Below, piece by piece: positions 1 through 64,000 of a stretch of DNA of 64,000 nt. Each line of letters begins with the position of its first letter. Within the stretch, counting starts at the first letter, position 1. The notes beneath the pieces were generated by a model. That model was not told the origin of the DNA and searched no databases. It saw only the letters and a list, made by a program, of their open reading frames with translations. The DNA is from an uncultured Nitrospira sp. (lineage in GTDB: Bacteria > Nitrospirota > Nitrospiria > Nitrospirales > Nitrospiraceae): positions 334,648 through 398,647 of the forward strand of contig CABVRX010000001.1 of NCBI GenBank assembly GCA_902500825.1, written 5' to 3'. Made by a program: the position numbers and the translations under genes.

Positions 1-288
1 AATGACGGCATCCAGTGGTTCGGTCGCACGCAAGTGATCGAACCGTTCAACCGATCGGCGCACTGAAGACCAGAGAAACGCCGCCTCGTGTTTGCGACTG
101 ACCGCATAGCGCCATTCGCGAATTCCGCTCATCTCCAACACACCCTCTGATACGTGCTCAGGAGCCCGCGTCAGCAGCTCCACGTGATGTCCCAGCGTTG
201 CCAACCCGAGAGCTTGGTTGCGAAGAACCCGTTCCGCTCCACCGATCACTCGCTCCGCCGAAACCTCGGCTAACATGAGGATATTCAT
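1..288 (-). CDS. Glycosyltransferase family 4, N-terminal part (cut by window edge)
   Basis: Only the first 96 codons lie in the window. The protein opens MNILMLAEVS and has a glycine-rich GGAERVLRNQ segment followed by LGHHVELLTR, the usual first beta strand and donor-side loop of GT4 (GT-B fold) enzymes that act at the cytoplasmic face of the membrane in polysaccharide assembly. The ATG overlaps the asnB stop as ATGA, so it is the next cistron of the exopolysaccharide operon. The catalytic C-terminal half with the EX7E motif is outside the window, so the sugar and linkage cannot be guessed. Confidence 0.85.
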   Translation of the reverse strand, partial: MNILMLAEVSAERVIGGAERVLRNQALGLATLGHHVELLTRAPEHVSEGVLEMSGIREWRYAVSRKHEAAFLWSSVRRSVERFDHLRATEPLDAVI

Positions 289-2216
289 GAGGCTGCCATC
301 ACTGTCGTTTGTTCAGCGGAGTCGGCGCGCAAACCTCTATGCCAAAGCTCCAGCACTATCAGCGCATACAATTGATCTGAAAAGTTTCGGCGGCCGCTCT
401 CGTGTTTCTCCAGCAACCACCTCACATAAGCCGGTTTGACATACCCTCGGTCTTTAATCACATCCTCCGCTAACAGATCGTGTGCCATCTCGCGAAGGTC
501 CTCGCGAAGCCATCGAGCCATGGGCACCATAAACCCTTGCTTGGGTGCGCGAAGGATTCGATCCGGCAGAAGGCCTCGCAACATTCGACGCATAAACCCT
601 TTCAATTGCCACCCGGTCAGACGTACCCGGGAGGGAATTCGCAGAGCTGCATCCAAGAGATGATGATCGCAAAATGGGACACGCAACTCGAGTGAGTGCA
701 TCATACTCATTCGATCCGCCATGCGCAGGAGATCGTCAGGCAGATAACTCTGTAGATCGACACCCATGGCACAGTCCGCTGGGTCGGACGATGGCCACCG
801 GTCAAATAGAACCTCAACAGACCCAAGCGGCCTGTCGCTGAGGAACATCCCATCCAAACGGTCTCCCCAGAGAGCGCCGTCCCATTCGGCGGGAATGAAC
901 GTGGTCCAGCGGCGGTATTGCTCGGGAAGCGGAAGATGTCCATCGTTCAGAAATCGTTTCAACCTGGCGGCCTGGTCACGAGCCTGTCCGTCCTCACCGA
1001 TACGCCGACTCCATCCCGCCATCTGCTTACGCAGTACACGAGGAATTCGTTGATACTGTGCAGCCGTACGGAGACCCAAATAGCGTGGATATCCACCGAA
1101 GAGTTCATCTCCACCGATCCCCGACAGCGCAACCGTGACGGTCTGCCGCGCAGCCTTTGAAACGAGATAGGTAGGGATAGCCGAGGAGTCAGCAAACGGC
1201 TCCCCCATACCCTCCACCACTTTCCCGATCAGCGTGATCGCATCCGGCTTCAGAATCGTCTCCGAATGAACGGTCTTGAAGTGATTGGCCAAAAAACGCG
1301 CAGATTCCAACTCGCTGAATGATTGGTCGGACGGATGCTCATAGCCAATCGAGAAGGTCTTGACCGGCCCACTCTGTTCTTTTGCCATCATGGCCAACAA
1401 AGATGCCGAGTCGAGACCACCCGAGAGAAATAACCCCAATGGAACGTCGCTGATCAGGTGAGATTTCACGGTCTCTTCAAAAATATGCAGCACCTCCCGG
1501 CTTGCCTCTTTAGTGGTCCATTGGCTGTGCCTGTGAAGCGTTTCCTCAGGACGGTAGTATTGCAACAACTCCACTCGTCCGTTTGATATGTTCATCGCTT
1601 CGCCTGGACGCAATTGGTGCACGCTGGCGATCATCGTGTCCGGCCCTGGCACATACAAGTGCATCAGGTACTCGGCGACTGCTTCCGGCCGGATCCGCCA
1701 ATCGGGCAAGGCTTCGAGCAGAGACGGAATCTCGGATGAAAATATGACGGAAGGTCCCCTGCCGGTTTCGCATTGTCGAATCGCATAGTACAGCGGCTTG
1801 ATACCAAGGCGATCACGAACCAGCCACGCAGAACGTCGCTCCTGATCCCACAGCGCCACCGCGAACATACCTCGCAATCGACGAAAGGCCTCGAATCCTT
1901 CGTCCTCGTACAGGTGGACCAAGACTTCGGTATCACAGCGAGTCTCAAGTCGATGTCCCCTGTTCACAAGCTCTTGACGCAATTCTCGATAGTTATAAAT
2001 CTCTCCGTTCATGACGGCCCAAACCGTCCCCCTCTCATTGCGGACTGGTTGTTGTCCCCCGATCGGATCAATCACCCGAAGCCTCCGAGCGCCAAGCGCG
2101 ACTCCAGGCTGACAATAGATTCCCTCTTCGTCCGGACCACGATGGATCAGACGCCGCAGCATAGGTTGGAGTGCCGAACCGTCATCCTCTCCTATGACTC
2201 CACAAATGCCGCACAT
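285..2216 (-). CDS. asnB: Asparagine synthase (glutamine-hydrolysing) family amidotransferase
   Basis: 643 residues. The start is the ATG giving MCGICGVIG, because the class II amidotransferase needs Cys2 as its N-terminal nucleophile; a longer ORF upstream is ignored. A ribosome binding site AAAGGAGAA lies just before it. The glutaminase half contains HRGPDEEG, the RRLRVID segment and NGEIYNYREL. The synthetase half carries the ATP pyrophosphatase loop FLSGGLDSASLL and a later GIGGDELFGGY. The family makes asparagine from aspartate, ATP and glutamine. Copies inside polysaccharide loci are thought to amidate sugar acids, and the position here, four bases after a small membrane protein gene and overlapping a glycosyltransferase, suggests that role rather than general asparagine supply. 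This is inference. Confidence 0.9.
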   Translation of the reverse strand: MCGICGVIGEDDGSALQPMLRRLIHRGPDEEGIYCQPGVALGARRLRVIDPIGGQQPVRNERGTVWAVMNGEIYNYRELRQELVNRGHRLETRCDTEVLVHLYEDEGFEAFRRLRGMFAVALWDQERRSAWLVRDRLGIKPLYYAIRQCETGRGPSVIFSSEIPSLLEALPDWRIRPEAVAEYLMHLYVPGPDTMIASVHQLRPGEAMNISNGRVELLQYYRPEETLHRHSQWTTKEASREVLHIFEETVKSHLISDVPLGLFLSGGLDSASLLAMMAKEQSGPVKTFSIGYEHPSDQSFSELESARFLANHFKTVHSETILKPDAITLIGKVVEGMGEPFADSSAIPTYLVSKAARQTVTVALSGIGGDELFGGYPRYLGLRTAAQYQRIPRVLRKQMAGWSRRIGEDGQARDQAARLKRFLNDGHLPLPEQYRRWTTFIPAEWDGALWGDRLDGMFLSDRPLGSVEVLFDRWPSSDPADCAMGVDLQSYLPDDLLRMADRMSMMHSLELRVPFCDHHLLDAALRIPSRVRLTGWQLKGFMRRMLRGLLPDRILRAPKQGFMVPMARWLREDLREMAHDLLAEDVIKDRGYVKPAYVRWLLEKHESGRRNFSDQLYALIVLELWHRGLRADSAEQTTVMAAS

Positions 2217-2220
2217 TTCA

Positions 2221-2472
2221 CTACTTCTCCTTTTCAAGCACGATGCGATCACGGCGTTCCAATTCTTCTCGCTCTCGTTCATGACGGGGCGAAACCGACT
2301 GAGGTGGAACGTCCACCGGCTCGTACCGCGTATGCTTGGCGCTTCCGACCGACTCGAGGAGCGCCCGCACACCGAGCGCCGCCACCGCTCCCAAGAGACA
2401 AAGAAAGAGAATCGTCCCCCACGTGCGCAGAATGCGTTTCCTCGACCGACGGTAGGTGGGATCTTGACTCAT
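2221..2472 (-). CDS. Small single-pass membrane protein, unknown function
   Basis: 83 residues. The ATG overlaps the TGA of the upstream methyltransferase as ATGA (a GTG one codon earlier is possible). A basic N-terminus (YRRSRKRILRTW) precedes one hydrophobic helix at about residues 18-38 (TILFLCLLGAVAALG), then a hydrophilic tail rich in Arg and Glu (HEREREELERRDR) that may be helical. Topology by the positive-inside rule would put the tail outside the cytoplasm. I do not recognise a family. Its tight setting between a methyltransferase and asnB implies co-translation with the polysaccharide operon, perhaps as an assembly or scaffold factor. Confidence 0.7.
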   Translation of the reverse strand: MSQDPTYRRSRKRILRTWGTILFLCLLGAVAALGVRALLESVGSAKHTRYEPVDVPPQSVSPRHEREREELERRDRIVLEKEK

Positions 2473-3359
2473 CACCCATTTCCTGGTCGTTGCGCGACAA
2501 TTTCAAACGACGGAGCGCATATGATGCGGCCGCCCGTTACGTGGTACAGAGTCTGGGCAAGCGGCCACAGCACGGCGCGGCTTACCGTCCATTTCAATCG
2601 GCTGAACCAGGGATGCACGGGCGAAAGCGGTCCTCGACTCGGTCTGGAATTGCGCAGACTGATGACCTTGAGATCGACACTTTCCATGAGCGTCTTCAAG
2701 GACTTGGTCGTATATAGATACCAGTGAAACGCTTGGTCATATCGCGAACCGATCCATCGGGCTGGCGTCCGCATCGGCAGATGGAATAGTCCGTTTGTGG
2801 CTCGTACCATCACCAACCCTCCAGGGGTGAGGAGATCGGCCGCCTGCCGAAGCATAGTCAACGGATCTGCCACGGTTTCCAGCACATTGATCAAGGTCAC
2901 AACATCAAACCGTCGACCGTCTTCACCGCCCTCGAACGTGTGCGACGGTAATATCGTCAATCCCTTTTGAGCGGCACGAGTCGCAGCCTGTTCCGATAAC
3001 TCGATTCCCGAACAGTCCCATCCAGCTCGTCGACAGAGCAACAAGAATTCTCCGTCTCCACATCCGACATCAAACAAGGCCCCAGGCGACGATCGGTACG
3101 AGGACAAGTGTTTCAACACACTCTGGTAGACCGGCTGCCGATCATCGCACGCCTCAACAGCCCCGTAGTCGCCGTCGTAGGTTTCACGAAAATAGTCTTC
3201 TACCAATTCGCGACTCGGACGAGGGTAGAGAAAAACCAGGTCGCACGCAGCACAGCGAACATATCGTCGCGTTGGGGTATGAAATACCTCACCGAGTTGT
3301 TCAACGGCTCCGCAGGGACACCCAATAACGGTTTCTTGGTTCGCAACTTCCGTGGTCAT
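2472..3359 (-). CDS. Class I SAM-dependent methyltransferase with N-terminal cysteine pairs
   Basis: 295 residues, starting at MTTEVANQ where ATGA overlaps the stop of the preceding glycosyltransferase gene. Near the N-terminus are CPCG and, about 23 residues later, CAAC, a pattern resembling a small zinc-binding module. The Rossmann domain follows with motif I LFDVGCGDGEF, acidic ELSEQA as the ribose-binding strand, and VVTLINVLETV as motif III/IV. The layout resembles the sugar C-methyltransferases (NovU/TylC3-like, Methyltransf_13-12-14), but the C-terminal domain of that family is short or missing here. A role in methylating a sugar of the exopolysaccharide is inferred from context. Confidence 0.85.
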   Translation of the reverse strand: MTTEVANQETVIGCPCGAVEQLGEVFHTPTRRYVRCAACDLVFLYPRPSRELVEDYFRETYDGDYGAVEACDDRQPVYQSVLKHLSSYRSSPGALFDVGCGDGEFLLLCRRAGWDCSGIELSEQAATRAAQKGLTILPSHTFEGGEDGRRFDVVTLINVLETVADPLTMLRQAADLLTPGGLVMVRATNGLFHLPMRTPARWIGSRYDQAFHWYLYTTKSLKTLMESVDLKVISLRNSRPSRGPLSPVHPWFSRLKWTVSRAVLWPLAQTLYHVTGGRIICAPSFEIVAQRPGNG

Positions 3360-4531
3360 GCCGCTTCTTTCTGGACAGGTCTCTGAGGGACGTTGAGTGA
3401 ACAACGCGAAGCCGGGATCGCTTCTTCGATTGCCTTGACCGTGTCTTGAATCATCCTTTCCGACGTAAAACGCGCTGCGACCTCCTGTTGCCCTGCCTTT
3501 CCCAAACGTGCAGCCAATGAGGGATCATGAAGCAAGGTCTGAATCGTTGCGTACAATGCTTGGGGATTCCGCGGCGGCACCAGTAAACCGTGAATGCCGT
3601 CGCGGATGAGCTCCGGGACACCGTTGACCTTGGTTGCAACGACCGGGCGGGCCATGGCCAGAGCTTCAAGCACTACGAAAGGAAATCCTTCGGAGAGAGA
3701 AGGCAACACGACCACATCTGCCGCTGCATACCAGTCGACCATGTCATTCCGCGCTCCGGCAAAGCGGCAGGATTGTTCAACGCCCTGCTCTCTTGCAAAG
3801 GCCCGAAGCGATTCTCGGCACTGACCTTCCCCCACGAACAGGCAGACTAGCGACGGCCATTCTGCAAGAAGTCCGGGTAAGGCCTCGATCAAAAACCGAT
3901 GGCCTTTTTCCTGGGCGAGTCTGGCAACGGTAAGGAGCACGGGGCCACTGCCCACCCACCACTCCCTCCTGATCCTGTTGCGATCTCCACCGCCGGAGAG
4001 GAACGTAGGGTCGATTCCATTCCACACCGTGATCGTCCTCGGCGCCGCGTCGGGACAGTCGGCAATGACGTCTTGTCTAAGCGCCTCCGAAACACAAAGT
4101 ATTCGATCTGTCAGCGGCAGCAATGCGCGCAGGATAGCGCTGTAGACATATCGTCTGATGAAATTGACCTCATAATCCCTGATGGAGTTGTGAACGGTTG
4201 CCACCACGCAAGGGACTCCGGCCAACCAGGCTGCAATACGCCCATACACGTTCGCTCGGGCGCCGTGAGTTTGAAGAATGGTCACATCGTTCCGCTTTAA
4301 TAAACATGCCAACCGTACGAACGCCACGAGGTTGAAAAGCGGCGTCAAATGCACCACATTGGTCGGAATCCCTTTGGCTTTCATCTTTTCTACAAACGGT
4401 CCTGGTTCCGGGCAGATCAAGAGCGGAGAAAATTTTGTGCGGTCCAATCGGTCGAACAGCAACTCCAAATACCGCTCTCCTCCCCCGTATCCGGCTGAGC
4501 CGGCAAGTTCTGCGAGAACGACCGGCTTCAT
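3356..4531 (-). CDS. Glycosyltransferase family 4
   Basis: 391 residues. The N-terminal GT4 loop YGGGERYLELLFDRL and the C-terminal domain LLTVARLAQEKGH, GEGQCRESL and the EX7E-type motif SEGFPFVVLEALAMARPVV are all clear. Such GT-B retaining enzymes add a hexose from a nucleotide sugar to the lipid-linked repeat unit in the cytoplasm. The ATG overlaps the upstream methyltransferase stop (ATGA), and its own stop overlaps the next methyltransferase start, so it sits between two modification genes. Donor and linkage are not predictable from sequence alone. Confidence 0.92.
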   Translation of the reverse strand: MKPVVLAELAGSAGYGGGERYLELLFDRLDRTKFSPLLICPEPGPFVEKMKAKGIPTNVVHLTPLFNLVAFVRLACLLKRNDVTILQTHGARANVYGRIAAWLAGVPCVVATVHNSIRDYEVNFIRRYVYSAILRALLPLTDRILCVSEALRQDVIADCPDAAPRTITVWNGIDPTFLSGGGDRNRIRREWWVGSGPVLLTVARLAQEKGHRFLIEALPGLLAEWPSLVCLFVGEGQCRESLRAFAREQGVEQSCRFAGARNDMVDWYAAADVVVLPSLSEGFPFVVLEALAMARPVVATKVNGVPELIRDGIHGLLVPPRNPQALYATIQTLLHDPSLAARLGKAGQQEVAARFTSERMIQDTVKAIEEAIPASRCSLNVPQRPVQKEAA

Positions 4532-5370
4532 GGTTTCCTCCCCACCATCAACAGGCTACCCCGCAAGTGGGACACGACGTAGAACGGCCATTTCATCCAA
4601 TTGATGCCGTGCTGCCTCACAGACTGCCGGCAATGCCGTGTATCCTCTCCGAGAAAGAACCGCGACTCAGCAATGTCGAACCCCGTTTGGAGCAACATCT
4701 CGGCCAGCTCATGCATGGCATATTCGCGGGCATGGGGTCTCCACTCATCATCCGGATTGTTGTATCCCGGTGGCGCAAGCCGGTCGTTCGGCGTCCGACC
4801 GATCACAAGCTTGAAGACATTCCCGATCCTGGTCACGTTCGGGGTGGTGAGCACCACATGACCTCCCGACCCTAATATACGATAGGCCTCTGAGAGCAGA
4901 TGGAAGGGCGAGATCAGATGTTCGATGATTTCCAACGCAAATACCAACTGAACGGAGTTATCCGGAAGCGGCACTTTCTCGGAATATCCTTTGCTCTGAA
5001 ACTGCCCTCCTGCAGGATCAAGATTAACGGCATGAATCTCCGCCTGCACATCCCGATGCATGAAGCGAATGAACTCGTCTGAAGTCATCAGACCAGCACC
5101 AAACAATCGAGCCGAGTTGGTGTAGTCCAGCCTGCGCAAGAGTCGCAACAGGCTTCCAGGAAACGGGCCTAAATCGACGATCGTCTGTTTCTCAGACGGC
5201 AATCTACGCAAGCCGCTTCTTAAGGCCACATGCAATCGGTCTCGGCATTTCATTGCATGGTGCATGGGAAGGGTAAAGCGTGTGTCACCTTGCCCGAACG
5301 CCTCGTAGAGAGACGGCTGGTAGGTTCTCAATAGGTCAAGAAAACGATGTCTGGTCAGTACATATGCCAT
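4528..5370 (-). CDS. Class I SAM-dependent methyltransferase
   Basis: 280 residues if started at MAYVLTRHRF, the ATG that overlaps the upstream stop as TGATG; longer in-frame starts would run deep into the upstream gene. Motif I is VDLGPFPGSLLRLL, less glycine-rich than usual, then HAVNLDPAG, the post-I acidic strand, and FALEIIEHLISP typical of Methyltransf_11/23. The segment GHVVLTTPNVTRIG is motif VI-like. It is probably a sugar O-methyltransferase or a chain-terminating methyltransferase for the polysaccharide, on context only. Confidence 0.85.
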   Translation of the reverse strand: MAYVLTRHRFLDLLRTYQPSLYEAFGQGDTRFTLPMHHAMKCRDRLHVALRSGLRRLPSEKQTIVDLGPFPGSLLRLLRRLDYTNSARLFGAGLMTSDEFIRFMHRDVQAEIHAVNLDPAGGQFQSKGYSEKVPLPDNSVQLVFALEIIEHLISPFHLLSEAYRILGSGGHVVLTTPNVTRIGNVFKLVIGRTPNDRLAPPGYNNPDDEWRPHAREYAMHELAEMLLQTGFDIAESRFFLGEDTRHCRQSVRQHGINWMKWPFYVVSHLRGSLLMVGRKP

Positions 5371-6698
5371 CACACAGTCCTGGTCTGTGGAGAAGTGTGT
5401 CTCTCCGCGAAGGAGGATCGAACTGCTTGCCAGCGCGGTAGTAGGGCCACCGAAAGCATCATGAGGCACGGTAAGACAGGCAAGGCGTAGCGACCGGCTT
5501 CCACCGTGAATGGAACGTAGCCCGCCGTGAGTCCGATAGGAAAGAGATACAGAGGCAGCAGCTCTCGCCATCGCTTTCGATGGGCCCAGGCGCTGCATAT
5601 GGCGAGAATAATGAAGCCAGGCACCACGAGAAGTCGTTTAAACAGACTATAGATCGCTACTGCCCATCCTCGTTCCACCGCATCTTTCTGCAATCCACGC
5701 GTCAGCCCCTCCTCATTGACTAAATAGAACGAATTACCGATCCAGAGATGCCACGCCCTTGTGAAGATCAAACCGATATAGCCGATAGGATCGGCCGCGA
5801 CCCGACTCATGCCTTTTTCACGCAACAGCCGATCTGTTTGCGCATCGTACATCGCGTGCGCATAGGGAAGCGGGGTGATACCGGCACTCTCCCAGATGGC
5901 CTGCTCTCGCTCCGGCGGCATCGGCCAACTTCCGCGAGAACCCGGATCGCTACCCATCCACAATCCCGCCCCGATCCCTGTCGAGACAGGAATAATGTGG
6001 TGAAACACGACGTAGTTTCGTAGCGACCAAGGGATGACGAGTGCGACACAGGTAACGCCGTACACAATCACATAACCCATCTTTTGTGAAACTGGCCCCT
6101 TGTCGATCCACAAAACCCCCACGAGAAACATCGCCAGAACCAGCACCACTGGTTTGCAGAGGATCGTGAATCCGGCCACGAGACCCATGATGGCATATCG
6201 ACAATGAGAAGGGCTCTGTCGGCACATGATGGTGGCCCACAGCCAGACACTGATCAGAAGTGTGAGAAGCGATTCACTCCGAATCCTCGGATCATATGTC
6301 CAATAGGCGGGATAGAGGAACACGAGCGCGGCGGTCCAGGCTCCGATCCATGAGCCCCACAAGGCAGTTGCGACGCGATATATGCACCAGGCGGTGCTTA
6401 GGTCAAACAGAACATGCAGCATCGAAACCCATTCCGGCCGGTGGCCAACAGAGGCATAGAAGACGGCAAGCACCATAGGATAGAGAGGACCGACATGCGC
6501 TGCCGGATTGACTCCGTCGAGTGTGAATTGGTGCAAGGTCGCCAGATTCCACGCCAACGTATCGAATAATTGATCGACGGCAAACGCATGACCAGGGGCA
6601 TGCCGAATGACCCAGGCTCGCGCGAATAGCCCGACAACCACTGCGGAGAGAAGCAGTACCTGGGGTTTCCCTATAATTGGAGAATCAGGCGCATTCAT
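5370..6698 (-). CDS. Multi-pass membrane glycosyltransferase, GT39/ArnT-like (PMT superfamily)
   Basis: 442 residues with about ten hydrophobic segments, starting with VLLLSAVVVGLFARAWVI. A first extracytoplasmic loop contains FAVDQLFDTLAWN, the place where the catalytic acidic residue lies in the GT-C fold, followed by GPLYPMVLAVFY, the usual P-x-Y context of the PMT_2 family. These enzymes use polyprenyl-phosphate sugars and transfer on the periplasmic side. In this locus it could decorate the polymer after Wzx export. The ATG overlaps the upstream methyltransferase stop (ATGA). The family assignment is fairly safe, the substrate unknown. Confidence 0.8.
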   Translation of the reverse strand: MNAPDSPIIGKPQVLLLSAVVVGLFARAWVIRHAPGHAFAVDQLFDTLAWNLATLHQFTLDGVNPAAHVGPLYPMVLAVFYASVGHRPEWVSMLHVLFDLSTAWCIYRVATALWGSWIGAWTAALVFLYPAYWTYDPRIRSESLLTLLISVWLWATIMCRQSPSHCRYAIMGLVAGFTILCKPVVLVLAMFLVGVLWIDKGPVSQKMGYVIVYGVTCVALVIPWSLRNYVVFHHIIPVSTGIGAGLWMGSDPGSRGSWPMPPEREQAIWESAGITPLPYAHAMYDAQTDRLLREKGMSRVAADPIGYIGLIFTRAWHLWIGNSFYLVNEEGLTRGLQKDAVERGWAVAIYSLFKRLLVVPGFIILAICSAWAHRKRWRELLPLYLFPIGLTAGYVPFTVEAGRYALPVLPCLMMLSVALLPRWQAVRSSFAERHTSPQTRTV

Positions 6699-7435
6699 TT
6701 GATGCAGACCCCGATCAAATTGGTGTCGTCCTCAACTCCTTCTCGATACTCGATATCGTCGGAACCAATTTCATGTAAGGCTGGTCCTCCTTGTACTTGA
6801 CTCATCACACTTCCCAGCCAATGGCGAATAGATCGTGGAACACAATTGCGGAATCCCGCGGGGTCCAGGTTGCGCATGGTGTCCATGGAGCGTTCAACCG
6901 TCTTGAGCCGATGTCCCTGACGGCGTCCGTACCAGCGGATAGTCGAGAAGTGCGGTTGCAGCAAAGCCTTAAATTCGTCCGGGGTATATTCACGAATATG
7001 ATACGGATCCGTTGGAGGAATACCAGGGCTCTTACCGTGCGGCGTAAATATGACGAGCATGCCGTTCGGTCTCAGTACTCGGGTCAGCTCGGATACGAAG
7101 CGGCAATCATCCTGCACATGCTCGATGGTGTCTTGCGAGACGATGCAGTCAAACGACGCGTCTTGAAAGGCCAACGCACAAGCATCCATCGCAAGGAACG
7201 CAATGTTCGATCGTGGATAGTCCATCCGACTCTTGGTGACGACATCGAGAGCACAATCAACCCCTACGATTCGGCCGGCACGGGCACCCAAATAGTCGCT
7301 GCCATAGCCGGTACCACATGAAAGGTCTAGGACGCACCGCTGTTCAAGCGATCCCAGTTGGCGGGCCGCCCACACATATCCGGATAGATTCACGATATGC
7401 TGCGTGTCTGTCGGACAAGCGGATCTTCGCTCCAC
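6695..7435 (-). CDS. Class I SAM-dependent methyltransferase
   Basis: 246 residues from a GTG start (GTG GAG CGA) that has AGGGGGA about seven bases upstream, ten bases after the stop of the GT2 gene. Motif I VLDLSCGTGYGSDYL, motif II IVGVDCALDVV and motif IV FDCIVSQDTIEHVQD followed by LRPNGMLVIFTPHG are classic Methyltransf_11/25 elements. It is the first of three methyltransferases in the operon as transcribed and is not closely similar to the other two, suggesting three distinct methylation positions or acceptors. Confidence 0.87.
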   Translation of the reverse strand: MERRSACPTDTQHIVNLSGYVWAARQLGSLEQRCVLDLSCGTGYGSDYLGARAGRIVGVDCALDVVTKSRMDYPRSNIAFLAMDACALAFQDASFDCIVSQDTIEHVQDDCRFVSELTRVLRPNGMLVIFTPHGKSPGIPPTDPYHIREYTPDEFKALLQPHFSTIRWYGRRQGHRLKTVERSMDTMRNLDPAGFRNCVPRSIRHWLGSVMSQVQGGPALHEIGSDDIEYREGVEDDTNLIGVCIK

Positions 7436-7444
7436 GGATTCCCC

Positions 7445-8416
7445 CTATCCTCTGTTCGGTTCCGTCCACACCAGCCCTGACGGGACCGATTGACTCTTGT
7501 GCCAGAGTCGTCGAATAACTGAGACATACATACCGAACGGACGGTCATCGACTGTCGGCCGGCGGCAACTGTTCACGCCGACCAACCGTACGAACGCGCC
7601 GAAGGCAATCCACATTTTCATGATGAACCGTTGCAGTGGGGGGAAATGACGCTCCACGTAGCGGATACGGCTGAATTCCCATACGAGGTTAAGTCGAGTA
7701 CGGTCTCCCGCTCCACTCCGGCCGATCAGATGCACGATATTCGCGTCGGCCAGATGCCGAACGCGATAGCCGCGCCCGTGGAGGACTCGGCATAAATCGA
7801 CATCTTCAAAATACATGAAATAGCCTTCATCCAATCCGCCGCATGCCCTCATCACATCTGTCCGAACCATTAAACAGGCTCCATTAATCCAATCCACGTC
7901 TTGTGATTTTGTGCAGTCGATGGCCTCCCTTGCAGCCAATGCTTCCTGCCATGTCGAACCAAACTTTCGAAGAACGGATGCGTGGATGAGGTGGTCCCGG
8001 ATCGAAGGGAACGGGAAACAGGACTGGTACAACCGGCCGTCTCCCGTCCATTGTTTGCATCCTACGGCGCCGATCTCCTGATCTGCATCGAGACATGCCA
8101 CCATACGATCCACTGTTTGCGGTCGCATCTGCGTATCGCTGTTCAACATGAGCAGATGTCGTCCGGTACTGACCGCCAAGGCTTGATTGACACCTTTTGA
8201 GAAACCCCGGTTCTCGTGATTCACGATGATATGCACCCCCGGGTAGTTTGTTCGAATGGCCTCCACCGTCGCGTCTTTGGAGTCATTATCGACGACGATC
8301 ACTTCGAATTTGGTGATAAGGGTGGACTCGAACACCGATCTCAGGCAATCAAGCATGAGCGCTCTGGTGTTATAACTCACGATCACGATGGACAGATCCA
8401 CGGCAACCTCAGACAT
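7445..8416 (-). CDS. Glycosyltransferase family 2 (WbbL/rhamnosyltransferase-like)
   Basis: 323 residues. The GT-A nucleotide-binding region DLSIVIVSYNTRALMLDC, VIVVDNDSKDATVEAI and ENRGFSKGVNQAL is followed by the metal-binding-site equivalent LMLNSDTQMR and the family signature DEGYFMYFEDVDLCRVLHGR. The combination matches WbbL-like rhamnosyltransferases, which transfer rhamnose to polyprenyl-linked acceptors; rhamnose specificity is a guess from the family. Its ATG overlaps the Wzx stop by one base (TAATG). Confidence 0.9.
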   Translation of the reverse strand: MSEVAVDLSIVIVSYNTRALMLDCLRSVFESTLITKFEVIVVDNDSKDATVEAIRTNYPGVHIIVNHENRGFSKGVNQALAVSTGRHLLMLNSDTQMRPQTVDRMVACLDADQEIGAVGCKQWTGDGRLYQSCFPFPSIRDHLIHASVLRKFGSTWQEALAAREAIDCTKSQDVDWINGACLMVRTDVMRACGGLDEGYFMYFEDVDLCRVLHGRGYRVRHLADANIVHLIGRSGAGDRTRLNLVWEFSRIRYVERHFPPLQRFIMKMWIAFGAFVRLVGVNSCRRPTVDDRPFGMYVSVIRRLWHKSQSVPSGLVWTEPNRG

Positions 8417-9903
8417 TACACCCCTACTCGTGATTCATAGTTCCAGAGTGCCTGGAGGCGTGGCCGCTCGACCCGCCAGAAGTAACAACCGAATATTCCG
8501 GCCATCGCCATCGCTAAGAGTGCAGGCGTCCACGAGATAGCAAGCCGAGACTGACTGACTCCGGTCCACAACAGTGCCCCGGTTACAAGGCCAAGGATTC
8601 CGGTTCGGCCAAGAGACACAAACGTATCATCGGTCGACCGGCCGAGAAGCCGACGCGTTTCCACTGCTTGAAGTATGGTGCCGAAAAGATAGCTTGTCGT
8701 CAGCGAAATCGACGCGCCGAACACTCCGAGCGAGACCGTCATGGGAACGATCATCGTCACGTATAGCGCACATTGTGCGAGCCAACTTTTCATCTGGAGA
8801 TCCGGCCGCCCTAAGCCATAGTGCAAGGAGGCCATGACACTGGCGTAGCCGGCGCAGACAGAATAAAGGCAAAAGATTTTCAGGGAGTCGCTGATGCTGG
8901 TCCATTGTGGGCCGAACACGATTGGAACCATGATAGGCGCCAAAGCACCTATCGTGACGGCAAGGGGGATATAGACGATGCCGATAAGTCCCATCTGCAG
9001 ATCGAAAACGCGAATCAGGCCAAGTTGATCCCGTTGCAATGACGCATAGGTCGGCACGCTGATTTGTTGCATGAGCGCTGTGGCACGAGCACCGAACAGG
9101 AGGGGGATGGCGAGCGCCACTTGATACAATCCCAACGCTTCTGATCCCAACAGGCGGCCGATCACCAGCTCTCCTCCGGTCATGACGCAGAAGGCGCACA
9201 GTGTGATCAGGTTCATATTTCCGCCATGCCGGATGAAATAGGAAAGCACTGACAGTTTAAGGGACCGGCCAGGAGTAAACGGGGCGATACGGAAAGAAAG
9301 AAGACTCCAGAGCATCAAGCCGACCAACTGTCCGATCACCAGCGCCCACACGGTCCGATAGAGGATAGCGATTGTCAGCGTTACGATCGCTTCCACGATG
9401 CGTCGTGCAACGTCAAGCGCGACTCGTCGCCCCAAGTTCAGCTTCTTCAGCATGAGCGCCATCGCCGGGCTTTGGAAGCCTTGGATGATGAGGGCCCACG
9501 CATGAACTCGCAATAAAGACTCCAGGACCGGCATGCGCATGAATTCACCGATCATCCCTGCTATGATCCAGATTCCGATTGCCATCAAGAGCCCCCTGAC
9601 GGCGGACAAGGTCCAGACCGCTGCGAGGTCATCTTCGCTGACGACCTCTTTGGCAATGAGTGCCGAGTCCAGCCCCAGCTCACTGATCGTGAGCATCGTC
9701 AGCAATACGGCGGCAGAAGCCGCCATCACACCGAAATCTGCCGGAGTCAGAATTCGTACCAGTACCGCCAATTGAACGGCCGCGATCACTTTATCGAGCA
9801 GAAATCCACTTCCGCCCCACCAACCGGCCCGAAGGATCCTATGGCGTAAACGCAACGGACTCGGATCAGGATCCTGGATACGTATTGCCGACAAACCAGT
9901 CAT
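8416..9903 (-). CDS. Wzx-like polysaccharide flippase (MOP superfamily)
   Basis: 495 residues and roughly twelve to fourteen hydrophobic helices. The N-terminus GGSGFLLDKVIAAVQLAVLVRILTP matches the start of the polysaccharide_synt family (PF01943/PF13440, WzxC-like), with TPADFGVMAASAAVLL after it. The protein would flip the undecaprenyl-linked repeat unit from cytoplasm to periplasm. It lies between two glycosyltransferase genes, 25 bases before the next GT4. Together with the Wzy-like and Wzc/Wza-like genes it defines a Wzx/Wzy-dependent pathway. Confidence 0.9.
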   Translation of the reverse strand: MTGLSAIRIQDPDPSPLRLRHRILRAGWWGGSGFLLDKVIAAVQLAVLVRILTPADFGVMAASAAVLLTMLTISELGLDSALIAKEVVSEDDLAAVWTLSAVRGLLMAIGIWIIAGMIGEFMRMPVLESLLRVHAWALIIQGFQSPAMALMLKKLNLGRRVALDVARRIVEAIVTLTIAILYRTVWALVIGQLVGLMLWSLLSFRIAPFTPGRSLKLSVLSYFIRHGGNMNLITLCAFCVMTGGELVIGRLLGSEALGLYQVALAIPLLFGARATALMQQISVPTYASLQRDQLGLIRVFDLQMGLIGIVYIPLAVTIGALAPIMVPIVFGPQWTSISDSLKIFCLYSVCAGYASVMASLHYGLGRPDLQMKSWLAQCALYVTMIVPMTVSLGVFGASISLTTSYLFGTILQAVETRRLLGRSTDDTFVSLGRTGILGLVTGALLWTGVSQSRLAISWTPALLAMAMAGIFGCYFWRVERPRLQALWNYESRVGV

Positions 9904-9928
9904 TGCTTTTTGATATCGTAATTTGTGT

Positions 9929-11116
9929 TTAAGCCGCCGATTTCATTTCCGCAATCGCGTGATCACAAACCCGATCAAGTTGTGCAGCCCGCGCCGCCCA
10001 AGTATGAGATCGGACCACGGCCTTCCGTCCCCGTTCGCCCATATTTCTACGAAGATCCTGATCGACTAAAAGACAAAGAAGTTGACGGGCAAGATCACTC
10101 GAATCATCGGCTTTAGCCGACAAACCACAGCGTAGCTCTTCCACCGTGTCTCCATATCCAGAACCGGCTGTCGCAACAACGGGGCGCCCACAAGCCAGGT
10201 ATTCCCACAGCTTCATCGAATCTCCGGGGTAGGAACGTGTCTGTCGATGCAACACCACACAAACATCTGAAGCCGCGATCCATTTGGGGACCATGTCAAA
10301 ATCGACACGCCCGATAAATTGAACGTGGGCCGAGAGCTGCAACTGTCCAACCTGTTCTTCAAGAGCTCTTTTCGTTTGCCCATCTCCGACCATGAGACAT
10401 TGAACCAGTGGGAACGATTTCGCGACGATGGCGATGGCTTCGACAAGTATGTCGAGACCATGCCACGGGAAGAATCCACCGACAAATACAACGTACGGCC
10501 CTTGAGCGATGAGATTAAGTTCTACTCTGACTTTTTCCTGAGGCTGGGGAAAGAAGCGATCCGGATCAACTCCATTTCTGATGACGGAACATCCCTTCGT
10601 GTCGATAAGCTCTAGATTCCCAAGACCCATCAATACCTCCGGACACACACTGACCAAAGCAGTCGCCTTTCTGGAAGCAAGACGAAGCCCGTATGATAGT
10701 AGGCGACGAAAAGGCGGACGACGCCATAGACCTTGAACTTCTTCAAGCGGAAGACCGTTCACAAAAAACACGATCGGGCACGTGCTATTGCGAAGCGCCC
10801 AGAGCGGGGCTATCTGCCCCGGAGAATCAAACCATAACAACACCTCAGGACGCCTTGCCTGCAAGAGTCTTTTTAACAGTCTCATGGAACCCCAAAAAAA
10901 TGAAAAAGGGCGAAGCCTGCCCCATCGCACAACCGGCACGAAGGCAATCTGCACCTGAGCGGAAGCCTCGAAAGCGATTCTCTCTCGTTCGGATTGAGGA
11001 GCCACTAAGATGACTTCATGACCGCGCAACGCGAGCGCCTTGGCAAGCTCCAGCACTTGCCGGGAACCGCCGGCCGCCACCCCGATATCTTCATCACAAT
11101 ACGTGAGAATGCGCAT
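9929..11116 (-). CDS. Glycosyltransferase family 4
   Basis: 395 residues started at MRILTYCDEDI, which has CAGGAGT about nine bases upstream and overlaps the previous glycosyltransferase gene by 23 bases; a longer ORF upstream would be mostly out-of-frame coding. The N-terminal loop AAGGSRQVLELAKAL and the C-terminal VVFVGGFFPWHGLD, MVGDGQTKRALEE and PGDSMKLWEYLACGRPVVA are typical GT4. The motif position normally holding a second Glu is kept (KLWEYLACG). It is probably paralogous to the neighbouring GT4 of the same length. Confidence 0.9.
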   Translation of the reverse strand: MRILTYCDEDIGVAAGGSRQVLELAKALALRGHEVILVAPQSERERIAFEASAQVQIAFVPVVRWGRLRPFSFFWGSMRLLKRLLQARRPEVLLWFDSPGQIAPLWALRNSTCPIVFFVNGLPLEEVQGLWRRPPFRRLLSYGLRLASRKATALVSVCPEVLMGLGNLELIDTKGCSVIRNGVDPDRFFPQPQEKVRVELNLIAQGPYVVFVGGFFPWHGLDILVEAIAIVAKSFPLVQCLMVGDGQTKRALEEQVGQLQLSAHVQFIGRVDFDMVPKWIAASDVCVVLHRQTRSYPGDSMKLWEYLACGRPVVATAGSGYGDTVEELRCGLSAKADDSSDLARQLLCLLVDQDLRRNMGERGRKAVVRSHTWAARAAQLDRVCDHAIAEMKSAA

Positions 11117-12281
11117 GCCGGATGACTCCTGCGTCTTTCCCAATCCACCGACAAAGTTGCTCCACAATAGCCGTCCACGAGAATCTCTCTTCGACAAATT
11201 GACGCCCCTGTCTCCCCAACTGCGCGCACCGATCTGGATCATTCAACAGAGCGAGAATCGCATCAGCCAGCGGACAGGGTTCGTCCGGTTGGACAAACTG
11301 CACACCGCTGTCCGGAGTAAAAGTCGATACGACACTGGGGATCGCGCTTGCGACAACCGGACGATGACAGGCCAAATAGTCAAAGAGTTTAACCGGCGAA
11401 GCTTCTCCTCGATCTCCACGAAATGGTGCAACACACACGCTCATCGCCCCAATCCAAATGGGCACCTCCCGGTAAGGAACTCGACCAACCCAGGTAATAC
11501 TGCGGTCGAATTCCATCCTCTTGGCCTGTTGCTTCAATTCGTCAATCGCTTCTCCGTCCCCCACCAATAGCAGTTCAGCCGATGGACAGGCCCGCTTGAC
11601 CAACGTCATCGCATCGAGCAGGCAAGCCAATCCCTGGTAGCGATAGAAACTTCCGACGAACCCAATGTACGGACGATTCGGCACAAGACCAAGTTCCAAA
11701 CGACAGGCCACCGCATCACGTGCGGCAAATCGTTGGACATCGGTTCCGCTCGGAAGAACGACGATCCGTTCAAGCAGGACCCCATAGCGCTCATGAAGCA
11801 ATGTCCGCAATCCCTCTGTCAGAACGATGATATGATCGCAGCGTTTCAAAGTCAGCCTGGTTAACAGATGTTTGGCCCTGCGTACGAACTTGTTTTGGTT
11901 CCTGGGCCATTCGGGAACCGGTTCACCGTTGACCTCGCAGACACATGGCACACCGAGTAGTTTGGCTAAGATCAACGCATGCGGACTGTCCATCCATCGG
12001 TAGTACACGATATCGGGTCTGGTCACGAGCGCCTGCATCAGGGCACGCACGAATGACAACAGCGCATAGGAGAGCGGTCGGATGAACGGCAGATGGATAA
12101 GATGAATCGGAATGATCGTACAGACTCGTTGAGCAAGCGACGATCGATACCGCGGGGGAAAGAGCGTCACCCTGTCTCCGGCGCTGGTTAAGGCATCGGC
12201 CAATGTCCAGACACGCACGAGCCCAACCGGATCATTCGGGGCATCGGGCTCATACCAATAACAAAAGAAAAACCACGTCAC
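11094..12281 (-). CDS. Glycosyltransferase family 4
   Basis: 395 residues from a GTG that overlaps the stop of the polymerase gene (GTGA), with AGGAGG just upstream inside that gene. It opens VTWFFFCYWYEPDAP, a common start of WcaI-type GT4 proteins. C-terminal landmarks are IGFVGSFYRYQGL, LVGDGEAIDEL and GEASPVKLFDYLACHRPVV. It has the same order of motifs as the following GT4, so the pair likely arose by duplication and adds successive sugars. Confidence 0.9.
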   Translation of the reverse strand: MTWFFFCYWYEPDAPNDPVGLVRVWTLADALTSAGDRVTLFPPRYRSSLAQRVCTIIPIHLIHLPFIRPLSYALLSFVRALMQALVTRPDIVYYRWMDSPHALILAKLLGVPCVCEVNGEPVPEWPRNQNKFVRRAKHLLTRLTLKRCDHIIVLTEGLRTLLHERYGVLLERIVVLPSGTDVQRFAARDAVACRLELGLVPNRPYIGFVGSFYRYQGLACLLDAMTLVKRACPSAELLLVGDGEAIDELKQQAKRMEFDRSITWVGRVPYREVPIWIGAMSVCVAPFRGDRGEASPVKLFDYLACHRPVVASAIPSVVSTFTPDSGVQFVQPDEPCPLADAILALLNDPDRCAQLGRQGRQFVEERFSWTAIVEQLCRWIGKDAGVIRHAHSHVL

Positions 12282-13660
12282 ACGGCCTCCTGCGGCTTGA
12301 CCGGTTGGTTGGCCTGGGCAGACAGAGTCGGTAAGAGCATGACCAACCCTGCGCAAAGCCAAAACGGTTCCATGATGCGGATAATGATGAACGTATTGGC
12401 TCCGATCCCGTGCGCGAGCATGGCGATAAGACCCAAAAGAAACCCGTGGGCTAATCCTTTGGCAAAGGGATCGGTTTCAGACAAAAGAGACTCACGGGCA
12501 CAGCGCCACAGACGGTAGATAATGAACCCAAAAGCGACGAGTCCGGCAAGACCGGTCTCTCCGATGATTTTGACGTATTGCGCATCGGCCCATGCATACC
12601 CGGTGATTCCTCGCCCAAGAATAGGGTCATGGACCCAGTCCTTGAGAACATATGCCCACGATTTCAGGCGCTCAGTTGTCGAAAGGTCCAGTCCGACGGC
12701 ACCTACTTTGATTTCTCCGCCATATTGGCGGCCAAAAAATGTTTCATTGACCCGTTGCTTCACATTGGCAGGCGCCAACAGTGGAACCACGGTAATGACA
12801 ACGAGTAACAGTGTCAGCACCCGAGGGCGTCTCCACTGGGTCAACCCTACCGTCATCAGCAGGACAACACCGGCCAGGTAAGAAGAACGCGACAAGGTGG
12901 CCATCAAGGCCAACACGGCAAAACCAGCAAGCACCAACAATGCGATGCGAATCGGTCCGAACTGAACATGCAACAAGAGTCCGGTCATGATCGCCAGAAG
13001 GAATACCAGGTAGCCGCCCAACGTGTTCGGTTCTCCGATTTCACCTTCAAATGGGGCTGAGGCACGCTGGCCGCTCGGTATTTGCGAAATCGCATACAAG
13101 CTGACGATAAGGCCGACGGTCAGCAGGGCCAGCACAAGCCCTACCACCTGCCGTTGAGACCGCACATGGTTGACGACCATAAAAAATACAAAAAAATATT
13201 CAAAGTACTTCAGAACAAAAAAAAAGCCGGTCAGTGGTCTGACATGTCCGTTTAGGACACCGACTAAGGTTGAAATGACACAGATCACCATGTACACCGC
13301 GATGGGTCGGTTCAGTGGTGTCTCACGAAATAACGCCAGTTCACGGTAGACGATGGTCTTGACCAGCCAACTGACTCCGATGACGACTAACAAAATGTCG
13401 TCCATCCGGAATGACAACTCTCGCCCACCGACACCACGTCCTTCGATCTGCCCGATAGCGATCTCAGGAGACAACAACATGGACGCAATCAGCAGGTAGA
13501 GAGCAGCGGGTACGGAGGTAAAGGCCGTCAAAACGATCAAAAACCCTATGACCGCTTGCATACCCATTGTAGGGGTCGTGAGCGTGAGACCTACTGCGAT
13601 GGCGGCGGCTAGTACGGCGATGACCAGGCTATCTTGAGGACTGATGGCTGCCTGTTGCAT
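12278..13660 (-). CDS. O-antigen ligase/polymerase family membrane protein (Wzy-like)
   Basis: 460 residues with about twelve hydrophobic helices. The region RASAPFEGEIGEPNTLGGYL and the following helix are characteristic of the Wzy_C family (PF04932). Downstream, TLSRSSYLAGVVLL and a large periplasmic loop with GRGITGYAWADAQYVKI and GETGLAGLV hold the conserved Arg, Tyr and Glu of O-antigen polymerases and ligases. In this locus a polymerase role is more likely than a lipid A-core ligase role because Wzx, Wzc and Wza partners are adjacent. Confidence 0.88.
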   Translation of the reverse strand: MQQAAISPQDSLVIAVLAAAIAVGLTLTTPTMGMQAVIGFLIVLTAFTSVPAALYLLIASMLLSPEIAIGQIEGRGVGGRELSFRMDDILLVVIGVSWLVKTIVYRELALFRETPLNRPIAVYMVICVISTLVGVLNGHVRPLTGFFFVLKYFEYFFVFFMVVNHVRSQRQVVGLVLALLTVGLIVSLYAISQIPSGQRASAPFEGEIGEPNTLGGYLVFLLAIMTGLLLHVQFGPIRIALLVLAGFAVLALMATLSRSSYLAGVVLLMTVGLTQWRRPRVLTLLLVVITVVPLLAPANVKQRVNETFFGRQYGGEIKVGAVGLDLSTTERLKSWAYVLKDWVHDPILGRGITGYAWADAQYVKIIGETGLAGLVAFGFIIYRLWRCARESLLSETDPFAKGLAHGFLLGLIAMLAHGIGANTFIIIRIMEPFWLCAGLVMLLPTLSAQANQPVKPQEAV

Positions 13661-13683
13661 GATGCAGAGGCCCCTCCGTCGTG

Positions 13684-15822
13684 CTATCGGTGCTCGTATC
13701 GATAAAGTCCGTACTCCGGCGTCACTTCGGATTTCACATTGGTCAGGACCACGCCAAGAACATTCGCCTGGGCATGGTCGAGCAGGAACTTGGCGCGCTT
13801 GAGCGCGTTACGCCCGATCCGCCCGACCTGGTACACTAAAATGGTCCCATCGACACGCGAGCTGAAGGCCACCGCATCAGTGACAGGAAGAATCGGCGGC
13901 GTATCGATCAAGACGATGTCGTAATCTTCTTGCATTTCCGATGTCAGCATTTTGATCTTGTTGATGTTCAGGAATTCGTTGGGATTGCCCGATTCCGACC
14001 CGCTTGTGAGGATGTGAAGGTTGTCCAGTCCAGGCGTATTCATGACCCGATCGACACCAACGGTTCCAAGCATGAGGTCCGTGGCCGAGCGGACATACGA
14101 TCGCCACGATGTAGTCCCGAGCAATGCATCGACCAATCCCGGCTCACGATCCAAACCCAGCCGTTGATGCACGATCGGCTTGCGGAGGTCGGCGTCCACC
14201 AACAACACCTTCATGCCCTCTTGAGCCATGGTGATCGCTAGATTGATGACGCAGGTACTCTTGCCCTCGCCCAGACCGGCGCTGGTAAAAATAATCGATT
14301 TGACCTTGCGGTCCATGCTGGCGAATTGAATGTTCGTCCGCAGCGAGCGAAGGCTCTCCGACAAGACTGATTTTGGATCGAGCAGGCAGATCAACTTCGA
14401 TAAACTCTCCACCACAGCGGAAGGAGTATCCGGAGGAAGGGCCTCTTGGGCCATGTCTTTGAGCTCGTTGTGGTCGAACTGGGGAATGATTCCCAAGACA
14501 GGCACTTTGAGAAACTCCTCGACTCCCTCAATGGTCCCTATGGACGTATCAAACGATTCACGACCGAACGCGAGCACGACACCAAGGAACACTCCCATCA
14601 ACGATCCGATCATTAAGTTTAATGCGGTGTTCGATGCATTGATCGGGCGTGAAGGTGTCATAGCCGGGGCGATAAGGGTCACTTCTTCAATCCGCTCCGC
14701 TCCTTTAATCAACAACTCCTGGTGTTTGGCCTTCAAGGTCGCAAGGAGATCCGTATTCACTTTGACTTCGCGCTCCAAGCGGTTCATGTGAATCGCGGCC
14801 CGAGGGTACCCTAGATAGCGTTTTCGATAGTGATCCCGTTGTTCTTGAAGCGCCCCCTCTCGGTCAATAAGCGTGACAACTTTTGACTTCAGCTCCTGAA
14901 TCATCTCAGACTTGACATTGTCTATTTTCTTTTGCTGTTCGGTGACCTGTGGATGGTCAGGCGTGTAATTGATCAGCAAGGTATCTCGTTCCTGGATCAG
15001 ATCCAACAGCCGTTGATTCAGGATTGTCAGCAGCGCATTTTGCTCTTCGGTGAAGATACGCCCGGTTTGATTCCCAATCACGGCGTCCGATCGTTTCAAG
15101 ACCTCGATTTGCCGCTCACCTTCAGCACGCTTTCGCAATACGTCGTTATACTGTTCTTCCAGTTTGGTGAAGGTGTCCAACGCCGCTCTGGCTTCGTCCG
15201 AGAGGAACACCTGACCTTCTTTTTCCTTAAATGTTCGCAGTGCTTCTTCAGAATCATTGAGACGCTTTTCCAAATTGTCCAGCTGTTCCTCCACGAATCG
15301 GCGTGATTCGGTAACCAGTCTGTTGCGCGCGGCGATATTTTCTATCCGGTAGGCGGTCGCTGCGGAATTGGCCATCCGTTCCGCCTGTTCCGGCTGATCC
15401 GACGTGGCTGTGATACGGATAATGTTGGTATCACCTTCACGTTGTGCCGTAATTTCTTGGCCGAGGTTGTACACAATGTTCAAATAGGTAGCGGACCGCT
15501 TTTCCTCTTCTGATGCATGATGCGCGACTCGTCCGAGATCCAGTGCCACCCGGTCCATGACCGGAAAGCTCCGGATAAATTCGATCTGAGTACCGAGATC
15601 ATTCACGTTGGAATACGAGAGCGATTCCAACAGTTGTTGGGCCATGGTCGTACTGCGTTCAAACTTCACCCTTGCGGCGGCTTCGTAAATTGGGTGCGGC
15701 TTAAGAAGCTGTGAAAACAAGAAGGTGAACAGTACCACCATGACGGTGGAAAGGAGGATCAGATATTTACGCTTTTTGAGGATCAGCCAGTAGTCGATGA
15801 CGTTCAGTTCGTATTGTGCCAT
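13684..15822 (-). CDS. Wzc-like polysaccharide co-polymerase with C-terminal tyrosine kinase
   Basis: 712 residues. Order: N-terminal Wzz domain with TM1 (about 20-37), a long coiled-coil periplasmic part (about 165-320), GNVR-type segment, TM2 (about 401-420), then a BY-kinase domain with the adaptor SESLRSLRTN (488-497), Walker A SAGLGEGKS (514-522), Walker A' LLVDADLRKP (540-549) and LIDTPP. The C-terminal tail EYGLYRYEHR has three tyrosines, a short phosphorylatable cluster. This is the chain-length regulator that pairs with Wza. No separate Wzb-type phosphatase gene is seen in the window. Confidence 0.93.
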   Translation of the reverse strand: MAQYELNVIDYWLILKKRKYLILLSTVMVVLFTFLFSQLLKPHPIYEAAARVKFERSTTMAQQLLESLSYSNVNDLGTQIEFIRSFPVMDRVALDLGRVAHHASEEEKRSATYLNIVYNLGQEITAQREGDTNIIRITATSDQPEQAERMANSAATAYRIENIAARNRLVTESRRFVEEQLDNLEKRLNDSEEALRTFKEKEGQVFLSDEARAALDTFTKLEEQYNDVLRKRAEGERQIEVLKRSDAVIGNQTGRIFTEEQNALLTILNQRLLDLIQERDTLLINYTPDHPQVTEQQKKIDNVKSEMIQELKSKVVTLIDREGALQEQRDHYRKRYLGYPRAAIHMNRLEREVKVNTDLLATLKAKHQELLIKGAERIEEVTLIAPAMTPSRPINASNTALNLMIGSLMGVFLGVVLAFGRESFDTSIGTIEGVEEFLKVPVLGIIPQFDHNELKDMAQEALPPDTPSAVVESLSKLICLLDPKSVLSESLRSLRTNIQFASMDRKVKSIIFTSAGLGEGKSTCVINLAITMAQEGMKVLLVDADLRKPIVHQRLGLDREPGLVDALLGTTSWRSYVRSATDLMLGTVGVDRVMNTPGLDNLHILTSGSESGNPNEFLNINKIKMLTSEMQEDYDIVLIDTPPILPVTDAVAFSSRVDGTILVYQVGRIGRNALKRAKFLLDHAQANVLGVVLTNVKSEVTPEYGLYRYEHR

Positions 15823-15849
15823 GCGTCGTCCTCGTCTCCAACCACCGGT

Positions 15850-16644
15850 CTATGGCTTGAACGTCGTCAACGCCGGAATCAGATACGCCGGATAAATCGG
15901 CATGATGGCGACCTGAAGAATGGGCATAATTTTCAGCGCCGCCTCCTTCGCATCCCCTAATTGTTCACGTGGGACAAAAATCACATCGTTTTCCTCGAGC
16001 GAGATATTTCGTGAAAGATCGCCGTACGTGAAAAGACGGGCCAAATCGGCCGTCAGAATTGTCGGTTTGGAAAAATCTCCTCCTCGCACCACTCGAATCT
16101 CTTCCAATAGTGCGGTCTCGTGAAAATTGTCTGCGGCGGCGAGGGCCTGCAGGACCGTCATATTCCTCGCCATGGGAACCATCCCGGGTTTCTTAACGTC
16201 TCCAAATACAAAAACTCGTTTGATCTTGAGCAACTTCTTTTTCAGCGCAATCTGAGCACGCGGTTCCCTCATGAAAGGCTTAGCCGCCTCTTGCACACGC
16301 CGTTCAGCTTCAGCCACAGTGACCCCTTGAACGTCGACCTCCATAAATCCGACGGCAACGGACCCGTTCTCACGTACCAAGCTGCTGTACTTCTCTTCTC
16401 CCGCTCCTCGACGAATAACGACATCCAGGGTGTCTCCCGCTTCGATTGGTGTATCCGCGGTCGGAACCGTCTCGTCTGTATAGACGTCGCCTTTCGGCAA
16501 GGGAGGAATCACCTGAGATGCTGAAGTCACTGCCGAAGGTGGCAAAGTCGATTGTCCAGGGTTGCGACAGCCAGCCAGAGACAAGAGGCCGATTTCGGCC
16601 AACAACAGACCAACTACGACTGATTCCTTCCGAAGCTGCCGCAT
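15850..16644 (-). CDS. Wza-like polysaccharide export lipoprotein
   Basis: 264 residues. The signal peptide ends in a lipobox LAGC with lipidated Cys at about residue 26. A Poly_export domain (IEAGDTLDVVIRRG, YSSLVRENGSVAVGFMEVDV, AERRVQEA) and an SLBB domain (KRVFVFGDVKKPGMVPM, TVLQALAAAD) follow, then NDVIFVPRE. The protein would form or recruit the outer-membrane exit channel working with the Wzc-like protein 27 bases downstream. It lacks the long C-terminal amphipathic helix of E. coli Wza, ending instead in a hydrophobic PILQVAIMPIYPAYL segment. Confidence 0.92.
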   Translation of the reverse strand: MRQLRKESVVVGLLLAEIGLLSLAGCRNPGQSTLPPSAVTSASQVIPPLPKGDVYTDETVPTADTPIEAGDTLDVVIRRGAGEEKYSSLVRENGSVAVGFMEVDVQGVTVAEAERRVQEAAKPFMREPRAQIALKKKLLKIKRVFVFGDVKKPGMVPMARNMTVLQALAAADNFHETALLEEIRVVRGGDFSKPTILTADLARLFTYGDLSRNISLEENDVIFVPREQLGDAKEAALKIMPILQVAIMPIYPAYLIPALTTFKP

Positions 16645-16654
16645 ACAAAATCTC

Positions 16655-17611
16655 CTACGACACTATCCTGGTTTGTAGGATCTCCACGATATGCGCGGAC
16701 ATGACTTGCGACAGGTCCACCTCTCTTGCTTGACCGAGCTTGGAGATTGTCACCACAGGCCGGAGCGGATAGCGCGGGTTAACCTTCGTCACCGATCCAA
16801 TCCCCCCCGTATTGAGACGCACGTCGGTCCCAATCGGATAGAGCGTGATCTGATCCCCCAACCCTTTCAACACACGCAGAGAAAACTTCGTTTTGGCATG
16901 AAGAAACAGGTCACGGACTCCCTGGTGAGGTGTCATGCATTGGCGATAAGGCCTCCTCGTGACCATTGCATCCAGTGTATCGACCATTCCAATGATCTGT
17001 GCAGGCTCAGCAATCTGCCCGTCCTTAAGCCGACATGGGTATCCACTGCCATCCAGCCGTTCATGTTCCTGTGCACTGATCGTCGAGACCCATTCAAACC
17101 CGCTGCCCTGCCCGGCGAGGATCCGACGGCCTCGTTCAGGATGAGTATGGAGGATATCTCGCTCTTCCTCCGATAATGTTTCTCTTTTCTCGACGATCGC
17201 TACGGGCATCGCCCACATACCGATGTCGTGCAACAGACTTGCCAACACCAGCCGCTCCAAGTCTTGCTGTGAATAATGCAACCCCATCCCGACTTTAGCC
17301 CCCAAGACTGCGACATGGAGCGCATTGTCTATGAGATAGTCTTCAGTTTGTCCATCCAAAGCCCATCGGACGAGCTCGTCGCCGTGATTGAGGAGCTGCA
17401 CCAACTGTCCGGCGAGGTCGGTACAGCCTGTGAGCCTCGGGCTCCTACTTGAACGAACCGCCTCTCTGATCTTCCCGAGCTCCTGTCTGGTCGAGACACA
17501 CCAAAGGCGATGATCAGCAATCAGAGACGAGGATCCCATCTTCGAAGGCAACATCTCCCCGCTCTGCGAATCAGGAGTCCGTTCTCGAATCAAGTCAGAA
17601 AGCCGTGCCAC
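16655..17611 (-). CDS. HD-GYP domain c-di-GMP phosphodiesterase
   Basis: 318 residues if the GTG at the right end is used; ATG codons 19 and 24 residues later are alternatives because the GTG lacks a well-spaced ribosome binding site. The HD-GYP signature is complete: ASLLHDIGM (HD pair), HTHPERG, SAQEHERLDGSGYP and IGMVDTLDAM. A C-terminal part of about 80 residues resembles a small beta domain (DVRLNTGGIGSVTKVNP). No sensor or membrane segment is present. HD-GYP enzymes degrade c-di-GMP, so its place ten bases before the export gene suggests feedback control of polysaccharide output. Confidence 0.88.
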   Translation of the reverse strand: MARLSDLIRERTPDSQSGEMLPSKMGSSSLIADHRLWCVSTRQELGKIREAVRSSRSPRLTGCTDLAGQLVQLLNHGDELVRWALDGQTEDYLIDNALHVAVLGAKVGMGLHYSQQDLERLVLASLLHDIGMWAMPVAIVEKRETLSEEERDILHTHPERGRRILAGQGSGFEWVSTISAQEHERLDGSGYPCRLKDGQIAEPAQIIGMVDTLDAMVTRRPYRQCMTPHQGVRDLFLHAKTKFSLRVLKGLGDQITLYPIGTDVRLNTGGIGSVTKVNPRYPLRPVVTISKLGQAREVDLSQVMSAHIVEILQTRIVS

Positions 17612-17658
17612 CCTTGTGTGTACTCCAGTATTTCTGGTGCATCATGACCTTAACTTAT

Positions 17659-17826
17659 TCAGGACTTTCTCACGACAGGATCAGGGCGTGAGTTGATCTT
17701 ATTCAGCTCCCGCTCCAAGGTGGCGCGGATAAACCCACTCGTCGTGTATCCCTGTTGCTTAAGGGCGTCCAGCTGTTCCTTCAACTCGACAGGAAGTTGA
17801 ACAACAATGCGAACTAGCTTGGGCAT
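17659..17826 (-). CDS. Ribbon-helix-helix (CopG/Arc-type) DNA-binding protein
   Basis: 55 residues from ATG giving MPKLVRIVVQ, with AAAGGGAG nine bases upstream. The beta strand VRIVVQLPVELKEQLDALKQ and helices GFIRATLERELNKI are the ribbon-helix-helix pattern of small dimeric repressors. It is the first gene after the candidate promoter and 47 bases ahead of the HD-GYP gene, so it may autoregulate the polysaccharide operon. An orphan antitoxin is possible, but no toxin gene is adjacent. Confidence 0.75.
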   Translation of the reverse strand: MPKLVRIVVQLPVELKEQLDALKQQGYTTSGFIRATLERELNKINSRPDPVVRKS

Positions 17827-17872
17827 GATCGCGACTCCCTTTGAGCAAAGTAACGGCTTGGCATGAAACTTC

Positions 17873-17889
17873 TGCACATGCTGTGCCTT
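17873..17889 (-). promoter_or_regulatory. Candidate sigma-54 promoter of the polysaccharide operon
   Basis: On the minus strand the site reads AAGGCACAGCATGTGCA. It has GGCAC at the -24 side and TGCA at the -12 side with exactly ten bases between the GG and GC dinucleotides, as the sigma-54 consensus requires. The predicted start would lie about 35 bases before the ATG of the ribbon-helix-helix gene. The -12 half has GTGC instead of TTGC, so the match is good but imperfect. Confidence 0.5.
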
Positions 17890-17914
17890 GATAGCATTTC
17901 GTTAACGATGTGAA

Positions 17915-17948
17915 AATGCTGGTACTTCTGCTGTGCTTTCCCAGCATT
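17915..17948. repeat. Inverted repeat upstream of the sigma-54-like site
   Basis: AATGCTGG and CCAGCATT form a perfect 8-base inverted repeat separated by 18 bases. It lies 26-59 bases upstream of the sigma-54-like element, where an activator or repressor could bind. As an RNA hairpin it could alternatively be a weak terminator for comEC, since a short T tract follows on the minus strand. Confidence 0.45.
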
Positions 17949-18054
17949 CCTGCCGGAAAGAGCCAAAAACTGTCATCCCTTACAGTTCTTGTACAGAAAG
18001 GATGCGACTCCCGGAGATGACGCTAGGACAGTCGAAAAAGACGGATGTTCGTTG

Positions 18055-20568
18055 TTATGAGAATTGGAGGGAGAGTCGGTGCCAATTCTGGTACTCACAT
18101 CGCCAAAGACAACGCGGAAAGTCTACCGGTTGCACAAGAAGATCCCGCATGCGAATCACAGTGAACTCGGATGTTGAGAGTCGTCCTGTAATCCAGATTG
18201 CGCCATCACGATCTGTTCGGAAAACCGTAATATTCTGATCTTGATACGTTTGCAGTACCGACTGCATTGGGTGTCCATAAGGATTAGCCGCACCGACCGA
18301 GATGACTGCATATTGTGGACGGAGTTGCCGAAGCCAGTCGGGATCCAGCGAGCTACGCGCTCCGTGATGGGGCACTTTTAGCACGGTCACCGGTTGATAC
18401 CCTTCACCGTTCAATCGTCTCAATCCGGCAGTTTCAATATCAGCTGCAAAAAGAATGGAATAGATTCCGCACTGCAGTCGCGAGACGATCGACAGATTAT
18501 TCAATAATGCCCCGGAAGGAGGATGAGCCGTTTCGTTGACCACTGGTGTGTCCGGTGGATTGAGAATGCTGAATCGGCACTGACCGGACTGTAATAAATC
18601 CCGACCACGCACAGCAGTATGTTGATCGATATGCCTATCACGAAGTGCTGTTTGAAGATCTTTAACGAATCTCTCGGAGCGTTCTATTCCACTATCCCAA
18701 TACCGTCCGACTGATATATGGTTAAGTACCCAGATCAACCCTCCAACGTGATCCAGTTGCTGGTGTGTCCCAATGACGTGGGATATGTGATGAATTCGTC
18801 GGCTCCACAGAAACGGTGCAACCACATTTTCCCCCATGTCAAATCGTTCATATCGGGCTCCGCCGTCGATTAAAACGGTCTGACCATCCGGCAATTCCAC
18901 AATGGCACTGTCTCCTTGTCCGACATCGAGGAACGTGACACGCCAATGATCGCCGTCTGCTTTCGACACAGGTGGACTCAGCCACCAACCGATCAACAAT
19001 ATCGACAAACCAGCGCCGGTAACACGGATGCGCCATGGTATGGCCTGAAGGCTTGTTACAAATAACCCGGTGTAAAACAAAGCGATCATTGGTATGGAAG
19101 GAGCTGCTACATGCCACTCGCTTCCTGGAAGGTGGGCACACCACTGCAATCCAAAAACCATCAACCCCCACAATTGCTCCATTGCTGAGCCAAGGATCAA
19201 AGATTCGGATCCAGTCATGATCGTCCACAGGGCGGCAAGCAATCCGAGAGGTACCAAAATGATACCGGTAAACGGGATCGCGATCAGGTTGGTGATGATC
19301 CCCATCCACGGAACCTGATTGAAATAGAACGCAACCAGAGGCACAGTAGCCACAGTCACAGCCCCGCTCATCGATAGCGCGTTGAGCACATGGTTCATGA
19401 AGTGGAGTCTCGCCTGATTGTCGGCGCCGGCAGCGTCCGCATTCCATGATTGCATGAGCGCGATCATTCTGACCATCACAAGCACGGACAGAAAGGAGAG
19501 TTGAAAGGAAATGTCAAAGATGGCACGAGAATCGTGCAAGAGGATCACCAGGAGCGCCACAGCCATGGCATGACCCAGATGGCGTTCATACCCTAGCCAC
19601 ATTGCGATCATCGCCAGGGTGATCATGACGAGCGACCTCATGGTCGCTAACTCAACCCCCGCTAGCAACGCATACAGTACGACAGCGGGCCAGGCAAACA
19701 GAATGGCGATCTTCGACGCGGTGATTGCTCGTGATAACGACAACAAGGGAACGAGAGGAAGTCCAAGAACAAGTCTTTTCATCAACCCAAACACCACGAC
19801 GGCCACAAGTCCAAGATGTGAACCGGAGATCGAGAGCAGATGAACTGTTCCGGTCACCATGAACCAGTCTTGGAGTTCTTGTTCGAGATAGCCTCGTTCA
19901 CCGATGATCATACCGAGGAATAGCCCTCGCACGGGTTGGTTCAATCCGCTGATGACCGCTGCACGTATCGTGGCCCTCCAATGATCCACCTGGTTCCACA
20001 CGCGCCATAATCCAAGCGGCTCTCCATCTAGCAACGTCACCGCCTGAAAACCAGTCACGGTGGTCAGAAAGTCGATGCCCTGGCGTTCCATATAGGCGGC
20101 ATAGTTGAATCCACCCGGATTCAACGACCCTCGTGGAGGGTGAAGTTTTCCAAAAAACGAAATCCGATTGCCGTGATAAAGCGTGATACCAGGGTCTTGC
20201 CACACAAGGCGTACACGTCTCGATTCCAAATCCGATTCGTCCGTCTGGACCAGGATCGTCTGACGTCCCACACTGTGCTGAACGGGAGCGACAACCCGAC
20301 CGACGACCGAGACTTGAGCCGTCTCCGCAGGCGGGAACATCCGGGGAGACTCCGATGTTGGAGTGGTAAGGTTCCAGTAAATTATCCCGAAGAGAACGCT
20401 GGAATACAGTAGCAGCGCGGAGGGTGAGTCGAGATAACCGACTCGCTCGAGGATACTGAATCCAACGGCGATGCCGGCCAACAGAACAATGGCGGAGATC
20501 GGGAAGAATAAGATCTGTGCCCCGCACAGAAGACCGAGGACAAATGCTGCTGCGAGCAACGGAAGCAT
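18055..20568 (-). CDS. comEC: DNA internalization competence protein ComEC/Rec2
   Basis: 837 residues. N-terminal helices and a DUF4131-type OB-like segment (VSVVGRVVAPVQHSVG) are followed by the Competence domain (GLFLGMIIGERGYL, TGTVHLLSISGSHLGLV) and a C-terminal metallo-beta-lactamase domain (about 565-837: FLDVGQGDSAIVELPDGQ, IDGGARYERFDMGEN, then VPHHGARSS). The metal motif reads THQQLDHVGG, whereas ComEC proteins usually show HPDADH, so the middle acidic residue is Gln here. The protein forms the inner-membrane channel for single-stranded DNA uptake. No other competence gene is nearby; it follows glmM by 33 bases. Confidence 0.93.
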   Translation of the reverse strand: MLPLLAAAFVLGLLCGAQILFFPISAIVLLAGIAVGFSILERVGYLDSPSALLLYSSVLFGIIYWNLTTPTSESPRMFPPAETAQVSVVGRVVAPVQHSVGRQTILVQTDESDLESRRVRLVWQDPGITLYHGNRISFFGKLHPPRGSLNPGGFNYAAYMERQGIDFLTTVTGFQAVTLLDGEPLGLWRVWNQVDHWRATIRAAVISGLNQPVRGLFLGMIIGERGYLEQELQDWFMVTGTVHLLSISGSHLGLVAVVVFGLMKRLVLGLPLVPLLSLSRAITASKIAILFAWPAVVLYALLAGVELATMRSLVMITLAMIAMWLGYERHLGHAMAVALLVILLHDSRAIFDISFQLSFLSVLVMVRMIALMQSWNADAAGADNQARLHFMNHVLNALSMSGAVTVATVPLVAFYFNQVPWMGIITNLIAIPFTGIILVPLGLLAALWTIMTGSESLILGSAMEQLWGLMVFGLQWCAHLPGSEWHVAAPSIPMIALFYTGLFVTSLQAIPWRIRVTGAGLSILLIGWWLSPPVSKADGDHWRVTFLDVGQGDSAIVELPDGQTVLIDGGARYERFDMGENVVAPFLWSRRIHHISHVIGTHQQLDHVGGLIWVLNHISVGRYWDSGIERSERFVKDLQTALRDRHIDQHTAVRGRDLLQSGQCRFSILNPPDTPVVNETAHPPSGALLNNLSIVSRLQCGIYSILFAADIETAGLRRLNGEGYQPVTVLKVPHHGARSSLDPDWLRQLRPQYAVISVGAANPYGHPMQSVLQTYQDQNITVFRTDRDGAIWITGRLSTSEFTVIRMRDLLVQPVDFPRCLWRCEYQNWHRLSLQFS

Positions 20569-20601
20569 GAGCTTCCCTCATGTACCGGGAAAAGGGAACG
20601 C

Positions 20602-21951
20602 TCAGCCGATATGTTTCCGTACGACCCTGGCAAGATCCTCAGCCACTTCTCTGACCATGGTGGACTGTTCCCCTTCCACCATAATCCGCAACAGCGGCTC
20701 TGTCCCGGAATATCTGATGAGGACCCTGCCACACCCGTTCAAGCGACGTTCGCTCTCTTGTATGGCGCAATCAATGTCAGGAATCGATTCCAGTCGCGGC
20801 TTCCGCGTGACATGCACATTGACCAACACTTGCGGGACAGCGGTCATGGCTTTGGCCAACTCGGATAACGGCTTCTTGGTTCGCTTCACCAATGACAACA
20901 TCTGCAGAGCCGAGATGAGACCGTCTCCGGTGGTATTATGGTCGAGGAATATGAAGTGCCCCGATTGCTCTCCTCCGAAGTTATAGCCTTCAGCCAACAT
21001 TCGTTCGAGCAGATACCGATCCCCGACCAGCGTCCGAATCAGCTTCACACCCACTTTTGACATGGCGAGTTCCAGTCCAAAGTTGCTCATTGCAGTTCCA
21101 ACCAAGGTCTGTTTGGCGAGGAGCCCGTTTCGATGGAGATCCAGCCCCAAGGCGGCCATCACATGATCCCCATCAATGACTGTTCCTTGCTCGCAAACAA
21201 AAACAGCCCGATCAGCATCTCCGTCCAAAGCGATACCAAGATCCGCTTTGCAACGTCGTACCGACTCTTGCAAGAGCTCAGGATGGACGGCACCACAACC
21301 GTCATTGATATTCATCCCGTCCGGTGTATTGCCGATGACTTCAACCGTGGCCCCCAATTCTCTGAGAACCGTCGGAGCCACTTTGTATGCGGCGCCGTTC
21401 GCGCAATCGACGACGAGCTTGAGCCCCTGAAAATCAAGGTCCTTCGGCAATGATCGCTTCGCAAATTCAATATAGCGTCCCTCTGCGTCATCGATGCGAT
21501 AGGCTTTGCCGATAAGATCTGCCGTCGGTCGAAGATGGCTAATTTCATTCGATACGATCAGTTCTTCAATACGAGCTTCCACGTCGTCGGGGAGTTTGAA
21601 TCCATTGTTTGAAAAGAATTTGATTCCGTTATCTTGGTAAGGATTGTGCGATGCCGAAATGACCACTCCTGCATCCGCCCGTAGACTCCTGGTCAAAAAG
21701 GCGATCGCCGGTGTCGGCATTGGTCCGACTAACAACACATCAACCCCCATCGAACAGATTCCGGCCATCAAGGCGGACTCCAGCATATATCCGGAGATAC
21801 GGGTGTCTTTCCCGATGACGATCTGATGACGGCCAGCTCGTCGCATAAAGATATGTGCCGCGGCTCGTCCGAGCTGCATTGCCATTTCACTGGTCATGGG
21901 ATCGAGGTTGGCGACCCCTCGGACACCATCAGTTCCAAATAATTTACGCAT
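20602..21951 (-). CDS. glmM: Phosphoglucosamine mutase
   Basis: 449 residues from the second of two adjacent ATGs ([12 protein letters not shown]), which gives better spacing from AGGAG. Catalytic loop [16 protein letters not shown] with the phosphoserine, the metal loop [12 protein letters not shown], the sugar-specificity loop [10 protein letters not shown] and phosphate-binding [12 protein letters not shown] are all intact. The enzyme converts glucosamine-6-phosphate to glucosamine-1-phosphate for UDP-GlcNAc, feeding peptidoglycan, LPS and exopolysaccharide. It overlaps the end of folP by eight bases, the familiar folP-glmM pairing. Confidence 0.97.
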
Positions 21952-22843
21952 CATGCTCCTGTCCGCTAGATGACCATTGTGGATTCAACGCGGCAGCCAT
22001 CTTGACTACATCGATCATCTTGGCAACATCATGGACACGCACAATGTGCGCTCCACGATCGACTGCCAATGCCACCGCCGCTGCCGTCCCCCAATCTCGA
22101 TGCTCAACAGGCCGTTCAACCACTTTCCCGATAAATGCCTTCCGTGACAGGCCAACCAATACAGGGCGGTTCAATGACGCGAATGCGGACAGTCCGTCAA
22201 GGAGGTCAAGATTATGGATCAACAGCTTACCAAAACCAAAGCCTGGATCAAGAATGATGTTTGTTCGAGCTATTCCTGCATCGAGAGCATTCCGGAGGCG
22301 CTCATCAAGAAAGTGGACGACTTCGCCGACCACGTTGGAATAATACGGTGACTGTTGCATCGTTTGGGGATATCCGTGCATGTGCATCAGGACAACTCCC
22401 GCATCGAATCGGGCAACGACCGACGCCATTGCAGGATCTTGTCGTAACGCGCTCACATCATTGATGATCGATGCGCCGCAATCCAGGGCGATCTCTGCGA
22501 CTCGCGACTTGGTGGTGTCGATCGAAATCGGAACCGACACACGATGGACCAATCCCTTCATTACCGGGATAACATGAGCCAACTCATCCTGTTCACTAAT
22601 GGAGTGTGCGCCAGGCCGAGTCGACTCTCCTCCCAGATCAATGATGTCCGCCCCTTGTCTAACAAGCTCCAGTGCATGGGCGATCGCTCGTTCAGGTTCG
22701 ACATATCGTCCTCCATCATAAAAGGAATCAGTCGTGACATTGACGACGCCCATGATAAGCGGACGCCCTTTGCAATGAATTTCTCGCCCTTTGGCAGAGA
22801 ACCACTGTTGCGCCGTCATTGCCTGTGGTAAGACTCGATCCAC
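21944..22843 (-). CDS. folP: Dihydropteroate synthase
   Basis: 299 residues from GTG; an ATG eight codons later is an alternative and neither has a strong ribosome binding site. The TIM-barrel signatures are present: [17 protein letters not shown] (pterin loop), [51 protein letters not shown] and the loop [11 protein letters not shown]. It condenses p-aminobenzoate with dihydropterin pyrophosphate in folate synthesis. The gene lies between ftsH and glmM. Confidence 0.96.
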
Positions 22844-22973
22844 CTAATCCCATCGCTGAAATGGAAATTCGAACCAGCGCATTGTCCTTGGGGAATCAGA
22901 CATAACGCGGCCCGTGAATGCAACATCATAGGGACAACGGCTCAAACACAAACGAACCGTTGGCACAATATAT

Positions 22974-24785
22974 TTAGGCTGGAACTGTCTGCGAGGAGGA
23001 TTGCAACAGAATCTGATCAATTTCCGGTGCGTCGAGCACTTCCTTTTCAAGTAGCGCCTCCGCCAAAGCCTTCAGACTCGTCATTTGCTCAGACAGCACA
23101 CGTTTAGCACGTTCGTAATTTTCTGTCACGAAGCGTTTGATCTCCAAGTCAATTTCAAGCGCGACTTGATCGCTGACATCTCGCTTCGTGGCAAAGTCTC
23201 GTCCGAGGAACACCGAATCTTCCTTTTGTCCAAAGGTCAAGGGTCCCAACTTTTCGCTCATGCCCCATTCGCACACCATCTTGCGGGCTAAGTCCGTCGC
23301 ACGTTCAAGATCGTTACCGGCTCCGGTTGTGACATGCTTGAATACAAGCTCTTCGGCAACACGTCCACCCATAAGAATCGCCAAGGTATTGTAGAGGAAC
23401 TCTTTGGAAAAGTTGTGCCGATCATCTGTCGGTAGCTGCATCGTAACACCTAGCGCCCGACCTCTAGGGATGATCGTCACTTTATGAACGGGATCGGTTC
23501 CTGGGAGGAGCTTCGCCATCAATGCGTGCCCGGCTTCATGATAGGCTGTCACTCGTTTTTCTTCCTCGGTGAGAATCATGCTCTTGCGCTCGGCACCCAT
23601 CATGACCTTATCCTTGGCCATCTCAAAGTCGATATTTTCGACTTCCTTCTTGTTCTGACGAGCCGCCCACAGAGCCGCTTCATTCACGAGGTTTTCCAGA
23701 TCAGCTCCTGAAAACCCCGGTGTTCCTCTGGCAATTTTTTCCAGCTCCACATTCGCGGCGACTGGAACCTTTTTCGTGTGGACCTTCAAGATTTCCGAAC
23801 GGCCTTTGAGGTCAGGGCGATTCACCACTACCTGTCGATCAAAGCGTCCAGGTCTCAGCAAGGCAGGATCGAGTACATCGGGACGATTGGTCGCTGCGAC
23901 CAAAATGACGCCCTCCGTTGTGTCGAAGCCGTCCATTTCCACCAGCAACTGATTGAGCGTTTGTTCCCGTTCGTCATGGCCACCGCCGAGGCCCGCCCCT
24001 CGCAAACGACCGACCGCATCAATTTCATCGATAAAAATAATGCACGGAGCATGTTTCTTCCCTTGCTCAAACAAATCCCGTACTCGTGAAGCTCCGACGC
24101 CGACGAACATCTCTACAAAGTCAGACCCGCTGATACTGAAGAACGGTACTCCAGCCTCTCCCGCAATAGCCTTGGCCAGCAGCGTCTTTCCTGTTCCTGG
24201 AGGTCCGACAACAAGCACGCCTTTCGGGATGCGTCCACCGAGCTTCTGAAACTTCCGAGGATCTTTCAAAAACTCAATAATTTCAAGGACTTCTTCTTTC
24301 GCTTCATCGACGCCAGCCACGTCGGAGAAGGTAATCTTTTTTCGCTCCTCCGTCAGCATACGTGCTCGACTCTTTCCAAAGGATAGAGCCTTGTTTCCAC
24401 CAATCTGCATCTGACGCATCAGGAAAAACCAGAGGCCCAGGAAGAGAATAAATGGACCCCACGTGACGAGGAAGGTGATATACCACGGACTCTCATCCGG
24501 TGGCTTGACCTCAATCTGTACATCTTTTTCACGAAGGACTTTGACAAGGTCAGGATAGTCCGCTGAGTAGGTACGAATACGAGTCTTATCCTTTAACACC
24601 CCGCTGATATGATTGCCTTTAATGATGACCTTTTCAAAATCACCCTTATCGAGTTTTGCCATAAAATCGCTGAATATCACTTCTTCTTCTGGTGCATGAG
24701 TCGGTACACTGAACAGATTGAATAAGAGAATCATGAACAAGCCGACCACCACCCAGAAAAGCAAGTTCTTGACCCGAGAATTCAT
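22974..24785 (-). CDS. ftsH: ATP-dependent zinc metalloprotease FtsH
   Basis: 603 residues. TM1 at about 8-24 and TM2 at about 102-122 flank a small periplasmic domain. The AAA domain has Walker A VGPPGTGK at 193-200, Walker [13 protein letters not shown] and arginine finger RPGRFDRQV. The M41 protease domain has zinc motif HEAGH at 416-420. The C-terminal tail is short. It is a membrane-bound hexameric quality-control protease. A plausible sigma-70 promoter lies upstream, and GGAGG precedes the start. Confidence 0.98.
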
Positions 24786-24837
24786 CCAGTTCTCCTCCGC
24801 GACAACATTGGACTCAACGTATGTAGAAATCGTGGTG

Positions 24838-24867
24838 ATGTTAACATAGCCTTGCGCAAATTGACAA
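24838..24867 (-). promoter_or_regulatory. Candidate sigma-70 promoter for ftsH
   Basis: On the minus strand TTGTCA (five of six to consensus) and TAACAT (four of six) are separated by 18 bases. The -10 lies about 53 bases before the ftsH ATG in the 99-base gap behind hpt, so ftsH can be transcribed independently. Confidence 0.5.
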
Positions 24868-24884
24868 CAGCTCGCTGAAAACTC

Positions 24885-25427
24885 TTACTCATCTTGCTGA
24901 CCCAGTTGATCGAGGACAGCGAGGTACGGAAGGTTCCGGTACTTTTGTTGGTAATCAAGTCCGTAACCGACGACGTACTGGTTCGGAATTCGGAACCCTA
25001 TATACTCCAACTGCACATTGACGACGCGCCGCTCCGGTTTACTCAGCAAAGTACAAACTTTAATGCTTCTCGGTTTCTGTTTCGCCAACGCCTTTGTGAG
25101 ATATTGAACCGTCAATCCCGAATCAACGATATCCTCAACCAACAGCACATCTCGATCCTTGACCTTTTCGGTCAGTTCCGTCACGAGCTTGACCTTCCCG
25201 GATGACTTCGCCTGTGTTCCATAGCTCGTCACGATGATGAAATCAACTTGCACTGGAATTCGGATCGCTCGTGCCAAATCAGCAAAAAACGCGTAGGCTC
25301 CCTTTAATACTCCGACAAGCACAAGGTCTTTGCCGGCATAGTCGGCACTAATCTGCCTACCCAGCTCGCGGATACGGCTCCGCATTTGTTCCTGGGTCAC
25401 GATCGGACGTCCGAACATACGTTCCAT
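24885..25427 (-). CDS. hpt: Hypoxanthine phosphoribosyltransferase
   Basis: 180 residues. The flexible loop region SYGTQAKSSG, the PRPP-binding motif VLLVEDIVDSGLTVQYL and the C-terminal hood PNQYVVGYGLDYQQKYRNLPY are typical of bacterial HPRT. It salvages hypoxanthine and guanine to IMP and GMP. The gene starts six bases after tilS ends, and the tilS-hpt-ftsH order is widely conserved in bacteria. Confidence 0.96.
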   Translation of the reverse strand: MERMFGRPIVTQEQMRSRIRELGRQISADYAGKDLVLVGVLKGAYAFFADLARAIRIPVQVDFIIVTSYGTQAKSSGKVKLVTELTEKVKDRDVLLVEDIVDSGLTVQYLTKALAKQKPRSIKVCTLLSKPERRVVNVQLEYIGFRIPNQYVVGYGLDYQQKYRNLPYLAVLDQLGQQDE

Positions 25428-25432
25428 CTCAC

Positions 25433-26929
25433 TCAGTCCCTTCTCTTCAGAGTTGGATTCTCAGAAGTGAACACCAGACAGCACTTCGTTGCGGCAGTAA
25501 GTGCCCAGCGACCATCCTGCCGATACCCAACGACCCACAGGATCCCCTCGGGAGCCACCACCAGAGGAATACGAGCTCGGGTCGCAGGCGGGATCTTTAG
25601 ATCCGTGAAAAAATCTTGAAGCTTCTTCGAATGCCCTCTCATACCGGAGGGATAAAATCGGTCTCCTGGCAACCAGTTCCGTACCATCAGCGGCTGAGAC
25701 ACGCGATCGGCATCTACGAGAATCCGGTCCTTTCCAAGAAGCAGCGCAGAATCAATCTGGACCCGTGCCTGCTGTTGTACCTGAAGCCGTTGATCCGTTC
25801 CAGGCCATACAAGCTCTCCCGGCACCGGTAAGAGTTCCTGACATCTACCGTACGGGTGTCCAGCAGGGGGAATCTCTCGTGCTTGAAGTGGAACAAACTG
25901 AAGACAGCGATCATCAACAACAACCCGCCCCCCCTTCACATCGAGACTTGAACCAGCCTCTCTCTTCGAAGCCAGGTGAATGAGGCGATCAACCGTTCGG
26001 ATACTGGGTGAACGAAATTGATCATCATTCTGCCGAAAAAGGTTTCGGATGCAACGCCGTTGAAAGGCCTGCGGGAGTTCCAGGAGCAATCTGCGATCGA
26101 TTGCCCAGCCTCCGGCAGAGTCTCGTTTCACGGCAGAAGAAGATAGGGCGTCAACCTGATGGTCCAGACAGCGATCGTCTTCTCTGCAGATATCCGCAAG
26201 CTTGCAGAGTGCATCGATACCGGAAGGGACCAGTCGATTCAGAATCGGAATGACCTCTCTCCTGACTCGGTTCCGCAAATAATGCTCCTGGAAATTGCTG
26301 GAGTCTTCCCGAAACGACACCCCTGTCGCGCGAAGATACGCCAGAACTTCTTGCCGTTTGGCGTCGTACAAAGGCCGAATAAGTTTGTTATTGCGGAACG
26401 CCGGCATACCTGAAAGACCAGTCAGTCCTGCCCCCCGGAGCATCCATAGGAAAACAGTCTCTGCCTGATCGTCTGCCGTATGGCCTACGGCAATACGGTC
26501 CGCTCCGCACTTCTCGGCGATTTCCTGCATCACTTGATAGCGGAGGTCACGGGCTTCAGCCTGCAATGATGTCTTGCGTCGACCGGTGTGAAATTCAACC
26601 TGTCGAACATGGAGAGGAACTCCGAGCCCTTGGCACAAGGCCTCCACAAATTGTTGGTCACCGTCTGACTCAGCCCCTCGCAGTCCATAGTTGCAATGAA
26701 CGGCTGATAGGGCCAATTCCCAACTCGGCCGGAGATGATGCAAGATCGACAACAAGGCGACGGAATCTGGTCCGCCCGAGACGGCGACCAATATGTGTTG
26801 TCCACGTAGAAAGAGGCTTCTGGACCGAGCCGTTCGAATAACACGATGCACCAGCGGTGGCCACGCCATTGTATCGATGGATCTGTTTAAGGCCGGTTGC
26901 AAGGACTCATCGCTCTCCGATGCTTTCAT
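25433..26929 (-). CDS. tilS: tRNA(Ile)-lysidine synthase
   Basis: 498 residues if the ATG that overlaps ribF by 23 bases is used; the ATG giving MAWPPLVHRV is an alternative. The N-type ATP pyrophosphatase loop ILVAVSGGPDSVALLSIL, the HCNYGLRGAESDGDQQFV segment, AVGHTADDQAETVFLWMLRG and RPLYDAKRQEVLAYL are diagnostic. The C-terminal region includes GDRFYPSGMRGHSKKLQDFF of the TilS C-terminal domain. It modifies C34 of tRNA-Ile2 to lysidine so that it reads AUA. Confidence 0.96.
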   Translation of the reverse strand: MKASESDESLQPALNRSIDTMAWPPLVHRVIRTARSRSLFLRGQHILVAVSGGPDSVALLSILHHLRPSWELALSAVHCNYGLRGAESDGDQQFVEALCQGLGVPLHVRQVEFHTGRRKTSLQAEARDLRYQVMQEIAEKCGADRIAVGHTADDQAETVFLWMLRGAGLTGLSGMPAFRNNKLIRPLYDAKRQEVLAYLRATGVSFREDSSNFQEHYLRNRVRREVIPILNRLVPSGIDALCKLADICREDDRCLDHQVDALSSSAVKRDSAGGWAIDRRLLLELPQAFQRRCIRNLFRQNDDQFRSPSIRTVDRLIHLASKREAGSSLDVKGGRVVVDDRCLQFVPLQAREIPPAGHPYGRCQELLPVPGELVWPGTDQRLQVQQQARVQIDSALLLGKDRILVDADRVSQPLMVRNWLPGDRFYPSGMRGHSKKLQDFFTDLKIPPATRARIPLVVAPEGILWVVGYRQDGRWALTAATKCCLVFTSENPTLKRRD

Positions 26930-27854
26930 GATATCGACGCAAAATTCCCCTCGCGGAATCCACGTCGGCCGTGATTTGTCGGCTCAGAGCTTCTGCGCTA
27001 TCGAACTGCGCGTCGCCTCGTATACGACCGATAAACTCAACTGTGAGCAGTCGCCCATACAGTTCGTGTTTTCCATCCAGAATGGAGACTTCCAACCCCC
27101 GCTCGCCGTCATCAAAGGTCGGCCTTGTACCAATATAGGCAACCGAATCATGCCGCGCTTGATCCAGAATCGCGACAGAGGCATAAATCCCGTCGGAAGG
27201 TGCTACGCGGTCTGGAGGTAATGGAATATTTGCCGTAGGGCATCCCAATGTTCGTCCCCTCCCCTCGCCAGAAGATACGACTCCGCTCAGGGCATAGTAT
27301 CGGCCGAGCAAGACGGCCGCCTGATCAACCTTCCCGGACATAATGAGCTGTCTGATTTTCGTCGAGCTGACTACTCCTCCGTCGATCCTCACTGGAGGAA
27401 CCGGATGAACGATGAAGCCGAATCGTTTGCCCAGCGCGGTCAAATCATCGATCTGCCCTATTCGCTTATGCCCAAAGGCAAAATGTTGTCCGACAAAAAT
27501 CTCTTTTAGGCCGAGCCCTTTGCACAGTACCTGCTCAGCGAACATCTCCGGTGAGAGTGACGCAAATTCTCGCGTGAACTCCAAGGCGACCACCTCATCG
27601 ATTCCGGCTTGTTCAAAACGGTCACGTTTCTCTTCCCCGCTCGTCAGAAACCGAAGATCAACGTGAGGCGCAAGGATTTTCACCGGGTGAGGGTCGAACG
27701 TCAGGACAACAGCCGTTCCATGGGCGCGGCGCGCCGTCTCAACCACCTGTTTTAAGAGTGCATGGTGACCGAGATGATGGCCGTCGAAATTTCCGATGGT
27801 TCCCACCGGATACGGCCGTACGACCTCGTCCGAATATCCGCGGGTCACTTTCAT
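26907..27854 (-). CDS. ribF: Bifunctional riboflavin kinase/FAD synthetase
   Basis: 315 residues. The N-terminal FMN adenylyltransferase domain shows GTIGNFDGHHLGHHALL, VLTFDPHPVKIL, FVGQHFAFGHKRIG and VSSTKIRQLIMSG. The C-terminal kinase domain has the Mg/ATP motif LGCPTANIPLPPDR, ASVAIL and a conserved Glu segment (GLEVSILDGKHELYG). It makes FMN and FAD in the cytoplasm. It lies between hemB and tilS. Confidence 0.96.
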   Translation of the reverse strand: MKVTRGYSDEVVRPYPVGTIGNFDGHHLGHHALLKQVVETARRAHGTAVVLTFDPHPVKILAPHVDLRFLTSGEEKRDRFEQAGIDEVVALEFTREFASLSPEMFAEQVLCKGLGLKEIFVGQHFAFGHKRIGQIDDLTALGKRFGFIVHPVPPVRIDGGVVSSTKIRQLIMSGKVDQAAVLLGRYYALSGVVSSGEGRGRTLGCPTANIPLPPDRVAPSDGIYASVAILDQARHDSVAYIGTRPTFDDGERGLEVSILDGKHELYGRLLTVEFIGRIRGDAQFDSAEALSRQITADVDSARGILRRYHESIGER

Positions 27855-27860
27855 CGTCGA

Positions 27861-28832
27861 TCAATGAAGCAACTTGACGGCGTCTTTCGCAAAGTACGAG
27901 AGGATCAGATCGGCTCCGGCCCGCTTGATCGCCAAGAGCGATTCCATCATGGCACGTGATTCATCGAGCCATCCCGCTCTGGCTGCCGCCTTAATCATAC
28001 TGTACTCGCCGCTCACCTGATACGCCGCCAACGGGAGAAGCGTGCGAGCACGGGCCGTCGCAATGATGTCCAGATAAGGCAGCGCCGGCTTGACCATCAC
28101 GATATCGGCACCTTCGTCGATATCGAGCTCGATCTCGCGCAACGCTTCGCGCGCGTTAGCCGGATCCATCTGATAAGACTGTCGGTCACCGAATTGAGGA
28201 CTGGAAAAGGCCGCGTCACGAAAAGGTGCATAGAAACAGGAGGAGAACTTGGCGGCATAGGCCAGAATCGGCAGATCGGAGAATCCGGCTCGATCCAGTT
28301 CGCGTCTGATTGCGGCAACACGACCATCCATCATATCCGATGGTGCAACCATATCGGCTCCGGCCTCGGCATGAGTGCGTGCCATCACCGTGAGACACTC
28401 GAGCGTCTCATCATTGAGAATCTTTCCATCCTTGACGATTCCGCAATGTCCGTGGCTGGTATACTCGTCGATACAGACATCCGTGATCACAAGTAATCCC
28501 GGCACGTGTTGTTTGACGGCCCTGATCGCCCGCTGCACGATGCCGTTCGGATCCAACCCTGAACTACCACGATCATCTTTGTTCGCTGGTATCCCAAACA
28601 AAATGATGGCTGGAATACCTAAAGCCTGAATCTCTCCCGCCTCTTTGATCAGCAAATCGACGGACAGCCGAAATTGGCCAGGCATCGAAACGATCTCTTC
28701 ACGGCGATCCTGCCCCTCGACCACAAACAATGGATGGATAAAATCCGACGGGGACAGCGTCGTTTCACGTACCATTCGACGTAACGATTCGTGTTGTCTC
28801 AGTCGTCGGAGCCGCTGGATCGGAAACCCCAT
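27861..28832 (-). CDS. hemB: Porphobilinogen synthase (5-aminolevulinate dehydratase)
   Basis: 323 residues from the ATG preceded by AAGGTG. Schiff-base lysines are K195 in LAYAAKFSS and K248 in MVKPALPYL. The active-site metal segment reads [13 protein letters not shown]. Cysteines occur at 120 and 130, but the middle ligand of the Zn enzyme (Cys122 in E. coli numbering) is Asp. It condenses two 5-aminolevulinates to porphobilinogen and ends the tetrapyrrole operon in the direction of transcription, with ribF following after six bases. Confidence 0.97.
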
Positions 28833-28839
28833 AGCCACC

Positions 28840-29232
28840 TTATTTTCGTGGAAGGTTCGTCAAGAACACGACGAGGTCGCGAACGGAGATGCTGCCGACC
28901 AGCTTCCCGTCACGTGTGACTCCCAAGTGCCGAACATGCGATTGAGCCATCAGATCGTTGGCATCCAGCAACGTCTTGCTCTCCTCGATCGTCATAATCG
29001 GCGCGGACATGATTTGCTCGACCATGGTCTTCGTGGCGTCCGCCCCGGCCGCAACCACCCGGCGCATCATGTCCGTATCCGTGATGATGCCGATGATCTC
29101 ACGATCGTTGGTCACGAACAAACTCCCGATCCCGCGGTCTCGCATGATGCGGGCGGCCGTCTGAGCATCTGTGTCACGAGGCACCGTCACGAACTTTTCC
29201 CGGGGAATCATGAATGACTTTACAGGGACCAT
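28840..29232 (-). CDS. Two-CBS-domain protein
   Basis: 130 residues made of two CBS repeats: [19 protein letters not shown] with [12 protein letters not shown], and [19 protein letters not shown] with [15 protein letters not shown] pairs bind adenosyl nucleotides and act as energy sensors. It is inserted between cobA/hemD and hemB, seven bases before the hemB ATG, so it is probably co-expressed with heme synthesis. A paralogue lies near 55.4 kb. No enzymatic domain is attached. Confidence 0.9.
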
Positions 29233-29280
29233 CTCATCGTCCTCCTTTATGACTATAATGATACATCTCGCGTGCTTTCG

Positions 29281-30849
29281 TTACGGCAGAGCTCCCATGG
29301 TCACTTGCTCACGATTTCCATAATGGTGGGCGATCGCATCCACCAGCGCGGGAATCGTATTCTCGTTCGGCATGATCGAGACCGTCAAACCATATTCCTC
29401 TGCTGTCTTGGCCGTAATGGGTCCGATGCAGGCGACCGTGACGGATTGTAAGAGCGGCTTTACCGTGTCTACACCGCCGAGCATCGAGACAAAGTTGCGG
29501 ACCGTGGACGAGCTGGTAAACGTGACGACATGAATCCGATGACTCATGAGTTCCTGCCGCCACTCCTCAAAATCATGGTCTGGTGTGAGCGTTCGATACA
29601 CGGCCACGACGGCCACGTGAGCGCCGGCGGCACGAAGTTCGTCCGGCAAAAGATCTCTGGCCACTTCCGCCCGAGGAATTAAGATACGGGATTTCCTTAA
29701 TTCTTGCTGATTCAGTGCGGCCAGTACTCCCTCTGCCTGATATTCGGCTGGAACTACGTCCGCTCTGACACCAAACATCTCCAACTCCTGAGCTGTGCGA
29801 GGCCCGATGCAGCAAAGCCGCCGTCCGGCTAAACAGCGTGAGTCGAGCCCACGAGCAAACAGTCTCGTCATAAACCGGCTCACGCCATTGACGCTGGTAA
29901 AAATAATCCAGTCGTACGTCTCAATCTCAGAGATCGCCTGATCGACAAGCCTCCAATCGAGTGGAGGAACGATCTTGATCGTCGGAGCTTCGATCGGTTC
30001 AGCTCCATAGCCAGCCAATCGGGCAGATAACTCACCGGCCTGTTCTTTCGCTCGGGTCATGAGCACCCGCTTTCCAAAGAGCGGCCGCCGCTCGAACCAG
30101 TTGAGTTTCGGCCTGAGGCGAACGACCTCTCCCACGACAATGACGCTCGGAGGTTCCATCTGGGCTGCGTCGGCTTTGTCCGCAATATCGGCCAATGTGC
30201 CGACGACGGTCTGTTGTGAAACTCTCGTTCCCCATCGAATGATCGCAACCGGAGTAGAGCCTGCTCGCCCTTCAGCCATTAAGGTCGCGGCGATCGTCGA
30301 AAGATTTTTCATGCCCATGAGAAAGACGACGGTCCCTTGGCTCATCGCCAGCCTTGGCCAGTCCAAGGCGGTAGAGGGCTTCTCCGGATCTTCGTGACCG
30401 GTGACAATCGTGAGCGTGGACGCCAACGTTCGATGAGTCACCGGAATACCGGCATAGGCAGGGGCGGCAACTGCGGCAGTCACCCCGGGGACAACTTCGA
30501 ATTCAATCCCGGCCGAGGCGAGCGCTTCCGCTTCCTCTCCTCCTCGCCCAAAAACAAATGGATCGCCTCCCTTCAACCGCACAACCACCTTGCCTGCGCG
30601 TGCTCGTTCGATCAGCAAACGAGTAATGGCTTCCTGCTCAGGATATTTTCCTTTGCCACGCCGTCCGACATAGACTCGCTCGGCTTGATCCTGCGCATGG
30701 GCAAGAAGAATGGGATTGGCCAGATAATCGTAGAGAACCACGTCGGCCTGCTCAAGACATTCCTTTCCTCGAAGGGTCAAGAGTCCGGGATCTCCAGGAC
30801 CAGCTCCGACCAAATAGACCTTCCCCTTGTTTTGTCGTACCATGTTCAC
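29281..30849 (-). CDS. cobA-hemD: Fused uroporphyrinogen-III C-methyltransferase/uroporphyrinogen-III synthase
   Basis: 522 residues, GTG start overlapping the hemC stop (GTGA); ATG two codons later is an alternative. The N-terminal part (about 1-250) is SUMT: VYLVGAGPGDPGLLTLRG, RLKGGDPFVFGRGGEEAE and PGVTAAVAAPAYAGIPVTHR. The C-terminal part (about 260-510) is HemD: LMTRAKEQAGELSARL, DWIIFTSVNGVSRFM and TFTSSSTVRNFV. The fusion places the branch point between heme (HemD) and siroheme/B12 (CobA) on one chain, as in several Gram-positive, delta-proteobacterial and Nitrospira genomes. Confidence 0.95.
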   Translation of the reverse strand: MNMVRQNKGKVYLVGAGPGDPGLLTLRGKECLEQADVVLYDYLANPILLAHAQDQAERVYVGRRGKGKYPEQEAITRLLIERARAGKVVVRLKGGDPFVFGRGGEEAEALASAGIEFEVVPGVTAAVAAPAYAGIPVTHRTLASTLTIVTGHEDPEKPSTALDWPRLAMSQGTVVFLMGMKNLSTIAATLMAEGRAGSTPVAIIRWGTRVSQQTVVGTLADIADKADAAQMEPPSVIVVGEVVRLRPKLNWFERRPLFGKRVLMTRAKEQAGELSARLAGYGAEPIEAPTIKIVPPLDWRLVDQAISEIETYDWIIFTSVNGVSRFMTRLFARGLDSRCLAGRRLCCIGPRTAQELEMFGVRADVVPAEYQAEGVLAALNQQELRKSRILIPRAEVARDLLPDELRAAGAHVAVVAVYRTLTPDHDFEEWRQELMSHRIHVVTFTSSSTVRNFVSMLGGVDTVKPLLQSVTVACIGPITAKTAEEYGLTVSIMPNENTIPALVDAIAHHYGNREQVTMGALP

Positions 30850-31793
30850 ACTGATCCGTAAATGTCCCGGAGAATTTTGTCCCCTCCGCGAGTCAGCAGT
30901 CGTTCAGCCAACTGGATCCCCAGAGAGTGTGCCTGCTGATGTGTCCCCTCTATCCGGTCGCGAATAATGGTTTTTCCATCGACACTGGCGACAAGACCGT
31001 CCAATGCCAGCTGCTCGCCGGACAGGACAGCGTGCGCTGCGATGGGCACCTGACAGCCCCCCTCTAGGCGACGCATAAAAGCCCGCTCTGCGGTCACGGT
31101 CGTATGGGTTGCCTGATGATTCAGTTCGGATAAGACAGACCGCACGAATGTATCGTTGGTCCGACCTTCGATACCAAGAGCTCCCTGTCCGATCGCAGGT
31201 AGACTGAGGATGAGAGGAAGATATTCCGTGACGGTCTGTGACCAGCCCAGTCGGTGCAGGCCTGCAGCTGCCAAGACGATGGCATCGAACTGTCCCTCTT
31301 TGAGCTTTCTCAGTCGCGTATCCAGGTTACCGCGCAGCATCGCAATCTTGAGATCCGGCCTCGCCTGTAACAGTTGCGCCTGGCGTCGAAGGCTTGCAGT
31401 CCCGATATTGGCGCCGAATGGAAGACTCTGAAATGATTGTCCTTCACGGCTGATTAAGGCATCACGAGCGTCCTCACGCTGAGGGATACAGAGAATTTCG
31501 AGCCCCTCAGGCAATTGCGCCGGGACATCTTTCATGCTGTGCACGGCGAAATCGATCTCACCGTTGAGCAACGCATCTTCAATTTCCTTGACGAACAAGC
31601 CTTTCCCCCCGATTTTTGCCAACGGCACATCGACGATCTTGTCGCCGGACGTCTGAATCTTCTTGAGCACGACCCGGACTTCCGGCACGACCTCCTGAAC
31701 CTTGGATCGGAACCATTCACTTTGACAGAGTGCCAATTTGCTCCCTCTCGTCCCAAGAACCAACGTTGAGCGTTGGCTGTTCTGTATCGACAC
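30846..31793 (-). CDS. hemC: Hydroxymethylbilane synthase (porphobilinogen deaminase)
   Basis: 315 residues if started at the GTG giving VSIQNSQRST, 28 bases after hemA. The longer frame upstream is only hemA in another frame, and there is no ATG between. The N-terminus LVLGTRGSKLALCQSEW, substrate loop VHSMKDVPAQLP, RREDARDA-like region and dipyrromethane cofactor cysteine in RRLEGGCQVPIAAH are all typical. It polymerises four porphobilinogens. The stop overlaps cobA-hemD. Confidence 0.95.
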   Translation of the reverse strand: MSIQNSQRSTLVLGTRGSKLALCQSEWFRSKVQEVVPEVRVVLKKIQTSGDKIVDVPLAKIGGKGLFVKEIEDALLNGEIDFAVHSMKDVPAQLPEGLEILCIPQREDARDALISREGQSFQSLPFGANIGTASLRRQAQLLQARPDLKIAMLRGNLDTRLRKLKEGQFDAIVLAAAGLHRLGWSQTVTEYLPLILSLPAIGQGALGIEGRTNDTFVRSVLSELNHQATHTTVTAERAFMRRLEGGCQVPIAAHAVLSGEQLALDGLVASVDGKTIIRDRIEGTHQQAHSLGIQLAERLLTRGGDKILRDIYGSV

Positions 31794-31821
31794 GTTGAGA
31801 CTCTTTTCGTTACCCGCGTGG

Positions 31822-33213
31822 TCAGCGAGCTTGTTTATGGATTGACGTTTCCGGGGCCGGATCCTCGGCACCCGACTCCACGGAGTTCTCAGTATGACAA
31901 CACGGCGATTCCGGATAGGTCTCGATCGGCTGAACAGACGGAGGTTGCCCGTCGAGAGCAAAAAAACGATGTGCCGCTTCGACGAACGCAGGACCGTTCG
32001 AAGAGTTGACCTCGGCCTTGAGGGTGACCATCGTACGATGAATCAATTTGTTCACGATCGAAGAGGCAAGGCCTTCAACCAGTTCGCGATCCTGAGGAGA
32101 CAGATGCGACAATCGCGCGAGCACTTTGTCGACCTCCGCCCGCTTCACGTCATCGACACGATTTCTGAGCGCAACGATCGTCGGAGTGACCTCCAAGGAT
32201 TTCATCCAGTCCAGCATGGTCGTCACTTCTTCAAGAACCATCTTCTCGGCCTTCTCCGCCTCCTGCACTCGCTCGGCTCGGTTCTGCTCAACTCGATGTT
32301 TCAGATCATCAATATCGAAGAGAAACGCATTATCGACGTGACGAACGGCCGGATCGATATTTCGAGGTACCGAAATATCGATCAAGAACATCGGACGGTT
32401 CATGCGTTCTTCGACCGCACGATGTACATCCTCAGCGCCGACCAAATAATGTGCCGCACCCGTAGAGACGAGGACAATATCCGCCGAGGCCATATCATCC
32501 TTGAATTGGTCGAATGGAACGGCCGTGCCACCGAACTTAGCGGCAAGATCAACCGCATGCTGCGGAGTCCTTGTTGTAATACGCACATGCCCCACACCAT
32601 GAGCGATCAGATGCTTGGCCGCCAGCTTCGCCATCTCACCGGCACCGACCAACAATACCGTCTTCTCGTGCAGATTCGAAAAGATCTTCTTGGCCAGCTC
32701 AACGGCTGCATAGCTGACCGATACCGCCATTTCCGAAATTTTCGTTTCGGTCCGCACGCGTTTGGCCACTGAAATAGCCTTCTTGACGACCTTGTTCATG
32801 ATGACACCGGTCGTCTTATGGGCCAGCGCGACTTCAAACGCGTTTTTCAATTGGCCCAGGATTTGAGATTCCCCGATAATCATTGAATCCAGGCTGGCCG
32901 CGACTCTGAATAAATGGCCGATCGCTCGATCTCCGGTATGCCAATAGAGGTGCGGGGTCAACTGTTCGGAAGACAACGACAGATGCGTATCGGCGAGAAA
33001 CTCTTGGATACGTCCATATCCAACATCAATGTCGTCGACAACCGAGTAAACCTCGACTCGATTGCAGGTCGAGAGAAGGATGCCTTCCTTGACACCGGAA
33101 TACGAACACAGGCGGGTGAGGGCCTCGCCAAGGCGGCTTTCGGGAACCGCCAACCTCTCCCGGATCTCGACCGGAGCGGTCTTGTGACTTAATCCTACGA
33201 CGATCAGATGCAT
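31822..33213 (-). CDS. hemA: Glutamyl-tRNA reductase
   Basis: 463 residues. The catalytic STCNRVEVYSV with Cys50, HLFRVAASLDSMIIGESQIL, NADPH-binding VLLVGAGEMAKLAAKHL and the C-terminal dimerisation helices are complete. It reduces Glu-tRNA to glutamate-1-semialdehyde, the first committed step of the C5 pathway. The partner hemL is not in the window. It follows the hemX/ccsA-like gene by 18 bases, as in Bacillus hemAXCDBL-type arrays. Confidence 0.97.
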   Translation of the reverse strand: MHLIVVGLSHKTAPVEIRERLAVPESRLGEALTRLCSYSGVKEGILLSTCNRVEVYSVVDDIDVGYGRIQEFLADTHLSLSSEQLTPHLYWHTGDRAIGHLFRVAASLDSMIIGESQILGQLKNAFEVALAHKTTGVIMNKVVKKAISVAKRVRTETKISEMAVSVSYAAVELAKKIFSNLHEKTVLLVGAGEMAKLAAKHLIAHGVGHVRITTRTPQHAVDLAAKFGGTAVPFDQFKDDMASADIVLVSTGAAHYLVGAEDVHRAVEERMNRPMFLIDISVPRNIDPAVRHVDNAFLFDIDDLKHRVEQNRAERVQEAEKAEKMVLEEVTTMLDWMKSLEVTPTIVALRNRVDDVKRAEVDKVLARLSHLSPQDRELVEGLASSIVNKLIHRTMVTLKAEVNSSNGPAFVEAAHRFFALDGQPPSVQPIETYPESPCCHTENSVESGAEDPAPETSIHKQAR

Positions 33214-33231
33214 GGGACTATCAGACGCATG

Positions 33232-34035
33232 TTACGACAACGCGTTATGTCCTTTAAGGACGACGCCGACCAACGTGAGGATCACGCAAGCAAATCCGAT
33301 GACCGTGAGATACGCCGCGCGTTTGGCCCTCCACCCTACGGTCAGTCTTCCGAGCAAGACGATGAAATAAAAGAGCCATGTGACGAGCGCCCAAGTTTGT
33401 TCGGGATTCCAACTGACATAGGATCCGCGAGCAAGTTGAGCTGAGATGGCTCCCGTCACAATTCCCAGCGTGAGCAAAGGAAATCCCAGCACAATGGACT
33501 GCTGATTGAGGTGGTCGAGAAAGTCGAGTGCAGGAAGCTTACTATAGAGCACGTTGAACTGTTTCGACTTGAGGAAGCGATCCTGGATCAGGTACATCAC
33601 ACCGGCGACGAATGCAACGGTAAACCCCACGGCACCCAGCATGCTGAGCGTAACATGAAACCACAAGGTCTTGAACACCGGCTGGAGGGTAGGTTCCGTT
33701 TCAGGAAGGGCGGCGGCCGAGATCAAAGAGACCAAGGCTAAGGGCACCATAAAGGACCCAAGCACATGAATCCGATGACGGAGCTCAACCACCAGAAGTA
33801 CGAGAATGATCATCCAAGCGAAAAAGGATAGCGCTTCTGAAAAACTGGGCGGTGCCGCTGATGAGGTGGCAAACATTCTTGCCCCGAGGACGAAAGTATG
33901 AGAGGCAAAACCTACGGCTGTAAGCCCCAATGATACCTGCGACAAGGCTTCTGAGCGTCGCAGCGAATAGGAAAGAAACGACACCGTGGCCACGATGTAC
34001 AGTACCAGCGTGATCATAAAACAGACAGCTGCCAT
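33232..34035 (-). CDS. hemX: HemX/CcsA-type cytochrome c assembly membrane protein
   Basis: 267 residues from the ATG giving MAAVCFMITL with AAAGG upstream (a TTG eight codons earlier lacks any ribosome binding site). Eight hydrophobic helices are visible. The C-terminal half has the tryptophan-rich heme-handling region SYVSWNPEQTWALVTW, and histidines occur in FASHTFVL and KTLWFHVTL. The family (cytochrome_c_assembly protein, PF01578) includes HemX, which in Bacillus affects HemA levels, and CcsA. The hemA neighbour favours the HemX reading. Confidence 0.88.
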   Translation of the reverse strand: MAAVCFMITLVLYIVATVSFLSYSLRRSEALSQVSLGLTAVGFASHTFVLGARMFATSSAAPPSFSEALSFFAWMIILVLLVVELRHRIHVLGSFMVPLALVSLISAAALPETEPTLQPVFKTLWFHVTLSMLGAVGFTVAFVAGVMYLIQDRFLKSKQFNVLYSKLPALDFLDHLNQQSIVLGFPLLTLGIVTGAISAQLARGSYVSWNPEQTWALVTWLFYFIVLLGRLTVGWRAKRAAYLTVIGFACVILTLVGVVLKGHNALS

Positions 34036-34097
34036 CTCGAACGCCTTTGAGATCTCCAATAACCGAACGTCAATGAGATAAGTTGGAAATTATATCG

Positions 34098-34901
34098 ATG
34101 CCGACCAAACGGAGTCAACAAAACGCAGGCGCTTCAAGGACTTCCGTCAGCCCACCCGACCAGAAAGGAACGCTCTATGTGGTCGCAGTACCCATCGGAC
34201 ACCCTGACGATGTGACGGTGCGGGCTATTCGAACCCTCGGCGAGGTAGATATTATCGCTTCCGAAGATCCGAACATGACTCAACAACTTCTTAAGCACCA
34301 CGGTATTCATGCAACAGTGACGAGTTACGGACCCAGAAATCTTAGAGAGAAAGCAGCGGTTCTTTTGCAACGGTTACAGCAGGGAATTGACGTTGCGCTC
34401 GTATCCGATTGTGGATCCCCCCTCGTCGCCGACCCCGGCTATTTTCTCGTAGCGGCCGCCCATACGCATGGTATCCCGGTGGTTCCAGTACCAGGTCCTT
34501 CTGCGATTATCGCGGCTCTGACTGCAGCGGGGTTCTCTTGCGACTCCTTCTATTTTCTTGGATATCTGCCGAACGCCTCCTCACGTATCGCCCAATACCT
34601 GATCGATTCCTTGAAGAGGAAAGGCCCAACTGTTGCCTTCTGTACCGGAACAATGGCCGCACGCATACTGAAGACCCTTGATGGCATCTCTCCTCGATGC
34701 CCCGTGGCGGTTGCCTACGACTTAACGAAACCGCATGAGCGCATCATTCGGGGAACGGCTTGTGAGATGCGCGAACAACTACGCCCTGCTCCGGGGCGTG
34801 ACGTGACACTCGTTCTCGCAGGAAAAGATGGGATGGAATCGGATGACCAAGGCGGGGGCCGCGCTCAGTCGCTCTCCTCTCGACGGATCAAGATCCGATA
34901 G
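34098..34901 (+). CDS. rsmI: 16S rRNA 2'-O-ribose methyltransferase RsmI-like
   Basis: 267 residues from MPTKRSQQN; a TTG five codons earlier is possible and no clear ribosome binding site is seen. The tetrapyrrole-methylase fold is evident: GTLYVVAVPIGHPDDVTVRA, IIASEDPNMTQQLLKHH, ALVSDCGSPLVADPGYFLV, PVPGPSAIIAALTAAGF and FLGYLPNAS. RsmI methylates C1402 of 16S rRNA. Some usually conserved motifs differ (PIGHPDD for PIGNLxD, EDPNMT for EDTRxT), so it may be a divergent or repurposed member. It is divergent from hemX, and its 3' end overlaps tusA antisense. Confidence 0.85.
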   Translation: MPTKRSQQNAGASRTSVSPPDQKGTLYVVAVPIGHPDDVTVRAIRTLGEVDIIASEDPNMTQQLLKHHGIHATVTSYGPRNLREKAAVLLQRLQQGIDVALVSDCGSPLVADPGYFLVAAAHTHGIPVVPVPGPSAIIAALTAAGFSCDSFYFLGYLPNASSRIAQYLIDSLKRKGPTVAFCTGTMAARILKTLDGISPRCPVAVAYDLTKPHERIIRGTACEMREQLRPAPGRDVTLVLAGKDGMESDDQGGGRAQSLSSRRIKIR

Positions 34902-35125
34902 GCCTGATCGACTCGTTCCTGCGATAAGACAGTATGGCCTTCGTTCTCGACACTACGAGGGACATTACGGATGGGATCTCCATCATCGAGAAGTACCGAT
35001 AATACCTGCCCCTGCTTCAGTGTCTCCAGCTTGAGTTTCGTCTTCACGAAGTTGTAGGGACAAATCACTCCGCGAAGATCAAGCTCGGATACCGGCGCCT
35101 CCGGAAAATTCTGATGCTCGTTCAT
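34865..35125 (-). CDS. TusA-family sulfur carrier-like protein
   Basis: 86 residues from MNEHQNFPEA. The signature SELDLRGVICPYNFVKTKLKL has the TusA Cys-Pro but CPYN in place of CPxP. GQVLSVLLDDGDPIRNVPRS and a C-terminal strand YRILIRRE complete the small two-layer fold. TusA relatives carry persulfide sulfur to tRNA thiolation, molybdenum cofactor or sulfur metabolism. The 3' end lies inside rsmI on the opposite strand, overlapping by 37 bases. Confidence 0.87.
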   Translation of the reverse strand: MNEHQNFPEAPVSELDLRGVICPYNFVKTKLKLETLKQGQVLSVLLDDGDPIRNVPRSVENEGHTVLSQERVDQAYRILIRREESD

Positions 35126-35215
35126 CATAACTAATGTACTAATCAAGGGAAGAACAATACGGTCGTATCGTCAGGCTATCAAAGATCTTGAAACTGAACA
35201 AGCAAGACCCCAACG

Positions 35216-35240
35216 AAAAAGGGGCAGCGCAAGCTGCCCC
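35216..35240 (-). terminator. Rho-independent terminator after the secreted-protein gene
   Basis: GGGGCAGC and GCTGCCCC (35221-35240) form a perfect eight-base stem with a four-base loop. On the minus strand it is followed by TTTTT. It lies 29 bases after the stop of the gene at 35269-36033. Confidence 0.9.
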
Positions 35241-35268
35241 TCCTAAGAAACCCGAACTGCAAAATATC

Positions 35269-36033
35269 CTAATTGAATCCCTTGACCAAATTCGGTTTTG
35301 ACGCATCAGTTCCATAGTCGGATATGTTGGGCATCTTTGTTTCCGGAGTTACTGTTTTATACCCCCATCCTGGTTGAGGTTCACAATTCCAACATGGAGC
35401 AGTCCCCGTGAACTCGCCGATGGTGGTATCCACGGTTCCGGTAATCTTTCCAGGCAATACGGATCCTGCCACACCACCGGTCGTAGTGCCACTACTGGTC
35501 TCGATACCCCGCTCGGTCGAGGGATTCGGTCGTTGCCCTAAGCCTCCAAAACCGGCGAGTTTCTCATTGCCGCGCAATAGATATACCTCCCGAACGATCT
35601 TTCGGCCAACACCATACGGTTGATTGGGCGAAGTCGCTTCAACCACTTGGAGAGCAATATCATCGCCGTTGTTCAACGCCCTAAACTGATCCAGGTTGGT
35701 TCTTTCGTCGAAGTAGACGGTCAGCGAGCTCATCGCTCCGGTTCCCGCACGGCCTTCGTCATGAGAGCTTCCCCCAGTTTCCAGATGCATTTTCCCAGCT
35801 GGAAAATCGATAGCCAAGACACGGCCATAGATCGTCTCGGGCAGGGAGAGGCGATCAAGGAACGCGCTGCGGTCAAAGGTCTGGACTCGATTGGCATTTC
35901 CAGACACATCGCCGACCCCGGTTCCCACACCCATTGCGGATCCACCAGACTGCTGCAGTCGCTCTTGAGCCATTGCGACATTCATGGAGCCGACACAAAG
36001 TATTGCGGCTCCCAGTGCCAACACTTTACGCAT
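35269..36033 (-). CDS. Secreted protein of unknown function
   Basis: 254 residues. A clear Sec signal peptide (MRKVLALGAAILCVGSM) ends at AMA-QE, cleaved near residue 22. The mature part has a glycine/serine-rich start, a region YGRVLAIDFPAGKMHLETGG with VYFDERTNL that looks like a small beta domain of the kind found in periplasmic binding or coating proteins, a low-complexity linker ETSSGTTTGG, and a short CWNC pair near the C-terminus. I do not recognise a family. It is a single-gene unit with its own promoter and terminator, which suggests separate and perhaps strong expression. Confidence 0.8.
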   Translation of the reverse strand: MRKVLALGAAILCVGSMNVAMAQERLQQSGGSAMGVGTGVGDVSGNANRVQTFDRSAFLDRLSLPETIYGRVLAIDFPAGKMHLETGGSSHDEGRAGTGAMSSLTVYFDERTNLDQFRALNNGDDIALQVVEATSPNQPYGVGRKIVREVYLLRGNEKLAGFGGLGQRPNPSTERGIETSSGTTTGGVAGSVLPGKITGTVDTTIGEFTGTAPCWNCEPQPGWGYKTVTPETKMPNISDYGTDASKPNLVKGFN

Positions 36034-36173
36034 GTGCTACCTCCTTAAAAGTAAATGGACGAATAATCCTGGGGAAAGAAATAGAAGGACAATAATAGTG
36101 ATTATATTGAGAGTTTCGCAGTTTTTGTCTGATCATCAGAAATCGACACCTACGATATTGAGAAATATGGCAG

Positions 36174-36202
36174 AAATTAGGCTAATAGTACGGCGCTGTC
36201 AA
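36174..36202 (-). promoter_or_regulatory. Candidate sigma-70 promoter of the secreted-protein gene
   Basis: On the minus strand a perfect TTGACA is followed after 17 bases by TAATTT. The -10 is about 140 bases from the ATG, leaving a long AT-rich 5' leader. Confidence 0.55.
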
Positions 36203-36298
36203 GAGGGTCGTCGAATCGAGTCAGTCGGTTGTCCTGCCACAGACACTCTTTCTGAATCGTCTGTGAATCTGTCAATCAGAAGCTCAGCTTATATATAT

Positions 36299-36385
36299 TG
36301 GTGCCCGGAGGGAGGGTCGAACTCCCACTCTGTCGCCAGAACCGGATTTTGAGTCCGGCGCGTCTGCCAGTTCCGCCATCCGGGC
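36299..36385 (-). tRNA. tRNA-Leu (anticodon CAA)
   Basis: On the minus strand the acceptor GCCCGGA pairs with TCCGGGC, the anticodon arm is CCGGA-CTCAAAA-TCCGG with anticodon CAA (reads UUG), and the T loop is GTTCGACCC. There is a long class II variable arm. The 3' CCA is encoded (36299-36301). A good promoter lies just upstream. Confidence 0.95.
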
Positions 36386-36397
36386 ACAGCGGCAGTG

Positions 36398-36426
36398 TTT
36401 CTAGCATGCCGCAGCGGAAGGGTCAA
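36398..36426 (-). promoter_or_regulatory. Promoter of tRNA-Leu
   Basis: TTGACC and TAGAAA on the minus strand are separated by 17 bases, and the -10 ends 12 bases before the mature tRNA 5' end. This geometry is what is expected for a stable RNA gene. Confidence 0.7.
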
Positions 36427-36585
36427 TCGGCATAAGCCCCGCGATCGTGCCGAAAATGTTGCCGCGCTGAGATTCACAGCCTGTTCGGGCGCGCTAGTTG
36501 TCGGTCTTAAATAAGAGAGCGAAAGATTCACTCTCGCACTAAATTCGGACACAACCCGATCTTTTTTTCATTAGAACATCTCTGA

Positions 36586-36591
36586 TAGAAT
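36586..36591 (+). promoter_or_regulatory. Possible -10 element before the YggX-like gene
   Basis: TAGAAT matches the -10 consensus at five of six positions, 85 bases before the ATG. The -35 region is only a T tract, so this is weak. Confidence 0.3.
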
Positions 36592-36676
36592 GGCCATCAC
36601 TGGTAAAGAAGTCTGAATCTGAATCTCCATCTGGTGTTCGACTTTGACCTAGCATCGAAAAAAGGAGCACTTCGTT

Positions 36677-36964
36677 ATGGCAGAGGTTTCTTGTGTGACA
36701 TGCGGGCAAACTGGCGAAGCGATTACGGCCCCCTTGTTTCTCGGCAAGCTTGAAGCAGAAGTAAAAAGCAAGGTCTGCATCAGCTGCTGGAAAAAGTGGG
36801 AGGGCATGCGGGTGATGGTCATCAATGAATATCAGGTCAACCTCGGCGATGAGAGCGGACGTGACCTCGTTCGCAAACAGATGAAAGCATTCTTGAAACT
36901 TGGGGAAGGAGAACAGGTGGATTCATCGAAAGTTGCCGAAAACTATCGTCCGCCGACCAGCTGA
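36677..36964 (+). CDS. YggX-like Fe(2+)-trafficking protein with two CxxC motifs
   Basis: 95 residues with AAGGAG upstream. The central part CWKKWEGMRVMVINEYQVNL and RKQMKAFL align by eye with YggX (oxidative damage protection, PF04362), which has WxxWxxxQTMLINExxLN and a following helix. Unlike classical YggX, which has a single N-terminal Cys, this protein has CVTC (6-9) and CISC (34-37), a possible zinc or iron-sulfur knuckle. It probably buffers or supplies iron for Fe-S repair. It is a monocistronic gene between tRNA-Leu and the nuclease-family pair. Confidence 0.8.
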   Translation: MAEVSCVTCGQTGEAITAPLFLGKLEAEVKSKVCISCWKKWEGMRVMVINEYQVNLGDESGRDLVRKQMKAFLKLGEGEQVDSSKVAENYRPPTS

Positions 36965-37119
36965 TTGCGCCTTTCTGCCGGAAGAGTTTCACGGAGCGTG
37001 TGTCGAGTTTTCCCTTGGAATGTCACTGGGTTCGTTGACATCACAAATGCGAAAATGCTAGGGTGCCACGTTTTGCCATTCTACTTAATTGGGTAGGCAG
37101 AGAGGGCTCGGTTCGTGAA

Positions 37120-37575
37120 ATGATCACCCAGATGCAGGTCAAGGGGCTCATGTTTGACCCCTACAACAATGCGTATATCGTCATCCTCCGAGACGACGAT
37201 CAGTCGGAAATGCTCCCGATCTGGGTCGGGAAATCGGAAGCCAGCTCGATCAGCCTGGCGATCGAGAATGTCGCCCCTCCCCGTCCCATGACCCACGACT
37301 TCATGAAGTCATACTTGGATGCATTCAACGCCAAGGTCATAAGTGTGGTGATTACGGACCTGAGTGAACATACCTATTTCGCCAAAGTGCATTTGACCTA
37401 CGCAGATTCGGAATATACCGTTGATTCTCGTCCAAGCGACGCCATCGCCCTCGCTCTCCGATCACAGGCTCCAATATTTGCGAGCGAGTCCGTGATTCGA
37501 AAGCAGAGCTCGGAGGAACTCGATCAGTGGCTCGAAAACCTGAAGCCAGAGGACTTTGGGAAATTGGATTCTTGA
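37120..37575 (+). CDS. Bifunctional nuclease family protein (BFN/DUF151)
   Basis: 151 residues from the ATG giving MITQMQVKGLM, the usual family start; an in-frame GTG 19 codons earlier would add an atypical extension. The core YIVILRDDDQSEMLPIWVG, SISLAIENVAPPRPMTHDF and TVDSRPSDAIALALRSQAPI is diagnostic of PF02577, a conserved fold described as DNase/RNase in plants and linked to regulation in bacteria. It is followed after 14 bases by a second copy. Confidence 0.92.
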   Translation: MITQMQVKGLMFDPYNNAYIVILRDDDQSEMLPIWVGKSEASSISLAIENVAPPRPMTHDFMKSYLDAFNAKVISVVITDLSEHTYFAKVHLTYADSEYTVDSRPSDAIALALRSQAPIFASESVIRKQSSEELDQWLENLKPEDFGKLDS

Positions 37576-37589
37576 CGAGCGATCGTTGT

Positions 37590-38075
37590 ATGGAGCACGT
37601 GTCCCAAACGAACGAACCGCTGATACAGCTGACGGTCGATCGAGTTGTAGAGGACTCGACCACGGATACCAGAATCGTCGTGCTGACCAGAACCGACGGC
37701 GCGTCGGAGCATTTCATGGTCTGGGTAGGCGCATCGGAGGGTGAGGCCATCAGGCGCGCCCTGGATACATCAACCACACCGCGACCGATGAGCCACGATC
37801 TGATCAAGAGTTTCGGCGAGCACCTCGGCATCAAGATGGAACGAGTGGTCCTCACTGACGTCAAAAGCAGCACCTATTACGCGACCGTCTTCCTCGAAAA
37901 CAAAGGAGTCGCGCGCACCATCGACTCCAGGCCGAGCGACGCCATTGCATTGGCTCTCCGCTGTCAGGCGCCCATTTATGTCACGCAGGACGTGTGGAAA
38001 CGACGCAGCGGTCAGAATCTGGACGCGTGGTTGTCCAAGCTGGAAACAAAGAATATCGGTGCTCAAGAAGTCTAA
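37590..38075 (+). CDS. Bifunctional nuclease family protein (BFN/DUF151), second copy
   Basis: 161 residues from ATG (MEHVSQTNEP); a TTG overlapping the previous stop (TTGA) could add six residues. TRIVVLTRTDGASEHFMVWVG, AIRRALDTSTTPRPMSHDL and TIDSRPSDAIALALRCQAPI repeat the motifs of the upstream gene. The copies differ widely outside the motifs, so the duplication is old. It precedes rplM by 39 bases and may be cotranscribed with the ribosomal protein genes. Confidence 0.92.
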   Translation: MEHVSQTNEPLIQLTVDRVVEDSTTDTRIVVLTRTDGASEHFMVWVGASEGEAIRRALDTSTTPRPMSHDLIKSFGEHLGIKMERVVLTDVKSSTYYATVFLENKGVARTIDSRPSDAIALALRCQAPIYVTQDVWKRRSGQNLDAWLSKLETKNIGAQEV

Positions 38076-38114
38076 CCCCTCAATGCTGACAGAGTTGCAG
38101 CGGTGGAGAAAAAG

Positions 38115-38543
38115 ATGACGACGTATTTCGAGAATCCGATTCATGTGAAAGAAACCTGGCATCTGGTGAACGCCGAAGGGAAAACCCTGGGACGGTTGGC
38201 GGCGCGCGTGGCAAGCATTTTACGAGGGAAACATCGCCCGACATTCACGCCGAATGTCGATATGGGTGATCATGTGGTCATCGTGAATGCGGAGAAAATT
38301 CAATTGACCGGCGACAAGATGGAAACCAAACTGTACCGGCGCCATACGGGATATCCAGGAGGGCTGAAAACCGCCTCCGCCGCGCACGTGTTTCGGAAAG
38401 ATCCTACACAGCTCCTGACTAAAGCGATCAAGGGCATGCTTCCCAAAACCCCGCTCGGCAATGGTATGGCGCGCAAACTCCGCGTCTATGTCGGACCCAA
38501 TCATCCGCATCACGCTCAACGTCCTGAATCTATTTCTCTCTAG
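38115..38543 (+). CDS. rplM: 50S ribosomal protein L13
   Basis: 142 residues from the ATG preceded by GGAGAAAAAG, which matches the normal L13 length. WHLVNAEGKTLGRLAARVA, GDHVVIVNAEKIQLTG, KLYRRHTGYPGGLK and the C-terminal LRVYVGPNHPHHAQRPE are canonical. It is one of the early-assembling 23S rRNA binding proteins and forms the usual rplM-rpsI pair. Confidence 0.98.
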   Translation: MTTYFENPIHVKETWHLVNAEGKTLGRLAARVASILRGKHRPTFTPNVDMGDHVVIVNAEKIQLTGDKMETKLYRRHTGYPGGLKTASAAHVFRKDPTQLLTKAIKGMLPKTPLGNGMARKLRVYVGPNHPHHAQRPESISL

Positions 38544-38576
38544 AAACATGTCCTCAAACAGAAGGAGACGAGTCGC

Positions 38577-38969
38577 ATGGCAGTGGTGACACAATACGCA
38601 ACTGGGCGGAGAAAGTGCGCAGTCGCCCGGGCCTGGGTTACAGGCACCGCGGGAGATATTATCGTGAACGAGAAACCGTTGGAGAAGGCGTTTCCCCGCC
38701 TCACTCTCCGGCAAATTATCCAGCTCCCCCTTGAAATGGCCGGCCTGATGGGGAAGTATTCGATCAGCGCGACCGTGTATGGGGGCGGTCCCACCGGACA
38801 AGCCGGCGCGCTCCGTCATGCCATCGCGCGGGCGCTTGTGGCGATGACCCCTTCCACCCGCAGCCCCCTGAAAAAGGAGGGATTGCTCACACGTGATTCT
38901 CGCGTGAAGGAACGAAAGAAGTACGGACAGAAGGGTGCGCGCAAGCGGTTCCAGTACTCTAAGCGCTAG
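38577..38969 (+). CDS. rpsI: 30S ribosomal protein S9
   Basis: 130 residues, with AGAAGGAG upstream. YATGRRKCAVARAWVTGTAG, the YGGGPTGQAGALRHAIARAL region and the extended basic tail ending FQYSKR, which reaches the P site of the decoding centre, are canonical. A strong terminator follows, ending the rplM-rpsI operon. Confidence 0.98.
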   Translation: MAVVTQYATGRRKCAVARAWVTGTAGDIIVNEKPLEKAFPRLTLRQIIQLPLEMAGLMGKYSISATVYGGGPTGQAGALRHAIARALVAMTPSTRSPLKKEGLLTRDSRVKERKKYGQKGARKRFQYSKR

Positions 38970-38990
38970 GCGCAGGGAGCCAATGATTCA

Positions 38991-39023
38991 AAAAAAGGGA
39001 AGGCTCCATGCCTTCCCTTTTTT
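38991..39023 (+). terminator. Rho-independent terminator after rpsI
   Basis: GGGAAGGC and GCCTTCCC (38997-39017) form a perfect eight-base stem around a five-base loop, followed by TTTTTT and preceded by an A tract, so it could act in both directions. Confidence 0.92.
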
Positions 39024-39073
39024 GTGTCTTTCTATCGCCGGCTCAAGACACAACGAATGTACGATGGTGACCC

Positions 39074-40126
39074 ATGAGTAAGAAATTTCGTATTGCCATT
39101 GCAGGAGCCAGCGGATATGCCGGCGCAGAACTTCTTCGGCTTGCCGCCGCCCACCCCTATTTTACGATCGCCGCCGTGACATCTGAAAAGTCAGCGGGTC
39201 AGCCGGTCTCATCTGTGTTTCCAAGTCTCAAGGGAATCGTCGACCATCGCTTTGAGGCCTTGGCGCCTGAAGCTCTGACGGAGCAGGCGGATGCCATTTT
39301 TCTCGCGCTGCCTCATACAAAATCGCAGGGCCCTGTTGCAGCCTGTATCAAGGCAGGCAAACTCGTCGTCGATCTCAGTGCAGATTATCGGCTGAAGGAC
39401 GTCGGCATCTATGAACAGTGGTATCGCACTCCGCACAGCCACCCACATTTGCTCCCGGATGCGGTGTATGGGTTGCCGGAACTCCATCGATCCGCGATTG
39501 CCAAAGCGAAACTGGTTGCTTCACCTGGATGTTATCCTACTGCCGCAGTGCTACAGTTGGCGCCTCTCTTCGCCAAACAGCTCGCGCAGCCGGAGATGAT
39601 CGTGATCGATGCCAAGTCCGGTGTCTCAGGAGCAGGACGAAGTCCGGCCTTGGCCTACCATTTTCCGGAAGCACATGAATCTCTCGAACCCTACAAAATA
39701 GGGCAACATCGCCATATTCCTGAAATCGAACAGGAACTTTCCAAACTCATGAACAATGTCGGCTCCGTGACCGTGACATTCACACCCCATCTTGTTCCGA
39801 TGAATCGGGGCATCCTGAGTACCGCATATTGTAAACTCACAAGACCCATGCAACTTTCGGATCTTCGGACCTTGTACCGAGAGTTCTATATGGGTGAGCG
39901 ATTCGTCCGACTCTATGAAGATCTCGTTCCCAATCCACGCTACATTAAAGGGACGAACTATTGCGACATCGGTGTATACACAGATTCGCGGACCGGATGG
40001 GTCGTCACTGTGGCGGCGGTCGATAATCTTGTCAAGGGAGCCGCCGGTCAGGCCATTCAAGCCATGAATCTGATGCTCGGCATTCCTGAAGATACCGGCC
40101 TCACCTCACCGGCCAGTTATCCCTAA
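39074..40126 (+). CDS. argC: N-acetyl-gamma-glutamyl-phosphate reductase
   Basis: 350 residues. NADP-binding IAIAGASGYAGAELLRL, the catalytic Cys153 in VASPGCYPTAAVLQL, and KSGVSGAGRSP and HRHIPEIEQEL segments are intact. It reduces N-acetylglutamyl phosphate in arginine synthesis. argJ follows after 19 bases, forming an argCJ unit; argB, argD and later genes are elsewhere. Confidence 0.97.
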   Translation: MSKKFRIAIAGASGYAGAELLRLAAAHPYFTIAAVTSEKSAGQPVSSVFPSLKGIVDHRFEALAPEALTEQADAIFLALPHTKSQGPVAACIKAGKLVVDLSADYRLKDVGIYEQWYRTPHSHPHLLPDAVYGLPELHRSAIAKAKLVASPGCYPTAAVLQLAPLFAKQLAQPEMIVIDAKSGVSGAGRSPALAYHFPEAHESLEPYKIGQHRHIPEIEQELSKLMNNVGSVTVTFTPHLVPMNRGILSTAYCKLTRPMQLSDLRTLYREFYMGERFVRLYEDLVPNPRYIKGTNYCDIGVYTDSRTGWVVTVAAVDNLVKGAAGQAIQAMNLMLGIPEDTGLTSPASYP

Positions 40127-40145
40127 CCACCTTCTTCGAATCCAT

Positions 40146-41351
40146 ATGAGACTAAAACACGTCGGCATCACGGCACCGCTGGGGTTTCAAGCCGCAGGAA
40201 TCCATTGTGGAATCAAAAAACCAAACCTGCTCGATTTGGCCCTCTGCGTGTCCGACGTCAGCGGACCGATCGCCGGGGTGTTCACAAAGAATCGTGTCGT
40301 TGCCGCACCGGTACTTCTCGATCGACACCATCTTCGGTTTCGTCGAGGGCGAGCTATCATCGTCAACAGCGGGAATGCAAATGCCTGCACTGGTGAACAA
40401 GGACTGGTTGCGGCGAAAAGAATGGCTTCGGCCGTGGCGGAGCAGCTTTCCATTTCCGCACACCAAGTATTCGTGGGTTCGACCGGTGTGATTGGTCGTG
40501 TGCTGCCGATTGATCGCATCACCGCAATTGTCCCGGCATTGATTACGCGTCTCAGTGTTGCCGGAGGCGATCATGCAGCGCAAGCAATTTTGACTACGGA
40601 CTTGCGGCCCAAAACGGTCGCGAGACAAGCGAAAATCGGCGGCCGCGTCGTTACCATCGGCGGCATGGCCAAAGGGTCTGGCATGATCCATCCGAATATG
40701 GCCACCATGCTTGCTTATTTAACGACCGATGCAGCGATTGCTCCAACTGCTCTTCAGCATGCGTTGCGATCCGCAGTCGATCAATCCTTCAACTGCATTA
40801 CGGTGGATGGTGATACCAGCACGAACGATACGGTTCTGTGTCTTGCGAACGGCCTCGCCAAGAACCGACCTCTTCAACAAGGCTCCAAGTCCTATCGTGA
40901 CTTTGAACGACTTTTAACTGATACCGCACAGGAATTGGCGCTCATGATTTGCCGCGATGGAGAAGGAGTCACCAAGGTCGTCACGATTCGGGTGCAAGGA
41001 GCCGCCACGACAACAGCGGCCAAACGAGTCGCTGCCACCATCGCGACATCAAATCTGGTCAAGACCGCTCTATTTGGAGAGGATGCCAACTGGGGCAGAG
41101 TCATGGCTGCCCTGGGACGATCAGGCGTTGCGATTACCCCAGATAAAGTCACCGTGCGATTTGATGATATTGTCATGGTACAGCGGGGGGTAGGAATGGG
41201 GCTGGAGGCGGAGAAGAAGATCGCGCAGGTCTTCAAACAAAAAGAGTTTACGGTCACCGTCCAGCTTGGGCAGGGTCATGCTCATGCGCACATGTGGACA
41301 ACAGACCTCTCGTATGACTATGTTCGCATTAACGCGAGCTATCGATCCTAG
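40146..41351 (+). CDS. argJ: Glutamate N-acetyltransferase/amino-acid acetyltransferase
   Basis: 401 residues. The autocleavage region [19 protein letters not shown] places the nucleophile Thr at about residue 187, giving alpha and beta chains. [18 protein letters not shown] and the end [20 protein letters not shown] are standard. It transfers the acetyl group from N-acetylornithine back to glutamate; whether it also uses acetyl-CoA cannot be told by eye. Confidence 0.97.
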
Positions 41352-41375
41352 TTCAAAAAGACTGTAGCCACAGCC

Positions 41376-41404
41376 TTGAAACCTCGGCAGGACTATGGTA
41401 GCGT
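41376..41404 (+). promoter_or_regulatory. Candidate promoter of the rpsB operon
   Basis: TTGAAA (five of six) and TAGCGT (three of six) are spaced by 17 bases. It would give a leader of about 155 bases before rpsB. Confidence 0.4.
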
Positions 41405-41477
41405 CACCGGTCTGGGTCTGACAGGGGGTTGTTTCTGACACGAAGAGAGAACGGCCCCATTTCAATAAAATAACTAT

Positions 41478-41524
41478 CAGCGTCGACACGCTGCACGGCT
41501 TGAGAATAAGGGAAGCAATTCCCT
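41478..41524 (+). promoter_or_regulatory. Two hairpins in the rpsB leader
   Basis: CAGCGT-CGAC-ACGCTG (41478-41493) is a six-base stem. AGGGAA-GCAA-TTCCCT (41509-41524) is a six-base stem closed by a GNRA tetraloop. Both lie in the untranslated leader 46-92 bases before the rpsB start, where S2 autoregulatory leaders occur in other bacteria. Confidence 0.45.
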
Positions 41525-41569
41525 CACCCGATACATGGGTGCTCTGCAAGCTTGAGGGGAGGTGAAGGC

Positions 41570-42343
41570 ATGGGAGTGGTAGCAATCAAGGAGTTGTTGG
41601 AAGCCGGCGTTCATTTTGGGCATCAGACCAACCGCTGGAATCCCAAGATGAAGAAGTTTTTGTTCGGTGAGCGCAGCGGCATCTATATCATTGATCTGCA
41701 ACAAACCCTCGCGAGGATGGAGCACACCTATGCCTTTGTCCGAGACCTTGTTGCATCCGGAGAATCGGTCTTGTTCGTCGGCACAAAGCGGCAGGCTGCG
41801 GAAATCCTCGAAGAAGAAGCCAAGCGAGCCAACATGTATTTCGTCAACCAGCGCTGGCTGGGTGGGATGTTGACCAACTTCCAAACCATTCGACGCAGCA
41901 TCGATAAGATGAAGAAGATGGAAACGACGCTTCTCAACCCCAGCGAGCATGGTCTCAAAAAGAAAGAAATCCTTCTCATGCAGAAGGATATCGCCAAACT
42001 TCAAAAGTACCTGTCCGGCATCAAGAATATGCGCAGCCTTCCGGGAGCGGTCTTTGTTCTGGATACGAGAATCGAAAAAATCGCCGTTCAAGAAGCAAAG
42101 CGGCTCGATATCCCGGTCATCGCCATCTTGGACAGCAACTGCGACCCGGACGATATCGCCTACCCGATTCCTGGAAATGACGACGCGATTCGCTCGATCA
42201 AACTGATTACGTCCAAGATCGCAGATGCCTGTATCGAGGGTGCGCATGTAAAAGCCCAGCGAGAAGAAGCAGAGTTTCAAGCCACTCCCGCCGGAAGCGA
42301 AAAGAAACCAGCCATGCGCGTTGAAAGCATTCCGGTTTCGTAA
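41570..42343 (+). CDS. rpsB: 30S ribosomal protein S2
   Basis: 257 residues from [10 protein letters not shown], six bases after [56 protein letters not shown] and [21 protein letters not shown] are canonical. A Lys/Glu-rich tail follows. First gene of the rpsB-tsf-pyrH-frr unit. Confidence 0.98.
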
Positions 42344-42403
42344 GTTTGCACGAGTGGTCCATCAATAGCTCATCCCATCGACAAAGCGAAGGAATAACGA
42401 ATC

Positions 42404-43000
42404 ATGGCAGGATCCAGTCAGCTCGTGAAAGAGCTTCGAGAAAAAACAGGGGCCGGCATTCTGGATTGTCAGAAGGCGCTCAATGAAAACGGAAACGACG
42501 TTGAAAAATCCGTTGACTATCTTCGGCAAAAAGGCCTTGCGGCGGCGGCCAAGAAAGCCGGGCGTGAAACAAACCAAGGCCTGATTCATTCCTACATTCA
42601 TATGGGCGGTAAGATCGGCGTCTTGATCGAGGTCAACTGCGAAACCGATTTCGTTGCGCGAAATGATGAATTCAAGGCTTTCGTCAACGATCTTGCTCTT
42701 CAGGTGGCGGCGGCAAAGCCGTCGTTCGTGAAGCGCGAGGATGTACCGGCTGATGTGGCCGAGAAAGAGAAAACGATCTACGAAGGGCAGGCCAAGGAAA
42801 TGGGCAAGCCTCCCGCTGCCTGGCCGAAGATCGTCGAAGGTAAGCTCGAAAAATTCTACCAGGAAAACTGCCTGTTGGAACAATCATTCATTAAAGACCC
42901 CGCCGTCACCATCAAAGATTTACTCGCTCAAAAAATCTCCAAGATCGGCGAAAATATGAACGTCCGCCGATTCACCCGCTATCAGTTAGGCGAAGCATGA
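42404..43000 (+). CDS. tsf: Elongation factor Ts
   Basis: 198 residues, the short form that lacks most of the second core subdomain of E. coli EF-Ts. [20 protein letters not shown], the EF-Tu-contacting [11 protein letters not shown] and the end FTRYQLGEA are present. It is the guanine nucleotide exchange factor for EF-Tu. Its stop overlaps pyrH as ATGA. Confidence 0.98.
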
Positions 43001-43722
43001 GCTCTGCCAAATACCAACGCCTCCTTCTGAAAGTCAGCGGGGAGATGTTGGCCGGTGAGCAGGGTTACGGCATCCAGCCATCCATTCTGGAAAACCTGGC
43101 GGAGGAAATTGCTTCTGTCGTCGCGCTTGACGTTCAAGTGGCGGTCGTCATCGGCGGAGGCAATATTTTCCGTGGAATCGCGGCAAGTGCGTCCGGCATG
43201 GAACGGGCCTCGGCAGACTACATGGGGATGCTGGCGACAGTGCTCAATGCACTGGCTCTCCAGAATTCGCTGGAGCGGATTGGAATCATAACTCGGGTTC
43301 AATCTGCCATTGAAATGCGTCAGCTTGCAGAGGGATACATCCGTCGGAGGGCAATCCGCCACCTTGAAAAGAGCCGCGTGGTCATTTTTGCCGCCGGCAC
43401 GGGCAACCCCTATTTCTCCACCGATACGGCCGCGGTCTTGCGGGCCATGGAGATCAGCGCACAAGTGATCATGAAGGGGACGAAAGTCGACGGCATCTAC
43501 GATGCGGATCCCGTTACCAATCCATCGGCGAAGAAGTATGAGAAAATTTCATTCCTCTCCATCCTCAACCAGAAACTCAAGGTGATGGATTCTACGGCGA
43601 TCAGCCTCTGTATGGACAATAAATTGCCTCTCATCGTGTTCAACCTGAAAGTTAAGGGTAATTTCAAACGCGTAGCCTTAGGCGAGCCGATCGGCACCCT
43701 GGTCACGCTCGGCGAACGCTGA
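42997..43722 (+). CDS. pyrH: UMP kinase
   Basis: 241 residues. [65 protein letters not shown] and the C-terminal [10 protein letters not shown] are standard for the hexameric bacterial UMP kinase. Translationally coupled to tsf by an ATGA overlap. Confidence 0.98.
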
Positions 43723-43742
43723 TCCCATCACGAGGTGTCTTT

Positions 43743-44306
43743 ATGTCCAACGCAGCCACGGTTCGACAAGCATTCGTCACCCACATGGATCAGGCCCTCG
43801 AACACCTGCGGAAAGACCTGTCCGGCCTCCGAACCGGGCGGGCCTCCGTCGCGCTGCTCGACGGCATTCGTGTCGACTATTATGGAACCATGACTCCACT
43901 CAAACAGGTCGCCAACGTCTCTACCCCCGAATCACGACTGATCACCATTCAACCCTGGGAACCGAAACTGATCAAAGAAATAGAGAAAGCCATCTCCAAT
44001 TCAGGGTTGGGTGTGACGCCTTCAAACGACGGCAAAGTGATCCGCGTCCCGCTTCCGCCCCTGACGGAAGAGCGCCGCAAGGAGTTGACGAAGATCTGCA
44101 AAAAACATGGGGAAGAGACGAAGGTCCAGATTCGGGGTTTTCGACGAGATGCGAACGAAGAGTTAAAGAAGCTTCAAAAAGATGCGACGCTCACCGAGGA
44201 TGAACTGCGCAAGGCCGAGCAAGAGACCCAGAAGCTGATCGAGCAGTACGGGCAGAAGATCGACGATGTGATCAAGAAAAAGGAACAAGAAATCATGGAG
44301 GTCTGA
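43743..44306 (+). CDS. frr: Ribosome recycling factor
   Basis: 187 residues. The hinge and tip motifs LRTGRASVALLDGIRVDYYG, TPLKQVANVSTPESRLITIQ and the long three-helix bundle are intact. It disassembles post-termination ribosomes with EF-G. The position after pyrH is the usual one. Confidence 0.98.
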   Translation: MSNAATVRQAFVTHMDQALEHLRKDLSGLRTGRASVALLDGIRVDYYGTMTPLKQVANVSTPESRLITIQPWEPKLIKEIEKAISNSGLGVTPSNDGKVIRVPLPPLTEERRKELTKICKKHGEETKVQIRGFRRDANEELKKLQKDATLTEDELRKAEQETQKLIEQYGQKIDDVIKKKEQEIMEV

Positions 44307-44335
44307 GTTAGACTTCCTGATTTTCACTTCTTCGC

Positions 44336-45469
44336 GTGCCGATTACGCCGACATTCTTCCCGACCGTCGCCGCCGTAGATCTAAGTGCTCTCGTACACAA
44401 TCTCTCCCAATTTCGTCGGATTCTCTCACCTGGATGCGCCGTCATGGCGGTTGTCAAAGCCAACGCCTACGGCCATGGCGCAATCGAAACGTCACGGACA
44501 CTGATACAACATGGTGTCACCCGTCTTGCCGTCTTTTCGACGGAGGAAGGGGTCGCTCTTAGGCAAACCGGCATCACTGTGCCGATCATCGTCTTAGGAC
44601 CGATCTTCCAAGAGCAATTCGGTGATCTCTTTGCCCACCAACTTACTCCGGTGGTAAGCGATCCCTCCATGGTCACGGTGCTGGGTCAGGCTGCGGCATC
44701 ACGCGAAGTCGCTCACTCGGTCCACCTCAAGATCGAGACCGGCATGGGTCGGCTCGGCCTGACGCAGAATGAGCTGGCGGCGCTCATCCGCTCACACAAG
44801 TTTCCTCCTTCCTTGCGATTGGAAGGACTCATGACCCATCTGGCCGACGCCGATGGTTCAACCCCTGACACAACCGAAGAACAAATCCGTCGCTTCAACA
44901 CGGCTCTCAAACTCGTTCTTGAAGGCGGGTTTCAGGTTCCTCTCATTCATGTGTCCAATAGCGGCGGAGCGGTCCGCTTCCCATCAGCCCACTTTACCCT
45001 CGTGCGACCCGGCATCATGTTGTACGGATACCATACCCTTCCTGACACAGTTACAGTACCAGACCTCAAGCCGGTGCTCTCGCTGAAGACTCACATCGCT
45101 CAAATCCGAACTATTCAACCAGGGGAAACGGTCAGCTATAATGGGACGTTCACCGCAAAATGCCTCACACGGATTGCGGTTCTCCCGGTCGGTTATGCGG
45201 GCGGATTGAGCCGACGCCTCTCAAATCGAGGCTATGTGCTCATCCGAGGACAGCGAGCTCCCATCGCAGGGTTGGTGTGCATGGATATGGTAATGGTGGA
45301 TGTCACCGCGATACCGGCTGTGGCCGTCGGTGACGAAACTGTGCTGATTGGGCAACAGGAGAATGAGCAAATCACCGCCCACGACATTGCCGAGTGGACC
45401 GGGACGATTTCTTACGAGGTTCTATGCGCGATCAGTCCGCAGATTCCCAGGCTCTATCACTCTTCCTGA
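44336..45469 (+). CDS. alr: Alanine racemase
   Basis: 377 residues from GTG, with no strong ribosome binding site. PLP-lysine K41 in AVVKANAYGHGA, catalytic Tyr region ETVSYNGTFTAK, and RIAVLPVGYAGGLSRRLS are intact. It supplies D-alanine for peptidoglycan. It is 29 bases after frr and convergent with the FadL-type porin gene. Confidence 0.96.
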   Translation: MPITPTFFPTVAAVDLSALVHNLSQFRRILSPGCAVMAVVKANAYGHGAIETSRTLIQHGVTRLAVFSTEEGVALRQTGITVPIIVLGPIFQEQFGDLFAHQLTPVVSDPSMVTVLGQAAASREVAHSVHLKIETGMGRLGLTQNELAALIRSHKFPPSLRLEGLMTHLADADGSTPDTTEEQIRRFNTALKLVLEGGFQVPLIHVSNSGGAVRFPSAHFTLVRPGIMLYGYHTLPDTVTVPDLKPVLSLKTHIAQIRTIQPGETVSYNGTFTAKCLTRIAVLPVGYAGGLSRRLSNRGYVLIRGQRAPIAGLVCMDMVMVDVTAIPAVAVGDETVLIGQQENEQITAHDIAEWTGTISYEVLCAISPQIPRLYHSS

Positions 45470-45524
45470 TCCGTTCCCACATGGCCGTTCGTCAATGCCC
45501 GCAGAAAATGGGACAACTCAAGCA

Positions 45525-46919
45525 CTAGAAACCGGCTCGAACGGAAAACCCTCCCGCGTGTAGAGTAGAACTGTAGAGTCCATTCACCGCTGCACGAAGG
45601 CCGGTATTCTCTGAGATCGTTCGCGGTTCGTAGAGAAACGCCTGATAGGATACATCGACGCCGATAAATTTTGCCTTGACCGATCCGACTCCTATGCTGC
45701 CGCAGGAGATAAGTCCCAAGAATGACCCATTGCCCTTGCAGAGTAATCCAACGCCCGTTGAAACGACATGCAGATCGGCCGATGGAACGCCTGGATTGAA
45801 ATTGAGATCGGGCACCTGTGCTTGCTGGTTGGTATAACCGCCTCGTAGAGCGATCTCCCATCCTGGCAATCGATCGACCCGTAACCATCGATATTCGGTC
45901 CCGACCAGAATGGCATAGGTACCTTTCCAATTTTGCGGCTGAGGGATGACTGTGCCATTGGCCAGATGAATATCCAGATTTCGGACCGATTTCCAACCCA
46001 CGTAGTCCACGTTGAATTCGACTTTCCACTCGCGTTCTGTGTTCCGAACCGGCCAGAGCGCGACCCCGCCCGTAATGACCTGGGGCAACACCAACGTCGT
46101 CGTTGCATCTTGGATCTTCGCACCATTCGCCGACAACGCCCCGTCTAAGTGGAGCGTCGCCTGGCTTCTATACACCACCGCAAGGTTCGCCACCGGCTGT
46201 CCCCCTCCATTCCGAAGCGCCGTATACAACGCTCCCACGTTGAATCCTGGAGCTGTGCCTTTGCCGTTGAACTCCAGTTTGCTTCCAGCCGGCGCCAATC
46301 CGCCGGGTGAAATCGATTGCAGTTCTGCGTGTCCTTCGCCGAAGAAACTCGCGAAGGTATAGATATCTGCTCCCCCACCGATCGAAAGATCCGGGTGGAG
46401 CTGATACGCAAACGTGGGCTTGATGTCGAACAATGGTAATGCGGTAAATGTGGTGAGAGCCCGAAAGGGACTGTCTTCAGGCCACCTCATCACCGAACCA
46501 AAGGGGGTTGTCACCCCTACCCCAATCGTCAGCTTATCAAGCAGTGGAACACCGAGGGCCTGGAGATTCGCCGTCATATACCCATGACCCGGACCTGGCC
46601 ACGCGAACGCGCCATCATGATCGCCGGTTGCCGACATTCCGCTTGGACTCTCAAAGTCGGTGGTCCCTCCGACGAGAGTTCCCCCGCCCATCATTTGAAA
46701 TCCATGCAGCTGGGTCATGCCTGCCGGGTTGTAATGAAGTGCGGAAGGATTGTCTGCCTGTGCGGCGAAGGCATTGCCCATGCCAACCGCAGCGGCTCCC
46801 TGACCATAAACTCGAGGCACCTGAGCTGAGACAGGAGAACCCGTGCAGACGATGGTGGCTAGTGCAAGAAGAGTAAGCCCCTGAGCCAGAACGCTATTCC
46901 AAGAGGAATGCCATCGCAC
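45525..46919 (-). CDS. Outer-membrane transport protein, OmpP1/FadL/TodX family
   Basis: 464 residues from a GTG that gives a normal signal peptide (RWHSSWNSVLAQGLTLLALA, cleaved at VSAQ). A longer frame with ATG at 47015 would overlap the kinase gene by 50 bases. The FadL start VYGQGAAAVGMGNAFAAQADNPSALHYNP and AGMTQL are diagnostic, VGVTTPFG recurs, and the chain ends in Phe (SVRAGF) as beta-barrels do. The family imports hydrophobic compounds. It directly follows a hybrid histidine kinase and is probably cotranscribed. Confidence 0.85.
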   Translation of the reverse strand: MRWHSSWNSVLAQGLTLLALATIVCTGSPVSAQVPRVYGQGAAAVGMGNAFAAQADNPSALHYNPAGMTQLHGFQMMGGGTLVGGTTDFESPSGMSATGDHDGAFAWPGPGHGYMTANLQALGVPLLDKLTIGVGVTTPFGSVMRWPEDSPFRALTTFTALPLFDIKPTFAYQLHPDLSIGGGADIYTFASFFGEGHAELQSISPGGLAPAGSKLEFNGKGTAPGFNVGALYTALRNGGGQPVANLAVVYRSQATLHLDGALSANGAKIQDATTTLVLPQVITGGVALWPVRNTEREWKVEFNVDYVGWKSVRNLDIHLANGTVIPQPQNWKGTYAILVGTEYRWLRVDRLPGWEIALRGGYTNQQAQVPDLNFNPGVPSADLHVVSTGVGLLCKGNGSFLGLISCGSIGVGSVKAKFIGVDVSYQAFLYEPRTISENTGLRAAVNGLYSSTLHAGGFSVRAGF

Positions 46920-46965
46920 ACGGCCGAGCAATTTCCAATGGCTCAGAGCGCGCCTCGCATCCGGG

Positions 46966-49824
46966 TCATGCACGTCGGAACCACCGATCCATAGTTTGCT
47001 GAAGCTGGCCCGCATCGAATGGCTTGAGCAGATAGGCTTGTGCTCCCAACCCGATGGCTTTCACGGCAAGTTCCTGGGATCCCGACGCCGTGATCATGAT
47101 GATAGGAAGGCGTTGATTTGTCAGACGCACCTGTCGTAGCACTTCCAGGCCGTCGATCTGGCCGATTCCGATGTCAAGAATCATCCCATCGAACTCCCGA
47201 GATTGGAGGATGGCCAGCGCTTGACGACCATCAAACGCCGAGAACGTCTGATAGCCTCCTGCCTTGAGTCGGTCATGAAGCAGTTGCTGAATATCGGTAT
47301 CATCATCCACGACCAAGATGTGTTGGCCCATGAGATGAGACTCAAGCAACGGCGGCGTTTGCACCGCATGGATCGGAATCGTGAAGGACAGTTCTGCGCC
47401 CCCCTCCGGACGATTACGAGCCACGACCTCCCCGCCTTGCAACTCCACCAGTGTTTTCACGATTGACAGTCCAAGCCCCAATCCTTTTGGAGCTGTGCGC
47501 AGGCCTTGCTGGATGCGGAAGAAGGGGTCGAAAATCTTGTCAAGGTATTCAGGAGCAATACCGGGACCCGTATCCCGAATCAGAACAGTAGCCATACGGT
47601 CATCGGATAGTTCGCAAGCGACCGACACGCTTCCACCAGGCGGGGTGAACTTGATGGCATTTTGTACCAGATTGACGACCGTCTGAATCAAACGGTCGCG
47701 ATCCGCCCACACGACGACTTCGGTGCCGGTGCAACGGAATTCCAGCGATTGCTGTTTTGCTTGAGCCAACGGCTTCAGTTGCTCGATCACATCGCCGAGA
47801 CAGGCTTCGATCTCGATATCGGCCGGATGCACTTCCAAGCGTCCGGTCTCGATACGGGTACGATCAAGGAGATCCTCGATCATACGAACCAGCCGATCTG
47901 AATTTTCCGACATACGCACGAGATAGCGCTGCTGCTTCTCGTTCAATGATCCAGTCAGTCCGTCCAGCAGATTTTGAATGAACCCCTTGATGGACGTGAG
48001 CGGCGTTCTCAGTTCATGGGACACATGGGAGAGAAATTGCGCACGTAACCGGTCGGCCCGCTCAAGGGCTTCGGTGCGCTCTTTTACTTTGACCTCCAAT
48101 CCTTGGTTCCACTCTTCGATCTGTTGGTAGGCTGAAGCATTATCCAACGCAATGGAGACTTGACTCGCGACCGTCATCATCAGTTCCAAATCGTCTTCCG
48201 TCACGCTTTGATTGTGCGAGCGATCGACCGTCAACATCCCCCAGATACGGTCTTTGGTCTTGATGGGAACCACAACCAAGGCTTTGGTCCCACTCAATTC
48301 GGCTAGACGTTGATTGAGGGGATGGAGGCTGTGTCGTATCGACTCGATGTCTTTGACCAACAACGGGCATCCTTGAAGGACCACTGTCCCCTCAGGGCTC
48401 TCACGATCGGTAATCTGAATCCGACAGGACTGGGCAAACGTTTCAACCTCGGCAGGCGCGCCGATCAAACGGATATGCTGGACGGTATGCTCAAAGGGAT
48501 CAAACATGGACACCATGGCGCTGTTGTAGTTGAGCTCGTGTGTCAGGGCTTCCAACACCTGGTGCAGGAGGGCATCTCGTTCGAAGGTCGAGCCGAATGA
48601 GAGCCCCGCTCGATGAAGCGCCGTGAGTTGGGCCACTTTCCGGCGCAACTCCACCCGCATCTGCTCTTGTTCCAAATAGGCTTCGCGCAATTCCTCGTGA
48701 CGGGATTCGACGAATGTAATCTGTTCTTGGATCAACGCCTCGCGTCGCGCGCTCTCACGAAGCAACCGTCGATTGACCATGACACCGACAGCGAGGATCG
48801 GGCACAGTCCGACTAACAACACCTCACCGAGACTCACCGTCGGATTCAGCACACCGACTCCCGCCATGAGAGCGAGACCCAATGCCCCTCCCCATAAGAA
48901 TGATGTACCGCTCTGCCGCGCATGGGGCGAAGGCGTGACGCGGGTCGCTGCCGAAGGGTGCGCCGCCTGAGGACTCTCTATGCCAACGACCGACTCGCTG
49001 CTCAGTCGAGTCGGTCGTGTCTGCTCAAGGGGTGAGGCCGCTCGCCAAAATCGTTTCCGATACCGGCTCTCTTCTTGCCATCGGATTGTCCACTGACACC
49101 AGTCGTCATCATTGCCGATACAAGAGGTCTCGATCGCTTCCGCCTGAGAGAGGCCGTGGATGCGAGCAGCCATGGCGACCATGATGCCCTGTGCAGACTG
49201 ACAGACCAGGCAGGCACATCGCCTGCGGTAGGACCCGAACTGCCGAAGCGTCCGGTCGGTAAACCGCATCCCCACCGCAGCCGTGCTGCTCGTGACTTCC
49301 ACCACTCGGAACTCGACGGATCCGGATGTAAACTTGTTCCCAAAGTAAGGAAACATCGTGTAGATCTGCGACAGAGAAAAGGGACGCGTCAGGGCCAGCA
49401 TGATGGGAGACACCTTTTCCGCCCCCGCTTTGAAGGCAAACCGTGGATCGCCCGAAATCCGTTCGCACAACTCATAGAGGTACGAGGTAAATTCGTACGA
49501 GTAGCTGTTCCAAGGATTTTTCAACAATTCTGGAGTCACATGATAGACAGGATCCTTGATGCGGTCATTCAAAAGGTGGCATAATTCTTCGACTGCTTCT
49601 TTTCCGGCCGACGATCCTCCCTCGGACGTCACCAACTTCTCTAAAAAGACCGTCACGGCTCTGATGCTGACGCCGCTGAGGTCTCGAATCGTCTGGCCCT
49701 GTTCATCCAAACCGAACGGGCGAAATACCATCGCGCCCTGCTCAAGAATGGTTCGATCTTTTGGTAAGAGTTCGATGGTCGGGAGAGACTTCGTCTCGAC
49801 GATGTCGAGTGTGCTGCTTGTCAT
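46966..49824 (-). CDS. Hybrid sensor histidine kinase with V4R-like, GAF and receiver domains
   Basis: 952 residues, start preceded by GGGGGA. The N-terminal soluble domain (about 1-260) has CACLVCQ and ETSCIGNDDDWCQWTI, reminiscent of V4R/heme-NO-type ligand domains. Two hydrophobic helices follow (about 308-360), then a coiled coil, a GAF domain (about 415-560), HisKA with SHVSHELRTPLTSIKG, HATPase with VQNAIKFTPPGG and GLGLGLSIVKTL, and a C-terminal receiver (835-952) with phospho-acceptor Asp884 and Lys934. There is no HPt or DNA-binding output, so a partner elsewhere is expected. Confidence 0.93.
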   Translation of the reverse strand: MTSSTLDIVETKSLPTIELLPKDRTILEQGAMVFRPFGLDEQGQTIRDLSGVSIRAVTVFLEKLVTSEGGSSAGKEAVEELCHLLNDRIKDPVYHVTPELLKNPWNSYSYEFTSYLYELCERISGDPRFAFKAGAEKVSPIMLALTRPFSLSQIYTMFPYFGNKFTSGSVEFRVVEVTSSTAAVGMRFTDRTLRQFGSYRRRCACLVCQSAQGIMVAMAARIHGLSQAEAIETSCIGNDDDWCQWTIRWQEESRYRKRFWRAASPLEQTRPTRLSSESVVGIESPQAAHPSAATRVTPSPHARQSGTSFLWGGALGLALMAGVGVLNPTVSLGEVLLVGLCPILAVGVMVNRRLLRESARREALIQEQITFVESRHEELREAYLEQEQMRVELRRKVAQLTALHRAGLSFGSTFERDALLHQVLEALTHELNYNSAMVSMFDPFEHTVQHIRLIGAPAEVETFAQSCRIQITDRESPEGTVVLQGCPLLVKDIESIRHSLHPLNQRLAELSGTKALVVVPIKTKDRIWGMLTVDRSHNQSVTEDDLELMMTVASQVSIALDNASAYQQIEEWNQGLEVKVKERTEALERADRLRAQFLSHVSHELRTPLTSIKGFIQNLLDGLTGSLNEKQQRYLVRMSENSDRLVRMIEDLLDRTRIETGRLEVHPADIEIEACLGDVIEQLKPLAQAKQQSLEFRCTGTEVVVWADRDRLIQTVVNLVQNAIKFTPPGGSVSVACELSDDRMATVLIRDTGPGIAPEYLDKIFDPFFRIQQGLRTAPKGLGLGLSIVKTLVELQGGEVVARNRPEGGAELSFTIPIHAVQTPPLLESHLMGQHILVVDDDTDIQQLLHDRLKAGGYQTFSAFDGRQALAILQSREFDGMILDIGIGQIDGLEVLRQVRLTNQRLPIIMITASGSQELAVKAIGLGAQAYLLKPFDAGQLQQTMDRWFRRA

Positions 49825-50185
49825 GGCATCATCCCCCGAAACAAGATGTTCGTTGGACGGAATTGAGACTGGTACAGATCGCGAACGGTCGTGACGACCG
49901 TTGCGGGACCTAGCAGGGAGCCGGGCTTCACATCGGTACAGTTCGCCTGCAGGAATCCTAAGTACAGGGGGCGAGTATATAGACGAGAGTGCGTGGTTTC
50001 AATACGAAGGTTTGCACCCTTGCCTCTGAGGGGTCATGCCAGTCCAAAGAAGGGGCTATGCCGGGCAGGATAGAATATCCATGCACGACCGGAGCATCGA
50101 GCAAAACGTTTCGCCGACACGTCTGACGGGGTAGGCATCTTACATTCAAGAAAAGCCTGTGCAACGATCACTGAAAACCACAGTT
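49825..50185. other. 361-base intergenic region upstream of the hybrid kinase
   Basis: No coding frame with a credible start or family match is seen on either strand. The one notable element is a palindrome about 60 bases upstream of the kinase gene, listed separately. No terminator for the gene to the right was recognised. Confidence 0.6.
49884..49902. promoter_or_regulatory. Perfect 9-1-9 palindrome, candidate operator
   Basis: AACGGTCGT and ACGACCGTT are separated by one base. The site lies 60-78 bases before the hybrid kinase ATG. The odd-length, closely spaced form is typical of a dimeric regulator binding site. Confidence 0.5.
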
Positions 50186-50494
50186 CTATTGCTTAATTGA
50201 TCGCTTCAGCTTCTTTTCAATGCTGACGACCTTGCTTTGAAGGCGTCCGGAACGGCCTTTTCGGTAGTCGACTTTGATCGTGCAGGAAATCCGGTTACAA
50301 TCCTTCTTCATCCGCTCGTAGCATTTCTGCACGACAGCGAAGACTTGCTCCCATTCGCCTTCTACAATCGTTCCCATTGGGTTTAATCGATACGCAACGC
50401 CGCTCTTATCAATAATATCGAGAGACCGCGCGACATATTTTCCGACGCTCTCGCCTTTTCCCAACGGCGACATACTGAATTCCAGTAGGACCAT
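50186..50494 (-). CDS. MTH1187-family thiamine-binding protein
   Basis: 102 residues, TAGGAG upstream. VLLEFSMSPLGKGESVGKYV, GVAYRLNPMGTIVEGEW and the pattern of a small ferredoxin-like fold match PF01910 (YqgV/YkoF-like proteins, shown in some cases to bind thiamine). It follows the precorrin-2 dehydrogenase gene by eight bases. The C-terminus is very basic (KKLKRSIKQ). Function here is unknown; HMP/thiamine sequestration is a family-based guess. Confidence 0.87.
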   Translation of the reverse strand: MVLLEFSMSPLGKGESVGKYVARSLDIIDKSGVAYRLNPMGTIVEGEWEQVFAVVQKCYERMKKDCNRISCTIKVDYRKGRSGRLQSKVVSIEKKLKRSIKQ

Positions 50495-50502
50495 CGTGAC
50501 TC

Positions 50503-51165
50503 CTATCGTTTCTCCATATCAGGTTGCACGCTCGTTACTGCTTGAGCCTTTCTTTCTAGCCAAACCTTGGGATATTGCGCCTTGCCAAGAAAACGAAAAC
50601 CGTCCAACGCGTCATGGAGCAGTGCCCGCCGCTTCTCGGCATCCGGCTCATTCGCCTTGGCCTGTTCACGCAGTTGCCCCAGCCACTCGACAAATTCGAT
50701 GAATTCCGCATCGAGGATCCGTTCCAGATCTTCTTTCATGAATCCGGAAAGGGCCGGTGCGACGCCGCTGGTACTGATCGCCACTCGCACATGTCCCACT
50801 GCTACGACTGCCGGCATCGTGACGCTGCTGGCCTCCGGGTAATCGACCGACCAGAGCAGCACACGCTTTTCCCTGGCTTTGGCCGCCAGCCTCTGAGCAA
50901 AGTCACGATCACCTCGAATAGTATTGAGAATGAGGATGACATGCTCGAGATCCGGTTCGCGAAAATGTCGTCCGCGATGGATGATCTTACCCGAAGCCGC
51001 CAGCAGGCGTAGCGGTTCATTCAGCGTAGGACTGATCACCGTAACCCGCGCACCGGATTCAAGCAGGCGTTGGGATTTTTCCGATGCCTCCTCATCGCCG
51101 CCGATCACCAGAACCGGCCAGCCTCTGACGTCCAAGACCAAGGGAAAACCAGGATTCGCAGCCAT
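50503..51165 (-). CDS. Precorrin-2 dehydrogenase (siroheme synthase N-terminal type)
   Basis: 220 residues from MAANPGFPLVLDVRG, eight bases after GGGAG. The start VLVIGGDEEASEKSQRLLESGARVTVI is the NAD-binding motif of the Met8p/CysG-B fold, and VDYPEASSVTMPAVVAVGHVRVAISTSGVAPALS is its core. It oxidises precorrin-2 to sirohydrochlorin, and may also insert iron. It complements the CobA half of the fused cobA-hemD at 29-31 kb and so points to siroheme (nitrite or sulfite reductase) or heme d1 synthesis. Confidence 0.92.
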   Translation of the reverse strand: MAANPGFPLVLDVRGWPVLVIGGDEEASEKSQRLLESGARVTVISPTLNEPLRLLAASGKIIHRGRHFREPDLEHVILILNTIRGDRDFAQRLAAKAREKRVLLWSVDYPEASSVTMPAVVAVGHVRVAISTSGVAPALSGFMKEDLERILDAEFIEFVEWLGQLREQAKANEPDAEKRRALLHDALDGFRFLGKAQYPKVWLERKAQAVTSVQPDMEKR

Positions 51166-51390
51166 GATGGTACTCCCGTTTCGACTGAGTGGCTCAGTAT
51201 CCGAGAATGGACCTCCATCATGCAAGAAGATTTCTGGAGTCCACGCTCATTTCCCCTTTTAATCAGTCAATCGCTATAATGCAGCACGCTGAAAAGGCTG
51301 GAATGACTTCGAGCACGGCTTTGAAAGGAGTACTGGAGAGACAGAGGGTTCGGATGTACTGTTTCCACGGGGTCTTTTCAAGATCGAGGG

Positions 51391-51936
51391 TTACGTATCG
51401 GCCGGATCCGCATCCAACTCCATATTCCAATAGAGATAATCACGCCAGCTTTCCGGCGTATTGCGAATGCCGATGGTGATGGTAATGACGGGACTCCATC
51501 GAGGTTTGACGGGCCGCTTCTTTAACTTCATGCCGGCCTCTTCCGGCGTACGTCCACTCTTCCGATTGTTGCACCGCCAGCAAGCGGTGACGATATTTTC
51601 CCATGTCTTTTTCCCACCTTTGGCGATGGGCACGACATGATCAAACGTCAGCTCTTCCGTCCGAAACCTGTGGTTACAGTATTGGCAGGAGTATCCGTCT
51701 CGCGTAAAAATATTGATCCGGGAAAATTTGACGGCACGATGACTGTCTTTCAGTCTAACCAGTTTCAGCAGCCGCATCACGGCCGGAAGTTTGATCGACA
51801 AGGAAATTCCATGGATTTCTCTGTCGTAGACTTCCAGGACTTCGACTTTCCCTTGCCAGAGAAGCGCGATCGCTTTTTGCCAATGGACGACTCGCAGGGG
51901 TTCATAGGTCGCGTTGAGCAGGAGGGTCATTTCCAT
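51391..51936 (-). CDS. HNH endonuclease family protein
   Basis: 181 residues, GAGG upstream. Zinc ligands CQYC and CWRCNN bracket the HNH core ELTFDHVVPIAKGGKKTWENI. The N-terminal VLLLNATYEPL-type start (LLLNATYEPLRVVHWQKAI) is that of a widespread housekeeping HNH family found as single genes in many phyla. There is no methyltransferase or other restriction partner nearby. Biological role unknown. Confidence 0.92.
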   Translation of the reverse strand: MEMTLLLNATYEPLRVVHWQKAIALLWQGKVEVLEVYDREIHGISLSIKLPAVMRLLKLVRLKDSHRAVKFSRINIFTRDGYSCQYCNHRFRTEELTFDHVVPIAKGGKKTWENIVTACWRCNNRKSGRTPEEAGMKLKKRPVKPRWSPVITITIGIRNTPESWRDYLYWNMELDADPADT

Positions 51937-52091
51937 GCAGGAACCTCATCCCCAATCGGGCCTCCACAGCGGCCAGGGAGTGTATCCGCGGGGCAGGACT
52001 ACACGCTGATAGTTCTATGCCATAAGGTGACGTTGAAATCAAGCAAGCGCCCATCTCATGCCGCCTACGGCGGACCGATGGAGAGACAACC

Positions 52092-52424
52092 ATGATGAAC
52101 GAGTTCGTCAGAGTGGCCTTCACGCACGAGATACCACCCGGTACAGGACGAACCGTGGAAGTCGATGGGATTTGGATTGCGGTCTTCAACGTGGAGGGCA
52201 TTTTTTATGCGGTCGATAACTCATGCCCCCACGCGGGCGGCCCGCTCGGAGAAGGAAAACTCTGCGAAACGGTTGTCGAATGCCCTTGGCATGGCTGGAA
52301 ATTCAGTGTCATTTCTGGGGAACGAGTCGGCAATCCGAACTTCCAGGTCGCATGCTGCGAGGTTCGGATCCAAGGGGATGAAGTGTGGATCGCCATCCCC
52401 CCGGCACTCAGAGAACCAGCTTGA
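52092..52424 (+). CDS. Rieske [2Fe-2S] ferredoxin-like protein
   Basis: 110 residues. Cluster motifs CPHAGGPLGEGKL and CPWHGWKFSVISGE supply the two Cys and two His ligands. The short stand-alone form resembles NirD or the ferredoxins of dioxygenases. No oxygenase or nitrite reductase is adjacent, so the electron partner is unknown. A palindromic repeat begins directly after the stop codon. Confidence 0.92.
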   Translation: MMNEFVRVAFTHEIPPGTGRTVEVDGIWIAVFNVEGIFYAVDNSCPHAGGPLGEGKLCETVVECPWHGWKFSVISGERVGNPNFQVACCEVRIQGDEVWIAIPPALREPA

Positions 52425-52534
52425 AGATGCTGCAAAAGCCCTCCCTCGTCGTTCTCGCATCGCTCAGGTTCAACGTACCTACGTTTTGACCTTTCACTCG
52501 CTGCGGCCTTGCCGGATGACTTTTCCGGCATCCT
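52425..52534 (+). repeat. Palindromic dispersed repeat, copy A
   Basis: About 110 bases. The ends GATGCTGCAAAAG and CTTTTCCGGCATC are imperfect inverted repeats (11 of 13), the centre has ACGTA-CC-TACGT, and GTTCTCGC and CTGCGGCCTTG match copy B at 55039-55160. It starts at the base after the Rieske stop codon. Confidence 0.75.
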
Positions 52535-52583
52535 CTGTGACCGTGCAGACCATTCCAGTTTTGCAAAGCGAAGATGCCTAAGC

Positions 52584-53051
52584 TTAGCTTTGCGACGGCG
52601 CAGGTTGTTGATCCGCATCAGGCGCTTTAGGCGTCACGCCGTCCGCCGGCAACGAAGCCGCATTGACCTTCTTGAGTTCGAGATGCGCATGCCAGATGAA
52701 TTCCCGCTCGAACCATTGGCCGCGCATCCCCTGATCGCGAAGCTGCACACGGATCTCGTAGATGTCTCCCTCCACATGCTTCACCCGCCATTCGCCGAGC
52801 CGAACCCCCTGCCCGCGATCCTTCATCGTTCGGACATGCTCGTTCATGGACTGTAAGATTGTCGGGTGTCCGATCGCCGGATGACCCTGCACCAAAGCCA
52901 GCGCCTCAGCTTCTCGCTTGTCGTTCGACGGAGTTGTCGACAGCAATGTGGTCCATGCATAGTAGAGCCCGCCCAGCAGTAGGACCACAGCGACTGCATA
53001 GCGGATGAGATAGACGCCGAGTGATCTGGTGAAGGTGCTGCGGTCAGTCAT
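52584..53051 (-). CDS. Membrane-anchored protein of unknown function
   Basis: 155 residues. One N-terminal hydrophobic helix (about 14-36, LIRYAVAVVLLLGGLYYAW) follows a basic start, leaving a periplasmic domain. That domain has REAEALALVQGHPAIGHPTI, GEWRVKHVEGDIYEIRVQLRD and a Pro/Ala-rich tail. No family recognised. A near-consensus promoter lies 60 bases upstream, so it is its own transcription unit. Confidence 0.8.
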   Translation of the reverse strand: MTDRSTFTRSLGVYLIRYAVAVVLLLGGLYYAWTTLLSTTPSNDKREAEALALVQGHPAIGHPTILQSMNEHVRTMKDRGQGVRLGEWRVKHVEGDIYEIRVQLRDQGMRGQWFEREFIWHAHLELKKVNAASLPADGVTPKAPDADQQPAPSQS

Positions 53052-53110
53052 CCCGGTGTGTTAGCTCCAGGCAGGAAAACAAAATCGTGGATCCTTGTTG
53101 ACTGCCCGGC

Positions 53111-53139
53111 ATCTTAGGAAGGCCCAGACGCCATGTCAA
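53111..53139 (-). promoter_or_regulatory. Sigma-70 promoter of the membrane-anchored protein gene
   Basis: Perfect TTGACA, 17-base spacer and TAAGAT on the minus strand, with the -10 about 60 bases before the ATG. Confidence 0.65.
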
Positions 53140-53249
53140 TGCAGCGTCAAGAATTTGGTCGTGACGAGTGCCGCTTGTCTGGTGAAAAGCCGGTGTGCTA
53201 CAAGTACGAGCACGCTTTAAGACAATCCGATATAGAATGAGTATGCTGC

Positions 53250-53693
53250 ATGAAGTTCTTCTTGTACGGTGACCTCCTCAATCCCTCACAACTCAAACGA
53301 CGGGCCCCGGAATACAGATTTCTCTGTCTCGCCACCTTGCCGGACCATGCCGTCAAATTTTGTCGATGGTCGTCACAATGGCGATGCGGGCTTGCCAGTA
53401 TTGCGCCTTCACCAGGCGAAAAGATCTGGGGTGGCGTGTTTGAACTCACGGACGAAGACGTAAAGCTCATGGACCAGTTTGAGCAGGATGTGCCGCAAGG
53501 AGCGTACCGCCACCTGCAAGTCACCGTTTCGAGCACAAGCGGTGAAAAAGAACTCGTCACCACCTATGCAGCCAACCCGATCGGGAAGTTTAAGCCCAAA
53601 GACCATTACCTGGACTGGGTGCTGAAAGGGCTCAAACAGTGGAAGTTTCCGGAGGAAGTGATCCAGGAGTGGGAGTCGTATCGGCCGCGATAA
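53250..53693 (+). CDS. Gamma-glutamylcyclotransferase-like protein
   Basis: 147 residues. It opens FFLYGDLLNPSQLKRRAP, the YGxLN substrate loop of the GGCT/AIG2 fold (PF06094). WGGVFELTDEDVKLMDQFE supplies the usual catalytic Glu region, followed by YRHLQVTV. Members release 5-oxoproline from gamma-glutamyl compounds or act on glycated lysines. The substrate is undefined. The next gene is a ferredoxin, 40 bases on. Confidence 0.85.
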   Translation: MKFFLYGDLLNPSQLKRRAPEYRFLCLATLPDHAVKFCRWSSQWRCGLASIAPSPGEKIWGGVFELTDEDVKLMDQFEQDVPQGAYRHLQVTVSSTSGEKELVTTYAANPIGKFKPKDHYLDWVLKGLKQWKFPEEVIQEWESYRPR

Positions 53694-53733
53694 GCGGACG
53701 ATACCAAATGTGCCATTTTTTATTGAGGAGACT

Positions 53734-54060
53734 ATGCCAAAACCGACGTATCATATTCTGGTTTGTACCAATTCCCGCCCCCCCGGCCACCCGAAACCGT
53801 CTTGCGGGTCGGCCGGTGCTGCGCAGCTGCTGATGGCGTTTAACATGGGGCTGATGCAGCGATCCGTTCCACCGGGGGAGGTGTTGGTCAGCGCGACAGG
53901 CTGCCTCGGCCCCTGTGAGCAGGGTCCAACGGTCGTCGTCTATCCCGATAATACCTGGTATTCCAAAGTAACGGAGGCCGACGTCGCCACCATCCTTGAT
54001 GAGCATGTCGCCAAAGGAACACCGGCGGCGAAGCTGAATCCAGACTCCGTGTGGAAATAA
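53734..54060 (+). CDS. Thioredoxin-like [2Fe-2S] ferredoxin
   Basis: 108 residues from MPKPTYHILV, with GAGGAG just upstream. Cys ligands are CTNSRPPGHPKPSC and CLGPC, spaced as in the Aquifex-type thioredoxin-like 2Fe-2S ferredoxins (related to NuoE and cobalt reductase ferredoxins). PTVVVYPDNTWYSKVTEAD ends the fold. It is a soluble electron carrier of unknown partner. Confidence 0.92.
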   Translation: MPKPTYHILVCTNSRPPGHPKPSCGSAGAAQLLMAFNMGLMQRSVPPGEVLVSATGCLGPCEQGPTVVVYPDNTWYSKVTEADVATILDEHVAKGTPAAKLNPDSVWK

Positions 54061-54150
54061 ATTGAGTCGGCAACGGCCCGATTGGAGAGATCAGACGAGA
54101 CTGAACGCTTGATTACCTAAACCGATTGCTGATAGCGTATCCCTTGACAT

Positions 54151-54663
54151 ATGACCGTACCAAGTCATCACGAGCACAAAGACCATGCACCCAGCTCAAT
54201 CGGGTGCATGATCATTACGTGTAGCGATACCCGTACGCCGGAAACCGACGCCAGCGGTCAGCTGATTCGCAAGCTTCTGGAAGAGCGAGGCCATACGGTC
54301 GTAGGGTATCATCTCGTGAAAGACGATCCGGCTCAGATTCAACTGTGGATCGCTCGATGCACTGCCGACGAAACGGTGCAGGCCATCATCATCAATGGCG
54401 GAACCGGTATTGCTCGGCGGGATTCCACGTTCGAAGCGGTGGACGAAATGTTGGAAAAGCGACTCACAGGATTCGGGGAAATTTTTCGGCTGTTGACCTA
54501 TCAAGACATCGGCTCGCCGGCGATCATGAGCCGAGCGACGGCCGGAGTCATCAAAGGCCGCATCCTCTTTTCCACTCCCGGCTCAGAAAACGCTGTCCGC
54601 CTCGCGATGGAAAAGCTGATCCTTCCTGAACTTGGACATCTCGTCAAGGAGTTGACCAAGTAG
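54151..54663 (+). CDS. moaB: MoaB/Mog-family molybdopterin adenylyltransferase-like protein
   Basis: 170 residues; a second ATG at MIITCSDTRTPE would trim a His-rich N-terminus (HHEHKDH). CSDTRTPETDASGQLI, AIIINGGTGIARRDSTFEAV and MSRATAGVIKGRILFSTPGS are MoCF-domain signatures. It adenylylates molybdopterin in Moco or tungsten-cofactor synthesis. Confidence 0.93.
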   Translation: MTVPSHHEHKDHAPSSIGCMIITCSDTRTPETDASGQLIRKLLEERGHTVVGYHLVKDDPAQIQLWIARCTADETVQAIIINGGTGIARRDSTFEAVDEMLEKRLTGFGEIFRLLTYQDIGSPAIMSRATAGVIKGRILFSTPGSENAVRLAMEKLILPELGHLVKELTK

Positions 54664-55038
54664 TCTAGCGCATCAAATGCTCATACTCTTTTAGGATCGG
54701 GATAATCCAAGACGAGTTTTGCACACCAAGGTCCTTGGTGATATGCGATCTCTAAACCTCACCATGACGATACCCTTCCCATACAGAGTAGACCTTCTTG
54801 AACTCGGATGACGATACAGTCCTCATTTTTGTAGTTGTCGCAGTCTGACAATACATTACAGCTCCTCCCTTAAAGAGGAACGGAAACTCCTCACCGAAAC
54901 AGTCTTTATCTTGGCTCCACTTTCTGACCTTTCCAATATGGTAACCTTCTCTTTCGGAAGGCCACCCTACTCGCTCTGAAGATGTTTCTAGAATTCTTCA
55001 AAAGCAATCCCCATGGCGTTCTCGATAATTCTCAATAA
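54664..55038. other. 375-base intergenic stretch without a recognised gene
   Basis: Stop codons break all frames and no family motif is seen. The only local structure noted is the near-palindrome CCAAGGTCCTTGG. It is AT-richer than the surrounding genes and could be decayed coding sequence. The palindromic repeat follows. Confidence 0.5.
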
Positions 55039-55160
55039 GGATGCTCAAAACGGTCATCCAACGAGGCCGCAGGGAGGACGGCGACTGAGGCGTACCCTCT
55101 GGGGTACGTCGCAAGGAGACGCACGACTGAGAACGAAGTTGGGGGCCGTTTTCATCGTCC
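55039..55160 (-). repeat. Palindromic dispersed repeat, copy B
   Basis: About 122 bases. Ends GATGCTCAAAACGGTC and GGCCGTTTTCATC are imperfect inverted repeats, with GTACCC-TCTG-GGGTAC in the centre. On the minus strand it reads GATGAAAACGGCCCCC then CGTTCTC and CTGCGGCCTCG, the same order as copy A. It abuts the stop codon of the CBS gene in the same orientation as copy A abuts the Rieske gene. Confidence 0.75.
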
Positions 55161-55161
55161 G

Positions 55162-55596
55162 TTAATCCTGCGTGATCTTCGGTTCCTCATACACCGCTTC
55201 AGTTGAAATTTTCGATTGCGCATACCGTTTATAGTGTCGCAGCAGATCGCGCACGGAGACGACGCCGGTGATCTCTCCGTTCTTGGTCACGCCGAGATGG
55301 CGCACCCCTAGATCGGACATCATGTCCTGCGCATCATCGACCGACTGACTCCCCTCGATCGTGCAAATCGGAGCGGTCATAATCTTCTCGACCGTCAGCT
55401 TACCCAATGGTTTTCCGCTCGCGACAGCGCGCCGCACGATGTCGGTGTCCGTCACGATTCCAATCAATTGCTTGCCCTTCTTCACCAACAACGAGCCCAC
55501 GCGCGCTTGGCGCATGGTCCTGGCTGCGCTGGCAATCGAGATCTTCGGCCCGACGGACTTTGGACGCTTGTTCGCAATCTGACTCACTGTAGCCAT
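55162..55596 (-). CDS. Two-CBS-domain protein
   Basis: 144 residues from MATVSQIANK, preceded by AAAGGAGAAGG. Repeats are TMRQARVGSLLVKKGKQL with GIVTDTDIVRRAV, and DMMSDLGVRHLGVTKNGEI with GVVSVRDLLRHY. It is a paralogue of the CBS protein in the heme operon and has an extra C-terminal tail of about 20 residues (YAQSKISTEAVYEEPK). It probably senses adenine nucleotides. Confidence 0.9.
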   Translation of the reverse strand: MATVSQIANKRPKSVGPKISIASAARTMRQARVGSLLVKKGKQLIGIVTDTDIVRRAVASGKPLGKLTVEKIMTAPICTIEGSQSVDDAQDMMSDLGVRHLGVTKNGEITGVVSVRDLLRHYKRYAQSKISTEAVYEEPKITQD

Positions 55597-55757
55597 TCCC
55601 TTCTCCTTTCGTCTTATCGCGGTCGACTGTCGACGTTCGAACGCCAACCACATTCTGTCGGGCGTAGGTTATCATGAATGCGTGGAACGTGCGAGGCCGT
55701 TCACTCGCACGGTGAGGCAACTGGGTGAACCAGGCATGGTGACCTGACACTCAGAAC

Positions 55758-56786
55758 TCAGCAGGTGAGCACGATCTTGCCGAAAAACCTCCGACTTGCC
55801 ATCAATTCCTGAGCTGCACGGGCCTCCTGGAGAGGAAATGTTCGATCGATCACCGCAATCAACCGCTTCTGGCCGATCAGGTCAGCGGCTTTCAGCAGCT
55901 CTGCCCGCGTCCCCATATAAGAACCTTTAATCGTCAGCTGGCGCGAAAACACATAGCGCAGATTGAGGGTCACGTCCCCACCGGTAGTTGCGCCGCACGT
56001 GATCAGCCGGCCGCCTTTTGAGAGTGACCCCAAACAGTCGTCCCATACCTCCGGCCCGATATGTTCAACAACCACATCAACCCCTCGCCCTTCCGTCAGC
56101 AATTTGACCCGCTCCGAGACCTTTTCTTTAGAGTGATCGATGACCGCATCGGCGCCCAAGATCACTGCTTTGGGAATCTTGTCATCGGAACCGACGGTGG
56201 TGATCACACGCGCACCCGTCAGCTTCGCCCACTGAACAGCCATCATCCCGACACCGCTTCCCGCGCCCATCACGAGCACAGTTTCTCCAGGCTGCAGCCC
56301 GGCCAGTGCAAACAGCATGTGCGACGCCGTGACGGAGACAAGTGGAAATGCCGCGGCCTGTTCGAAGGTTATGTTTTCGGGTATCGGCAGCACATTTCGA
56401 AACGGAACTTTCACATACTCGGCATAGCCGCCATGCATCCTGGTTCCCAAAAGATTGTACGTTCGACACATATTATCCCGACCGGCCAAGCAGAACTCGC
56501 AATTCCAGCAGCTGATACCCGGCGACACAAAGACTCGCGTGCCGGCGACGATACCTTCGACGTGAACCCCCACCTGTTCAACAATCCCAGACACATCCGA
56601 CCCCCCCACATGAGGTACGGAAGCGGCATAGGCAGGACTCCCCTGTCTGACCCAGATGTCGAGATGGTTCAGCGCACAGGCCTTGACCCGAATCAACACG
56701 TCTTGCGGACCGATCTTCGGCATCGGCATCTCCTCATAGGAGAGCTTGTCCGGCCCACCATATTCGTGAAACAAGACAGCCTTCAC
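55758..56786 (-). CDS. Zinc-binding MDR-family alcohol dehydrogenase/quinone oxidoreductase
   Basis: 342 residues from GTG with AAGGA upstream. MKAVLFHEYGGPDKL is a quinone-oxidoreductase-like start, while the structural zinc loop CWNCEFCLAGRDNMC is present as in alcohol dehydrogenases. GHE-equivalent GGSDVSGIVEQVG and the NAD(P) motif VLVMGAGSGVGMMAVQWAKL are clear. The catalytic-zinc His of classical ADHs is not obvious, so a reductase role is possible. Confidence 0.9.
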   Translation of the reverse strand: MKAVLFHEYGGPDKLSYEEMPMPKIGPQDVLIRVKACALNHLDIWVRQGSPAYAASVPHVGGSDVSGIVEQVGVHVEGIVAGTRVFVSPGISCWNCEFCLAGRDNMCRTYNLLGTRMHGGYAEYVKVPFRNVLPIPENITFEQAAAFPLVSVTASHMLFALAGLQPGETVLVMGAGSGVGMMAVQWAKLTGARVITTVGSDDKIPKAVILGADAVIDHSKEKVSERVKLLTEGRGVDVVVEHIGPEVWDDCLGSLSKGGRLITCGATTGGDVTLNLRYVFSRQLTIKGSYMGTRAELLKAADLIGQKRLIAVIDRTFPLQEARAAQELMASRRFFGKIVLTC

Positions 56787-56992
56787 TTCTTCATCCTTCC
56801 TTCATAACCAATGTTTTGAAACTGCGGGGTCGATCGTACTCATCAGAGGCCGGCATGGTTGATCCTCAATTGCGCGCGTTGAACGAGCACCGCCCTTGAC
56901 TTACCAATACGATAGATCTTGTGCGCCGCGTTCCGCGAGCAGGAGGACAACCATACCGGCCTCATTTTCGCTGAAAGGCATGGCCCGCCGTT

Positions 56993-57922
56993 TCAAAACC
57001 TCAACTCCCCTTCCACCACCATCACACACTGCCCACCGACCTTCACCTCTTGGATCACGTCGTCGCTCGAATCAACTTGCACCAGAATCCGTGATGGCCG
57101 ATCGATTTCGTAGCCCTGTTCGATAAGGATATCCGTCGTCGGCCCCACCTCAACGACACCGTTCTGAACGAGGTACGCTCCAAGTGCCCCGCCGGCGCTC
57201 CCCGTCGCAGGATCCTCCAAAATTCCAATTTTCGGCGCAAACATCCTCGCATGGACGGACGCGAATGATTCAACGGTCACCGTCGTGAAGACCATGATCC
57301 CGTTGGCCCCGAATCGTTCACAGACGTTGATGATGGCCGACGCATCGGGGTTGATCGACCGGACGGCCGTCAACGTCCTTACCGGAACGATCAAGACCGG
57401 CAAGCCGGTCGACACGACTTGGATGGGCCATTTTGTGTCGGCGATCACATGCTTCGGCAAGCCAAGCGCTCCACCGGCCAAATACACATCGTCGATGGCA
57501 TCGAGAGGGTCGAGAAATTCCGGTTTGGGTTGAGACATGACAACCCGCACGACACGACTTTGTTCCGCATGCAATTCGACGGGGAATAAACCGATATTAC
57601 ATTCCTGCATGACACGCGTCACCGGCTCCCCAGTAGGAACTCTCCCGAGCTGGGCCAACACGAAAAATGTGCCCAGCACGGGATGGCCAGCGAAGGGAAT
57701 TTCCTGAGTCGGGGTAAAGATCCGTAACCGGACCATTGCGGCAGGATCGGTGGGTGGGAAGACGAACACCGTTTCCGACAGATTCATCTCCCGTGCAATC
57801 TGTTGCAGCTCGTCGTCTGTCAGTCCATCGGCGTCGGGGAAAACCGCGACAGGGTTGCCGCCGAACGGTTGAGAGGTAAAGACATCAGCCTGATAGAATT
57901 TTAAAGACCGTTGTTCAGCCAC
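56993..57922 (-). CDS. PhzF-family isomerase-like protein
   Basis: 309 residues if the GTG before [10 protein letters not shown] is used; upstream GTG and TTG codons are alternatives. [36 protein letters not shown] with the catalytic Glu, [18 protein letters not shown] and [17 protein letters not shown] are the diagnostic PhzF motifs. Family members catalyse isomerisation or epimerisation of small metabolites (PhzF in phenazine synthesis), but most have no known substrate, and no phenazine genes are nearby. Confidence 0.9.
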
Positions 57923-58028
57923 GGTCACGCTCGAACTCGTCCGGATCACACGAGAAGACCCAATTGCGCCATGAGCAAACAACCGGCATCATTTGACAGG
58001 CCTCCTCCCTGTTTGACAGACTCCACCT

Positions 58029-58283
58029 ATGGACCACATCACCGAGCACGACGTCGCCCATGCATTGGAAATTCTCGGCCTCACGCTCCCCATCACCACC
58101 GAAGACCTGGAACGGGCGAAGCGCGTCCAGCTCTACAACTGGAACCCGACGCGCTATGCCGGCCTGACCAACAGTCCAAAGCAATACATGCAACAGTTTC
58201 AGAAAGCCGAACACATGACTCGGACGGTTGAAGCCGCTTACGCACTACTGTCGGCAGTATTCGTCCCGGATACAGAAGGATAA
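58029..58283 (+). CDS. Small conserved-looking soluble protein, J-domain-like
   Basis: 84 residues, divergent from the phzF gene. It opens MDHITEHDVAHALEILGL and continues LERAKRVQLYNWNPTRYAGLTNSPKQYMQQ with AAYALLSAVF near the end. The spacing of the hydrophobic helices and the closing A-Y-x-L-L are reminiscent of a J-domain core, but there is no HPD motif, so it should not activate Hsp70. I do not recognise a named family. Confidence 0.7.
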   Translation: MDHITEHDVAHALEILGLTLPITTEDLERAKRVQLYNWNPTRYAGLTNSPKQYMQQFQKAEHMTRTVEAAYALLSAVFVPDTEG

Positions 58284-58375
58284 GTTCGAGGTTAAGGTTA
58301 CGCACTCCCTTCAGAACTTAACCGTATTCCTCTGTCTCAGTTTCAATCTGATTTCTCGGTCAGTCCAACTCTTCC

Positions 58376-60322
58376 TCACCCGGCGTCGTGACTGGTTACG
58401 CGCGACATCCCTTCGTCGCCTTGCGAATGCGCAACCGGCCAGGTAATCAAGCCTGACACTCCGTCCGGTGATCCCACCGGCTGCGTCTGCTGAGCATAAA
58501 TTTGCGGCAACCGGTTCGTCCCGAACTTCGAGATATAGAGAAAGACGTGTTCGCGAGAGTTGACCCGCACGGCCCAGGGATGGAAATCACGCTTGTAGAA
58601 TTCCTCGCAGAGCTGCATCGCATCGAGACACGACAGCGAGCTGGGATCATTCAAGGTGTAGTAATAGTCCAGCGGCAGATCGTACTCCTCCTGCTTATGG
58701 ATTGTAATGCCGAATTGTTCCGGATGACGCACCATCGGGGTGTGGCGGTAGGCCACGAAGTAGAAGAGCTCCAGCGAATGAATCACCGGCTGGTGATCGA
58801 GGACAAACTGACGGGTTTCCATGGCCTCCTCGACTGTCTCCCCCGGAAAGCCATAAAAGGCCATTACATGGTTCCAAATTCCCGCCTTCGCCGCCATCTG
58901 GAGATTGCGTTCGATGACGCTTTTCCGAGCGTGCTTGTCCATGAGATTCAAGACCCGCTCATTCGCTGATTCCATCCCGTAATAGAGCGTGCAACAGCCG
59001 GCCTTGGCCGCCAGATCCCACGTAGCCTGATCTTGCAGTGTCTCTTCAAACCTGATGAGCGTCGTCCAGTTGATCCCAACGTCTTGGTCGACCAGCAGCT
59101 GGGAGACTTTCTTGAACAATGCCGGCGGGTAGGATTCATCGGAAAATAGAAAATGCCGGCAATGGTACTTATCCCGCAACGCCTTGATCTGGTCGATCAC
59201 CAGCTGAGCCGGCATCCCGCGGTACTGATCGAAGTACCCTTGGCCATGGTCGCAGAACGTACAGCGGCCCCAGTAGCAGCCGCGCGTCGCCAGGTAAGGA
59301 ATGATCAGTTCCGGGACGAAGTAACGATCCAGCGGCATCCCATCAAAATCCGGCAATGGGAGCGCGGTTGTCTTCTCAGTGTAGATTTCAGGATTTCGGT
59401 GGAGGCCCGACTCATCGCGATAGACTAAGTTTGGAACGGAGGCCAGAGGCCGCTGCCCATTCAACGCTTCAAGGAGCCACAACAGCGCATGTTCCCCTTC
59501 ATAGAGAATCGCTGAATCAAAGACCTCCGTAAAAAATCTTTCATGATTCACGAGGTCTTCCTGTAACCGCGTGATCACATTCCCACCGACCACCACATGT
59601 ACGTTCGGGAACGTCTCCGTGATCATTTTCGCGAATGTTAAGCCGGCCAAGAGCTGCATCTGTGTTCCAATGGAAATCCCGACCACGTCCGGCTGTTCTC
59701 TGGCCACATCCGGCATGACCAACTGATTGCAGAGATCCCGATAGACGTTCACCTGCTCATCTTCCAAACAGGCAAACACTTCCTTCGAGACACCGGGACG
59801 ATACCCGAGATTGCTTTCCATCGGATAAAAAACGAGGGAAGCGGGATAGTAGGCGGCTGAGATATAGGCCATCGTCTCGCGGAAGGTGTTGAGCGCTCCT
59901 TCCAGCTTCTCCGCCTCATAGAAACGCTCGCCGCGCACGATCGCCTTGGCATCTTCGGCCCGATCCGCCAGATCGAAGACATCGAGGTCATAAGCCTGTT
60001 CCACCACCGCCATGTGACTCACATCCCGTTCAGTCAGAGATCCCGCCTTCTCTTTCTCCTGTAGAACCTTCAGCTGCATGCCCAACCGAGCCTTCACCCA
60101 AACCAGAAACTCCATGCTGAAGAAGTGGTCCCACATGCCGATATTGATATCGCGCTGAATGACCGTGTGACCGGCCCCACGCAAAACAGCAGTGAGCGAA
60201 GGTAAGGCAAGATATGGCGCCGTCGGCACCCACTCGGGCGGAAAGATGAGCATGACTTTGGATTTCTTTTGCGTACCCTTAGCCAGTGGGGCGAGACCGT
60301 CTATTTGCAGCAGATCACTCAT
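58376..60322 (-). CDS. B12-binding-domain radical SAM protein (second of tandem pair)
   Basis: 648 residues. The N-terminal Rossmann half (about 22-260) looks like a cobalamin-binding domain (VMLIFPPEWVP, LPSLTAVLRGAGHTVIQRDI, VVVGGNVITRL) but has no DxHxxG motif. The radical SAM core has TRGCYWGRCTFCDHG with Cys349, Cys354 and Cys357, a CX4CX2C spacing, and then FSDESYPPALF, CCTLYYGMESANERVL and YGFPGETVEEAMET. The C-terminal part contains YDLPLDYYYTL. Substrate unknown. It follows its paralogue by ten bases. Confidence 0.9.
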   Translation of the reverse strand: MSDLLQIDGLAPLAKGTQKKSKVMLIFPPEWVPTAPYLALPSLTAVLRGAGHTVIQRDINIGMWDHFFSMEFLVWVKARLGMQLKVLQEKEKAGSLTERDVSHMAVVEQAYDLDVFDLADRAEDAKAIVRGERFYEAEKLEGALNTFRETMAYISAAYYPASLVFYPMESNLGYRPGVSKEVFACLEDEQVNVYRDLCNQLVMPDVAREQPDVVGISIGTQMQLLAGLTFAKMITETFPNVHVVVGGNVITRLQEDLVNHERFFTEVFDSAILYEGEHALLWLLEALNGQRPLASVPNLVYRDESGLHRNPEIYTEKTTALPLPDFDGMPLDRYFVPELIIPYLATRGCYWGRCTFCDHGQGYFDQYRGMPAQLVIDQIKALRDKYHCRHFLFSDESYPPALFKKVSQLLVDQDVGINWTTLIRFEETLQDQATWDLAAKAGCCTLYYGMESANERVLNLMDKHARKSVIERNLQMAAKAGIWNHVMAFYGFPGETVEEAMETRQFVLDHQPVIHSLELFYFVAYRHTPMVRHPEQFGITIHKQEEYDLPLDYYYTLNDPSSLSCLDAMQLCEEFYKRDFHPWAVRVNSREHVFLYISKFGTNRLPQIYAQQTQPVGSPDGVSGLITWPVAHSQGDEGMSRVTSHDAG

Positions 60323-60332
60323 AGGCCCCCGC

Positions 60333-62231
60333 TCACATTTTCCCTGCTAACGTCGGCACTACTCCGGAAGTTTTGACGGCTTGATACTGTAGATCCTGAA
60401 GCTTTCCTAATCCAAACCTTGAGATATAGAGAAAGATATATTCACGAATATAGAGACGCAAATCCCAGCCGGGATTGTGGTTCCGCTCGAACTGCTCGAA
60501 CACCCGCTCGGCCTCTTCGATGCTCATGCCGTTCTTCACTGTGTAGTAGTAGTCCAGCGCCAAATCCCAATCGGGATTCTTGTACGCCGTCACGCCCCAC
60601 TTTTCCGGATGTTTGGCCACCGGATTATGTCGCCCCAGATCGAACGTCCCGAACCCCAGCGAATGGACATGATCCTTGTTCTGCTCGAGGAACTGCACCG
60701 ACTGCCACGCTTCCTCCTTTGTTTCGCCTGGAAAACCGAAAAAGCCCATGCAGTGGTTCCAGATACCCGCCTCCGCCGTCAGCTTCAAGTGATGTGTCAT
60801 CACCTCTGCCGTCGTCGCCTTGTCCATCAGCTGCAAGACTCGCTCGACTCCCGACTCGTAGCCGAAGTGCAGATAGCGGCAACCCGACTCCTTCGCATCC
60901 TGCCAGACGGCGTCTTCCAACAGACTTTTCTCGAACCGCATGTGCGTCGTCCAGAAGATATCCATTTTGCTCTCGACCAATCCTCGAGAGAGCTTGCGGA
61001 ACAGCGCCGGCGGATAGGACTCGTCGGTGAAATGAAAATGTTTGGCGCCGTACTTGTCGCGCAGATAGGTGATGTCGGCGAGAATGTCCTGAATCTTCTT
61101 CGACCGATAGCCGGCGGTATAGCCCTCGCCATGGTCGCAGAACTCGCAACGTCCCCAATAACACCCACGCGTCGCCAGATAGGGCAAGACACGGGTTGGA
61201 ACGAAATACTTCTCAAGCGGCAATCCGTCGAAGTCCGGCGGCGGCAGCGCAGCCATGTCCTCCGCATAACTCAACGGAGAAACATGAATACCCGTCTCGT
61301 CTTTATAGATCGCATTCGGCACATTGGCCAAACTCCGCTTGGCGCCGACCGCCTCGACCAATTGCGTGAATGCCGTCTCCCCTTCATAGACCACGGCACT
61401 GTCGAAATACTGAAAGAGGGGCGACTCAGGCAGCACGTCGCGTAAGCGGGTCACCGTGTTGCCGCCGATCGTAATATGGATATGGGGAAAGTGTTGTTTG
61501 ATGAGAGCACAGAAAGTCATGGAGGAGAACATCTGCTGCTGCAGCACAATTGAGATCCCGATCACATCCGGCTTTTCCTGTTGGATCACCGGTTTGACCA
61601 GATGGTCGAACACGTCCCGGTACACGTTGACCTGCTCATCTTGCACGGCATCCATCACCTCTGCCGAGACGTACGGCTTGTACGACAAATCCGTTTCCAT
61701 CGGCGGCATGCAGATCCGCGCCGGGGCATAGACCAGTGAAATGACTGATGTGACTTCTCGAAAGACTTGAATTGACCACTCTAACTTATCAATATCGTAG
61801 AACTTTTCATTTCTGACAACGTGCTTCGCCTCTTCCGCATCCAGGATCAATTTCTCCATCCGTGGACGTGTGATATCGCAGAGCGTCAGCTGTACATCCA
61901 TTTCCCACTCGGTCAGCTCCCGCTTCTTGGCCAACTTGCGGAGCCGATCCAACTGCTGCGGCACCCGACGCAGAACCTTCTTCAGAAAATCCTCGCTGAA
62001 GTACCAGTCCCACATCTCACAGTTGATATCTTTTTGAATGACCGTATGCCCGGCTTGGCGGAGAACGGAGGTGAGGGAAGGAAGGCTTAAATAGGGTTCG
62101 GAGGGGTACCAGTCCGGCGGGAAGATCAGCATCACTTTCATCTTCCGGCCGCTGGCTTCAAACGAAGTCCGGCGGTGGAGCTGAATCAGCTCCTTCGACG
62201 CCCGATTTCCCTTCGTGTATTCGACTTTCAT
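60333..62231 (-). CDS. B12-binding-domain radical SAM protein (first of tandem pair)
   Basis: 632 residues, homologous along its length to the following gene: VMLIFPPDWYPSEPYLSLPS, GHTVIQKDINCEMWDW, EQVNVYRD, TIGGNTVTRL, TRGCYWGRCEFCDHG (Cys357, Cys362, Cys365), FTDESYPPALF, LHFGYESGVERVL, GFFGFPGETKEEA and DLALDYYYTV. It also lacks DxHxxG. The pair looks like an old duplication kept together, perhaps forming a heteromer or acting in consecutive steps. No precursor peptide or acceptor gene is recognisable beside it. Confidence 0.9.
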   Translation of the reverse strand: MKVEYTKGNRASKELIQLHRRTSFEASGRKMKVMLIFPPDWYPSEPYLSLPSLTSVLRQAGHTVIQKDINCEMWDWYFSEDFLKKVLRRVPQQLDRLRKLAKKRELTEWEMDVQLTLCDITRPRMEKLILDAEEAKHVVRNEKFYDIDKLEWSIQVFREVTSVISLVYAPARICMPPMETDLSYKPYVSAEVMDAVQDEQVNVYRDVFDHLVKPVIQQEKPDVIGISIVLQQQMFSSMTFCALIKQHFPHIHITIGGNTVTRLRDVLPESPLFQYFDSAVVYEGETAFTQLVEAVGAKRSLANVPNAIYKDETGIHVSPLSYAEDMAALPPPDFDGLPLEKYFVPTRVLPYLATRGCYWGRCEFCDHGEGYTAGYRSKKIQDILADITYLRDKYGAKHFHFTDESYPPALFRKLSRGLVESKMDIFWTTHMRFEKSLLEDAVWQDAKESGCRYLHFGYESGVERVLQLMDKATTAEVMTHHLKLTAEAGIWNHCMGFFGFPGETKEEAWQSVQFLEQNKDHVHSLGFGTFDLGRHNPVAKHPEKWGVTAYKNPDWDLALDYYYTVKNGMSIEEAERVFEQFERNHNPGWDLRLYIREYIFLYISRFGLGKLQDLQYQAVKTSGVVPTLAGKM

Positions 62232-62300
62232 CCCGGCCTACCTACTCTCTTCAGTTACCTAAATGACTGGAAAGCCAATGAGTTAGACTCGAAAGAAAGC

Positions 62301-62330
62301 ATTGTACGAGGGCTGAAGAAGGAGATGCAA
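62301..62330 (-). promoter_or_regulatory. Possible promoter of the radical SAM pair
   Basis: On the minus strand TACAAT (five of six) is preceded after 18 bases by TTGCAT (three of six). It lies about 70 bases before the first radical SAM gene. Confidence 0.35.
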
Positions 62331-62678
62331 GGGCGGGAGGGTTGTGAAGGGGAAGACCAGGCAGTCCTTGTGCTCGCTGAGACCCCACGATGAAATGGTG
62401 GTCCCTCAATGCGCGCAGTAAAGGATCATCTGACCACTCCTTAGAGAGAAAAGAAATGGAGAGGGACGAGCAACCGTTTCCTCTCTCAAGCCCTCTTGTA
62501 GACAAATTTGAGATTGACAGAAGCGTACGCAACCCGCAATCTTGCGTGCCGTACCCACCGTTTTTTCAAACCTTGATAGAGCATAACATTATGACACCCA
62601 TTCACGAGCAACTAGCCGCGATGGAAACTGGTGCTTAACTCACGTATCTGTTTTTTCCGGGCCACCTCAGATGACAAC
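62331..62678. other. 348-base region without a supported gene
   Basis: Short frames exist on both strands but none has a ribosome binding site plus recognisable motif. The right end leads into a fragment of a helix-turn-helix gene, so the stretch may be the decayed remainder of that gene or of an inserted element. Confidence 0.5.
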
Positions 62679-62744
62679 ATGCAGCAACTTTTGGCAAGGC
62701 TTGCAAAGGCGCTGAAGGTAACTTTGGCGGAATTAGTGAAATGA
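62679..62744 (+). pseudogene. C-terminal remnant of an HTH (Xre/Cro-type) antitoxin-like gene
   Basis: The frame encodes MQQLLARLAKALKVTLAEL then VK and a stop. This is the typical end of Cro/C1-type helix-turn-helix proteins, the last helix of the DNA-binding domain. The same frame has a TAG about 90 bases upstream and no helix-turn-helix before it, so the N-terminal part is missing. The TGA overlaps the next ATG as ATGA, an operon-like junction. Confidence 0.55.
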
Positions 62745-63382
62745 ATGATTTTATCAGTGAAGATGATCTACAAACGTTCGAGGGATGGCTAAAATATCAG
62801 GCTATTGACACTTCCATGATGACCAAGGAGGAGTTGGCCACCTGGCGGTGTTGTTTCGAGGAGACACAGAAGCAGCGTGCTGCAAGCTCCACGGTTGGGC
62901 TGATGAATCTCAAAACAGTTCCTGGGGAGAATAAATACGCGGTGGTAGTTCGTGAGGGAACAGACCTGTTCCTTGTTTTATGGATACGGCGCAATCAAAA
63001 AGGAGAGTATTTCGTTTTGAAACCGATGAGCGATAGACAATTGGATCTACCTAGCAGGTATCATCGCGATGGCACCCTTCACCATAAAATTGTAAAGCAA
63101 AAGGTTCTCCCGGCTCAGAAGCCTCAGTCATTTCCCATTATGAATGGATTCACGCCGAAGGATACTGGAGCCATCTGTGATCCAAAGGCATTCACCGGCA
63201 TCGTCGAAGTTGCATCAGGAATTCTTGGGCCACGGCATGGCTGTATCGGTGTGGTTCTTGCTGAGCCGGGTATTGGTCTGCCCGACTATACGTGGGCGTA
63301 TGAAATATTAACTCAGGCGGTTTTTCGTGAAGTATCGCCGCACGTTGTAGTTTCAATCATGCGCAGGAGACATTCCGGCTAA
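62741..63382 (+). CDS. Hypothetical protein following an HTH remnant
   Basis: 213 residues, ATG in an ATGA overlap with the HTH remnant. The centre has KYAVVVREGTDLFLVLWIRR, EYFVLKPMSDRQLDLPSRY and HRDGTLHHK, a beta-rich block with a Tyr-His-x-Asp-Gly-x-x-His pattern. The N-terminus is acidic and helical, and there is no signal peptide. I do not recognise a family. The accessory context suggests a horizontally acquired gene whose former regulator has decayed. Confidence 0.72.
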   Translation: MNDFISEDDLQTFEGWLKYQAIDTSMMTKEELATWRCCFEETQKQRAASSTVGLMNLKTVPGENKYAVVVREGTDLFLVLWIRRNQKGEYFVLKPMSDRQLDLPSRYHRDGTLHHKIVKQKVLPAQKPQSFPIMNGFTPKDTGAICDPKAFTGIVEVASGILGPRHGCIGVVLAEPGIGLPDYTWAYEILTQAVFREVSPHVVVSIMRRRHSG

Positions 63383-63394
63383 AAGAGCGCCGCC

Positions 63395-63535
63395 ATGATG
63401 CTCATAACTACGGAAGAAGACATGAAATGGGTCGCCCATCTCAAAGGGCTGTTGCCGGTTGACATACCGACGCGGGATAATGTGCCCTGGAACGAACAAC
63501 GCGCACTGGATCAATCAGGGGACAAGAACATGTAG
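63395..63535 (+). CDS. Small ORF, 46 residues, unknown
   Basis: MMLITTEEDMKWVAHLKGLL then PVDIPTRDNVPWNEQRALD and a short polar end. It begins 13 bases after the previous gene, with no clear ribosome binding site, and its stop lies inside the hairpin of a rho-independent terminator. The composition (balanced charges, Trp, Pro) looks protein-like. It is probably the last gene of a small operon. Confidence 0.45.
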   Translation: MMLITTEEDMKWVAHLKGLLPVDIPTRDNVPWNEQRALDQSGDKNM

Positions 63536-63554
63536 CTCTCCCCTGTTTCTTTTT
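63516..63554 (+). terminator. Rho-independent terminator overlapping the small ORF stop
   Basis: CAGGGGA (63516-63522) and TCCCCTG (63539-63545) pair perfectly around a 16-base loop and are followed by TTTCTTTTT. It separates the hypothetical genes from the PilZ gene. Confidence 0.65.
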
Positions 63555-63566
63555 GAAGGGGAAGTG

Positions 63567-64000
63567 ATGGGTCCCATTGATGGAAAAGCGGAGGGTCGAT
63601 CAGTCATGAATCTGAAGGCAGAGGACCAGCGGACTACGCCACGAGTTGGCGTACAATTTCGCGCCATGGTGTCGGGCTCCGCACAGCCCGAAGGGACGGG
63701 CATCATCCTCGATCTCTCAAGGAGCGGGTGCCGACTGGAAAGCCCGCTCCTCATGTTGCCTGGCCTCTCGTTAGAACTGCGCATCGCTGTGCCCGGCTTG
63801 GAGTGGGCGCTGACGATTGATGGGGCTGATGTGCAGTGGGCGAACGAGGAATTCGCCGGACTGGCGTTTGTTCGAATCAGAGAGACTGAGCAGCAGCGAC
63901 TCGACGACATGATGACAACTCGGCTCGAGAGGAAAGCTGAGGGCGGCGACGAAGAACAGGTCGAGCCGGTGCCGTTTGAGTTCCAAGGACTGGAACCGGT
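63567..64000 (+). CDS. PilZ-domain protein (cut by window edge)
   Basis: At least 144 residues, start preceded by AAGGGG (a GTG one codon earlier is possible). RTTPRVGVQFRAMVSG contains the RxxxR motif and IILDLSRSGCRLESP the D/N-x-S-x-x-G motif of PilZ c-di-GMP receptors; FAGLAFVRIRETEQQRL closes the barrel. An acidic linker (EGGDEEQVEPVP) follows, so another segment may lie beyond the edge. It pairs conceptually with the HD-GYP protein at 17 kb. Confidence 0.88.
   Translation, partial: MGPIDGKAEGRSVMNLKAEDQRTTPRVGVQFRAMVSGSAQPEGTGIILDLSRSGCRLESPLLMLPGLSLELRIAVPGLEWALTIDGADVQWANEEFAGLAFVRIRETEQQRLDDMMTTRLERKAEGGDEEQVEPVPFEFQGLEP

Follow-up and report, generated by a model that had tools for sequence, protein, structure and literature searches.

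Several described systems lie close to the pair of genes considered here. PoyB and PoyC are the tandem C-methyltransferases of polytheonamide synthesis. OxsB, AprD4, CysS and TokK are small-molecule enzymes, in part going by their PDB titles. MgmA is a B12-dependent radical SAM enzyme that C-methylates a glutamine of methyl-coenzyme M reductase (PMC11796369). MgmA was reportedly discovered through the clustering of its gene with that of the key catabolic enzyme that it modifies, and its expression altered growth only slightly (PMC11796369).

The A-B locus

The window, i.e., the whole stretch of 64,000 nucleotides that was analyzed from an uncultured Nitrospira sp., contains the following features.

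60333..62231, minus strand: gene A, B12-binding and radical SAM enzyme, 632 aa, with a CX4CX2C cluster motif (CYWGRCEFC, residues 357-365)
58376..60322, minus strand: gene B, paralogue of A, B12-binding and radical SAM enzyme, 648 aa, with a CX4CX2C motif (CYWGRCTFC, residues 349-357)
62301..62330, minus strand: promoter-like element before A (TTGCAT, 18 nt, TACAAT; coordinates hand-counted from the sequence)
58029..58283, plus strand: protein of 84 aa from a conserved family; a weak Pfam hit of a relative suggests a J-domain-like protein
56993..57982, minus strand: PhzF-family isomerase, conserved, downstream of the A-B pair
55758..56786, minus strand: zinc-type alcohol dehydrogenase/quinone oxidoreductase-like gene, conserved neighbor

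The initial annotation had described two open reading frames of 632 and 648 residues, ten bases apart, as B12-type radical SAM proteins homologous throughout, and each part of this description holds. Both frames lie on the minus strand with A upstream and ten bases between them, BLASTP aligns them over nearly their full length with 47% identity (289/611 aa), and the shared motifs that had been pointed out, DESYPPALF and GFPGET, appear in both proteins in the alignment. According to Pfam, with calls made above the gathering scores, both carry a Radical_SAM domain (PF04055; 52.5 and 56.9 bits, cut-off 29.5) and a B12-binding domain (PF02310; 40.6 bits for A and 33.8 for B, the latter barely above the cut-off of 32.1). 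The CX4CX2C motif is kept in 98 of 99 distinct A sequences and in all 80 distinct B sequences. AF2 models of A and B reach a pLDDT of 85.9 and 85.6, respectively, and a structure search with the A model matches solved OxsB, TsrM, AprD4, CysS and MgmA with Z scores of 20.6-22.6. That A and B are B12 radical SAM enzymes is practically certain, and this enzyme class is already known.

The gene for the 84-aa protein is convergent with B and divergent from the PhzF gene, so A-B apparently forms a separate two-gene operon. Close relatives, represented by 52 different upstream regions, conserve the promoter-like element before A; it is absent from the list of a consensus scan, its first hexamer being a weak match. 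A sigma-54 pattern matched none of these 52 regions. A cobalamin riboswitch before A was considered and dropped, as Rfam recovers only a tRNA from the window (tRNA-Leu by ARAGORN).

Family assignment and the question of substrate

The initial annotation had left the substrate of the pair unassigned, and it stays so: searches of Pfam, NCBIfam and PDB sequences place neither protein in a specific characterized family at cut-off, and since none of the curated NCBIfam families reaches its cut-off, the substrate is not assignable from homology. The top subfamily model is the RiPP C-methyltransferase model TIGR03975 for A (126.6 bits; 105.7 for B; curated cut-off 281.85) and the PhpK P-methyltransferase model TIGR04479 for B (140.9 bits; 117.1 for A; curated cut-off 600). 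The MgmA model TIGR04014 scores 55.5 (A) and 40.8 (B) against 360. MgmA is also the sole PDB match of A at E ≤ 0.01 in phmmer (E 2.3e-6).

The two top models would fit a role of A and B in modifying a RiPP with its precursor encoded elsewhere in the genome, as with the tandem enzymes of proteusins, but both scores are less than half of the curated cut-offs. Among the closest relatives found in another Nitrospirota class are three tandem enzymes (genome G198), whose genes lie in a genuine NHLP peptide cluster: its precursor scores 85.8 bits against a cut-off of 50.9 for TIGR03793, and both NHLP exporters are above their cut-offs. The conserved neighbors of A and B, on the other hand, include no exporter or RiPP gene, and a family match in 226 of the 235 genomes of the order amounts to near-universal vertical conservation, which is atypical of a natural product cluster. 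A RiPP with a distant precursor gene is quite improbable on this balance.

Weak matches to HpnJ, HpnR, BchE and ladderane-type models raise a further alternative, namely lipids or tetrapyrroles as the substrates of A and B, in hopanoid, ring-forming or BchE-like reactions. These scores amount to 44.6-80.1 bits against cut-offs of 360-650 (for BchE, HpnJ and HpnR, at most 80.1 against 481, 578 and 650), and the conserved neighbors hold no recognized lipid or porphyrin gene, which makes it the least likely of the explanations weighed here.

Duplication, conservation and neighbors of the pair

In a tree, the A sequences form one clade and the B sequences another, and the two clades group with each other, which bears out the proposed duplication with retention and makes it old; 45 positions are fixed differently between the two, which fits distinct reactions or sites. 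Judged from the sequences, the pair is an ancient duplication conserved across Nitrospirales. Among the loci collected, some of which repeat a genome, A precedes B on one strand in 117 of 117 pairs, and this recurrence in constant order indicates adjacency beyond chance. The same strict adjacency and order, together with the joint absence of A and B from one clade, would suit an obligate heterodimer catalyzing a single reaction instead of two. However, each protein retains its full set of cluster cysteines as well as the B12 domain, so neither resembles a dead partner, and the gap between the genes reaches 241 bases in some loci; a heterodimer thus appears decidedly doubtful.

PhzF, a dehydrogenase and proteins of CBS and MogA-like type are conserved next to A and B; nitrite oxidoreductase (NXR) genes are not among these neighbors. 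The order A-B-(c3)-c6-PhzF-ADH is conserved in f1 and f3 loci. This arrangement suggests a small-molecule or cofactor pathway formed with PhzF, the dehydrogenase and often c6, in which A and B would methylate, cyclize or dehydrate the same compound in two consecutive radical steps. The small-molecule structural relatives of A named above are in keeping with such a pathway, as is the joint lack of A/B and PhzF in several genomes (G008, G009, G033, G251, G311, G038 and G053) and in the four f4 genomes, although this may reflect the loss of one segment, and several of the genomes concerned are incomplete MAGs. Against it, c3 separates B from c6/PhzF and is encoded on the opposite strand, so that A-B and PhzF are not simply co-transcribed; the f2 pair has no adjacent PhzF; and G051, also of f2, has PhzF and the dehydrogenase with no A/B match. 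Furthermore, c6 (a radical SAM protein of ~413 aa) has no match in the genome of the window, which speaks against an essential partner, an empty search alone being weak evidence. All in all, a PhzF-linked pathway is somewhat unlikely. Another protein, c14 (~415 aa), adjoins A in f2 and, at some of the f1 loci, lies near it. It was rejected as a partner, having no match in the genome of the window nor in 9 of the 21 genomes searched.

The clade of G008, G009 and G251 (support 100/99) lacks A, B and PhzF while keeping NXR and a third paralogue, C, and is the only one in which the loss of A/B looks real. Since these genomes have NXR, A and B are not required for it; their shared lack of PhzF leaves room for a PhzF-linked small molecule. 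In the f2 genomes G038, G051 and G053, the absence may be of either kind. In G032, G033, G076 and G311, a real absence was set aside: contigs of G032 and G076 apparently end at c3 or within PhzF, and because C of G032, G033 and G311 is nearly identical to C of A/B-bearing genomes, assembly gaps are likelier.

Paralogue C and nitrite oxidation

The initial annotation had noted no target gene beside the pair. This stands within the window, but seeing the pair as orphans misses C, which lies outside the window in the same genome, is 35-36% identical to A and leads an NXR-accessory operon. C directly follows nxrC_2 and a TorD-like chaperone and heads the order C-membrane protein-TPR-TatA-NHL-NxrC-PDZ-cytochrome-cytochrome, in which TatA, nxrC_1 and two pentahaem cytochromes are NXR accessory genes. 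It leads such an operon in the Nitrospirales genomes examined closely, including N. moscoviensis, for which the assignment uses the gene table of PMC6606698. In G236, C and an NxrC gene flank an nxrA fragment, and in G041, the one species with A/B near nxrA, A-B is ~4.4 kb from it.

Among 295 genomes drawn from the phylum, C is present in 98 Nitrospirales genomes, 92 of which have at least 2 family members and 79 of which have NxrA at E ≤ 1e-150. With at most 2 candidates scored per genome, and with NxrB evident in G022, the absence of NxrA from the other 19 is not taken as real. Family f4, four genomes of the same order, has none of A, B and C and no NxrB-grade match. A relation of A/B to the nxr-like operons of other classes was rejected, with no family relative in any of 12 nxr-like stretches (11 of 12 genomes, G119 being left out). 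Seven gaps between nxrC_2 and C, inspected by eye, have no conserved short peptide in common. They do show a hairpin-like stretch followed by a common TTGCA...TGTATAA element.

The explanation we favor, with a rough probability of 0.38, is that A and B are peptide or protein C-methyltransferases tied to nitrite oxidation, all the evidence on the substrate being by association. They would be expressed from their short separate operon as two working cobalamin-dependent radical SAM enzymes, each predicted to bind a [4Fe-4S] cluster, SAM and cobalamin, and would methylate an unactivated carbon of a cytoplasmic peptide or protein, A and B probably at different sites or residues. A peptide or protein substrate has about an even chance, by association: the G198 tandem relatives with an NHLP precursor and MgmA as the PDB match of A point to it. 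More tentatively, and again by association, the substrate may belong to the respiratory apparatus of nitrite oxidation, since the sister C opens the TatA/NxrC_1/pentahaem cytochrome operon; candidates are subunits of NXR, gamma subunits of the NxrC type and associated cytochromes. The modification would be one of tuning, like that of methyl-coenzyme M reductase by MgmA, and not needed for activity. The most specific form of this proposal, in which the three paralogues are B12-dependent protein methylases that each place radical-made C-methyl groups at particular sites of the NXR gamma subunits or of pentahaem cytochromes attached to NXR, is unlikely.

Nitrospira are widespread nitrite oxidizers, comammox bacteria included, and we know of no radical-made C-methylation on any nitrification enzyme. 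A, B and C may tune nitrite oxidation, which is central to the nitrogen cycle. If the NXR apparatus is their target, NXR made in another host would be unlike the native enzyme and nitrification would be linked to a cobalamin requirement; if they make a small molecule instead, the order Nitrospirales would have an unrecognized conserved metabolite. The substrate question becomes testable on N. moscoviensis or N. defluvii proteomes. Among open-licence papers, no title or abstract on Nitrospira and radical SAM concerns the A-B pair.

Compared with known systems, A and B differ from the PhpK family in having no recognized phosphonate or phosphinate gene around them. The proteusin tandem enzymes resemble them through the G198 tandem relatives with a CYW-type CX4CX2C motif, whereas near A/B no precursor or exporter is recognized. 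OxsB (PDB 5ul2-5ul4) is the best PDB profile match (E 4e-18) and the top structural match (Z 22.6, with others within 1 of it), and has the same CX4CX2C spacing (CDYSRCTFC), but shares 19% identity and has a longer chain (744 aa). MgmA (PDB 9ccb) belongs to the same class and fold (Z 20.6 across 370 residues), with ~17% identity and a CX3CX2C motif in the alignment where A has CX4CX2C; it is described as a single enzyme, in contrast to the tandem A and B. For a role like that of MgmA, operon linkage and co-occurrence with the target enzyme are found for C, while A/B, missing from an NXR-bearing clade, lie near nxrA in one genome only.

The tandem pair and its neighbourhood

The initial annotation described a tandem pair of homologous B12-type radical SAM genes, and this description holds: both genes, A and B, lie where it placed them, ten bases apart, and their products are 47% identical across 611 residues. 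The B12-binding and Radical_SAM domains exceed the Pfam cut-offs in both A and B, which bears out the assigned class, and the motifs it quoted (FxDESYPPALF and GFPGET among them) are found in each protein. The features of this region of the window are as follows.

62232-62330: conserved leader 5' of A, TAACTCATTGGCTTTCCAGTCATTT, downstream of a promoter-like element
60333-62231, minus strand: gene A, 632 aa, B12-binding and Radical_SAM domains
58376-60322, minus strand: gene B, 648 aa, B12-binding and Radical_SAM domains
58029-58283: copy of c3, a conserved 84-aa protein family resembling the J-domain

In two families of the order Nitrospirales (f1 and f3), the usual gene order is A, B, c3, often c6, PhzF (a PhzF-family isomerase gene), a dehydrogenase, CBS, and then MogA-like and 2Fe-2S genes; c3 lies on the strand opposite to A and B, as do the MogA-like and 2Fe-2S genes. 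Because c3 converges with B, A and B look like a two-gene operon. The promoter-like element 5' of A is conserved, and the leader that follows it is possibly the site of a regulator. J-domains carry an HPD motif; the c3 copy in the window has NPTR at this place. The c6 product, of ~413 aa, is a radical SAM protein whose C-terminus is DUF512-like, and its gene is conserved beside the pair in 32 loci (e.g., L124:11756-12994); a search for c6 in the genome of the window gave no match. In G041, a genome of family f2, the pair lies ~4.4 kb from nxrA/nxrB (L126:651-4154 and 8587-12436), and this proximity to a gene of nitrite oxidoreductase (NXR) is a single case, as L115 is the same sequence from another collection.

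Family assignment and divergence of A and B

In each of the 117 adjacent pairs among the loci collected, A precedes B on the same strand. The spacing is mostly between -7 and 241 bases, and the longer negative values are taken to come from over-extended ORF starts. In a tree of 58 rows, A, B and C (a third paralogue elsewhere in the same genome) each form one clade and A groups with B (support 96/89), the five outside rows being of unsure placement on very long branches. A total of 98 positions are common to A, B and C at >95% within each, and at 45, many in the radical SAM part, A and B are each >97% invariant but carry different residues. Both copies are thus under constraint and have diverged, a pattern of residues which suggests that their functions differ.

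The nearest NCBIfam models for A and B are the C-methyltransferase of ribosomal peptide natural products (RiPPs; TIGR03975) and PhpK (TIGR04479), but neither protein reaches half of the curated score of either; scores on the BchE, HpnJ, HpnR and MgmA models are lower still. Structural comparison, with Foldseek also applied, was made with an AlphaFold2 prediction for A (pLDDT 85.9, pTM 0.87; that for B is comparable, pLDDT 85.6), which matches OxsB (Z 22.6), TsrM (21.6), AprD4 (21.4), CysS (20.9) and MgmA (20.6). In a profile search of the PDB the top match was OxsB (E 4e-18), followed by MgmA; with the A sequence alone, MgmA is the sole match at E<=0.01. According to the secondary structure of the model, a predicted helical stretch of ~120 residues separates the first and second parts of the B12 domain of A, of which the Pfam match begins at residue 211. 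The cluster motif CX4CX2C is present in 98 of 99 distinct A, 80/80 distinct B and 7/7 distinct C sequences; it is not unique to them, as the cysteines of OxsB are spaced identically when aligned. That A and B are cobalamin-dependent radical SAM enzymes is close to certain, and they constitute an old, order-wide, uncharacterised branch of this class. A search of open-licence literature found no paper describing the A/B branch or C in an NXR accessory operon.

Elsewhere in the phylum, beyond the order Nitrospirales, the closest full-length relatives that were found belong to G198, G158 and G119. G198, from another class of Nitrospirota, has three tandem copies followed by both NHLP exporter genes, above cut-offs, and a proteusin-type precursor with an NHLP leader (L182:593-6129 and 16304-16705). 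This locus is a true RiPP cluster, of which we know of no earlier description. Plasmid records from Rhizobium, Sinorhizobium, Parabacteroides and Aureibacter hold relatives, in mixed contexts, that share 24-28% identity with A and span >80% of it.

The third paralogue and distribution of the family

C opens a gene string which, in seven loci, encodes a membrane protein, a TPR protein, TatA, an NHL-repeat protein, an EB_dh-type NxrC (the NXR gamma subunit), a PDZ protein and two cytochromes, both of which have five CxxCH motifs; the gaps between these genes are mostly short (TPR and TatA are absent from the L130 gene calls, and PDZ from those of L133). Upstream on the same strand are genes for NxrC, a nitrate-reductase-delta/TorD-type chaperone and a 4Fe-4S protein, except that L132 begins too near C to show them. 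In the genome of the window the positions are:

L117:7519-8490: NxrC upstream of C
L117:8948-10726 (contig C3, ~51.9-53.7 kb): C, the third paralogue

In N. moscoviensis the NxrC upstream of C has 316 aa and 34.2 kDa. According to the transcriptome study of this organism, nxrC_2 (NITMOv2_3624, 34.2 kDa) is transcribed more than any other gamma subunit and is adjoined by the TorD-like NITMOv2_3625, with nxrC_1 being NITMOv2_3617; the main text of that paper never uses the word "radical" (PMC6606698). Judging from this gene order, C would be NITMOv2_3623. In G236 an nxrA fragment separates C from an NxrC gene, and an nxrA copy is ~20 kb from C in G108, G146, G188, G192 and G277; in other closed genomes nxrA is far from C. 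The sister enzyme C in the NXR accessory operon is a useful new lead on A and B.

A family match is present in 55/59 relatives and, order-wide, in 226/235 genomes, the nine without one being four of family f4, in which no NxrB-grade match was found, and five MAGs (70-90% complete). Among 295 genomes drawn from the phylum, C is present in 98 of Nitrospirales, of which 92 carry two or more family members and the other six a single one. With the NxrA of G041 as query, 79 of the 98 give a match at E<=1e-150, and so do 12 genomes from other classes, where identity is 40-43%; 12 stretches from 11 of those 12 contain no ORF matching A, B or C. Operons of NxrA-like, NxrB-like and EB_dh gamma genes, mostly with a TorD-type chaperone gene, are present in other Nitrospirota classes (L170-L181).

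G008, G009 and G251 form one clade (100/99) that has kept C and NXR and lacks A and B, which counts against a tight link between A/B and NXR. PhzF is likewise absent from them. The main rival explanation, that A and B belong to a small-molecule pathway with PhzF, draws on the joint presence and joint absence of these genes. The clade consists of smaller-genome Nitrospira, with C at L209 (G008), L207 (G009) and L208 (G251).

Proposed function

A and B are most likely radical C-methyltransferases. They would work in the cytoplasm, A at one site and B at another, and modify side chains of peptides or proteins. The odds that the substrate is a peptide or protein are about even, and a target related to NXR is a tentative proposal, at roughly one chance in three. 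This mechanism is modelled on MgmA, which likewise belongs to the B12-dependent radical SAM enzymes and which methylates methyl-coenzyme M reductase at a glutamine; the MgmA gene is reported to accompany the operon of the reductase in some methanogen groups, and the effects of MgmA on growth to be small (PMC11796369).
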